Assembly: GCA_017439405.1 (NCBI GenBank)
Contig: JAFSJF010000075.1
Coordinates: forward strand, 1 to 33,612
From: Bacteroidales bacterium
GTDB lineage: Bacteria; Bacteroidota; Bacteroidia; Bacteroidales; F082
Direction of reading: 5' to 3'
Length of the DNA stretch: 33,612 bases
The notes beneath the pieces are model-generated. The model had not been told where the DNA came from. It saw nothing but the letters and a program-made list of their open reading frames with translations, and searched no databases. Below, piece by piece: positions 1 through 33,612 of this stretch. Position numbers and translations under genes: made by a program. Each line of letters begins with the position of its first letter. Positions within the stretch are counted from its first letter, which is position 1.

Positions 1-57
1 ACGCTCCGTGTCGCTGAGGTTCATCTGGCAGCCGAGGGGGAGGAGGTAGTATTTCAT
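1..57 (-). CDS. miaB: Radical-SAM methylthiotransferase, MiaB-like (N-terminus only)
   Basis: Only the first 19 codons are in the window; the gene runs off the left edge. The visible N-terminus MKYYLLPLGCQMNLSDTER contains the GCQMNxSD signature of the UPF0004 domain, whose first cysteine helps bind the auxiliary Fe-S cluster of MiaB/MtaB/RimO methylthiotransferases. MiaB adds the 2-methylthio group to i6A37 of tRNA. The GCQMN form fits MiaB better than RimO (usually GCxKN), but MtaB cannot be excluded from so little sequence. A repeat of the AAACTGCCAACTATCAACT family lies directly upstream of the ATG, and a TAnnTTTG promoter box lies about 170 bp upstream. Confidence 0.6.
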   Translation of the reverse strand, partial: MKYYLLPLGCQMNLSDTER

Positions 58-60
58 TCA

Positions 61-100
61 GTTGATAGTTGGCAGTTTTCAGTTGTTCAGTTGTTCGGTT
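61..100 (-). repeat. AACTGCCAACTATCAACT-type intergenic repeat, copy 1
   Basis: On the minus strand this reads as runs of AACTG, AACTAT and CAACTG words ending almost at the ATG at 57. The 11-mer GTTGGCAGTTT at 68-78 recurs at 14185-14195, and a relative sits at 12236-12258. All three are immediately upstream of start codons in the same sense. Confidence 0.7.
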
Positions 101-150
101 GTAGGGCTGTCACACAGTGGCAGCCGTACAGTTTCGCCTATTGGGGTGCT

Positions 151-188
151 GCGACTCCCCCTGCCCCCTCAAAAGGGGGAGGGGTCGC
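151..188. repeat. C-rich/G-rich hairpin repeat, copy 1
   Basis: An imperfect palindrome built around CCCCCTC-AAAA-GGGGGAGGGG with outer arms GCGACTCCCC and GGGGTCGC. A related C5/G5 hairpin occurs at 14288-14303, so it belongs to a dispersed intergenic family. It lies in the presumed leader of the miaB-like gene and downstream of lplA, where it could also stop transcription. Confidence 0.5.
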
Positions 189-229
189 TGACCTACGGTT
201 TCTATAGTCACGCCCTTCGGGCGAGGCCG

Positions 230-237
230 CAAAATTA
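230..237 (-). promoter_or_regulatory. Bacteroidetes -7 box (TAATTTTG) for the miaB-like gene
   Basis: Minus-strand TAATTTTG matches TAnnTTTG. It points at the gene starting at 57, giving a leader of roughly 165 nt that includes both repeats above. The long leader makes the assignment moderate. Confidence 0.45.
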
Positions 238-264
238 CGAATAATTTCCGTTTCGTCGGATTCG

Positions 265-1131
265 TTATCCGTTGTAAACTAATCGCATGATGTCCCGAAG
301 GATTTGGTTGCTCGAATCGTAGGTAGGGATTGCCTTGGTGCTAGCGGTTTTCAGTGTTTGCTCCGCTTTTACAATCGTCTCAGGCTCAAGGCAATCCGAG
401 GCGATTTGGACATCGGTGATGACGGCGTTGACTTCGTCGATTTTGAGCGAAATCTCCACGCCGCCCCAAGCGAAACGGGCCTTTTTCGTGGTCTTGAACT
501 GCTCCCAACGACCGAAAAGGAACTCGTGCGACGAAATGTGCTCGCGGATGGCCTGCACTTCGGCGTTATTAATAAAGGTGTCGAAATCCAGCATCTCGGC
601 TTTTCCGCCATAGACCTTTTCAAACGAGGCCATCAGTGGCTGTTTGATGTTCTCGGAGGTTAGGTCGGGGACGGCTTCGCTGAGGTTGATGACGCGGCTG
701 GCCACGCTTTTCACGCCGTTTTTCAGCAATTTGGCCTTGTCGACGATGAGGTAGCGCTGCATCATTGCACCATCGGTCTTGATGAGGATGGTGCCGTGGT
801 GCAGGTCGTTGCGCTGCCCTTTCGCGAAGGCATTGCCGCTGAACTTCCGTCCTTGGCAGGTGAGGTCGTTGCGCCCCGAAATCTCAGCTTCCAGTCCGTA
901 GGCGAGGAGCGCGTCTTGGATGACGGAGAGCTGCTTGCGGACATCATACAGCCTCTTTTCAGCGATGAACGAGAAATTGATGTTGCCCAGGTCGTGATAG
1001 ACCGCGCCGCCGCCCGTGCCACGACGCATCAGATGACAGCCTTCATCATGCAAAAGATGCACGTTGCACTCGGAATATGGGTTTTGGTTATAGCCGATGA
1101 CCACGGTCTGCTGGTTTTTCCAAAGGTACAT
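265..1131 (-). CDS. lplA: Lipoate-protein ligase A, start codon unclear
   Basis: LplA activates lipoate with ATP and transfers it to lipoyl domains of 2-oxoacid dehydrogenases and GcvH. The protein shows VVIGYNQNPYSECN, the RRGTGGGAVYHDLGNINFSF block that forms the lipoyl-AMP pocket, and the SGRNDLTCQGRKFSGNA region with the catalytic-type lysine. The first ATG (1131) gives 288 residues, short for the family. In-frame coding homology continues upstream to about 1230 (INLQTLISNQYAPFLNRAVE, then QYLTEHQEENTVT), which would restore about 320 residues. That extension has no ATG, GTG or TTG; an ATA at 1228-1230 stands where homologs would be expected to start. The terminator of the tRNA-Glu gene lies only about 20 bp further upstream. 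Start-codon loss, a rare AUA start or a sequence error are all possible. Confidence 0.85.
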   Translation of the reverse strand: MYLWKNQQTVVIGYNQNPYSECNVHLLHDEGCHLMRRGTGGGAVYHDLGNINFSFIAEKRLYDVRKQLSVIQDALLAYGLEAEISGRNDLTCQGRKFSGNAFAKGQRNDLHHGTILIKTDGAMMQRYLIVDKAKLLKNGVKSVASRVINLSEAVPDLTSENIKQPLMASFEKVYGGKAEMLDFDTFINNAEVQAIREHISSHEFLFGRWEQFKTTKKARFAWGGVEISLKIDEVNAVITDVQIASDCLEPETIVKAEQTLKTASTKAIPTYDSSNQILRDIMRLVYNG

Positions 1132-1247
1132 CGTTACGGTGTTTTCCTCTTGATGCTCAGTGAGATATTGCTCAACGGCGCGGTTGAGGAAGGGGGCATA
1201 TTGGTTGCTGATGAGGGTTTGAAGATTTATAGCATTGACAAATAGAA

Positions 1248-1269
1248 AAGCCCACCTTTTGGCGGGCTT
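1248..1269 (-). terminator. Hairpin terminator after tRNA-Glu
   Basis: Arms AAGCCCACC and GGCGGGCTT (one mismatch) around TTTT, followed on the minus strand by TTCTATTTG. It sits 8 bp past the tRNA 3' end and directly in front of the extended lplA reading frame. Confidence 0.65.
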
Positions 1270-1276
1270 GGTCTTG

Positions 1277-1350
1277 TAGTCTCTCCGGGATTTGAACCCG
1301 AGTTACCAGGATGAAAACCTGACGTCCTGACCAGACTAGACGAAGAGACC
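1277..1350 (-). tRNA. tRNA-Glu (UUC anticodon)
   Basis: The minus strand folds as a complete cloverleaf. The acceptor arm is GGTCTCT/AGAGACT with a G-U first pair, as is common in Bacteroidetes tRNA-Glu. The anticodon stem is CAGG/CCTG with loop TTTTCAT, giving anticodon TTC. The T-arm is CGGG-TTCAAAT-CCCG. The discriminator is A and CCA is not encoded. A TAACTTTG promoter box lies 30 bp upstream and a hairpin terminator 8 bp downstream, so it appears to be a single-gene unit. Confidence 0.95.
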
Positions 1351-1379
1351 ACTTCGTGTTTGTGTCATTTTTGACGCTG

Positions 1380-1387
1380 CAAAGTTA
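1380..1387 (-). promoter_or_regulatory. -7 box (TAACTTTG) for tRNA-Glu
   Basis: Minus-strand TAACTTTG matches TAnnTTTG and ends 29 bp before the tRNA 5' end. Confidence 0.6.
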
Positions 1388-1472
1388 GACATTTTTTTGA
1401 TACCCTATACGTTTTTTTGAAGAAAAATTAAAAACAAATACAAAACATTGGTTTTTAAACAAATACAAAATA

Positions 1473-2336
1473 CTATTCAAACAAGAAGGATAGTTGGAAC
1501 ATTTTGTTGCGCAATTGGTCGATGGAAGCGGTGTAGATGAGAGGTTTGTCGGTCGCACCTCTTTTCACTACGTCAAGCAGTCCGTAGCTCATCTTGATTT
1601 CAATGCCTAGCCTGAACCACTGGTTGTAGATGTCGAATCCGATGCCTAATTCGCCAGCTACGTCGAAGCGTTTTGTGACGAGATTGTTGATGGTCGAAAT
1701 GGGGTTTCCATTTTCGTCCGTGATGGGCTCTCCGGTCTCGTCAAGGAGATAGATGGTGTTTTTCTTCTGCGAGGCGAGGTCGAGCTTTGGGTTGATACCG
1801 CCAAAAATGTACGCACCGATATTGTTGTAGCGTTTCGACCGGTACTTGATGTTGAGCGGGAATTCCACGAAAGTCGTGAAAATGGCTTTTTCCAAGTGTT
1901 TCATTTCTTGGTTTCCTTGCTTGTCTAAGACGACGATGTCGTACTTCAACTGTCTATCGCTGAAACTCAAAGTGGGGATGAATCGCAGGTCGAAATAACG
2001 CCCAAGCCGCTTGCTGCCAAGGATGCCGACAGTGAAGCCTGGGGTTTGCTTCGTCTCGATGTTATAGACATAGAGGCTCTGCGTGTTGGCGATGTTGAAG
2101 GGTACCGTGCCTGGCCATGAGCTGGCAGGCAAGGCGATGTTCTGATAGCCGTCGACGGTCTTGATGGTGTACATCATCTGGTTATATGCCAGCAGAAAAC
2201 CGAAATGATACGGCTCGTTTTCGTAGTTGGCCAAATAGTGGACGGTTCTTCTTTGCGCTTGCGCCGGAATGGCTATTGCGCTGATAAACAATGTAATAAT
2301 AAGTGCTTTTAGTGCCTTTTTCAAGATGTTGTGCAT
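1473..2336 (-). CDS. porT: PorT-like outer-membrane beta-barrel protein
   Basis: 287 residues with a signal peptide (KKALKALIITLFISAIAIPA, cleavage after AQA) followed by alternating amphipathic strands and a C-terminal MFQLSFLFE that ends in aromatic residues like other outer-membrane barrels. Composition, length and position directly downstream of ubiE match PorT, a protein of the type IX secretion system first defined in Porphyromonas; the ubiE-porT pairing recurs in Bacteroidales. PorT is thought to sit in the outer membrane, but its exact job is unsettled. A promoter box at 2389-2405 suggests it can be transcribed separately from ubiE. Family assignment rests on pattern and neighbourhood, since PorT-like barrels diverge quickly. 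Confidence 0.75.
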   Translation of the reverse strand: MHNILKKALKALIITLFISAIAIPAQAQRRTVHYLANYENEPYHFGFLLAYNQMMYTIKTVDGYQNIALPASSWPGTVPFNIANTQSLYVYNIETKQTPGFTVGILGSKRLGRYFDLRFIPTLSFSDRQLKYDIVVLDKQGNQEMKHLEKAIFTTFVEFPLNIKYRSKRYNNIGAYIFGGINPKLDLASQKKNTIYLLDETGEPITDENGNPISTINNLVTKRFDVAGELGIGFDIYNQWFRLGIEIKMSYGLLDVVKRGATDKPLIYTASIDQLRNKMFQLSFLFE

Positions 2337-2388
2337 TTTGTTGTCAGATAAACGAAATATGTCCGCTTTTATTGCGTGGAAACAGCTG

Positions 2389-2405
2389 CAAAAATATCAA
2401 AAATA
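2389..2405 (-). promoter_or_regulatory. Tandem -7 boxes (TATTTTTG twice) for porT
   Basis: Two minus-strand TATTTTTG boxes, at 2405-2398 and 2396-2389, lie between the ubiE stop and the porT start. Either would give a leader of about 45-60 nt. Confidence 0.5.
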
Positions 2406-2413
2406 AGGAAGCG

Positions 2414-3103
2414 TCACGTTTTTGTCGCCGAATAAAGTGTGGCAATGCCAAGGCTTATGCTGTGTGCCGTACAACCCACTAGGCCATTGTGGCTGAGCGT
2501 CTTCATAAATTCCTTCGGCTTGGGGAAACGTTCCACCGACTGCGGAAGATAAGCGTAAGCGTTGCCATCTTTAGAAACCAATTCTCCGATTTTTGGAAGT
2601 AATTGCTTGAAATACAAACGATAAACTTGCTTAATAAGGAACTTTTCTGGCATTGAGAATTCCAAGATGAAGACCTGACGACTTGGCTTCAGCACACGAT
2701 GGATCTCGATTAGACCTTGTTCCAAATACTCAAAATTCCGCACGCCAAAGGCCACCGTAATGGCATCGAAACGACTGTCCTCGAAAGGAAGGTTGGCCGC
2801 GTCGCCCCAAAGCAATTCTATCTGGTTCCCCAGGCCTTGCTTCGCGATTTTGGCCTTGCCAATCTCTAACATCCGTTCAGAAAAGTCCATCCCGATAATG
2901 TGTGCCTGCGGATTGTGCTTTGCCAAAGAGATGGCCAAGTCAGCGGTGCCGGTGGCGAGGTCAAGGATGGTTTTGGGGTGGCGCTTTGCGACTTCGCGGG
3001 CGGTTCTCTGTCGCCACACTTTATCCATGTCAAGCGAAAGAAGGTGGTTGAGTGCGTCGTATTTCGGCGAGATACGGTCGAACATGGAGGCGATGGGTGA
3101 CAT
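2414..3103 (-). CDS. ubiE: Demethylmenaquinone methyltransferase (MenG/UbiE)
   Basis: 229 residues, a class I SAM-dependent methyltransferase that converts demethylmenaquinone to menaquinone, the respiratory quinone of Bacteroidetes. Seen: MFDRISPKYDALNHLLSLDM at the N-terminus (UbiE signature 1 region), SAM motif I ILDLATGTADLAISLAK, GMDFSERMLEIGK, and the post-II block FDAITVAFGVRNFEYLEQGL followed by RVLKPSRQVFILEFSMP, which is signature 2. The start is supported by a TACTTTTG promoter box 25 bp upstream. No FtsY or other fusion. It is followed by porT on the same strand after 77 bp. Confidence 0.93.
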   Translation of the reverse strand: MSPIASMFDRISPKYDALNHLLSLDMDKVWRQRTAREVAKRHPKTILDLATGTADLAISLAKHNPQAHIIGMDFSERMLEIGKAKIAKQGLGNQIELLWGDAANLPFEDSRFDAITVAFGVRNFEYLEQGLIEIHRVLKPSRQVFILEFSMPEKFLIKQVYRLYFKQLLPKIGELVSKDGNAYAYLPQSVERFPKPKEFMKTLSHNGLVGCTAHSISLGIATLYSATKT

Positions 3104-3127
3104 GGTTTGTTGTTTAAATCGTGGCTA

Positions 3128-3135
3128 CAAAAGTA
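3128..3135 (-). promoter_or_regulatory. -7 box (TACTTTTG) for ubiE
   Basis: Minus-strand TACTTTTG matches TAnnTTTG. The expected transcription start is about 15-20 bp before the ubiE ATG. Confidence 0.6.
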
Positions 3136-3147
3136 CAAAAACAGTCA

Positions 3148-3171
3148 GGACTGCCACAATCATGGCAGTCC
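3148..3171 (-). terminator. Terminator after the small secreted protein gene
   Basis: Perfect 9-bp arms GGACTGCCA/TGGCAGTCC with a 6-nt loop, followed on the minus strand by TGACTGTTTTTG. It separates the 3197-3679 gene from the ubiE promoter. Confidence 0.75.
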
Positions 3172-3196
3172 AGCGACGATTTCGTTTGGTTTATGA

Positions 3197-3679
3197 TTAG
3201 AAGAAACGCCAGATGAAGTTGACGGCGTATATGGCCTCATGGAAATTGTACCGAGGTACGTAAGTCGAGAAGTCGATGGTCACATGGCGGCCAAACTCGA
3301 AGGCGAGACCTTCCTTGCCGCCCCATGCGAAGACGTCGTTGATGCTGTCATAGCCTAGCATGAATCCGGAGTGGGGATAGACCTTGAAGATGCTGGGGCC
3401 GATGGCGACTCCAATCTCAGGAATGCCGAATATGCCCACGGTGGTCCGCTGGGAAGGGATGACATAGCCGAAAGCCTCAGCCCCTAAGCCTAACGAGATG
3501 AAAGAATAGCGGTTATAGTTGCGGAAGCCGGCGGTGAGGGCTGGTCCCGTCCTGCCTTCCTCGGCACTTCTGAAGTTGGTAGCCACGCCAATGCCAGCAT
3601 AAGGAGTGCTGTGTCTTTGGGCGAAAACGCCACTGCTAAATGCGAGGACAGCGATCAGGATTAAAAATGCTTTTTTCAT
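3197..3679 (-). CDS. Small secreted, probably outer-membrane, protein of unknown function
   Basis: 160 residues. A signal peptide is clear: MKKAFLILIAVLAFSSGVFA, then QRHSTPYAGIGVATNF. The mature part is rich in glycine and aromatic residues, with short alternating strands (SFISLGLGAEAFGYV, VTIDFSTYVPRYNF) and ends in NFIWRFF, a typical C-terminal aromatic pattern of outer-membrane barrels. It resembles generic small barrel or porin-like proteins of Bacteroidales, but I cannot name a family. It has its own terminator and a 46-bp gap to the GT9 gene upstream. Confidence 0.7.
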   Translation of the reverse strand: MKKAFLILIAVLAFSSGVFAQRHSTPYAGIGVATNFRSAEEGRTGPALTAGFRNYNRYSFISLGLGAEAFGYVIPSQRTTVGIFGIPEIGVAIGPSIFKVYPHSGFMLGYDSINDVFAWGGKEGLAFEFGRHVTIDFSTYVPRYNFHEAIYAVNFIWRFF

Positions 3680-3725
3680 TTGTCTTGATGAATTTAAGTG
3701 GTTAGTATTTAGTTCGTTGTGATGT

Positions 3726-4730
3726 TCATGATTCCAATAGTTTAGTTAGTGTTTCCTCTGATTCAATGCCGTTCAGGCAGGCATAATCGCCACGGAAACA
3801 GGGTTTGTTGCCGTAAACCGAACACGGTCGGCAGGGCAAGTCGAGTTGGATGCAATCGCTTGGGTTTTGGTTCCAGCCTAAGAAGCCCGCGTAAGGATGT
3901 GTGCCGCCCCAAATGGAGACCACCCGTGTGCCGACCAACGAGGCCAAGTGCATGTTGGCGGAGTCCATCGAAAGCATCACGTCGAGCTGGCCCATTAGGG
4001 CGAGTTCGCCTTTCAAGCCTTGCTGGCTTTGAACGGCTTGTACATTCGGATATTTGGCGCAGAGTTTCGCGATTTCCCGTTTTTCCTCCTCGCCGCCGCC
4101 AAAAAGGAAAATGCTGGTGTTTTCCCTTTTGCTCAATGCCTTGATGACTTCCTCCATCTTCTCCAAAGGATAGACCTTGGCGGGATGCTTGGCAAACGGC
4201 GCAATGCCAATCCAAGTCTCGTTTTCGGGCTTCAGTCTCTCACGAAAAGCAGAATAATCGAGCTTCACAAATTGCGGCTTGACGGGGAACCCCAACTGCT
4301 CCAACACTTTGGCATAACGCTCAAACGAGGTGGCCTGCTGTTCGAAAACCTTGTTTTTCTGTCGTGTCAAGGCCTTCTTGCCTTTGCGTCCTTTGTCGAT
4401 TTTGGCGACTTTTTGTCCCGACAGTCGGCAGTTTAGCCTTAGATATTGGCTGCGCAAAACATCGTGGAAATCTGCGATATGGTCGAAATCTCCAATGTGA
4501 AAATCGTCCCACAAACGTTTCAAGCCGAATATGCCTCTGTGACGCCCTTTCAAATCTGCTGCGAGGAAATGGATGTTTTGGGGCAATTGCTCAAACAACG
4601 GCCTCGCCATCTCACGGCTGAGCATAGTAATCTCCAAATCAGGGTATTGCACAGCCAAATCATGGACGACAGGCACTGTCATGGCGATGTCGCCCAAGGC
4701 TGAGAACCGTATGACGAGGAGCTTCTTCAT
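3726..4730 (-). CDS. Glycosyltransferase family 9 (heptosyltransferase-like)
   Basis: 334 residues. The N-terminus MKKLLVIRFSALGDIAMTVP is the GT9 signature (IRxSxLGD), and the C-terminal domain has the nucleotide-sugar binding pattern GQLDVMLSMDSANMHLASLV then GTRVVSIWGGTHPYAGFLGW. GT9 enzymes such as WaaC/WaaF add ADP-heptose to the LPS inner core at the inner face of the cytoplasmic membrane. Substrate cannot be read from sequence. A cysteine cluster near the C-terminus (LPCRPCSVYGNKPCFRGDYA) is common in Bacteroidales GT9 members. The start overlaps the DUF4254 stop by 4 bp (ATGA), so the two are translationally coupled. Confidence 0.88.
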   Translation of the reverse strand: MKKLLVIRFSALGDIAMTVPVVHDLAVQYPDLEITMLSREMARPLFEQLPQNIHFLAADLKGRHRGIFGLKRLWDDFHIGDFDHIADFHDVLRSQYLRLNCRLSGQKVAKIDKGRKGKKALTRQKNKVFEQQATSFERYAKVLEQLGFPVKPQFVKLDYSAFRERLKPENETWIGIAPFAKHPAKVYPLEKMEEVIKALSKRENTSIFLFGGGEEEKREIAKLCAKYPNVQAVQSQQGLKGELALMGQLDVMLSMDSANMHLASLVGTRVVSIWGGTHPYAGFLGWNQNPSDCIQLDLPCRPCSVYGNKPCFRGDYACLNGIESEETLTKLLES

Positions 4731-5338
4731 TTTTGCCCGTAAAGCACCGGATTCAATGCAGGGTCGTTGTACATCTTCATCTGCTTATAGACCTTCATCA
4801 CTTTTTCGCCGGTTTTGTAGCATTCCATCAGCTGGTCGATGGCGGTGCAGAGGTCGGTGTTCTGCTCCAAAAGCACGTCCAATTTGGCTTGGCATTTGGC
4901 CTTGTGCTCCTCGCTGACATCGGCGCGTTCCACTTCCGCCTTCATGTGGTAAATCTTCAGTTGAAGGATGGAAAGCCTATCGATAGCCCAAGCGGGACTT
5001 TCCGTGTTGAGCGTGGCGTTGGGCTGCGGCTCCACTTTTTGGAAAAGCAGTTGATAATACCCGTCAATCATCTCCACGATGTCGGTCCTGTCTTGGTTCG
5101 ACTTGTCGATGCGGCGTTTCAGTGCCAAGGCATCCACTGGGTCGATGTTCGGGTCGCGGATGAGATCCTCAAGGTGCCACTGCACCGTGTCGATCCACAC
5201 CTTATTATATAGGTACCATTCGATGGTCAGTTTCTCGTAAGGGTTTTCGCACGGATGGTCCACGTCGTCGTGCTTGTGGTAGTCGGCGATGGCTTGGTTG
5301 AAGATGGGGAGGATAGGCTCAGTGGAAAGGATGATCAT
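4727..5338 (-). CDS. DUF4254 domain protein
   Basis: 203 residues, soluble, predicted mostly alpha-helical and rich in charged residues. The core HPCENPYEKLTIEWYLYNKV, then DTVQWHLEDLIRDPNIDP and KRRIDKSNQDRTDIVE, matches my recollection of DUF4254, a Bacteroidetes family commonly encoded beside a GT9 heptosyltransferase. Function is unknown; the 4-bp overlap with the GT9 gene implies a role in LPS or another glycan. No signal peptide or membrane segment is visible. Confidence 0.8.
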   Translation of the reverse strand: MIILSTEPILPIFNQAIADYHKHDDVDHPCENPYEKLTIEWYLYNKVWIDTVQWHLEDLIRDPNIDPVDALALKRRIDKSNQDRTDIVEMIDGYYQLLFQKVEPQPNATLNTESPAWAIDRLSILQLKIYHMKAEVERADVSEEHKAKCQAKLDVLLEQNTDLCTAIDQLMECYKTGEKVMKVYKQMKMYNDPALNPVLYGQK

Positions 5339-5353
5339 GATGGTGAGGCTTTA

Positions 5354-5430
5354 ATGCAGAATGCAGAATGCTGAATGCTGAATGCAGGGCTTTTGCTCAT
5401 TCAGCATTCTGCATTCATAATTCAGCATTC
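5354..5430. repeat. GAATGCAGAATGCTGAATG word repeat forming a large hairpin
   Basis: Perfect 19-bp inverted arms at 5359-5377 and 5398-5416 around a 20-nt loop, built from 7-nt words (AGAATGC, TGAATGC). It lies between the aminotransferase stop and the DUF4254 ATG, on the leader side of the DUF4254-GT9 operon, and may act as a terminator for the aminotransferase. Confidence 0.75.
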
Positions 5431-5436
5431 TTTTAA

Positions 5437-6645
5437 TCAATGTAACTTGGTCAATGCGGCCTTGATGCGCTTCACGGCTTCGATGAGTTTGTCTTCGCTG
5501 GTGGCATACGAAAGGCGGATGCAGTCGTCGTTGCCGAAGGCATTGCCGGCCACGCAAGCCACATGCGCGTTGTAGAGCAGCCACATGCAGAGGTCGTCGC
5601 TACCCTTGATGGTGGTCTCGCCGTCGGTTTTGCCATAGTACGACTTCACCTCGGGGAACACGTAGAACGCGCCGGCAGGGGTGTTGCACTTCACGCCCGG
5701 GATTTCGTTCAGCAGCTTCACGAAGGTGTCGCGGCGGTGGCGGAAGGCCTTCAGCATCTCTTGGATCTCCGTTGAGTTCTCGGGGCTGAGTTCCATGGCC
5801 TTGGCGGCGGCGGCTTGCGCGATGGTGCAGATGCCGGAGGTGATTTGGCCTTGGATCTTGTTGGTCGCCTTGATGATGGCCTGCGGCGCGGCGATGTAGC
5901 CGATGCGCCAGCCCGTCATGGCATAGCCCTTGGCCACGCCGTTGACGAGGACGAGGCGGTCTTTCAGGAAGTCGAACTGGCCCATGCTCTCGTGTTTCTG
6001 CTCGTATTGGATGAACTCATAGATCTCGTCGGAGATGATGATGATGTTCGGGTATTTGCGCAGCACCTCGGCGATGGCAGTCAGTTCGGCCTTGGTGAAC
6101 ACGCTGCCGCTGGGGTTGCAGGGCGTGTTGAGCATCAGGGCCTTGGTCTTGGGCGTGATGGCCTTTTCGAGTTGCTCGGCGGTAATCTTGAAGTCGTGCT
6201 CGAAGTCGCTCTTGACGATGACGGGCACGCCGCCGGCCAACTTCACCATTTCTGGATACGACACCCAGAACGGGGCGGGGATGATGACTTCGTCGCCGTC
6301 GTTGACGATGGCCAGCAGCACATTGTTGATGGCTTGCTTGGCGCCGTTTGAGACGAGAATGTCGGTCTCCTTGTAGTCGAGGCCGTTGTCGCGTTTCAGT
6401 TTGTTGGCGATGGCCTTGCGCAGTGCGGGTGTGCCGGGCACGGGCGGGTAGTGCGTGTCGTTGGCGTTGATGGCGTCTATACCGGCTTGCTTGGCCGATT
6501 CGGGCGTGTTGAAGTCGGGTTCGCCGATGCTCAGGCTGATGACGTCGATGCCTTGGGCCTTCAGTTCGCGGCTCTTGTTGGTCATGGCGAGCGTTGCTGA
6601 CTCGGCCATGTTCAAAACTCTGTTGGAAAGGATGATTTCGCTCAT
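5437..6645 (-). CDS. aspC: PLP-dependent aminotransferase, aspartate type
   Basis: 402 residues from the ATG at 6645, chosen because fold type I aminotransferases of this clade begin close to LSNRVLNMAESATLAM; a further upstream ATG would read through a repeat. Visible residues: ISLSIGEPDFNTP, the NTPCNPSG block with the PLP-ring asparagine (about residue 177), IIISDEIYEFI with the aspartate that holds the pyridine nitrogen (about 206), and VAKGYAMTGWRIGYIA with the Schiff-base lysine (about 239). The class interconverts aspartate/oxaloacetate with glutamate/2-oxoglutarate. Substrate within the Iγ-like group is inferred. The nearest -7 box (6844-6851) implies a leader near 190 nt that carries repeats. 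Confidence 0.9.
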   Translation of the reverse strand: MSEIILSNRVLNMAESATLAMTNKSRELKAQGIDVISLSIGEPDFNTPESAKQAGIDAINANDTHYPPVPGTPALRKAIANKLKRDNGLDYKETDILVSNGAKQAINNVLLAIVNDGDEVIIPAPFWVSYPEMVKLAGGVPVIVKSDFEHDFKITAEQLEKAITPKTKALMLNTPCNPSGSVFTKAELTAIAEVLRKYPNIIIISDEIYEFIQYEQKHESMGQFDFLKDRLVLVNGVAKGYAMTGWRIGYIAAPQAIIKATNKIQGQITSGICTIAQAAAAKAMELSPENSTEIQEMLKAFRHRRDTFVKLLNEIPGVKCNTPAGAFYVFPEVKSYYGKTDGETTIKGSDDLCMWLLYNAHVACVAGNAFGNDDCIRLSYATSEDKLIEAVKRIKAALTKLH

Positions 6646-6659
6646 GATGTGTTGTTTGA

Positions 6660-6695
6660 CTAAGGGACGCGAGACTTCGGGACTTCGAGACATGG
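6660..6695. repeat. GGGACGCGAGACTTCGGGAC-type repeat, copy 1
   Basis: Words GGGACGCGAGAC, TTCGGGACTTCGAGAC recur at 10021-10100 and 12193-12232. Always intergenic in this window. Confidence 0.7.
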
Positions 6696-6989
6696 ATTGT
6701 CGTCGCTTTGCGTCATTGACTCACTTTGTATCGTCGAATCTTTAGATTTGCGAGCGATAAGCGAAGCAATCCATGTTGTGGTACCTGCGTGCTTGTATCC
6801 CATTTGTTTTTGATTTGGTTAGATTTGTTTCTTTAATAATGTGCAAAATTAGGCCTTTTTTTGATAAGGTGGGCAGAAAGACGGTAAAATTGTCGCAAAC
6901 CACAAAACCAAAATCGGAAAAAGTCCCGTTTTTGACCCATATGTTTATGGAAAAAGTCCCTTTTTCTTGTGGGAATGGATTGATTTTTA

Positions 6990-6997
6990 TATTTTTG
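6990..6997 (+). promoter_or_regulatory. -7 box (TATTTTTG) for the DUF4143 ATPase
   Basis: Matches TAnnTTTG and lies 18 bp before the ATG at 7016; a CTTG at 6966-6969 is at -33 spacing. Confidence 0.55.
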
Positions 6998-7015
6998 CGG
7001 CAAAATTGAAGAATT

Positions 7016-8395
7016 ATGCTGTACAGGAAGTTCGAAAATCGCATCGAAGAGTTCTTTCGCAGCGAGCCGAACAAGATCCTTTTGGTGAACGGCGCCCGAC
7101 AGATTGGCAAGTCGTATCTCATCCGGTATGTCGGCAAGAAACTGTTCAAGAACTACGTCGAAATCAACCTCAAGGAAGACAAGGAAAGCCGCGGAATCTT
7201 CGCCACCGTGAGAAGCACAAGCGATTTCTATATCCAATTGGGTGTCATTGCGGGCAATCGCCTCGGCACCAAGGAAAACACCTTGGTTTTTTTGGACGAA
7301 ATCCAAAGTTATCCACACCTGATGACCATGTTGAAGTTTCTGAACCAAGAGGGGCGCTACACCTACGTGGCCAGCGGTTTGCAGTTGGGCGTGGCCTTGA
7401 CGCAGACCGCCTCCGTTCCTATAGGAAGCATTTCAATAGAAGAAATATATCCGCTTGATTTTGAAGAGTTTTTGCTTGCCATGGGTTGCGGACAGGAAAC
7501 CATTGACGGGATAAAGGAAAAGTTTCTCGCGGGAGAATCGCTGAATGAATCCTTGCACAACTACATGTTGCAGCAGTTCAAACTCTATTTGTTGGTCGGC
7601 GGGCTGCCCGAAGCCATCAACAAGTTCTTGGAAAACAGGAATATGGCGCAGGTGAGGAAGGTGCATCGCGACATTCACAACTTATACAGAATCGATGCCT
7701 CGCAATACGACGCGGAGAAGAAACTGCTCATTCGGAAGATTTACGACATGATTCCTTCCTACATGGAGAACAAGAAGAAGCGAATCATCGTGAAGCGCAT
7801 CGAAGAGACCGCCAAGCACAAGCAGTTCAACGACTATGCCGACGAGTTCGAGTATCTGACCAACTCGGGCATTGCCCTTGGCGTGCAAGCCGTTAGCAAC
7901 CCGAGGTTTCTGCTGCTGGAATCGGAGAGCAAGAACCTGCTCAAACTCTACATGAACGATGTTGGGTTGCTGACCAACCTTTTGTATGGCCTCAACATCA
8001 ATGCCGTGCTGCGCGACGAGCGCAGCATCAATCTCGGCTCGGTGTATGAAACGGCGGTGGCGCAAGAGCTTCATGCCCACGGCTTTGCGCTGCATTATTA
8101 CGACAACAAGCAGAAGGGCGAGGTGGACTATCTGATTGACGACTACGAGCACCTGACCGTGTTGCCCATTGAGGTGAAGTCGGGCAAGGACTACACCGTG
8201 CACAGTGCCTTGAACAATTTCATAAACACGCCCGACTACCACATCCAAAATGCCGTGGTGCTGAGCAACGAGCGAGAAATTTACATGAAAAACGGCATCA
8301 CCTATCTGCCTGTTTACTATTGCATGTTCTATCAACGGGATTTCGTGCGGGATGAAGGAGCGTTGATTGTGCCGGAGATCAATTATCCATCATAA
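7016..8395 (+). CDS. AAA ATPase with C-terminal DUF4143 nuclease-like domain
   Basis: 459 residues. Walker A is NGARQIGKSYL near residue 25 and Walker B is TLVFLDEIQ near residue 95. The C-terminal DUF4143 domain carries a PD-(D/E)xK-like pattern: GEVDYLID, then LPIEVKSGK (about residues 370-395). The family is abundant and frequently horizontally moved in Bacteroidales and archaea; its biological function is unproven, with roles in mobile elements or defence suggested. Its 3' end overlaps the convergent GIY-YIG gene by 13 bp. It sits in an accessory patch with the remnant of a second, different DUF4143 gene. Confidence 0.9.
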   Translation: MLYRKFENRIEEFFRSEPNKILLVNGARQIGKSYLIRYVGKKLFKNYVEINLKEDKESRGIFATVRSTSDFYIQLGVIAGNRLGTKENTLVFLDEIQSYPHLMTMLKFLNQEGRYTYVASGLQLGVALTQTASVPIGSISIEEIYPLDFEEFLLAMGCGQETIDGIKEKFLAGESLNESLHNYMLQQFKLYLLVGGLPEAINKFLENRNMAQVRKVHRDIHNLYRIDASQYDAEKKLLIRKIYDMIPSYMENKKKRIIVKRIEETAKHKQFNDYADEFEYLTNSGIALGVQAVSNPRFLLLESESKNLLKLYMNDVGLLTNLLYGLNINAVLRDERSINLGSVYETAVAQELHAHGFALHYYDNKQKGEVDYLIDDYEHLTVLPIEVKSGKDYTVHSALNNFINTPDYHIQNAVVLSNEREIYMKNGITYLPVYYCMFYQRDFVRDEGALIVPEINYPS

Positions 8396-9057
8396 GAGGA
8401 TTTTGCTTTTTCCATCTCGGTTCTCAAATCATCCAATACTTTCCCGTTGTAACTGAAAAATTTGGCACCTTGATAGGCACCGGAAGTGTTTCGCTTTTCA
8501 ACAGGCATAAATGTCCCCACAAATGGAGATAATTTGTAAATTCGCCCTTCGTATTCGATTTGGTCGTCACCAGCGACCTTCACTTTTATTCCCGTAGGAA
8601 TAAACGTCAGAATTGCACCAATTGGGATGTTCACCATGTTAAATTTAAAGCGCGGCCTCATTTTTTTATGGGTCTCACCATCAGACGTTTTTGCGTCTCG
8701 TTTTTGGATGGGTTGATTGTCCTCATAAAGAATCACTTCTGCGTCATCAACCGTCATGGCAATATCATTGAAAATATCAAGTGCCACCTGTGGAGCAACA
8801 TTGAAGAACTCGCGATTCTGCCTGATTCGCAAATCAGTCAAGCGGTCAATAGTTTTATGAACCAATTTCTCTACCTCATTATATTTGCAAGTTTTCATGG
8901 TCGCAAAAATCTCAAATGGCAATGGAACTGCCGTATTATCCAATTCCTTCGACCGCACATCAACTGGACGCGAACTCTTCCCAATCTTAACCCAATCTTC
9001 TTTGAAACTTGGATTGGTTAGGATATACACATAGCCTTGTTTAGAATCATCTTGCAT
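8383..9057 (-). CDS. GIY-YIG family protein with probable RAMA/DUF4357-like C-terminus
   Basis: 224 residues from the ATG at 9057. An ATG at 9084 is rejected because it lies inside the TACTTTTG promoter box. Residues 7-90 (GYVYILTNPSFKEDWVKIGK, then SRPVDVRSKELDN) match the T5orf172/MUG113 branch of GIY-YIG nucleases, in which GYVYI and KIG replace the classical motifs. Residues about 150-215 (IPIGAILTFIPTGIKVKV, EYEGRIYKLSPFVGTFM, GAKFFSYNGKVLDDL) look like the RAMA/DUF4357 fold found on restriction-modification-associated proteins. A modification-sensing nuclease or DNA-binding protein is an inference. It stands alone with its own promoter and overlaps the DUF4143 ATPase tail to tail. Confidence 0.72.
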   Translation of the reverse strand: MQDDSKQGYVYILTNPSFKEDWVKIGKSSRPVDVRSKELDNTAVPLPFEIFATMKTCKYNEVEKLVHKTIDRLTDLRIRQNREFFNVAPQVALDIFNDIAMTVDDAEVILYEDNQPIQKRDAKTSDGETHKKMRPRFKFNMVNIPIGAILTFIPTGIKVKVAGDDQIEYEGRIYKLSPFVGTFMPVEKRNTSGAYQGAKFFSYNGKVLDDLRTEMEKAKSSYDG

Positions 9058-9081
9058 GGTTGCATTGTTTTTTGTTGGCGA

Positions 9082-9089
9082 CAAAAGTA
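9082..9089 (-). promoter_or_regulatory. -7 box (TACTTTTG) deciding the GIY-YIG start
   Basis: Minus-strand TACTTTTG overlaps an upstream in-frame ATG at 9084, so translation must begin at 9057 if this promoter is used. Confidence 0.6.
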
Positions 9090-9117
9090 CAACTTTTTTC
9101 TTTTTTAACCAAAGACC

Positions 9118-9316
9118 TTACAAATGCCCCACATAATACACCGGCAAGCAAGTAACAACCTCGTCTTTTTGATAGTCCTTGGTATAAAGCAGAATGCGCT
9201 CCCCGATGCGCGAAGGATATTTCTTGCAGAACTCGTCCAAGGATTTGTGGGTTTTATAGCCCGACGACTTTACTTCGATGGGAACGATTTTGTTGCCTCG
9301 CGAGAGAAAAAATCGT
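9118..9316 (-). pseudogene. C-terminal remnant of a DUF4143 ATPase
   Basis: The minus strand reads FFLSRGNKIVPIEVKSSGYK, then THKSLDEFCKKYPSRIGERI and ends LPVYYVGHL with a stop at 9118-9120. This is the tail of a DUF4143 protein with the (D)FxxxxxxxIPIEVKS nuclease-like motif. The expected acidic residue before FF is replaced by arginine and nothing upstream is homologous, so the break falls near 9316 and roughly 85% of the gene is missing. Its sequence differs from the tails of the two intact DUF4143 genes here, so it comes from a third lineage. Confidence 0.8.
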
Positions 9317-9346
9317 AAAAAACGTTTCTGTATAAAGAAAAATGCC

Positions 9347-9354
9347 TATTTTTG
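9347..9354 (+). promoter_or_regulatory. -7 box (TATTTTTG) for a short transcript
   Basis: Plus-strand TATTTTTG matches TAnnTTTG; the next thing downstream is a hairpin with a T-run, not a gene. Confidence 0.5.
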
Positions 9355-9360
9355 CAGCAA

Positions 9361-9412
9361 CAAACTTACCCCGCTTCCCGCAAGAACAGCGCGCTTAGGG
9401 TAAGTCTTTTTT
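9361..9412 (+). ncRNA. Candidate small RNA or attenuator
   Basis: Starting about 7 bp after the -7 box, about 50 nt hold CTTACCC (9365-9371) and GGGTAAG (9398-9404) as perfect 7-bp arms with a partly self-pairing interior (CGC...GCG), followed by TCTTTTTTTATT. This has the layout promoter, structured body, intrinsic terminator. The downstream gene at 9503 has its own promoter at 9452-9482, so this unit appears independent. No known RNA family is recognised. Confidence 0.45.
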
Positions 9413-9451
9413 TATTATGTTTTGGCAACTGTAGATTTGTCTTTTAAGGAT

Positions 9452-9482
9452 TTTGCGCTTCAGCGAAAAACCCGTACCTTTG
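9452..9482 (+). promoter_or_regulatory. Complete -33/-7 promoter for the 9503 gene
   Basis: TTTG at 9452-9455 and TACCTTTG at 9475-9482, spaced 19 bp. It excludes the longer in-frame start at 9422 and supports the ATG at 9503. Confidence 0.7.
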
Positions 9483-9502
9483 CCGCAAAATTCAAACGAA
9501 CA

Positions 9503-10021
9503 ATGAACACCTGGATTATCTATTCACTGATGGGCGCGGGGCTGCTGCTGATGGTCGCCGCTATGATACTTTTGTCCCGACTGATTAGGATGAAAGATGC
9601 CGAACTCCGCAACGGAAGCAAAATGGAACTGAAGGTGCAAGCCTTGAAAATCATCATGCCGCTGAAGGTGCAAGCCTACGAGCGTTTCCTGCTCTATCTC
9701 GAAAGAGCCCAACTGCCGCAACTGGTGAAGCGCGTCTATGTGCCAGGCATGGAGAAGGGCGCGTTCCATCTGCAACTGATTCAGAACGTGCGCGAGGAGT
9801 TTGAGCATAACCTTGCCCAACAGCTTTATGTCTCCAATGCCACTTGGACTGCCGTTGTGAACGCTAAGGAAGAGCTTGTCAACCAAATTAATACGACTTT
9901 TGAACAGTTGAAGGACGAGGAGGACATCGCTATCCTCGCGCAGAGCCTCGTGGCCTTGCCCAATCCTATGGTCGAGCAGGCCGTTGCCGTCTTGAAACGC
10001 GATTTTGAGAGATTGCTCTAA
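9503..10021 (+). CDS. Conserved single-pass membrane protein, function unknown
   Basis: 172 residues. One N-terminal transmembrane helix (WIIYSLMGAGLLLMVAAMIL), then a cytoplasmic, helical, charged domain: KMELKVQALKIIMPLKVQAY, ERFLLYLERAQLPQL, VREEFEHNLAQQLYVSNATW. The pattern resembles a small uncharacterised Bacteroidetes membrane family (possibly DUF7935; name not certain). It precedes lpxD by 120 bp on the same strand and no promoter box is evident for lpxD, so it may head the lipid A operon. Confidence 0.7.
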   Translation: MNTWIIYSLMGAGLLLMVAAMILLSRLIRMKDAELRNGSKMELKVQALKIIMPLKVQAYERFLLYLERAQLPQLVKRVYVPGMEKGAFHLQLIQNVREEFEHNLAQQLYVSNATWTAVVNAKEELVNQINTTFEQLKDEEDIAILAQSLVALPNPMVEQAVAVLKRDFERLL

Positions 10022-10103
10022 GGACACGAGACTTCGGGACACGAGACTCGGGACAATCCCCCAAGTCCCGCGTCTCGAAGTCCCGCGTCTCGCGTCAAAT
10101 AAT
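10021..10103. repeat. GGGACTTCGAGAC-type repeat, copy 2, imperfect hairpin
   Basis: GGACACGAGACTTCGGGACACGAGACTCGGGAC on one side and AGTCCCGCGTCTCGAAGTCCCGCGTCTCG on the other (each given here only as description of arms) form an imperfect inverted repeat around AATCCCCCA, filling the gap before lpxD. Confidence 0.75.
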
Positions 10104-10141
10104 AAACCCTACATTTTTCCGTTATACCCCAAACCTAAACA

Positions 10142-11185
10142 ATGAAATTCACCGCTACGCAAATCGCAGAGCTGCTCGAAGGCCGGGTGGAAGGCAACCC
10201 CAACGCCGAAGTCTGGAATGTGGCCAAAATCGAGGAAGGCGCTCCCGGAATGTTGAGCTTCTTAGCCAATCCGAAATACACGCACTACATTTATGAAACC
10301 CAGTCGTCCGTGGTCATCGTGAACGACGATTTCGAAGCCACTGCACCCATCCGAGCCACGCTGATTCGTGTGCCGGATGCCTACGCCTCGTTTGCCAAGT
10401 TGCTGGCTTTTTACGACCAGATGAGCCAAAACAAGCAGGGCGTTTCGTCCTTGGCTTTCGTTTCAAAAACGGCGCAATGTGGTGAAAACCTGTATCTTGG
10501 CGAGTTCGCCTTCGTGGGCGAACATGCCAAAATCGGGAACAACGTGAAGCTTTATCCGCAAGTTTACGTCGGAGACGGCTGTGTCATCGGCGACAACACG
10601 ACCTTGTATCCAGGCGTAAAGCTTTATCGAAACACGGTTGTCGGTAAAAACTGCATCCTTCATGCGGGCGTGGTGCTCGGCGCGGATGGTTTCGGCTTCG
10701 CGCCGCAGCCCGATGGGCATTACGAGAAGATTCCGCAGGTGGGTAATGTGGTCGTCGAGGATAACGTGGAAATCGGGGCTAACACGACCATCGACCGCTC
10801 CACGATGGGCTCGACGCGCGTCCATAAGGGCGTGAAAATCGACAATTTGGTGCATTTGGCGCATAACGTGGAGGTGGGCGAGAACACCGCCATGGCGGCT
10901 CAGGTGGGCGTGAGCGGCTCGACGCATATCGGCAAGAATTGCGTGATTGGCGGACAGTCGGGCTTCGTGGGCCATATCAGCATCGCCGACGGGTCGCAGT
11001 TTGGCGGACAGAGTGGCATCATGGGCAGCATCAAGGAAGAAAACCAGCGATTTATGGGTACTCCGATTCAGCCCTTGCGCCAGTATCTGGTCTCCAACGC
11101 CCGTTTCCGCCATATCGACGAGATGGCGCGTAAGCTCGAAAAACTTGAAAAGGAGCTGGCAGCATTGAAGGACAAAAACGCCTAA
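10142..11185 (+). CDS. lpxD: UDP-3-O-acylglucosamine N-acyltransferase
   Basis: 347 residues, the usual length. LpxD transfers a 3-hydroxyacyl chain from ACP to the amino group of UDP-3-O-acyl-glucosamine, the third step of lipid A synthesis. The N-terminal domain ([40 protein letters not shown]) binds uridine; residues about 110-310 are hexapeptide repeats of a left-handed beta-helix ([20 protein letters not shown]). The catalytic histidine is in [20 protein letters not shown]. The C-terminal helix [20 protein letters not shown] likely binds ACP. Followed by lpxC and lpxA. Confidence 0.96.
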
Positions 11186-11207
11186 AAGCGAGCCTACTGA
11201 AGTTTTT

Positions 11208-11238
11208 TTTGCACGTAATAGAATAATTCCTATCTTTG
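11208..11238 (+). promoter_or_regulatory. Complete -33/-7 promoter for lpxC
   Basis: TTTG at 11208-11211 and TATCTTTG at 11231-11238, spaced 19 bp. Predicted start near 11245, so lpxC begins at 11281, not at the ATG at 11236 that overlaps the box. Confidence 0.75.
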
Positions 11239-11280
11239 CACGTTTTTTTGTGGAAAGTTATCCACGAATATGAGTTTTTT

Positions 11281-12192
11281 ATGGAGAAACAATGTACGCT
11301 CAAAAATAAAGTCAGTGTCAAAGGTGCAGGGTTGCACACGCGTCAGTGCGGAACGCTCACCTTTAACCCGGCTCCGATAAATTCAGGAATCCGTTTTCGT
11401 AGAATCGACCTTGAAAATCAGCCTATTATTGAAGCAGATGTCGACAACGTCATCGACACAGCCCGTGGCACAACCCTCGGCAAAGGTGGTGTGAAGATAT
11501 TTACCGTCGAGCATGTGTTGGCCTCTTTGCGAGGCATGGGAATCGATAACGTTCTGATTGACATTGATGTGGAAGAGACTCCCATCATGGACGGCAGCGG
11601 AAAGTTTTTCGTCGAGGCCATTCATCAGGCGGGTATTGTCGAACAGAATGCCCCTCGCAATTATCTCGTCATCGAGGAGCCGATTTCCTATCGAAACGAA
11701 GTTTTGGGCATCGAATTGAGGATTGAACCTTGCGACCACTTCGAAATCGACGTGAAGGTGAAGTACAACACGAGGGTCTTGGACGAGCAACACGCTTCAT
11801 TGCACGACCTGAATGACTTCGAAAACGAGATTGCGCCGTGCCGCACCTTCGTTTTCCTTCACGAACTTGAGACGCTCATCAGCCGCAATCTTATCAAGGG
11901 AGGCGACCTGACCAATGCCATCGTGTTCGTCAACCGAAACGTTTCAGCAGAGGAACTCGACCATATCGCCGCTTTCTTCAAGAAGCCGAAAGTCACGGTG
12001 AAGGAAGGCGGCATCCTGAACAACGTGGAACTCTATTTCGACAATGAGCCCGCCCGCCACAAGCTTTTGGATGTCATCGGCGACTTGACTTTGGTCGGAC
12101 GTCCCATCAAGGGCAAGGTGACGGCGATGAAGCCTGGACACTTCTCCAACACTTCTTTCGCAAGGAAGATCAAGCACACCTTATTATATTAG
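11281..12192 (+). CDS. lpxC: UDP-3-O-acyl-N-acetylglucosamine deacetylase, without FabZ domain
   Basis: 303 residues from the ATG at 11281. LpxC is the zinc-dependent, committed step of lipid A synthesis. The zinc ligands are visible: FTVEHVLASL, and HKLLDVIGDL with the second histidine and aspartate; the acid/base histidine is in KPGHFSNTSFARK. In Bacteroidetes LpxC is normally the N-terminal half of a bifunctional LpxC-FabZ protein of about 460 residues. Here the reading frame ends at HTLLY with a TAG right after the LpxC domain, and the next gene lpxA begins 68 bp on, so FabZ is neither fused nor adjacent. The gap contains a dispersed repeat. The LpxC domain itself looks complete. Confidence 0.95.
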   Translation: MEKQCTLKNKVSVKGAGLHTRQCGTLTFNPAPINSGIRFRRIDLENQPIIEADVDNVIDTARGTTLGKGGVKIFTVEHVLASLRGMGIDNVLIDIDVEETPIMDGSGKFFVEAIHQAGIVEQNAPRNYLVIEEPISYRNEVLGIELRIEPCDHFEIDVKVKYNTRVLDEQHASLHDLNDFENEIAPCRTFVFLHELETLISRNLIKGGDLTNAIVFVNRNVSAEELDHIAAFFKKPKVTVKEGGILNNVELYFDNEPARHKLLDVIGDLTLVGRPIKGKVTAMKPGHFSNTSFARKIKHTLLY

Positions 12193-12258
12193 ACACGCGA
12201 TGCGGGACTTCGTGACGCGAGACATCGGACTGAAAAACCGGAAACTGCAAACTATCAA
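12193..12258. repeat. Composite repeat in the lpxC-lpxA gap
   Basis: 12193-12232 carries GATGCGGGACTTCGTGACGC and CGAGACATCGG words of the GGGAC/GAGAC family. 12236-12258 reads CCGGAAACTGCAAACTATCA then ACT, directly before the lpxA ATG, a copy of the AAACTGCnAACTATCAACT family. Confidence 0.7.
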
Positions 12259-12260
12259 CT

Positions 12261-13046
12261 ATGAACTTAGCCTACATCCATCCCAACGCCCGCATTGCGG
12301 ATGACGTGAAAATCGAACCGTTTGCTTGGATTGGCGAGGATGTGGAAATCGGGTCTGGCACTTGGATTGGCCCTAATGTGACCGTCATGGACGGTGCTCG
12401 CATTGGCAGGAACTGCAAGATTTTCCCAGGCGCCGTGATTTCGGCTATACCCCAAGATTTAAAATATCAAGGTGAGACCACCTATTGCTTTATCGGCGAC
12501 GGCACGACGGTGCGCGAGTCGGCAACGGTCAACAAAGGCACGGCGGCCTCCGGCAAGACCGTGGTGGGCAAGGAATGCCTGCTGATGGCCTTCACCCATG
12601 TGGCGCACGATTGCGTCCTCGGCGACCATGTCATCATGGCCAATGCAGCCACTTTGGCAGGCCACATTGCCGTCGATGACTGGGCTATTTTCGGCGGTTT
12701 GGCGGCGGTGAGCCAGTTTTGTCGCATTGGGGCGCATGTGATGATTTCGGGCGGAGCGTTGGTGAATAAGGACATTCCGCCGTTTGTGAAGACGGGGCCG
12801 GGTCATCCGGTGTGCTATGCCGGAGTCAATTCCATCGGACTGATGCGTCGCGGCTTTTCGCGCGATCGCATCAACGCCATTCAGGATGTGTATCGCGTGA
12901 TTTATAGCGTGGGCATGAACATCAGCCAGTCGATGGATTATATCCGCGAACACCTCCCCGTTTCGGAAGATCGCGATTTCATCCTCAATTTCATCGAAGG
13001 CTCCAAAATCGGCATCATGAAGAATGCCGTGGGACGAGAAGAATAA
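12261..13046 (+). CDS. lpxA: Acyl-ACP:UDP-GlcNAc O-acyltransferase
   Basis: 261 residues, normal length. LpxA performs the first, reversible acylation of UDP-GlcNAc in lipid A synthesis. Hexapeptide repeats occupy the first 180 residues (IHPNARIADDVKIEPFAWIG), with the catalytic histidine in AFTHVAHDCVLG, the acyl-chain region VNKGTAASGKTVVG, and the product-binding NSIGLMRRGFSRDRINAI in the C-terminal helical part. It ends 2 bp from the convergent glycosyltransferase stop. The start codon directly follows a repeat of the AACTATCAACT family. Confidence 0.96.
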   Translation: MNLAYIHPNARIADDVKIEPFAWIGEDVEIGSGTWIGPNVTVMDGARIGRNCKIFPGAVISAIPQDLKYQGETTYCFIGDGTTVRESATVNKGTAASGKTVVGKECLLMAFTHVAHDCVLGDHVIMANAATLAGHIAVDDWAIFGGLAAVSQFCRIGAHVMISGGALVNKDIPPFVKTGPGHPVCYAGVNSIGLMRRGFSRDRINAIQDVYRVIYSVGMNISQSMDYIREHLPVSEDRDFILNFIEGSKIGIMKNAVGREE

Positions 13047-13048
13047 GG

Positions 13049-14182
13049 TTATTCTATCATCGGTTTATAGGCTTCAAGTATTTGCCGTCCAATGTTTTGG
13101 GAGGCAAATGACTTTATGGCGTAGTCGCGAATGGCCTCGCGGTCGTATTCGTTACTATGGTCGAGCAACTGGTTCATGCCTTGCCATAGCGCGTTTTCGT
13201 CGCCTTGCGGGATGAGGATGCCGCGCTCAGGCGAGACGATTTCGGCAATGCCACCGACGGAAGTGCTCAAAACCGGCACTCCGCTCGCAAAAGCCTCCAC
13301 GATGACGCAAGGCAGGTTCTCGAAGTTGGAGAACAGCACGAAGAAGTCGGCGTTTTGGTATGCTTCGGCGACTTCGGCAGAGGTCTTCTTGCCGTGGAAT
13401 ATGACGCAGTCCTCCAAATGGTGCTTTTTCACAAAGGCCTTGAATTCAGTGGCTTCGTAGTCGTGGATGACGTGTAACTCGAAGTCGTCGCGTTGCTGTC
13501 TTAGCCTTTCGATAACACGAAGGATACCGCTGAAATTCTTGGCTTCATCGCGCAGGGTGGAGATGTGTAGGATGTGTTTCTTTTGTTTCGCTTTGCCTTC
13601 GCCCAAACGGAACATGTCCGTATTCACCAGATTGTAAATCACCTTGAAACGGTTCTTTACGCCGTGCCCTTCCATGCAGCGTTGCAAGTCGAGGCTGACG
13701 GGCATGATGAGTGAGGCGTTGTTGGCAATTTTGACGATTTTCCGCTTCAATTTCCCCACTAAAACGTCCTTGTTCTGAGGTTGATATATTGTCCAATGCT
13801 CGGTCAAGACATATTTGTAGCCATAGAGTTTCTTCCACAACAAAGCCACTTGCCCAAGCGGATAAGCCACATGCAGATGCACCAAATCAGGCTCGAAAAA
13901 ACGCTTTTTGATGTACTTCAGGCCGTATTGGTACATCCGCAGCATCTTGAGTTTTCGGATGGCATTGATTTTCGGCGGACGGATATAGATCTGCACATGG
14001 GTGTGGTGTGCGCCTTCAATCTCCTTGACCTCAAGGGATTGCGTCATGTCCTTGCCATCGCAGACGGAGAGGATGACGGAATGACATTCCTCGGGCAGTG
14101 CGTCGATCATTCGGACGCAGAAGTTGCCCAGGGTGGGGTCGTCGGGCGTGGGGAACCAGCTTAGGAGGTGCAGGATGTTCAT
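13049..14182 (-). CDS. Glycosyltransferase, GT4 family
   Basis: 377 residues, GT-B fold. N-terminal domain begins NILHLLSWFPTPDDPTLGNF; a HLHVAYPLGQVALL segment lies in the acceptor half. The C-terminal Rossmann domain holds HILHISTLRDEAKNFSGILR and the EX7E nucleotide-sugar motif in SNFENLPCVIVEAFASGVPV. GT4 enzymes build LPS, capsule or O-antigen from nucleotide-activated sugars at the inner membrane; the sugar is not predictable. It follows a methyltransferase and a flippase on the same strand, suggesting a surface glycan locus. Its ATG is immediately preceded by an AACTGCCAACT repeat. Confidence 0.9.
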   Translation of the reverse strand: MNILHLLSWFPTPDDPTLGNFCVRMIDALPEECHSVILSVCDGKDMTQSLEVKEIEGAHHTHVQIYIRPPKINAIRKLKMLRMYQYGLKYIKKRFFEPDLVHLHVAYPLGQVALLWKKLYGYKYVLTEHWTIYQPQNKDVLVGKLKRKIVKIANNASLIMPVSLDLQRCMEGHGVKNRFKVIYNLVNTDMFRLGEGKAKQKKHILHISTLRDEAKNFSGILRVIERLRQQRDDFELHVIHDYEATEFKAFVKKHHLEDCVIFHGKKTSAEVAEAYQNADFFVLFSNFENLPCVIVEAFASGVPVLSTSVGGIAEIVSPERGILIPQGDENALWQGMNQLLDHSNEYDREAIRDYAIKSFASQNIGRQILEAYKPMIE

Positions 14183-14353
14183 TAGTTGGCAGTTTGTAGT
14201 TGTTAGTTGTTTAGTTAGCGGGGATTGAAATCGCCCGTTGACATCTTGTCGCCCTTTCAGGGCTTTGCTTCTTGTCGCTTCGCGTTTCCCCCTTTTAAGG
14301 GGGTGCCCGCAGGGTGGGGGATTAAAAAAGCACGAAGCAGTCCAGACCTAAGT
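14183..14353. repeat. Repeat-filled gap: AACTGCCAACT family and C5/G5 hairpin
   Basis: 14183-14217 is the AACTGCCAACTA family, in sense with the downstream GT4 gene. 14288-14303 is CCCCCTTTTAAGGGGG, followed by TGCCCGCAGGGTGGGGG, related to 151-188. A CTTGTCGC word occurs twice (14246-14253, 14273-14280). No gene is seen. Confidence 0.65.
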
Positions 14354-15163
14354 TTATTCTATTTTGTGTGTCTTAATATCAATTTCAAAGTATTTCCGAG
14401 GCGTTTCGTAAGGCACGAGATTGTGTGTAGTGAAGTCCTCAGGCAGATATACCGCGCACAAGGTATTGGAAACGTGGTAGATATGCTTGCGACTTTCGGC
14501 AGGCGCACCGTCGAGGATGGCTCCCATCACGTCCCAGCGGATGGTCTCGGGGTCTAGGCCGTAGTCGTGCCAAACGATGATGCTTCGCTCGCCGTTCAGC
14601 AGCTTGAAGGCGGTCTCGGTGTCTTTCTTCACGCTCTCGTAATGGTGGTCGCCGTCGATGAAGACCATGTCGTACTTGCCATAATGTGGGCCGAAGTCGA
14701 AGGTTTGGGAGTCGCCGTAGAGTTGTTCGACATTGGGCAAATCCTTGCTGAAGAAGCTGTGCAAGTCGGCGTATAACTGATTATTGGTCAGCTTGATAAT
14801 CTCCTCTTTCGGCAGGTTGAAGGTGACGCAATGCTCGGCCACATCGGCCAAGTTGGCCACGCTCTCGCCGCGCCAGGTGCCGATTTCGAAGTAGTCCTTC
14901 ACCGCGTATTTCTTGGCCAAGGCACGCATCAAGGCGATGTCGATAGGCATGGTGGCCCCCGAAAGGTAGGCGTATGGCTTGGCAATCTCGTGGAAGTCGG
15001 GGAACAACTCGTTGATTTCCAATAGCGGAAGGCCGTCTTTGAGGTCGTATTTCTTGATGACTTCCTCCTTGTTGCTGCTCTCGTCTTGCAAAACGAGGTT
15101 GAGCAGGTAAGGATGCCTTGCGATGCGTCCGATGGCTTTGAAAAGCTTATTCAGTTTGTTCAT
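14354..15163 (-). CDS. Class I SAM-dependent methyltransferase of a glycan locus
   Basis: 269 residues. The SAM site is DYFEIGTWRGESVANLADVA (motif I ExGxxxG), and YDMVFIDGDHHYESVKKDTE is the acidic metal/SAM motif of the CmcI-like or Methyltransf_24 group. HDYGLDPETIRWDVMGAI follows. Members next to flippases and glycosyltransferases modify sugars or lipid-linked glycans, but the acceptor is unknown. The start overlaps the flippase stop by 17 bp, implying coupled translation. Confidence 0.82.
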   Translation of the reverse strand: MNKLNKLFKAIGRIARHPYLLNLVLQDESSNKEEVIKKYDLKDGLPLLEINELFPDFHEIAKPYAYLSGATMPIDIALMRALAKKYAVKDYFEIGTWRGESVANLADVAEHCVTFNLPKEEIIKLTNNQLYADLHSFFSKDLPNVEQLYGDSQTFDFGPHYGKYDMVFIDGDHHYESVKKDTETAFKLLNGERSIIVWHDYGLDPETIRWDVMGAILDGAPAESRKHIYHVSNTLCAVYLPEDFTTHNLVPYETPRKYFEIDIKTHKIE

Positions 15164-16451
15164 TTTCAGTAGGTTGTTTCAAAAACTGTTGTTTTAGTTC
15201 CGCGATGTAGCTCTGTATTTCGTTCTTTCTCAAGATGAAGTCCTTGCCCTTGAAGCGCGACTCCTTGAGGAAGAAGACGAACAGGAAAATGGCGTTCACG
15301 GTGTATGACACCGCCGAGGTGATGGCCGCTCCAACGACGTCGTAGCGTGGTATCAGCGTGAAGCCGCAGACGAAGGTGACGACCAACCCGCACAAGGCAG
15401 CGAAGGTGTTCATCTGATAACGCCCGATGCCCGAATAATAGTGTCCGAGGATGAGGAAAACGCAGTAGAAAAGCACGCCTGGCGCGAGGATGCGGATGAG
15501 GTGCGCCATCTCGCCGAAGTCCTTTCCGAAGACGAAAACGTAAAACTCGGCGGGCAGCAGGCAGAGCACAACGAGTGCGATCGCCGAGACCAAAAGGCAG
15601 ATTTTGGCTAGGTCAAGGGTGAGTTTTTGGGCGTATTGGCGGTCGTCGGTGTTGGCGATGCGGGCATATTGCACCAAGGCGATGCTATTGCTGACGATCC
15701 AGATGGCTTCGGCGAGCGACAGGGCATTGGAATACACGCCCACGCGCCCCACGTTGATGAACCTGTCCAAAAGATAGTAGCTCAGCCGCAGGTTGAAGAA
15801 CTGCACGAAGTGGCCGGTCTGGTTGAGAAAGCCGTATTTGAACAGGTCGCGCAGCACCTCTGAATAGTTGCTGTCCTTGTCGCGCAGCATGGCGGCGTAT
15901 TCCTTGCGCAACATCCATATGCCCAAGAGGAACGTGCCACCGTAGGCGGCATAGAGGCCGATGATGTAGCCGTAGATGTCGGTTCGTTTTAAGATGATAT
16001 AATACACCACCAAGGTAAGCACCAAAAGCACGGGCTGTAGCAGGGTGTTGTAGTTGGCTTTCTTGATTTCCTCCTTGCCGACGAGGAAGCGGAAGTTGAT
16101 GTTGCTGAGCGAGGTGACGAACGACAGCATGGCCACGTGGAAGACCAAGTCGGGCGCGAGCTTCGGGTAGAACCACAGGATGCCGAAGCCCATCAACACG
16201 GCGATGAGTGCGGACCACAGCGTGGAGGCCACCCAAATCTTCTTGAACGAATGGCGCGGCGCGAGGTAGATGATGCTGGCACCGCATACGATCTCGGAGA
16301 AGATGAGGATGAACGTGATGGTGGTCAACAGCAGGGCTTGCGTACCCTTGCCTTCGTCCCCAAGCGTCTGCGAGATGATGATGGCGATGAGGAAGTTGAG
16401 CGCTGCCGCCGCGATTTTTGTTCCGAAGGTATTTAGGATTTTCTTGAACAT
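15147..16451 (-). CDS. Polysaccharide flippase, Wzx-type (MATE/MVF superfamily)
   Basis: 434 residues from the ATG at 16451; the ATG at 16478 lies in the promoter box. About 12-14 hydrophobic helices, beginning TKIAAAALNFLIAIIISQTL and GDEGKGTQALLLTTITFILI, the usual start of Wzx/RfbX proteins. Later helices include ICLLVSAIALVVLCLLPAEF and GAAITSAVSYTVNAIFLFVF. It likely moves undecaprenyl-linked glycan units across the inner membrane. With the methyltransferase and GT4 downstream it forms a small envelope polysaccharide group. Confidence 0.88.
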   Translation of the reverse strand: MFKKILNTFGTKIAAAALNFLIAIIISQTLGDEGKGTQALLLTTITFILIFSEIVCGASIIYLAPRHSFKKIWVASTLWSALIAVLMGFGILWFYPKLAPDLVFHVAMLSFVTSLSNINFRFLVGKEEIKKANYNTLLQPVLLVLTLVVYYIILKRTDIYGYIIGLYAAYGGTFLLGIWMLRKEYAAMLRDKDSNYSEVLRDLFKYGFLNQTGHFVQFFNLRLSYYLLDRFINVGRVGVYSNALSLAEAIWIVSNSIALVQYARIANTDDRQYAQKLTLDLAKICLLVSAIALVVLCLLPAEFYVFVFGKDFGEMAHLIRILAPGVLFYCVFLILGHYYSGIGRYQMNTFAALCGLVVTFVCGFTLIPRYDVVGAAITSAVSYTVNAIFLFVFFLKESRFKGKDFILRKNEIQSYIAELKQQFLKQPTENEQTE

Positions 16452-16475
16452 GCCGCTCGCTTTGTTTTGGTTTGG

Positions 16476-16483
16476 CAAAAATA
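16476..16483 (-). promoter_or_regulatory. -7 box (TATTTTTG) deciding the flippase start
   Basis: Minus-strand TATTTTTG overlaps the upstream ATG at 16478 and lies 25 bp before the ATG at 16451. Confidence 0.65.
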
Positions 16484-16695
16484 GAAAATATCCTTCTATT
16501 TTTTTCGGTCATGCGTTCATTTGCCCTCAAATTTCCTTTCCCGCACGTTGTTTTTCATGGAAAGCGTATCTTCCTCAAATCAAGGCTAGGGGGCACTGCC
16601 TGCATCAACGAGAGCCAATACCCAGTGCGCAAACAGGCCTGTCCATTTGTTGAAACGGGATCGCTGAAAAAAAAGTCAAAAAAATGACAGATTAA

Positions 16696-16727
16696 TTTGT
16701 CCAATTGGAAAGTTTGCTTTACTTTTG
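16696..16727 (+). promoter_or_regulatory. Complete -33/-7 promoter for the TlpA-like lipoprotein
   Basis: TTTG at 16696-16699 and TACTTTTG at 16720-16727, spaced 20 bp; supports the ATG at 16755. The 16484-16695 stretch upstream shows no gene. Confidence 0.75.
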
Positions 16728-16754
16728 CAGTGTCAAACTTTAAATAAAAGCAAA

Positions 16755-18017
16755 ATGAAACATTCAATCAAAACTGTTTTGGCATGGGTCGCCGTCGCGG
16801 TCATGCTTGCGGGCTGCAACAGCCAGCCCACCGCCGAAGACGTCCTTCGGAAGTCTTACCAGAAATGCCAGTCCATCCAAGAAGGGCATTACGAAATGAC
16901 GCTGAAGATGAAATGGATGTCGGGCAACGACACAACCTTGAACCGCTATACCTGTGACTTCAAGAAACTGCCGGACGACACGATTTACGGCAAGGCATTC
17001 AACGCTTTCGAGGAGTCGTGGGATTCAGACAATGAGTCGTGGGATTCAGGATGGTCTTACCATTTCCTCTACACGGGAAACGACTATGCCTCCTTCGATG
17101 ACAGCACTGGAACGCTGATGCCGTGCGACTTGTGGGCTAAAGACATTATTGCAGGGCGACACAACCGCACGTTCTACACGCCTTTGGCCAACAAGAGCAG
17201 TTATCCCTTGCGCACCAATGCGGATTTGGACGACGAGAACATTTTCGACAAAGACTATACCTACTCCCTTTCTGAGACCAAATTGGATGGGAAACCATGC
17301 TACTTGGTCGATATTCTTGGCCCGGTGGATGACGAACCCGACACCATTTTCGGGATGCAGACCCTCCGCTACGAAATCAACCTGTGGATTGACAAGAAGG
17401 ACTATCTGCCGGTGCAATACACGATTGCTTTTGACATCTTGGAGCAGCAGGATACCATGTATCAATACGAGGAGTTCAAGCTGCTGGATTTCAGCCCGAT
17501 AGTGGATGAATCCCAGTTGACCTTGGAATCCATTCCCGCCGAAGTGACGCTGAAAGACTATGAACCCTACAAGGAACCCGACCCGCTTCCCGAAGGCTCG
17601 CCCGCGCCGGATTGGTCGCTGCCCACGCTCGCGGGCGACACTGTCCGCCTCGCCGACCTGAAGGGCAAAGTCGTGCTGCTCGATTTCTTCTACAAGTCGT
17701 GCGCCCCGTGCTGTGCCGCCATGCCCATCTTGCAAAGCCTGCACGAGAAATACAAGGACAAAGGTTTCGTCATGATCGGCATCGACCCGATTGACGACCC
17801 TGTGGAGGATGAGATGGAGAATTTCTTGGCCAAGCGTGGCATTACCTACACCATTCTTTTCTCCGAACGTGAGCTTTATCAGACCTATCAGATTTGGCTT
17901 TTCCCGACCTTGTTTTTCCTTGACCGCCAGGGGAAGATAGCGAAGGTGCATCATGGCTTCAGCAAAGACATGGAGGAAGAATTGGAGACGGATTTGGTGA
18001 AATTGTTGGAAAAATAA
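16755..18017 (+). CDS. Lipoprotein with C-terminal TlpA-like thioredoxin domain
   Basis: 420 residues. The signal ends in a lipobox, AVMLAGC, with lipidation expected at Cys 16-20. The first ~270 residues (AEDVLRKSYQKCQSIQEGHY onward) are a beta-rich domain resembling the N-terminal part of Bacteroidetes TlpA-family proteins. Residues about 275-420 are a thioredoxin fold: GSPAPDWSLPTLAGDTVRLA, the redox motif SCAPCC (CxxC plus an extra Cys), and the cis-proline loop WLFPTLFFLD. The likely role is thiol-disulfide exchange in the periplasm; substrate is unknown. An ATG at 16725 is excluded by the promoter. Confidence 0.88.
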   Translation: MKHSIKTVLAWVAVAVMLAGCNSQPTAEDVLRKSYQKCQSIQEGHYEMTLKMKWMSGNDTTLNRYTCDFKKLPDDTIYGKAFNAFEESWDSDNESWDSGWSYHFLYTGNDYASFDDSTGTLMPCDLWAKDIIAGRHNRTFYTPLANKSSYPLRTNADLDDENIFDKDYTYSLSETKLDGKPCYLVDILGPVDDEPDTIFGMQTLRYEINLWIDKKDYLPVQYTIAFDILEQQDTMYQYEEFKLLDFSPIVDESQLTLESIPAEVTLKDYEPYKEPDPLPEGSPAPDWSLPTLAGDTVRLADLKGKVVLLDFFYKSCAPCCAAMPILQSLHEKYKDKGFVMIGIDPIDDPVEDEMENFLAKRGITYTILFSERELYQTYQIWLFPTLFFLDRQGKIAKVHHGFSKDMEEELETDLVKLLEK

Positions 18018-18033
18018 TAAAAATCAATAAGTT

Positions 18034-18513
18034 ATGAAGAAAAACTATTTATTTCACCATCGTTTCCAAATGGTTGGATGGGTGCTGGCCATCGTTGCGG
18101 TGGCAGCGTTTGTGGTGGAGCAAATCTGGTTTCCGAATTTCCGTTTGAAAATGCCCGCCTTGTATTACGACGGAGCCTACGAGTTCCTTTCTGATGAACC
18201 CAAGCAGGAGGGTTTCTTCGTCATGGGTACCTCGAGCCTTTTAACTATTATTTTCTCTGTTTTGACCATCGGCTTGATTTTGATTGGTTTTTCCAAGGAA
18301 AAGGTTGAGGATGAGTTTGTGCATCATCTCCGCGAGCAAAGCCTGGTTTGGGCGACCTACGTCACTGCCGCCTTGTTCATTCTCGCCACTTTAACCATTT
18401 ATGGTAGCATTTACACTTATGTTCCATATATGGTGTTTTTCGTTTTCCTCCTACTGTTCATCGTCAAGTTCAAAATCGCCTTGTTGCGGTTCAACAAAGG
18501 AGGCGAGCGATGA
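18034..18513 (+). CDS. Four-helix membrane protein paired with an XRE regulator
   Basis: 159 residues with four hydrophobic segments (MVGWVLAIVAVAAFVVEQIW; TIIFSVLTIGLILIGF; ATYVTAALFILATLTIYGSI; YVPYMVFFVFLLLFIVKF). A polar EKVEDEFVHHLREQS sits between helices 2 and 3. It overlaps the next gene by 4 bp (ATGA), an arrangement seen with many small membrane proteins that are coupled to YozG-like regulators. Function is unknown. Confidence 0.75.
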   Translation: MKKNYLFHHRFQMVGWVLAIVAVAAFVVEQIWFPNFRLKMPALYYDGAYEFLSDEPKQEGFFVMGTSSLLTIIFSVLTIGLILIGFSKEKVEDEFVHHLREQSLVWATYVTAALFILATLTIYGSIYTYVPYMVFFVFLLLFIVKFKIALLRFNKGGER

Positions 18514-18710
18514 AGAACCGTTTGAAAGTGGCCCGCGCCGAGATGGACCTTACGCAAGAAGATTTAGCCAAACTTATAGGGGTGAGTCGTCAGTCGATAA
18601 ATGCCATAGAATCAGGGCGGTATGTGCCTTCCACAGTCTTGGCCTTGAAGATGGCGAAGGTGTTTGGGAAGCCCGTTGAGGAGGTTTTCTTTTTGGAGGA
18701 AACAGATTAA
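18510..18710 (+). CDS. Small XRE-family transcription regulator (YozG-like)
   Basis: 66 residues, almost entirely one helix-turn-helix domain: MKNRLKVARAEMDLTQEDLA, then GVSRQSINAIESGRYVPSTV. The compact form ending PVEEVFFLEE is that of YozG/Cro-like regulators that usually control the adjacent membrane protein. The 4-bp overlap with the upstream gene implies coupled expression, possibly autoregulated. Confidence 0.88.
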   Translation: MKNRLKVARAEMDLTQEDLAKLIGVSRQSINAIESGRYVPSTVLALKMAKVFGKPVEEVFFLEETD

Positions 18711-18727
18711 GTGTTTCGTGCAGAATG

Positions 18728-18801
18728 CGCAGAAATCGCAGAACCTGTCGGACAATAGTTTAGCGTCGCTTTGCGCTTCCCAAGATTCTGCGATTTCTGC
18801 G
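18728..18801. repeat. Perfect 16-bp inverted repeat between convergent genes
   Basis: CGCAGAAATCGCAGAA at 18728-18743 and TTCTGCGATTTCTGCG at 18786-18801, with a 42-nt loop. It lies between the XRE gene and purA stops and may act as a bidirectional terminator. TTTCGCAGATTTTACGG near 20157 is a related word. Confidence 0.75.
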
Positions 18802-18811
18802 TGGGGGAAAC

Positions 18812-20095
18812 CTATCGCCAAACGTTCTGCGTCCGGTCGGGGCCGTAGGAAACGAACTTGACAGGAACGCCGACGTAGTTCTCAATGAAGCGGATGTAAT
18901 CCTCCAATTTCTCTGGAATCTTTCCCTCGATTTTTTGTTGCCAGCCTGGGATTTCGGTATAAATGGGTTCCATCGTCTCGGTGCAGGCTGCGAAAGGCAA
19001 GTGTTTGGTTTCTTGGTTGTTGTAGCGGTATGCCGTGGCGACTTTCAAGGTCTTGAAGTCGTCCATCACGTCGGATTTCATCATCATCAGGTCGGTGACG
19101 CCGCTGAGCATGACGGCATACTTCAGTGCAGGCAGGTCGAGCCAACCGCAACGTCGCGGACGGCCAGTGGTGGCCCCGAATTCGTGGCCGTTCTGGCGTA
19201 AGGTTTCGCCCGTTTCGTCAAACAGTTCTGTCGGGAAGGGGCCGGTGCCCACGCGGGTGCAATAGGCCTTGAAGATGCCATAAACCTTGCCGATGCGGTT
19301 GGGCGCAACGCCCAAGCCGGAGCAAACACCCGCCGCAATCACATTCGACGAGGTGACGAAAGGATAGCTGCCGAAGTCCACGTCGAGCATGGAGCCTTGG
19401 GCACCTTCGGCTAGCACTTTCTTGCCTGCGTCGAGGGCTTCGTTGATGTAGTATTCGCTGTCGATGAACTGGTATTGCTTCAGGTATTCGATACCCTCAA
19501 ACCATGCTTTTTCGTATTCGGCGAAGGTCATGCCATCCAAACGAAGCTCGTTCATGTCGAACTCGAGGTTCTTGATTTGTTGCAAGTGGCTGTGTTTCAG
19601 TCGGTCGTACCGCTCCTTGAACTCAGCAGAAGCAATGTCGCCGATGCGCAGGCCTTTGCGTGCGGTCTTGTCGGTGTAGGTCGGGCCAATGCCTTTCAGT
19701 GTGGTGCCGACTTTCATCTTGCCCAAGGCCTTTTCGTTGGCGGCGTCCATGGCGCGGTGGGTGGGAAGGATCAAGTGGGCGCGGTTGGCGATTTTTAGGG
19801 TTTCGCGCAGGTCGAAGCCAGCTTCGCGCAGGCCTTCAATCTCACCTTTTAATATATGCGGGTCGATGATGACGCCGTTGCCGATGACGTTGACGCAGCC
19901 TGGGGTGAGTACGCCCGAAGGGATGTTGTGCAGCACGAATTTCTTGCCGCAAAACTCGATGGTGTGACCTGCGTTGGGGCCGCCTTGGAATCGGGCCACG
20001 ATGTCGTAGTTCGGGGTGAGGGCATCGACCACCTTGCCTTTGCCTTCATCACCCCATTGTAAGCCTAAAAGAATATCTAATTTGTTCATATTCAA
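18812..20095 (-). CDS. purA: Adenylosuccinate synthetase
   Basis: 427 residues, full length. PurA joins IMP and aspartate with GTP to give adenylosuccinate, the first step from IMP to AMP. Seen: LLGLQWGDEGKGK (GTP P-loop with the catalytic aspartate and lysine), FQGGPNAGHTIEF with the catalytic histidine, VGTTLKGIGPTYTDKTARKG (IMP site), and TTGRPRRCGWLDLPAL near residue 300. A second ATG two codons in (20089) is an equally good start. It lies just downstream of fur on the same strand, a pairing common in Bacteroidales. Confidence 0.97.
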   Translation of the reverse strand: MNMNKLDILLGLQWGDEGKGKVVDALTPNYDIVARFQGGPNAGHTIEFCGKKFVLHNIPSGVLTPGCVNVIGNGVIIDPHILKGEIEGLREAGFDLRETLKIANRAHLILPTHRAMDAANEKALGKMKVGTTLKGIGPTYTDKTARKGLRIGDIASAEFKERYDRLKHSHLQQIKNLEFDMNELRLDGMTFAEYEKAWFEGIEYLKQYQFIDSEYYINEALDAGKKVLAEGAQGSMLDVDFGSYPFVTSSNVIAAGVCSGLGVAPNRIGKVYGIFKAYCTRVGTGPFPTELFDETGETLRQNGHEFGATTGRPRRCGWLDLPALKYAVMLSGVTDLMMMKSDVMDDFKTLKVATAYRYNNQETKHLPFAACTETMEPIYTEIPGWQQKIEGKIPEKLEDYIRFIENYVGVPVKFVSYGPDRTQNVWR

Positions 20096-20242
20096 TATTT
20101 GATATTTGATATTTTAGATTTCAAATTTCAGATTTGAGATTGTTTTAACTACGGATTTCGCAGATTTTACGGATAGTCCGCTTCAAATTTTGCAGCTTCG
20201 CTGCGAATTACACAGATAACCAACAACTCTCAACTCTAAACT
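20096..20242. repeat. Word-repeat tract between fur and purA
   Basis: Three kinds of word repeat: ATATTTGATATTTGATATTT and TTTCAAATTTCAGATTTGAG (20094-20140); GATTTCGCAGATTTTACGGA (20155-20175) and a GCAGCTTCGCTGC hairpin (20191-20203); and CAACTCTCAACTCTAAACTC (20221-20250), which overlaps the fur stop codon. No gene is seen. Confidence 0.6.
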
Positions 20243-20686
20243 CTAAACTTTCTTGTGTCCGTAAAAAATAAGTGAATGATGCGTGATTTCCACGCCGAGC
20301 TGCTCCTCGATTGACTTTTGGATTTCCAACAGGCGCGGGTCGCAGAACTCCATCACCTGCTCTGTCTCCATGTCGATGAAGTGGTCGTGCTGGCGGAACT
20401 TGTAGGCGCGCTCGTATTGGGCGCAGTTGTGTCCGAACTGGTGCTTGATGACCAATCCGCAGTCGAGCAAAAGCTCGATGGTGTTGTAGAGCGTGGCGCG
20501 GCTGACGAGGTACTTGTTGTCTTTCATCTGGTTGTAGAGCGTGTCGATGTCGAAATGTCCGTTGTTGGAGTATATCTCCTTGAGGATGGCAAAGCGTTCT
20601 GGCGTCTTGCGCAGCTTGCGTTGCTGGAGGTAGTCGGTGAACAGTTTCTTGACCGGCAGGTAGGTGTTGTCAATCGTCTCTTTCAT
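20243..20686 (-). CDS. fur: Fur-family metal-dependent repressor
   Basis: 147 residues. The winged helix occupies residues 15-90 (TDYLQQRKLRKTPERFAILK, DIDTLYNQMKDNKYLVSRAT, LYNTIELLLDCGLV). The C-terminal dimerisation and metal domain has FRQHDHFIDMETEQVMEF with the HxH metal ligands, and a final ITHHSLIFYGHKK. No paired CxxC structural-zinc motif is visible, so this is a Fur-superfamily member whose metal (Fe, Zn, Mn or peroxide sensing as PerR) is uncertain. A TAATTTTG box lies 23 bp upstream. Confidence 0.88.
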   Translation of the reverse strand: MKETIDNTYLPVKKLFTDYLQQRKLRKTPERFAILKEIYSNNGHFDIDTLYNQMKDNKYLVSRATLYNTIELLLDCGLVIKHQFGHNCAQYERAYKFRQHDHFIDMETEQVMEFCDPRLLEIQKSIEEQLGVEITHHSLIFYGHKKV

Positions 20687-20708
20687 GCCTTGAGCGGTTA
20701 ATTCGGGG

Positions 20709-20716
20709 CAAAATTA
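20709..20716 (-). promoter_or_regulatory. -7 box (TAATTTTG) for fur
   Basis: Minus-strand TAATTTTG; expected start about 15 bp before the fur ATG. Confidence 0.6.
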
Positions 20717-20739
20717 AGAATAATTCTAAATATGACGCG

Positions 20740-22944
20740 TCATTTTCCTTCGGCAGTGGTTTTCCTGATTACTTTTTGCACGTCCTTCAAGCGGTTCAGC
20801 TTGGTGATGAGGTCGTCCAACTCCTTGGTGTTGTGCACATAGATGGACAACGTGGCTTCCACAAGGTCTTTTTTGGACTCCATGTGAAGCGAATGCATGT
20901 TGAGTTTCATCTCGTTGGAGAGCAGGTTGGTCATTCGGTTGAGCAGGCCAGCCGTATCTAAGGCCGTGATTTTCAGCTCTGAGAGGAAGGCGATTTCGCT
21001 TTTGGGCTGCCATTTGGCCTTCACGATGTTGTTGCCGTGTCGGGCCGAGAGTTGGATGGCGCGGGGGCAATCGCTTCTGTGAATCTGCAGCGGCTCGCTG
21101 GGGAAGCTGAACGCGATGACGTCGTCGCCAGGGATGGGGTTGCAACACGACGACACGTTGAAGTCGAATTCGCCCGAGGAGCTGATGGATGCTTCCTCGA
21201 CCTTGGTTTTGCTGTTGCCCCCAAGCAGTCCGAAGGTGATGTAGCGCACGAAACTGTTGCTGCCGCTTTGCGGCTTCAGCACCTCGCGGATGATGCGCTC
21301 GTCGATTTTGCCAGTGGCCACTAAGTAGTAGAAATCCACGGAACTGGTGAGCTTCTCGTTCGCCATCACCACGTTGCGGTTGGCTTTGGAGGCCTCGAGG
21401 TCGAGCTTGCGCATGATTTCCTCGTATTTCTTTTCGCCTGCCTCGCGGAAGGTGCGGCGGTATTCCTTGATGCCGCTCTTGAGGCGCGACTTGGCCGTGG
21501 CTGTGGCAAGGAACTCAAACCACTTTTCCTGTGGGTGCTGCGACTCGCTGGTGATGACCTCCACGCGGTCGCCGGTGCGCAGAACGCGGTCGAGTTGGTC
21601 CAATTGGCTGTTGACGTTGGCCGCGATGCTGTGGTCGCCGATTTCGGAGTGGATGTTATAGGCGAAGTCAAGCACGGTGGAGCCTTTGGGCAGCGGGATC
21701 ATCTTGCCCTTGGGGGTGAAGACGAAAATCTCGTCGGCAAACAGGTCGAGCTTGAAGTTGTCAACAAACTCGATAGCGTTGTCGCCACCGTTTCCGATGA
21801 GGTCTTGAGCCTTCTTGAGCCACTCGTCGAAGCCGCTCTCCGTCTCGTCGTCGGTCTTGTATTTCCAGTAGGCGGCAAAGCCTTTCTCCGCGATTTCCTC
21901 CATGCGCTGGCTGCGGATTTGAACTTCGACCCAGTTGCCGGTCTTGCCCATCACCACGGCGTGGAGCGATTCGTAGCCGTTCGACTTCGGCAGCGAGATC
22001 CAGTCCTTCAGCTTGGCGGTGTTGGGCCTGTAGCAGTTTGTCAGCAGGGCGTAAACCTTCCAGCATTCCAGCCGTTCCGTTTCCTTGGGGCAGTCGGCGA
22101 TGAAACGGACGATGAAGGAACCGTAAAGCTCCTCGAAAGGCAACTCCTTGTCCATCATGCGTTTCCAGACCGAGTTCACTGAGCGTTCCTTGATTTCGGC
22201 GCGGGCCTTGATGCCCGCCTTTTCCAATTCCGCCATGACGGGGGTGATGAAGTCGTGAAGTTCGTGCAAGCGTTGCTCGCGCACCTCGTCCTTGCGCTTG
22301 CGGATGTTTTCGTAAATGGTTGGGTTGGTGTATTTCAGGGCCAGGTCCTCCAGCTCGATCTTGATGGCGTGAAGTCCGAGACGATAGGCGAGCGGCGCGT
22401 AGATGTAGGAAGTCTCCGAGGCGATTTTCAGTTGTTTGTGCTTGGGCATCGAGTCCAAGGTGCGCATGTTGTGGAGCCGGTCGCTAAGCTTGATGAGCAC
22501 CACGCGCACGTCGTAGCTGAGCGACGAGATGATTTTCTTGAAGTTCTCGGCCTGCATGCTTTCGGCACCTTCCATTTTGTCGAACTTGGTGAGGCCATCC
22601 ACCACGCGCGACACCTTCTCGCCGAACATTTCGGTGATGTCATCGAGGGTGTATTGCGTGTCTTCCACCACGTCGTGCAGCAGGGCACAGATGATGGATG
22701 TGCGGCCCAAGCCGATGTCGTGCGCGGCAATGTGCGCCACGGCGATAGGGTGGTAGATGTAAGGCTCGCCTGAGCGGCGGCGCTGGTCCTTGTGGGCTTC
22801 GCAGGCGAAGTAGAACGCTTTCTCGACGGCTTCAAGGTCTTGGGTTTCCTTGCGCGTTTGCCAAGCGTCGATAAGCTCGCGGTGTCGTCGCTCTATTTCT
22901 TCTTTTTCTTCGGGTGAATAAATGTCAGGTAAAACTGGAGTCAT
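20740..22944 (-). CDS. RelA/SpoT-family (p)ppGpp synthetase/hydrolase
   Basis: 734 residues from the ATG at 22944; the ATG at 22971 is inside the promoter box. Domains in order: HD hydrolase (YHPIAVAHIAAH, ICALLHDVVEDT, LIKLSDRLHNMRTL), synthetase (YGSFIVRFIAD, LPKSNGYESLHAVVMG, WVEVQIRSQRMEEIAEKGFA), TGS (DEIFVFTPKGKMIPLPKGST), a zinc-finger/CC region (NVSSCCNPIPGDDVIAF) and a C-terminal ACT domain (LKITALDTAGLLNRMTNLLS). The histidine-aspartate pair of the HD site is intact, so hydrolase activity is expected. It controls the stringent response. It lies upstream of fur on the same strand but downstream of its own terminatorless 53-bp gap. Confidence 0.95.
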   Translation of the reverse strand: MTPVLPDIYSPEEKEEIERRHRELIDAWQTRKETQDLEAVEKAFYFACEAHKDQRRRSGEPYIYHPIAVAHIAAHDIGLGRTSIICALLHDVVEDTQYTLDDITEMFGEKVSRVVDGLTKFDKMEGAESMQAENFKKIISSLSYDVRVVLIKLSDRLHNMRTLDSMPKHKQLKIASETSYIYAPLAYRLGLHAIKIELEDLALKYTNPTIYENIRKRKDEVREQRLHELHDFITPVMAELEKAGIKARAEIKERSVNSVWKRMMDKELPFEELYGSFIVRFIADCPKETERLECWKVYALLTNCYRPNTAKLKDWISLPKSNGYESLHAVVMGKTGNWVEVQIRSQRMEEIAEKGFAAYWKYKTDDETESGFDEWLKKAQDLIGNGGDNAIEFVDNFKLDLFADEIFVFTPKGKMIPLPKGSTVLDFAYNIHSEIGDHSIAANVNSQLDQLDRVLRTGDRVEVITSESQHPQEKWFEFLATATAKSRLKSGIKEYRRTFREAGEKKYEEIMRKLDLEASKANRNVVMANEKLTSSVDFYYLVATGKIDERIIREVLKPQSGSNSFVRYITFGLLGGNSKTKVEEASISSSGEFDFNVSSCCNPIPGDDVIAFSFPSEPLQIHRSDCPRAIQLSARHGNNIVKAKWQPKSEIAFLSELKITALDTAGLLNRMTNLLSNEMKLNMHSLHMESKKDLVEATLSIYVHNTKELDDLITKLNRLKDVQKVIRKTTAEGK

Positions 22945-22968
22945 AGGCAGTGTTCTTTTTTCAGACTG

Positions 22969-22976
22969 CAAAATTA
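22969..22976 (-). promoter_or_regulatory. -7 box (TAATTTTG) deciding the RelA/SpoT start
   Basis: Minus-strand TAATTTTG overlaps the ATG at 22971; the start at 22944 is 24 bp downstream. Confidence 0.65.
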
Positions 22977-23050
22977 GGGATAATCCTTTTCCCTGATCGC
23001 GTTTTGGGCAATTTTTTGAGGATTTGCGTTGGTTTTTGGAAAAGGGTTGC

Positions 23051-24064
23051 TTAAATGTAATTCACTTCTGGAACGATGCTGATTCCGAACTTGTCGAATA
23101 CCGATTGTTGGATCTTTTTGGCGAGCTCGACGATTTCCTTGCCAGAGCCACCGCCGAAATGCACAAGGACGAGTGCTTGCTTTTCATACACGCCCACATG
23201 TTCGTCGCGCCAGCCTTTCCAACCGGCTTGTTCGATGAGCCAACCTGCAGGCACTTTCACCTTGCCACTCGGTTCGTCATAATGTGGGATGTCGGGATAA
23301 GCAAGTTTCAGTGTTTCAAACTGTTCTGCGCTAATCACGGGGTTTTTGAAGAAACTTCCGGCACTTCCAATCTGCTTCACGTCGGGCAGTTTCGCATCGC
23401 GGATGGCGCAAATGGCGTCGTGGAGTTGGAGCAGGGTGGGGCTTGCGATGCCGTTTTGCTCCAAATAGGACTTGATGTTGCCGTAATCTAATTTCAATTC
23501 TGTTTGTTTGTGCAGCAGGAAGTCCACCGAAGTGATGATGTATTGCCCTTTCAGTTCGTTTTTGAAGACGCTTTCGCGGTAGCCGAAACAGCATTCGTTT
23601 TTCGTAAAAATCCGTTTTTCGCCTGTTGAAATCTCGATGGCTTCGCATTGCAAGAAGCTGTCTTTCAGTTCCATGCCGTATGCCCCGATGTTCTGCACGG
23701 GTGCCGCCCCTACCTTTCCAGGAATGTGGGCGAGGTTCTCCAATCCGTGCCAGCCTCTTTCAACCGTAAACCGCACGAAATCAGTCCAATTCTCGCCAGC
23801 TTGGGCGCGAACAACAATCTCGTTGCCGTCTTCACGAAGCGTTTCGATGCCTTTCGTGTTGATGAAAACCACGAGGCCGTCGAAAAACTCGTTTTGGAAC
23901 AGCACGTTGTTGCCGCCGCTGAGGATGAGATGCCGCTCGTTTTTGAAAATGTCTGAGCGAATCGATTCTTCAAGTTGCTGAATGTCATCGATTTCAATGA
24001 AGTATTTCGCCACGGTGTTGAAACCGAAGCTGTTGTAGGGCTGTAGATTGACGTTGGTTTTCAT
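23051..24064 (-). CDS. murB: UDP-N-acetylenolpyruvoylglucosamine reductase
   Basis: 337 residues. MurB reduces UDP-GlcNAc-enolpyruvate to UDP-MurNAc with NADPH and FAD. The N-terminus MKTNVNLQPYNSFGFNTVAK is the usual start, LILSGGNNVLFQNEFFDGLV is part of the FAD site, NLAHIPGKVGAAPVQNIGAY contains the substrate site, and GSAGSFFKNP carries the catalytic serine. A final domain ends VYEKQALVLVH. This is the type I MurB form with the extra loop (about 335-340 residues). An in-frame extension to 24247 overlaps the divergent gene and is rejected. Confidence 0.96.
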   Translation of the reverse strand: MKTNVNLQPYNSFGFNTVAKYFIEIDDIQQLEESIRSDIFKNERHLILSGGNNVLFQNEFFDGLVVFINTKGIETLREDGNEIVVRAQAGENWTDFVRFTVERGWHGLENLAHIPGKVGAAPVQNIGAYGMELKDSFLQCEAIEISTGEKRIFTKNECCFGYRESVFKNELKGQYIITSVDFLLHKQTELKLDYGNIKSYLEQNGIASPTLLQLHDAICAIRDAKLPDVKQIGSAGSFFKNPVISAEQFETLKLAYPDIPHYDEPSGKVKVPAGWLIEQAGWKGWRDEHVGVYEKQALVLVHFGGGSGKEIVELAKKIQQSVFDKFGISIVPEVNYI

Positions 24065-24068
24065 GGGG

Positions 24069-24076
24069 CAAAAATA
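24069..24076 (-). promoter_or_regulatory. -7 box (TATTTTTG) for murB, near-leaderless
   Basis: Minus-strand TATTTTTG is followed by CCCC and then the murB ATG, which leaves almost no 5' leader. Confidence 0.6.
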
Positions 24077-24117
24077 CACAATAGAAACAGAAAAACAGCG
24101 TTTCAAGGAAAACTTTG

Positions 24118-24125
24118 TAACTTTG
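24118..24125 (+). promoter_or_regulatory. -7 box (TAACTTTG) for the glycosyltransferase, near-leaderless
   Basis: TAACTTTG is followed by CCCCC and the ATG at 24131, a mirror image of the murB arrangement 50 bp away. Confidence 0.6.
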
Positions 24126-24130
24126 CCCCC

Positions 24131-25246
24131 ATGAAACGCGCCATCGTATCGGTGATCAACGACTTGGTCACGGACCAAAGGGTCAGCAAGTCGTGTCTTG
24201 CTTTGCAAAAGGCTGGGTATGAGGTGCTTTTGGTGGGGCGGAAACAACGCAAAAGCCCACCGATGGACGAAAGGCCATACGCCTCACACCGCATGAAGCT
24301 CCTTTTCGAGAAAGGCCCGCTGTTTTATGCCGAATACAACATCCGTTTGTTTTTCTTCTTACTTTTTCATCGAGCCGATCTTTTGCTTTCCAATGATTTG
24401 GATACCATTTTGCCCAATTATTTCATTTCTCGTCTGAAAGGCTCCAAAATGGTTTTCGACAGCCACGAGTATTTCACCGAGACGCCGGAATTGGTAGGGA
24501 GGCAAAGGGTGCAACGTGTTTGGAAATGCATAGAGGGTTTTGTGGTGCCAAAGTTGCCAGAAATGATCACGGTTTGCGACTCGATTGCCGATTTGTTTCG
24601 AGAGAAATACGGAGTCAAATGTCATGTAATCAGGAATATACCGTCACGAAAAGCCATGCCTCCGAAGGGCGACATAACGGCCTTGGGCTTGCCCTCGGAC
24701 AAGCACCTGTTGATATTGCAAGGCTCGGGCATCAACATTCAACGTGGGGCGGAAGAATTGGTGCAAGCGATGCAATATTTGGACGACTGTTTCCTGATGA
24801 TCATCGGTGGGGGAGATGTGTTGCCCGTTTTGAAACAAATGGTTGAGCAACTGCAAATTACTGACCGTGTGCGGTTCTTCCCAAGGATGCCTTACCAGAA
24901 GATGATGGCCTACACTCAACTTGCCGAATTGGGCTTTTGCCTCGACAAGGACACCAACCTCAACTACCGCTTCAGCCTGCCCAACAAACTCTTCGACTTC
25001 ATCCAAGCCGATGTCCCTATTGTTGCCTCACATCTGACTGAGATTGAGAAGATTATAAGGCATTACGACTTAGGGACTTTTATCGAAAACCACGAACCGC
25101 AGACCATCGCAACTACCATTCGCAAGGCTTTTTCTGATGAGGAAAGGTATAAAGGATGGAAACGACATTTGGCTGTTGCGGCCCAAGAATTGTGTTGGGA
25201 AAACGAGGAGCAGAAACTGCTTGAAATCTATCGCCATTATGACTGA
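24131..25246 (+). CDS. Glycosyltransferase, GT4-like
   Basis: 371 residues, GT-B fold. N-terminal half: MKRAIVSVINDLVTDQRVSK, LLSNDLDTILPNYFISRLKG, MVFDSHEYFTETPELVGR. C-terminal half: HLLILQGSGINIQRGAEELV, LMIIGGGDVLPVLKQMVEQL, and SLPNKLFDFIQADVPIVASH, the degenerate EX7E region. Such proteins are common in Bacteroidales envelope glycan synthesis; donor and acceptor are unknown. It overlaps the next glycosyltransferase by 8 bp, so the two are probably translated together and may act in sequence. Confidence 0.87.
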   Translation: MKRAIVSVINDLVTDQRVSKSCLALQKAGYEVLLVGRKQRKSPPMDERPYASHRMKLLFEKGPLFYAEYNIRLFFFLLFHRADLLLSNDLDTILPNYFISRLKGSKMVFDSHEYFTETPELVGRQRVQRVWKCIEGFVVPKLPEMITVCDSIADLFREKYGVKCHVIRNIPSRKAMPPKGDITALGLPSDKHLLILQGSGINIQRGAEELVQAMQYLDDCFLMIIGGGDVLPVLKQMVEQLQITDRVRFFPRMPYQKMMAYTQLAELGFCLDKDTNLNYRFSLPNKLFDFIQADVPIVASHLTEIEKIIRHYDLGTFIENHEPQTIATTIRKAFSDEERYKGWKRHLAVAAQELCWENEEQKLLEIYRHYD

Positions 25247-26357
25247 AAATCACCTTCATATCATCTCTTTCGATGTGCCTTATCCTGCGAATTACGGAGG
25301 GGTTATCGATGTTTTCTACCGTGTGAAGGCGCTTACTGAGGCGGGCGTCAAGGTGCATTTGCATTGTTTTGAGTACGGTCGCGGCGAGCAGGAGATCTTG
25401 AACCGTTGCCATGAGGTAAAGTATTATAAACGAGATACTTCCTTTGTCAAACAGTTGAGTCTCACGCCGTTTATCGTCAATTCGAGGCGGTCTGATGAGT
25501 TGGTCAAAAATCTGTTGGAAGACGATTATCCGATTCTTTGCGAGGGGCTGCATACTACGGCTGTTTTAAGTGATAAAAATCTGATAAACAGAAAGATGTT
25601 TGTTCGTGCCCACAATGTGGAACACGATTATTACAAGGCTTTGGGCAAATCGGAAAGATGTTGGTGGAAACGCCTGTTTTATCTTGCAGAGTCATGGAAG
25701 TTAAAGCGTTATGAATCGATTTTGAGCAATGCAGCAGGCATTTTTGCCATCTCGCAAAAGGATGCGGACTATTTTTCGGGGAAATATAGTAGTGTGACGC
25801 TTGTGCCTGGCTTCAATTCAGCTGATTCGGTGTGTTCGGAAACGGGTAGGGGCGACTATGTGCTCTATCACGGCAACCTTTCCGTCAGGGAGAACGACGA
25901 CGCAGCCAAGTGGCTGATAGAGAATGTGTTTGTTGAATTGGATTTTCATTGTGTCATTGCCGGCCTGAACCCCTCGGAAAAGTTGGTTAAACTGGTCGAA
26001 AAGCATTCCAATGTAACGTTGATTGCCAATCCCGACGATGCCGAGATGATTGACCTCTTGAGGCAGGCACAGGTGAATATTTTGGTGACTAACCAACCTA
26101 CTGGGTTGAAACTGAAGCTGTTGAATGCGCTCTACAATGGGCGCTTTTGCATTGTAAACGAGGATATGGTGAGGGGAACTTCGTTGGAAAGCCTTTGTGT
26201 CGTGGCCGATGAACCTAAGCAAATGATTGCAGAAATCAAGCGGCTGATGGAGGAGGACTTCACGGAAAATGACATTGAGGAACGTGATGTACAAATGCGG
26301 CAACTTTATGACAATGAGGCTAATGCGCGAAAAATCATCGAGGCGGTTTTTCGATAG
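25239..26357 (+). CDS. Glycosyltransferase, GT4-like
   Basis: 372 residues from the ATG at 25239, chosen because homology begins at HLHIISFDVPYPANYGGVID and because it overlaps the upstream stop by only 8 bp; an earlier in-frame ATG at 25137 would overlap by more than 100 bp. Visible: VRAHNVEHDYYKALGKSERC (typical of this group), YVLYHGNLSVRENDDAAKWL at the start of the second Rossmann domain, and TGLKLKLLNALYNGRFCIVN in the nucleotide-sugar site. The partner gene is the GT4 immediately upstream. It abuts the convergent ftsE stop with no gap. Confidence 0.87.
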   Translation: MTENHLHIISFDVPYPANYGGVIDVFYRVKALTEAGVKVHLHCFEYGRGEQEILNRCHEVKYYKRDTSFVKQLSLTPFIVNSRRSDELVKNLLEDDYPILCEGLHTTAVLSDKNLINRKMFVRAHNVEHDYYKALGKSERCWWKRLFYLAESWKLKRYESILSNAAGIFAISQKDADYFSGKYSSVTLVPGFNSADSVCSETGRGDYVLYHGNLSVRENDDAAKWLIENVFVELDFHCVIAGLNPSEKLVKLVEKHSNVTLIANPDDAEMIDLLRQAQVNILVTNQPTGLKLKLLNALYNGRFCIVNEDMVRGTSLESLCVVADEPKQMIAEIKRLMEEDFTENDIEERDVQMRQLYDNEANARKIIEAVFR

Positions 26358-27035
26358 TCACTCCATCTCGGAACAAATCACAGTGCCATTCTTGCAGTTA
26401 GCGATGCGTGAAGGGTATTTTTGCATGAGTGTGTAGTTGTGCGTGGCCATCAGCACGGCTTGGCCATTCTCGCTGATGCGGCGCAGGAGTTTCATCACTT
26501 CAAGGGTGGTGTCGGGGTCAAGGTTGCCGGTAGGCTCGTCGGCAAGGATGACGTCGGGGTGGTTGAGCAGGGCGCGGGCGATGGCGACGCCTTGCTGCTC
26601 GCCGCCTGAGAGACGATGGGGCATCACCTTGCGCTTGTCGGCCAGACCGACCATCAGCAGAACCTCGTGGATGCGTTTGGAAATCTCTTCAGGCTCGCGC
26701 CAGCCCGTGGCCTTCAGCACGAACTCGAGGTTTCTCTCCACGTTGCGGTCGAAAAGCAGTTGGAAGTCTTGGAAGACGATGCCGATTTTGCGGCGCAGGT
26801 AGGGGATTTCTTTTCGTTTCAGTTTGGTGAGGTCGTAGCCGGCCACATGGAAATAGCCGTCGCGGGCGGGAAGCTCGCCATACAAAGTCTTTAGCAGTGA
26901 AGACTTTCCGCTTCCCGTGCGCCCGATGAGGTAGATGAATTCGCCCTTGTTGAGCGTCAGGTTGACGTCGGCCAAGACGAGGTTCTCCCTTTGGAAAATA
27001 GATGCGTTTTTGAGTTCGATGATAGGGTCTGACAT
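26358..27035 (-). CDS. ftsE: ABC transporter ATP-binding protein, FtsE-like
   Basis: 225 residues, one nucleotide-binding domain. Walker A LIGRTGSGKSSLLKTL, Q-loop VFQDFQLLFDRNVERN, signature LSGGEQQGVAIARAL, Walker B VILADEPTGNLD and H-loop ATHNYTL. The QLLFDRNVxxN and YLRRKIGIVFQD patterns are characteristic of FtsE, which with FtsX regulates peptidoglycan hydrolases at the septum. No ftsX is adjacent; in many Bacteroidetes ftsE and ftsX are apart. A macrolide-exporter-like ATPase (LolD type) is the alternative. Confidence 0.87.
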   Translation of the reverse strand: MSDPIIELKNASIFQRENLVLADVNLTLNKGEFIYLIGRTGSGKSSLLKTLYGELPARDGYFHVAGYDLTKLKRKEIPYLRRKIGIVFQDFQLLFDRNVERNLEFVLKATGWREPEEISKRIHEVLLMVGLADKRKVMPHRLSGGEQQGVAIARALLNHPDVILADEPTGNLDPDTTLEVMKLLRRISENGQAVLMATHNYTLMQKYPSRIANCKNGTVICSEME

Positions 27036-27184
27036 GTTTTCTATTGTTTGTTATTTGTTTCGATTGCTTCGCAAGAAATACGCAGTATTCAACGCAGTTA
27101 AATCATTCAAAAATCTATTTTAAAATTGTTCAAAATCAGTTTATTGTTATTTGAAAAATTTCTATTTGGATTTTGATAGATTTC

Positions 27185-27198
27185 TCGGCCTTGGCCGA
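27185..27198 (-). terminator. Short hairpin after the TPM gene
   Basis: TCGGCC-TT-GGCCGA, 11 bp past the TAG of the TPM gene; on the minus strand it is followed by GAAATCTATC, a weak T-tract. The rest of 27036-27184 is AT-rich with no gene. Confidence 0.4.
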
Positions 27199-27208
27199 TA
27201 CCCCATAA

Positions 27209-28000
27209 CTACCAACTTCCCGAGGCTCCGCCGCCGCCGAAGCCTCCTCCTCCGAAGCCTCCGAATCCACCACTGCTTCCCCCACCACTAAAGCCTCCAC
27301 CACCGAATCCGCCCATTGGAATCCAGATGGTGCGCGTGCCGCCGCCGGAATAGGACTGGCCGTTGTTGTCGGAAAACTTGGAGAAGATGATGATGAGCGC
27401 GATGAAGAAGAGGACGAGAAGCCAAGTAGGGAAGTCCTCGTCTCCTGCGTATTCGTCTTGCGTGAACTTGCCCGAGCAGAGGTCCATCATCACGTTGACG
27501 GCATTGTCGATGCCCGTATAGTAGTCGTTTTCCTTGAAGGCGGGAATCATTTCCTTCTCGATGATGCGCTTGGCCGTGGCATCAGTGACGTATTCCTCGA
27601 TGCCATAGCCCGTGCTGATGGTCACCTTGCCGTTTTCGCTGCCTTTCTTCGGTTTCACCAAAATGACCGCACCGTTGTTCTTGCCTTGCTGTCCCACGCC
27701 CCAGCTGTGGCCGATTTCCGTGGCGTATTGCTCGATGCTGTAGCCTTGAAGGTCGTCAACCAACAGGACTAAGAATTGGGTCGAGGTGCTGTCGTTGTAG
27801 GCCACAAGCTTGTGCTCCAAAACGCCGATTTGGTGGGCGGTCAGGGTGCCTGTGTAGTCGTTCACCAAGCGCGGCGGGTTGGGCGGCGAGGGCAATTGGG
27901 CCTTCGATGTTGATGCGAACAAAAGCAGGATGAGTGTGAGAAGTAATGTAAGCTTCTGTCGTTCAATTGTTTTCGTATGATATTTCGTCGGGGATTTCAT
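27209..28000 (-). CDS. TPM-domain membrane protein (YgcG-like)
   Basis: 263 residues. Signal peptide or anchor KLTLLLTLILLLFASTSKAQ, then the TPM (DUF477) domain (RLVNDYTGTLTAHQIGVLEH through NAVNVMMDLC), a transmembrane helix (TWLLVLFFIALIIIFSKF) and a Gly-rich tail (GGFGGGGFSGGGSSGGFGG), the standard YgcG layout. The TPM domain resembles plant Psb32; bacterial roles are unknown. Translation overlaps the upstream TPM gene by 38 bp. The LemA gene that usually completes this operon is not next to it here. Confidence 0.9.
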   Translation of the reverse strand: MKSPTKYHTKTIERQKLTLLLTLILLLFASTSKAQLPSPPNPPRLVNDYTGTLTAHQIGVLEHKLVAYNDSTSTQFLVLLVDDLQGYSIEQYATEIGHSWGVGQQGKNNGAVILVKPKKGSENGKVTISTGYGIEEYVTDATAKRIIEKEMIPAFKENDYYTGIDNAVNVMMDLCSGKFTQDEYAGDEDFPTWLLVLFFIALIIIFSKFSDNNGQSYSGGGTRTIWIPMGGFGGGGFSGGGSSGGFGGFGGGGFGGGGASGSW

Positions 28001-28406
28001 TGATGTCGTCGGATTGGTAGGGGTAATAAGTCTTGAGTTTCTCGCCGCAGCGCATGATGCCTTGCTCGAGACCTTCGGCGAAACGGCCTTCGCGGAAAAG
28101 GCTTTGCATCAGGTCTTTCACGTCGTTCCAGAAGCCTTCTTCGACGACTTGGTTGATGCCTTCGTCGCCGAGGATGGCGAACTTGTGGTCGCGCACGGCA
28201 AGGTAGATGAGCACGCCGTTGCGGAGCTTTGTCTCGTTGAGTTTCAGTTTGTTGAAGACGACGAGGCTGCGTTGCTCCACGCTGCCCTTGCAGCGGTTCT
28301 CGATGTGTACCTTGATTTCGCCCGAGGTGTTCAGCTCGGCCTGCTTGATGGCCTCCACGATGCGGCGGTCTTCTTCGCGGTTGAGTATGGTGATGGCGTT
28401 GGACAT
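27963..28406 (-). CDS. TPM-domain protein, soluble form
   Basis: 147 residues from the ATG at 28406; the ATG at 28427 lies in the promoter box. A single TPM domain: REEDRRIVEAIKQAELNTSG, EIKVHIENRC, GVLIYLAVRDHKFAILGDEG and FAEGLEQGIMRCGEKLKTYY. No signal peptide or membrane helix. It pairs with the YgcG-like protein downstream, as in the LemA-TPM-TPM clusters of Bacteroidetes. It was probably the ancestral downstream neighbour of htpG before the insertions at 28548-33168. Confidence 0.88.
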   Translation of the reverse strand: MSNAITILNREEDRRIVEAIKQAELNTSGEIKVHIENRCKGSVEQRSLVVFNKLKLNETKLRNGVLIYLAVRDHKFAILGDEGINQVVEEGFWNDVKDLMQSLFREGRFAEGLEQGIMRCGEKLKTYYPYQSDDINEIPDEISYENN

Positions 28407-28422
28407 ATTGGTTGCTTTTGAG

Positions 28423-28442
28423 TGCAAAAATAGTCATTTTCC
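28423..28442 (-). promoter_or_regulatory. Promoter of the TPM operon, 20 bp identical to 32281-32300
   Basis: Minus-strand GGAAAATGACTATTTTTGCA contains the -7 box TATTTTTG. The same 20 bases drive the toxin-antitoxin operon at 32281-32300, and 29162-29180 is a relative. Confidence 0.7.
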
Positions 28443-28495
28443 GCAAATTCACATTTCATCCTTGCCATTTCGTGTTTTTTTATTCAAAAATGACT

Positions 28496-28527
28496 ATGAC
28501 CGCCTCAACAATCGTCAGGGCGGTCAT
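28496..28527 (-). terminator. Terminator after the distal htpG 3' copy
   Basis: Perfect 9-bp arms ATGACCGCC/GGCGGTCAT, then AGTCATTTTTG on the minus strand. GACTATGAC (28492-28500) can alternatively pair with GTCATAGTC (28536-28544). Confidence 0.7.
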
Positions 28528-28547
28528 GGTATCAAGTCATAGTCGAA

Positions 28548-28651
28548 TTACAGCTTCTCCAAAATCCTCTTCACAAACTCGTTCAAATCCTTGCCTTTCA
28601 GCAAGTTCTTCGAGAGCAAAGCAAGGTCGTAAATCTGCCTGATGGTGGCAT
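28548..28651 (-). pseudogene. htpG 3'-end copy 3 (distal)
   Basis: The minus strand encodes ATIRQIYDLALLSKNLLKGK, DLNEFVKRILEKL and a stop at 28548-28550, the C-terminus of HtpG. In the 99 bases shared with the resident gene I count about 19 mismatches, but only about 6 with the copy at 30590-30704. Its upstream end stops at the toxin pseudogene, whose stop codon is 7 bp away. Confidence 0.92.
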
Positions 28652-28657
28652 CTGCTA

Positions 28658-28932
28658 TTATCCAAACAAATCCGAATGTGTTCCTGTGTCGATCATCACC
28701 ATGACAAGGCGGTATTCCTCTTTTGCCCAAACCAACAGCCAATTAGGTTTAATGTGACATTCCCAAAAACCAGCGTAATTACCTGTCAGTTTGTGGGGCT
28801 GGTATTTTTCTTGGAGCGTACTGTCTCTTTTAGTTCGGCGATGACGGATTCAAGCAGGGAAAGGTCATAACCCCGCTTTTTCAGAAGTTTGACCTTTCTC
28901 TTGAACAGCCCAGTATATTCAACTTCGTACAT
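28658..28932 (-). pseudogene. YafQ/RelE-family toxin, frameshifted
   Basis: The minus strand begins MYEVEYTGLFKRKVKLLKKR and continues to ELKETV, after which the frame runs to an early stop. In the next frame the homologous tail is intact: EKYQPHKLTGNYAGFWECHI, then KPNWLLVWAKEE and a final DTGTHSDLFG. Restoring one G in GAGACAGTACGC (as ACAGGTACG) rejoins the frames into a 91-residue YafQ-type mRNA interferase, so this is a one-base deletion. The start overlaps the antitoxin stop (TAATG). The toxin should be inactive as written, leaving an intact antitoxin alone. Confidence 0.85.
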
Positions 28933-29141
28933 TATTGCAGGCATTGTTCAATCAAGTCGTGCGCATCCTTGGCCTTGTAGGTCTTGCCGGAACGGTATTC
29001 GGCAATAGCCTCGTCCAAAGAGCCTTTCTTTGACTTTGAGGTGCTTTGCTCTGTTACTTTCCCGCCAAGTGTAATGAACAGCTCTAAGAGTTTCCTCATT
29101 GCGGTACTTCTGCCATCATATTCTATCGTTGCTGTAGCCAT
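28932..29141 (-). CDS. Antitoxin of a YafQ/RelE-type module
   Basis: 69 residues, starting MATATIEYDGRSTAMRKLLE. The N-terminal part looks like the ribbon/short-helix DNA-binding end and the C-terminal segment LDEAIAEYRSGKTYKAKDAH DLIEQCL is the toxin-wrapping tail seen in Bacteroidales RelB/DinJ-like antitoxins. The overlap with the toxin by one base and its own TATATTTG promoter support the assignment. Autoregulation is expected for the family. Confidence 0.75.
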   Translation of the reverse strand: MATATIEYDGRSTAMRKLLELFITLGGKVTEQSTSKSKKGSLDEAIAEYRSGKTYKAKDAHDLIEQCLQ

Positions 29142-29161
29142 TTTGTTTCATTTTACGCCTG

Positions 29162-29169
29162 CAAATATA
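29162..29169 (-). promoter_or_regulatory. -7 box (TATATTTG) for the antitoxin-toxin pair
   Basis: Minus-strand TATATTTG, 21 bp before the antitoxin ATG and just past the stop of htpG 3' copy 2. Confidence 0.6.
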
Positions 29170-29177
29170 CTCATTTT

Positions 29178-29230
29178 TTACAAACTTGCCATATTCCTCT
29201 TCACAAACTCGCTCAAATCCTTGCTTTTCA
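29178..29230 (-). pseudogene. htpG 3'-end copy 2 (short)
   Basis: 53 bp encode KSKDLSEFVKRNMASL plus stop, the last 16 residues of HtpG. Over its inner 42 bases it differs from the copy at 30590 by one base and from the resident htpG by about seven. The stop codon of the ATPase (29228-29230, TGA) is read from within this copy in another frame. Confidence 0.85.
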
Positions 29231-30409
29231 GCTTAGTTTTAGATGCCTAAAATTGCAGAATCCATTATCATTCTCAAAGTTTTCCTGGTCTCCGTCATAA
29301 ATCACCATTGTTTTGGAAAGGTTGTCTTTCAATAGCGTTTTCAGATAGGTGAGGTTGCTGAACAAATCCTGGGAATAGGTCTTGCAGGATTTGACTTCGT
29401 AGGCCTCCACCTTGCCTGGGAGCAGCCGCAATACGTCCACTTCGTGTTTACTCTTGTCACGGTAAAAGAACAGTTGTTCTTCCTCGCCTCTGTTGCTTCC
29501 GAATTTCATGATGTCGTTCACGACTAAGTTCTCAAACAAGGAACCTCGCAGCGGATGTGTGTCCATTTGCTCAGAGGTTTGGATTCCCAGAAGGAATGAG
29601 GCCAAGCCTGTATCGTAGAAATAGAGCTTCGGCATTTTGGTCAATCGTTTGCCTATATTGGCATAGTAAGGGTGGAGAAGATAAACGACATACGAAGCTG
29701 ACAGGATGCTGAGCCAATGGCGTATGGTGTTCACGGCTACACCCGTCTCAACGGCTAAGTTGGAAGCGTTGAATTCCTGTCCGATTCTTGCCGCGCAAAG
29801 CCGGATAAAGGTTTGGAAGGCCTGCAAGTCCTTGATGTTGATGAGCTTGCGAATGTCGCGTTCAATATAAGTGGTGTAATAGTTTGAAAGCAACATCCTT
29901 CGGGCTTGAGGATCGGTTTTCCATACGGCAGGATAACCGCCGTAGAGAATCAAATCCGAAGTTTCGATGTCGCCACTGTCGGCAATCAGTTCGCTCGTGG
30001 AAAGTGGCATCAGGCTCATGACGGCGCTTCGCCCAGCCATCGATTGGGTTACTTTCTCCAAAAGGGCGAAATTGTTGCTCCCTGTGACAACATAATGAAT
30101 GTCGCTTCGACCTTTGAAAATCGCATCGTCAACCGCCACTTGAAGGTAGGAAAAGATTTCGGGATAGTTTTGTGCTTCGTCGATGATTAGTCCGTTGGGG
30201 TGTTTCCCGAGAAAGCCTTTGGGGTCGGCTTGCACTTCCGCCAACGTGGAAAGGTCTTCAAGGTTGACGTATGGCATGTCGGGGAAAGCCATCCGGCAAA
30301 GGGTGGTTTTGCCTGATTGACGAGGACCCGTCAGCGTGATGACGGGAAAATGATTGTAAACTTCTTTTATTGTACTTTCTAAATTTCTATTTATCAATTT
30401 ATTATCCAT
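29228..30409 (-). CDS. AAA ATPase with C-terminal DUF4143 domain
   Basis: 393 residues. Walker A LTGPRQSGKTTLCRMAF near residue 30, Walker B NGLIIDEAQNYPEIFSYLQV, sensor-like VVTGSNNFALLEKVTQSMAG, and the DUF4143 domain with HEVDVLRLLPGKVEAYEVKS (PD-(D/E)xK-like pattern). It belongs to a different subgroup from the ATPase at 7016. The last codons run into htpG 3' copy 2, which supplies the stop. Function is unproven; these ATPases are frequent cargo on Bacteroidales mobile DNA. Confidence 0.9.
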   Translation of the reverse strand: MDNKLINRNLESTIKEVYNHFPVITLTGPRQSGKTTLCRMAFPDMPYVNLEDLSTLAEVQADPKGFLGKHPNGLIIDEAQNYPEIFSYLQVAVDDAIFKGRSDIHYVVTGSNNFALLEKVTQSMAGRSAVMSLMPLSTSELIADSGDIETSDLILYGGYPAVWKTDPQARRMLLSNYYTTYIERDIRKLINIKDLQAFQTFIRLCAARIGQEFNASNLAVETGVAVNTIRHWLSILSASYVVYLLHPYYANIGKRLTKMPKLYFYDTGLASFLLGIQTSEQMDTHPLRGSLFENLVVNDIMKFGSNRGEEEQLFFYRDKSKHEVDVLRLLPGKVEAYEVKSCKTYSQDLFSNLTYLKTLLKDNLSKTMVIYDGDQENFENDNGFCNFRHLKLS

Positions 30410-30446
30410 GATTTGGCCAAATTTGCAGTTTGATTGAAAATTTGGA

Positions 30447-30454
30447 CAAAAATA
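30447..30454 (-). promoter_or_regulatory. -7 box (TATTTTTG) for the DUF4143 ATPase
   Basis: Minus-strand TATTTTTG, 38 bp before the ATPase ATG. Confidence 0.55.
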
Positions 30455-30510
30455 ATGTTTTTTTGTATTATGGAGCCATTTTTGGAAAAAAATACTTCAA
30501 TTGGGACTTT

Positions 30511-30530
30511 TTTTGTTTCTAGAAACAAAA
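30511..30530. other. Perfect 20-bp palindrome
   Basis: TTTTGTTTCTAGAAACAAAA is an uninterrupted palindrome between the terminator at 30532-30572 and the ATPase promoter. It may be an operator, or part of the transcription stop for the minus strand, where it supplies a T-rich tail. Confidence 0.6.
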
Positions 30531-30531
30531 T

Positions 30532-30572
30532 GCCGCAGCCAAGCAAAACCTTGCCTCGCTGCGGCTTTTTTT
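30532..30572. terminator. Terminator after htpG 3' copy 1
   Basis: Arms GCCGCAGC (30532-30539) and GCTGCGGC (30558-30565) with a T7 run on the plus side; on the minus strand the hairpin is followed by ATTTTGTTTC. Likely stops the operon ending at 30590. Confidence 0.7.
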
Positions 30573-30589
30573 ATGTCAATTACTGACCT

Positions 30590-30704
30590 TTACAGTTTCT
30601 CCATATTCCTCTTCACAAACTCGCTCAAATCCTTGCCTTTCAGCAAGTTCTTCGAGAGCAGTGCAAGGTCGTAAATCTGCCTGATGGTGGCTTCCTGCTC
30701 GGCT
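30590..30704 (-). pseudogene. htpG 3'-end copy 1 (longest)
   Basis: 115 bp encode AEQEATIRQIYDLALLSKNL, LKGKDLSEFVKRNMEKL and a stop at 30590-30592. Identity to the resident htpG begins abruptly at AEQE; upstream is the AbiEii gene, whose stop codon is 4 bp away. I count about 15 mismatches in 99 to resident htpG but about 6 to copy 3. Confidence 0.93.
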
Positions 30705-30707
30705 CTT

Positions 30708-31346
30708 TTATGGGCTTTCACCAAACCGTTTGTTTAGGCAAAAAGTCATCTCATTAAGCCGCGCGGCAATGGCGTTCCAATCGAATTTTCCTTGCATCAT
30801 GACCACGTCCTCGTCGAAATTGATGTCGTCGAAATAAACCAATGATTTTGTTGGGACAAGAGGGTTGGACGAAGGAAACTTCTGTTTATAGAATTCTAGC
30901 ATCTCGCCAAAGCTGTAAACCGTCGAGAGATAGGCAATGTCGATGAAATCCTTGATACGGGAGCCGTTGTCGCAAATCGTGGAGAGTTTCATGGCCAAAA
31001 TGTCAGGAAGGCTTTCCATGCGGATGCCCTCTTCGGTTTCGACAGGGCTGATATGCGGGTAATCGTAACGGATAAGGTCAACCATCACATTGCCGATGAA
31101 ACCTTTAAGCGTCTTGCCTTTTTCGTAGCCTACTTTGAGGTCGTACTTGTTGACAAGCAACTCTTTAACTTCCTGCATGTCGAAATCTTCTTTGGAGAAC
31201 AAGTCCAAATCAACGCTTTTGCGATGGCCTAAGCGCAAAGCCAACGAAGTGCCTCCAACCAAGTTGAACGTAGAAAGCAAAGGCTCCGCTTGTAACTTTT
31301 TCAGCAGTTCAAAAGTGCTTGTCTCGACTGTTTCCTTGTGTAGCAT
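30708..31346 (-). CDS. AbiEii-type nucleotidyltransferase toxin
   Basis: 212 residues from the ATG at 31346. The nucleotidyltransferase core is NLVGGTSLALRLGHRKSVDL DLF (GGTS plus DxD), followed by GFIGNVMVDLIRYDYP and DILAMKLSTICDNGSRIKDF, the expected K...K-D-F-D pattern of the AbiEii family. AbiEii toxins of type IV systems inhibit translation by modifying tRNA or related targets, and are linked to abortive phage infection. The partner is the DUF6922-like gene upstream, which overlaps its start by 46 bp. The stop codon is 4 bp from htpG 3' copy 1. Confidence 0.9.
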   Translation of the reverse strand: MLHKETVETSTFELLKKLQAEPLLSTFNLVGGTSLALRLGHRKSVDLDLFSKEDFDMQEVKELLVNKYDLKVGYEKGKTLKGFIGNVMVDLIRYDYPHISPVETEEGIRMESLPDILAMKLSTICDNGSRIKDFIDIAYLSTVYSFGEMLEFYKQKFPSSNPLVPTKSLVYFDDINFDEDVVMMQGKFDWNAIAARLNEMTFCLNKRFGESP

Positions 31347-31639
31347 AGCAGTTCCTCTTTTTGCAGGTTGAAGTAATGGCAAACGAAATTGACGTCGATG
31401 TCCGAAAGGTGCGGGATGCTCTTGATGATTTCGCGGAAGCCTTCAAAACCGCCGTAAAGGTCGAAAGCGCCATAGAAATCCTCTGGCCAGCCCAATTCCA
31501 CGACACGCTGCGCGACCAACGCCTTCGACCTTTGCCAATCAAAGGCACTCATGTCGTATTCCCAAAGCAGCGAAGGGTTGATGTGGTGGCCGTTGGGACG
31601 GTAGTTGGAGAATATCGTATATGTGTCGGGTGATGCCAT
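31301..31639 (-). CDS. DUF6922-like protein, probable partner of AbiEii
   Basis: 112 residues: LLWEYDMSAFDWQRSKALVA, ELGWPEDFYGAFDLYGGFEG, IPHLSDIDVNFVCHYFNLQK, ending near CYTRKQSRQ. This layout (short helical protein starting with a Leu-Trp-[ED]-[YF] segment and ending xxxCYxxKQ) matches the small protein encoded before AbiEii toxins in Bacteroidetes, which I recall as DUF6922. An antitoxin role is inferred from pairing. The N-terminal MASPDTYTIFSNYRPNGHHI is longer than typical. Confidence 0.72.
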   Translation of the reverse strand: MASPDTYTIFSNYRPNGHHINPSLLWEYDMSAFDWQRSKALVAQRVVELGWPEDFYGAFDLYGGFEGFREIIKSIPHLSDIDVNFVCHYFNLQKEELLCYTRKQSRQALLNC

Positions 31640-31648
31640 AATCCAAAA

Positions 31649-32056
31649 TTATTCTGAAATCATTTCTTTGAATGTCCTCAATGAAACCACATTCAAGGGC
31701 TTGTCAATTTCTGTTTCTCTAACATCACGGTCGCCAGAGACAAGATATTTTGAATTGGATTGGAATGCCAAATCAAACAGATAATTGTCTTTCGGGTCAC
31801 GGCAACCGGAAAATTTGGTTTGAATAGGAATCAAAGTGCTGATTTTCTCGTAAAACGAAATGTATGATTGTAAGGGCAAATGTAGGTATTTCTTGAATTT
31901 GTCACGGCTAATGACAAAAACTAATTCATCGGTAAGCTCCTTGGCACGGAAAAACTCGACATCATGATTTGCCATTAAATCAACGAGTTCGGTGAATTTC
32001 CCTTTCAAGAAATAGGAAATCCAAATGTTGACATCGAAGACGGTTTTATTGTCCAT
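31649..32056 (-). CDS. PIN-domain toxin (COG1569-like RNase)
   Basis: 135 residues. The acidic residues of the PIN active site are present: D8 (VFDVNIWIS), E44 (ELTDELVFVI), D90 (GCRDPKDNYLFDLA) and D109 (LVSGDRDV). The CRDPKDNYLFDLA segment is typical of the COG1569 group of PIN toxins. It would cleave RNA in the cytoplasm when not bound by its antitoxin. It overlaps the antitoxin by 11 bp and is 9 bp from the DUF6922-like gene. Confidence 0.9.
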   Translation of the reverse strand: MDNKTVFDVNIWISYFLKGKFTELVDLMANHDVEFFRAKELTDELVFVISRDKFKKYLHLPLQSYISFYEKISTLIPIQTKFSGCRDPKDNYLFDLAFQSNSKYLVSGDRDVRETEIDKPLNVVSLRTFKEMISE

Positions 32057-32261
32057 TCCTCACTTTTTTTACCTCTTCTACAATTTCTCTCATTGTGATG
32101 TTGTTCTTTTCTACCGAGTTGTCCAATCGTTTGGCCTCTTCCCATAAAAGCATCATCCTCAATTGCTTTTCCAATTCTTGTTGTTGGTTAGTGGCAAGTT
32201 GGGCCACCAAAATAGTGATTCTTTGGATGATGCTGTCCGTATTTAATGTTGCGCTTTCCAT
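32046..32261 (-). CDS. Antitoxin of the PIN toxin
   Basis: 71 residues from the ATG at 32261; the ATG at 32285 lies in the promoter box. MESATLNTDSIIQRITILVA is followed by QLATNQQQELEKQLRMMLLW and a C-terminal MREIVEEVKKVRNG segment typical of toxin-binding tails. No DNA-binding motif is obvious. It is the first gene of a four-gene operon with PIN, DUF6922-like and AbiEii genes. Confidence 0.78.
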   Translation of the reverse strand: MESATLNTDSIIQRITILVAQLATNQQQELEKQLRMMLLWEEAKRLDNSVEKNNITMREIVEEVKKVRNGQ

Positions 32262-32280
32262 TTTTCCTCGGTTTTTCACC

Positions 32281-32300
32281 TGCAAAAATAGTCATTTTCC
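32281..32300 (-). promoter_or_regulatory. Promoter of the two-module toxin-antitoxin operon
   Basis: Minus-strand GGAAAATGACTATTTTTGCA with -7 box TATTTTTG, identical over 20 bp to the TPM promoter at 28423-28442. It fixes the antitoxin start at 32261. Confidence 0.7.
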
Positions 32301-32379
32301 ATGATTTTTCATCCCAAATGGCTTGATGAAGCAATTTTTTCGTTTCTTTGCAATCTCAAACAACTAAAACACTACTGTT

Positions 32380-33096
32380 ATGAACGGGACTTTGAAGGCA
32401 GCAGCAGCCATAATGCTGATGATGGTTTTTGCGGTGGGATGTACAAAACCAAATGAGCCGAATAATGGAGGAAACACTAACGATAGTATTGTTGACCACA
32501 GCGGAACGCTCGATGGCCACGATTTTGTTGACCTAGGTCTTCCTAGCGGTACGTTGTGGGCCACTTGCAATGTGGGCGTGGATTCCATTGGGGATTATGG
32601 GGACTTCTTCGCTTGGGGTGAGACAAGCCCGAAAGCGGAATACCATTGGGAGAACTATAAGTATTACAATTATGCCACCAATATGTTGACCAAATATTGT
32701 GTCAATGATTGGGGTACGAATAGTGGCTACTACGGTCAAGAAGACCTGCTCGTTGTGCTGGAGGCCGTTGATGACGCTGCAACAGTCAATTGGGGTGCTG
32801 GCTGGCGCACGCCCACATGTGACGAGTGGCGGGAATTGAGGGATAATTGCTTGCACGAATACACGACCAGAAACGGCGTGAACGGGCATCTGTTCAAGTC
32901 GCCCAATGGCAATAGCATTTTTATTCCTGTTCGCCCCAGTTATTGCGATTGTTATGGCGAGTACTGGTCAAGTTCGCTTTATATTGATGTACCTCATTCT
33001 GCTTACAGGTTCTATTTTACTGAAACTGACTACAAAGTATCTGCCGAGGACCGTTGTAAGGCTGGTCTTGTAAGGCCGGTTTGTTCTGGAGAATAA
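32380..33096 (+). CDS. FISUMP-domain lipoprotein
   Basis: 238 residues. Lipobox at MMVFAVGC with a Cys near residue 21, then an Asn/Gly-rich linker and the Fib_succ_major/FISUMP domain: HDFVDLGLPSGTLWATCNVG, FAWGETSPKAEYHWENYKYY, WGAGWRTPTCDEWRELRDNC, and YWSSSLYIDVPHSAYRFYFT. These cell-surface proteins are abundant in gut Bacteroidales; function is unknown. It is the only plus-strand gene in the inserted segment, convergent with htpG. TTTCTTTG at 32343-32350 is a weak -7 box. Confidence 0.85.
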   Translation: MNGTLKAAAAIMLMMVFAVGCTKPNEPNNGGNTNDSIVDHSGTLDGHDFVDLGLPSGTLWATCNVGVDSIGDYGDFFAWGETSPKAEYHWENYKYYNYATNMLTKYCVNDWGTNSGYYGQEDLLVVLEAVDDAATVNWGAGWRTPTCDEWRELRDNCLHEYTTRNGVNGHLFKSPNGNSIFIPVRPSYCDCYGEYWSSSLYIDVPHSAYRFYFTETDYKVSAEDRCKAGLVRPVCSGE

Positions 33097-33114
33097 CTGG
33101 AATCGATAATACAA

Positions 33115-33150
33115 AAATCCCCGCAGCACCAAATGGCGTTGCGGGGATTT
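33115..33150. terminator. Bidirectional terminator between the FISUMP gene and htpG
   Basis: Perfect 11-bp arms AAATCCCCGCA/TGCGGGGATTT with a 14-nt loop; T-rich on both sides (CTTTTG on plus, TTGTATT on minus). Confidence 0.8.
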
Positions 33151-33168
33151 CTTTTGTAATACAATGAA

Positions 33169-33612
33169 TTATAAGTTGGCCATATTGCGCTTAACAAACT
33201 CACTCAAATCCTTTCCCTTCAGCAAGTTCTTTGAAAGCAGCGCGAGGTCGTAAATCTGCCTGATGGTGGCTTCCTGCTCGGCTTCGTCTTTGTCGAGTAA
33301 GCCGGTGATGACGGGGCTGTTCGTGTTGAGCATCAGCGTGTAGCTGTCGGGCATCGAGCCGTAGAACGACATCGGGCCGCCGCCCATCTGCTCCATCTCC
33401 TTCATACGGCGCATCCACTCGTTTTGGGTGACCTCAACGGGTGCGGCTTCGGCGCCTTCGTTGCTGAACTCCACGTTGAACTTCACCTTGTCGATCACCT
33501 TCTCGAAGGCGGCTTTCAAGGTCTCCTTCTGCTTGTCGTCGAGGCCCGAGGCGGCTTCCTTGTCGTCCTTCACGATGAGCTTGTCGATGGTGTTGGAGTC
33601 CACACGGGCAAA
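33169..33612 (-). CDS. htpG: Chaperone HtpG (Hsp90), C-terminal part
   Basis: The gene runs off the right edge; the last 147 residues are visible. HtpG is the bacterial Hsp90, an ATP-driven homodimeric chaperone. The segment covers the C-terminal dimerisation domain: VDSNTIDKLIVKDDKEAASG, NEWMRRMKEMEQMGGGPMSF, DSYTLMLNTNSPVITGLLDK and the terminal helix IRQIYDLALLSKNLLKGKDL. The resident 3' end is intact, and downstream of it lie three truncated copies of the same end. A bidirectional terminator follows the stop codon. Confidence 0.96.
   Translation of the reverse strand, partial: FARVDSNTIDKLIVKDDKEAASGLDDKQKETLKAAFEKVIDKVKFNVEFSNEGAEAAPVEVTQNEWMRRMKEMEQMGGGPMSFYGSMPDSYTLMLNTNSPVITGLLDKDEAEQEATIRQIYDLALLSKNLLKGKDLSEFVKRNMANL

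What the first reader, a model, noticed from the sequence alone, without database searches (positions are those of the whole stretch)
28548..33612. Serial copies of the htpG 3' end, each fused to foreign toxin/ATPase cargo
Seen: downstream of the intact htpG there are three truncated htpG 3' ends (115, 53 and about 104 bp), same strand, all ending at the HtpG stop codon but starting at different points. The gene upstream of each copy ends 0-7 bp from the join: AbiEii toxin (4 bp), DUF4143 ATPase (stop read from the copy), YafQ-like toxin (7 bp). Known: integrative elements that target a gene's 3' end restore that end and leave the old one at the far side. Inference: the htpG 3' end is a repeated acquisition site that has stacked 'cargo plus 3' end' units between htpG and the TPM operon. 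The variable break points and absence of an integrase argue against simple site-specific integration and for a homology-assisted or cassette-like process.
Basis: partly seen in the sequence, partly recalled or inferred. Interest (0 to 1): 0.88.

Follow-up and report, generated by a model that had tools for sequence, protein, structure and literature searches.

The report
Toxin-cassette array stacked at htpG's end
In a group of gut bacteria, mostly from ruminants, small toxin, defence-like and surface-protein genes pile up behind the chaperone gene htpG, many joined to a leftover copy of that gene's last 50 to 115 letters, so the layers show in what order such a gene cluster was built.

Summary
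Three orphan copies of the htpG 3' end (115, 55, about 105 bp) follow htpG on its strand, each ending at the HtpG stop and abutting AbiEii, a DUF4143 ATPase and a frameshifted YafQ gene. It is not unique: 17 such fragments lie in 13 of 61 htpG loci fetched from 58 genomes of one Bacteroidales genus, between htpG and the TPM genes. Comparison reads like strata: what follows a fragment in one species follows the intact htpG in another (96.5% in the best case), so the newest block sits next to htpG. One cargo|fragment junction recurs in several species with different sequence after the fragment. Where species share a new front block, the shared part begins within the last 34-54 bp of htpG in three of five groups. 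Close relatives of the cargo lie at this locus, not elsewhere. No integrase turned up among the interval genes scanned. A second locus (rseC-rnfB, one genome) has the same anatomy against empty sites in relatives. Best reading: a front-loading cassette array whose blocks are exchanged by short-homology recombination at the htpG 3' end; a recombinase acting in trans is not excluded. Closest known kind: gene insertion with long, variable target duplication.

The parts
33169..33612 (-). 3' part of htpG (last 147 codons); the contig ends inside the gene
   Evidence: ORF and alignment; 82-99% protein identity to single-best matches in 35 of 40 first-fetched loci, less in the rest
33118..33149 (.). 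terminator-like hairpin after htpG, shared with the convergent lipoprotein gene
   Evidence: read from the sequence
32380..33096 (+). antiparallel lipoprotein-like gene, 238 aa, weak Lcl_C match; the recurrent first gene of the blocks
   Evidence: (E 1e-5, below Pfam's cut-off)
32046..32261 (-). small ORF before the PIN gene, putative antitoxin (by position; no Pfam match)
31649..32056 (-). PIN_3 / TIGR00305 putative toxin
31301..31639 (-). DUF6922 gene, upstream partner of AbiEii
30708..31382 (-). AbiEii nucleotidyltransferase toxin
   Evidence: Pfam E 4e-18; PADLOC AbiEii E 7e-8
30590..30704 (-). htpG 3' fragment 1 (115 bp)
30532..30565 (.). terminator-like hairpin after fragment 1
   Evidence: read from the sequence
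29228..30409 (-). AAA_14/DUF4143 ATPase; PADLOC candidate defence gene PDC-S01
   Evidence: 91% relative (residues 187-393) at the htpG contig of G077
29178..29232 (-). htpG 3' fragment 2 (55 bp), between the DUF4143 stop and the next cassette's start region
28932..29141 (-). putative antitoxin ORF before YafQ (by position; no Pfam match)
28658..28944 (-). YafQ toxin gene, frameshifted
   Evidence: 52-aa piece, below Pfam's cut-off; two pieces; intact relative L038 scores E 4e-32
28548..28652 (-). htpG 3' fragment 3 (105 bp, perhaps 109)
28498..28525 (.). terminator-like hairpin after fragment 3
   Evidence: read from the sequence
27209..28427 (-). two TPM-type genes, the conserved far flank
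   Evidence: Pfam TPM_phosphatase for 27963-28427; TPM gene found downstream of htpG in 49 of 61 loci

Best explanation
The htpG-to-TPM interval is a front-loading cassette array. A block (terminator, an antiparallel lipoprotein gene, often a toxin-antitoxin or ATPase gene, and at its far end a piece of an htpG 3' end) is joined in at the 3' end of htpG. The block brings its own last few dozen bases of htpG, so the chaperone gene stays whole, and the resident 3' end is left behind the new block as a fragment with its terminator. Repeats of this stack blocks, the newest next to htpG. Once a cargo is followed by an htpG 3' end it is flanked by short direct repeats (about 50-110 bp); recombination at these, between chromosomes or within one, can move, swap or delete it. 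Shown: fragments, strata, recurrent junctions with changing right sides, edges near -34 to -55 in several cases, locus-bound cargo. Inferred: that the agent is the host's short-homology recombination (homologous or strand annealing) on incoming or excised DNA, that first joins are made at microhomology, and that cargo genes use the htpG terminator as their own.
For: 17 fragments in 13 of 61 loci, all on the htpG strand and ending within 4 bp of the stop. Strata: sequence after the fragment in L046 equals that after the intact htpG in L035 (96.5%, 1138 bp); L036 fragment to L041/L180/L040 (93-95%); L041 and L039 fragments to L046 (94-95%). Same junction, different continuation: HicA (L034, L035, L037), YafQ (L036, L038, L039), PIN (L039, L041, L046), lipoprotein upstream region (L040, L042). 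Left edge: 8 of 8 pairs that share the front block have 0 mismatches in the last 33 bp of htpG against a mean of 5.5 and no zero in 549 baseline pairs; 7 of 8 have 6-9 mismatches in -96 to -49, like the baseline mean 6.4. Cargo relatives above 84% lie on htpG contigs: YafQ 3 of 3 besides the window, PIN 3 of 3, ATPase 14 of 16 with 2 unchecked; next best at most 59-66%. Microhomology: the 12-mer GGCAAGGATTTG of htpG (-48 to -37) also lies in hairpins behind htpG ends in L037, L055, L068, and the PIN junction joins such a half hairpin to it. Same anatomy at rseC-rnfB in G036, with 21 of 25 relatives' intervals at 52-209 bp. Fragment trait scattered on the htpG tree (8 changes, shuffled mean 7.6; 8 of 13 fragment loci could be placed).
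Against: Homologous recombination over 50 bp between diverged species is expected to be rare. The left edge is not constant: within the last 10 bp or beyond the stop for L051/L178, upstream of -247 for L190/L191. Right joints range from -49 to -115. Many blocks end without an htpG fragment (cargo to terminator or to lipoprotein gene), so the fragment is not a required part. No excised or circular form was seen. One genome per species; all are MAGs or drafts.
Confidence: 0.6

Rival explanations
1. Site-specific integration of non-autonomous cassettes: a recombinase encoded elsewhere recognises htpG at about -55 to -34, and each cassette carries a matching end.
For: Six of ten junction types start at -49 to -55, and in three of five groups the left edge lies between -34 and -54. 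The joints fall beside a short inverted repeat read in the sequence (CTTGC-TGAAGG-GCAAG). Newest-first order and locus-bound cargo fit too.
Against: Four of ten junction types lie at about -80 to -115; the cargo side of the joints shows no shared motif by eye; no integrase among 25 of 26 Pfam families shown for 39 chosen interval ORFs; the same anatomy at rseC with an unrelated end sequence.
Confidence: 0.18
2. Ordinary allelic exchange: foreign DNA recombines with one arm anywhere in htpG and is joined illegitimately near the resident htpG end (homology-facilitated illegitimate recombination; minimal-mobile-element behaviour).
For: Variable right joints; one group (L190/L191) with an edge at -247; poorly resolved htpG tree (10 of 45 inner branches starred).
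Against: Crossovers should spread over all of htpG, yet in three of five groups the sequence upstream of about -50 is as diverged as in baseline pairs; recurrent junctions with new right sides call for crossovers inside the fragments.
Confidence: 0.14
3. Y1 (IS200-like, HUH) transposase genes drive the insertions at hairpin-rich gene ends.
For: A Y1_Tnp gene follows rseC directly in the G036 insert and a related family follows htpG in L052, L062, L063, L066 and L185.
Against: None of these five htpG loci has an htpG fragment, and the cluster was not seen in any of the 13 loci that have one.
Confidence: 0.04
4. Assembly chimeras, or tandem copies of htpG decayed to their 3' ends.
For: All loci are from MAGs or drafts; many contigs end inside htpG.
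Against: The same junctions recur in different assemblies and projects (records matched to genomes by equal contig length). Fragments are 80-93% identical to their own htpG, not copies of it. Terminators and lipoprotein genes of successive units differ.
Confidence: 0.04

Closest known systems
Insertion with long, variable target duplication of restriction-modification genes (Nobusato 2000; Furuta 2010; seen only as cited in passages of PMC3031569, the papers themselves not read)
   Same: A selfish or defence-type gene inserted without an element's own integrase, flanked by a long and variable direct repeat of the target.
   Different: Cargo here is toxin-antitoxin, ATPase and lipoprotein genes, no R-M gene seen; the target is the same gene end again and again, stacking newest first, and the repeat serves as the later exchange point.
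Neisserial minimal mobile elements (passage in PMC3388099; details recalled)
   Same: Interchangeable gene sets between conserved flanking genes, integrated by homologous recombination.
   Different: Fragments of the flank gene lie between successive units, and most resolved left edges are at the gene's very end.
Core defence hotspots of Pseudomonas aeruginosa (passages of PMC10250203)
   Same: Defence-type genes between constant core genes, no obvious mobile element; flank recombination proposed as the route.
   Different: Here the order and joints of acquisition can be read from the gene-end fragments; units are small.
Integron cassette arrays (recalled)
   Same: Compact cassettes, newest first, short linkers of about 50-115 bp.
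   Different: No integrase found, no folded attC-like site, and the linker is a piece of a housekeeping gene.
Composite SCC-type islands at the rlmH 3' end (recalled)
   Same: Tandem elements each restoring a gene's 3' end.
   Different: No recombinase gene found in the array; break points vary; repeats are longer.

Membership tests
Insertion with long target duplication | long direct repeat of target sequence flanking the insert, variable length | tested here: met
   48-115 bp in 17 fragments at htpG; about 77 bp at rseC
Insertion with long target duplication | empty target in relatives | tested here: met
   rseC-rnfB 52-209 bp in 21 of 25 genomes; htpG-TPM 81 bp in L072 and 258 bp in L061
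Insertion with long target duplication | restriction-modification cargo | tested here: not met
   no R-M family among those shown for the scanned interval ORFs
Integron | integron integrase next to the array | tested here: not met
   none among 25 of 26 Pfam families shown for 39 chosen ORFs; not every one of 426 ORFs was scanned
Integron | folded attC-like recombination site | tested here: not met
   DNA folding z-scores 0.1 to 1.0 for htpG end and three fragments, no better than shuffles
Site-specific island in a gene 3' end | own recombinase | tested here: not met
   a recombinase elsewhere in the genomes was not sought
Site-specific island in a gene 3' end | constant crossover core | tested here: inconclusive
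   6 of 10 junction types at -49 to -55, others at about -80 to -115; left edges -34 to -54 in 3 of 5 groups
Minimal mobile element | different gene content between the same conserved flanks | tested here: met
   TPM gene downstream in 49 of 61 loci, intervals 81-7545 bp, contents differ
Minimal mobile element | crossovers throughout the flanking genes | tested here: inconclusive
   1 of 5 groups at -247; 3 of 5 confined to the last 34-54 bp; 1 within the last 10 bp or beyond
Core defence hotspot | enriched in experimentally supported defence systems | tested here: inconclusive
   AbiEii and candidate PDC-S01 matched in PADLOC; YafQ, HicA and PIN did not; enrichment not measured

The most novel reading that the evidence does not exclude
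The htpG 3' end (about -55 to -34) is the attachment site of an undescribed cassette system: promoter-bearing toxin, defence and surface-protein cassettes are loaded newest-first behind a housekeeping gene, and the gene-end fragment works as the cassette's recombination site, an integron-like logic without an integron integrase, with a machinery that also acts at other gene ends such as rseC.
Probability: 0.16. Interest if true: 0.9.

Novelty: new variant of a known kind. Interest (0 to 1): 0.62.

Why it matters
How defence and toxin-antitoxin clusters form at fixed chromosomal sites without visible mobile elements is put forward as open in the passages I saw of PMC10250203. Here each unit leaves a datable joint: a piece of the old gene end with its own terminator. 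That gives the order of acquisition, the break points and the exchange partners in one comparison, and makes the route testable: short-repeat recombination, one-armed import or a hidden recombinase. It also suggests a search rule, orphan 3' ends of core genes, for finding such sites; rseC-rnfB came out of a first use of it.

Tried and rejected
attC-like folding of the htpG end: no better than shuffles. Mobile carriers: no match of 28548-33168 in plasmids or phages, and no exact match of a degenerate htpG-end pattern in viral contigs. A dispersed cassette family: the close cargo relatives are at this locus (window DUF4143), apart from two unchecked ATPase copies near the same gene neighbourhood (G057:C8, G079:C18). 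Lipoprotein gene as a high-copy element: 14 matching stretches in the own genome, only three of similar full length.

htpG as the only such gene: not supported as a strict claim. In 932 ORFs on 1.23 Mb (five contigs of other genomes, in part, plus the window) the last-150-bp probe gave 23 rows of partial copies outside any called ORF, the first-150-bp probe 25 and the middle probe 4. Six of the 23 are htpG. I looked closely at three more genes: rseC has the same anatomy, an aminotransferase gene in a polysaccharide-type cluster has a faint relic, one is a spurious ORF. The other rows were not followed. An earlier run on fewer contigs and other loci (838 ORFs) also contained tandem paralogues.

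Dropped before counts: one 24-bp hit at window oriented position 25532 (E 0.005, one allele); one 29-bp hit far from rnfB in L313; L047/L048, two contigs of one MAG with the same sequence, from the group count. A genome-wide absence of fragments elsewhere is limited: the one-query search saw only 10 of the 14 fragments outside the window that are now known, and scored about eight candidates per genome. Its other second matches are second htpG contigs (G031, G077, G086) and one 28-bp match in G096. Thirteen of the 71 genomes with a match were not fetched.

Literature: searches showed no paper on htpG as an insertion site of this kind among the listings and abstract starts I saw; only passages of PMC3031569, PMC3874152, PMC10250203 and PMC3388099 were read.
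Full report
What is there. The window is the whole contig C57 of a 3.5-Mb, 159-contig draft genome and ends inside htpG. On the minus strand, after the HtpG stop, come a hairpin, an antiparallel lipoprotein-like gene, a PIN toxin gene with a small ORF before it, DUF6922 and AbiEii genes, htpG fragment 1, a hairpin, an AAA_14/DUF4143 ATPase (PADLOC candidate PDC-S01), fragment 2, a small ORF and a frameshifted YafQ gene, fragment 3, a hairpin and the TPM genes. The fragments are 115, 55 and about 105 bp and end at the HtpG stop.

How widespread. In 99 genomes of the genus, 71 matched the last 152 bp of htpG at E 0.001. I fetched 60 loci from 57 of the other 70 genomes, those with two matches first, and with the window had 61 loci from 58 genomes. 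A TPM gene lies downstream of htpG in 49 of 61, at 81 to 7545 bp. Seventeen fragments lie in 13 loci; all are on the htpG strand and end within 4 bp of the stop; aligned starts run from -48 to -108 by BLAST, with the window's longest at -115 by eye. One of the 13 (L073) has no TPM gene on its contig, and one (L037) has no intact htpG on its contig.

What abuts the fragments. Thirteen of 17 lie next to a toxin or ATPase gene: YafQ in four, HicA in three, PIN in three, AbiEii in two, DUF4143 in one, with gaps from overlap to 22 bp. Four (L040, L042, L041 first, L073) abut the upstream region of a lipoprotein gene, with no cargo gene. Not every joint has a fragment: in 4 of the 11 joints after the common ATPase family that I printed, the ATPase stop runs straight into a terminator-like hairpin, in 6 into the 3' end of a lipoprotein gene, and in one into other sequence (L047 and L048, two contigs of one MAG, are both counted).

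Strata. Sequence directly behind a fragment in one species matches the sequence directly behind the intact htpG in another: L046 to L035, 96.5% over 1138 bp; L036 to L041, L180 and L040, 93-95%; L041 and L039 to L046, 94-95%; older layers at 83-89%. So new blocks go in at the front. The same front block (97% over 1206 bp) sits before different residents in L036 and L038; the PIN block sits before L035-like and L175/L181-like residents.

Joints as exchange points. Four junction families recur in two or three species each, while the sequence after the fragment's stop differs. On the left side, species pairs that share at least 95% of the first 300 bp after htpG, and differ by 4-9.5% in htpG itself, have no mismatch in the last 33 bp in 8 of 8 pairs; 549 baseline pairs average 5.5 and none has zero. 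From -96 to -49 seven of the eight look like the baseline. These eight pairs form four groups; a fifth group (L051/L178, too short for that test) shares 99% downstream but differs already at -10, and L190/L191 share htpG up to -247. So the edge is at -34 to -54 in three of five groups, and elsewhere in two. Ten junction types on the right start at about -115, -105, -88, -80, -55, -54, -54, -52, -51 and -49; the -80 is my reading of degenerate sequence.

Microhomology. The 12-mer GGCAAGGATTTG at htpG -48 to -37 also lies in the hairpin behind htpG ends in L055, L068 and L037, and occurs once in 300 kb of G065:C3; the PIN junction joins half of such a hairpin to htpG exactly at that word. This is one family; for the others no shared word was established.

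Locus-bound cargo. Relatives of the L038 YafQ at 88-100% are at the htpG contigs of G074, G052 and G014; the window's two pieces are 71-77%; longer matches elsewhere reach 59%. For the ATPase 16 places are 84-100%, 14 of them on htpG contigs fetched here, two unchecked; the rest reach 59%. For PIN three places at 99-100%, all on htpG contigs, then 66%. The window DUF4143 has a 91% partial relative at the htpG contig of G077 and otherwise at most 59%. No match in plasmids or phages.

A second locus. A scan for orphan 3' ends on 1.23 Mb led to rseC-rnfB in G036. There a 3.47-kb insert holds a Y1_Tnp gene (Pfam E 5e-21) and a 728-aa lipoprotein-type gene pointing the other way, and ends in an rseC 3' fragment (aligned -77 to -10, 78%, E 4e-9) whose stop lies 86 bp before rnfB; 21 of 25 genomes have only 52-209 bp there. 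Three of 25, the window's own genome among them, have a 1.35-kb insert with an ATPase gene and no fragment (Pfam tested for L305 only). This speaks against a process that only recognises htpG, but it is one genome and one old copy.

Mechanism. I favour short-homology recombination at htpG ends, with cassettes that carry such ends becoming exchangeable. It explains changing right sides, left edges inside the last few dozen bases, newest-first order and locus-bound cargo without an integrase. A recombinase acting in trans explains the clustering at -49 to -55 at least as well, but not the junctions at -80 to -115 or the rseC case. One-armed import with an illegitimate right joint may have made the first joins. 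No folded site was found. Of the interval ORFs I scanned 39 chosen representatives; the only transposase- or integrase-like family among the 25 of 26 shown was Y1_Tnp, from loci without fragments.

Limits. One genome per species; MAGs and drafts; the order inferred from pairs, not from a resolved species tree (htpG tree: 10 of 45 inner branches well supported, bootstrap not settled, fragment trait scattered).

Noticed in passing
L293 (G036:C40), rseC-rnfB, about 192.5-196.5 kb: 3.47-kb insert with Y1_Tnp and a lipoprotein-type gene and an rseC 3' fragment before rnfB, an empty site in most relatives.
   Followed up: partly
G065:C3, minus strand, aminotransferase gene in a polysaccharide-type cluster: Faint relic (73% over 77 bp) of the gene's 3' end about 1.4 kb downstream, behind a 405-aa ORF.
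   Followed up: no
L305, L316, L322 (rseC-rnfB): 1.35-kb insert with an ATPase gene and no rseC fragment; L322 is the window's own genome.
   Followed up: no
L040, L036, L041, L050 front blocks: A 469-476 aa membrane-type protein starts with nearly the same residues as the lipoproteins (MNR-LKA-AA), as if only the 5' end were shared.
   Followed up: no
5' ends of the lipoprotein genes in many loci: A stretch of about 160-200 bp at the 5' end and upstream is alike between blocks whose gene bodies and cargo differ; a possible second exchange point.
   Followed up: partly
upstream of lipoprotein genes in L073, L041, L177: Recurrent short palindrome-like intergenic sequence with TTTCCGCACC.
   Followed up: no
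contigs of G053, G072, G070, G048, G063, G080, G055 and the window: Many MAG contigs end inside htpG, several at similar distances from its stop.
   Followed up: no
G031, G077, G086: Two htpG contigs in one MAG; in G031 both carry the same sequence.
   Followed up: no
window 7016-9084: A further ATPase ORF that reads like the DUF4143 type, beside a convergent 233-aa ORF; not scanned.
   Followed up: no
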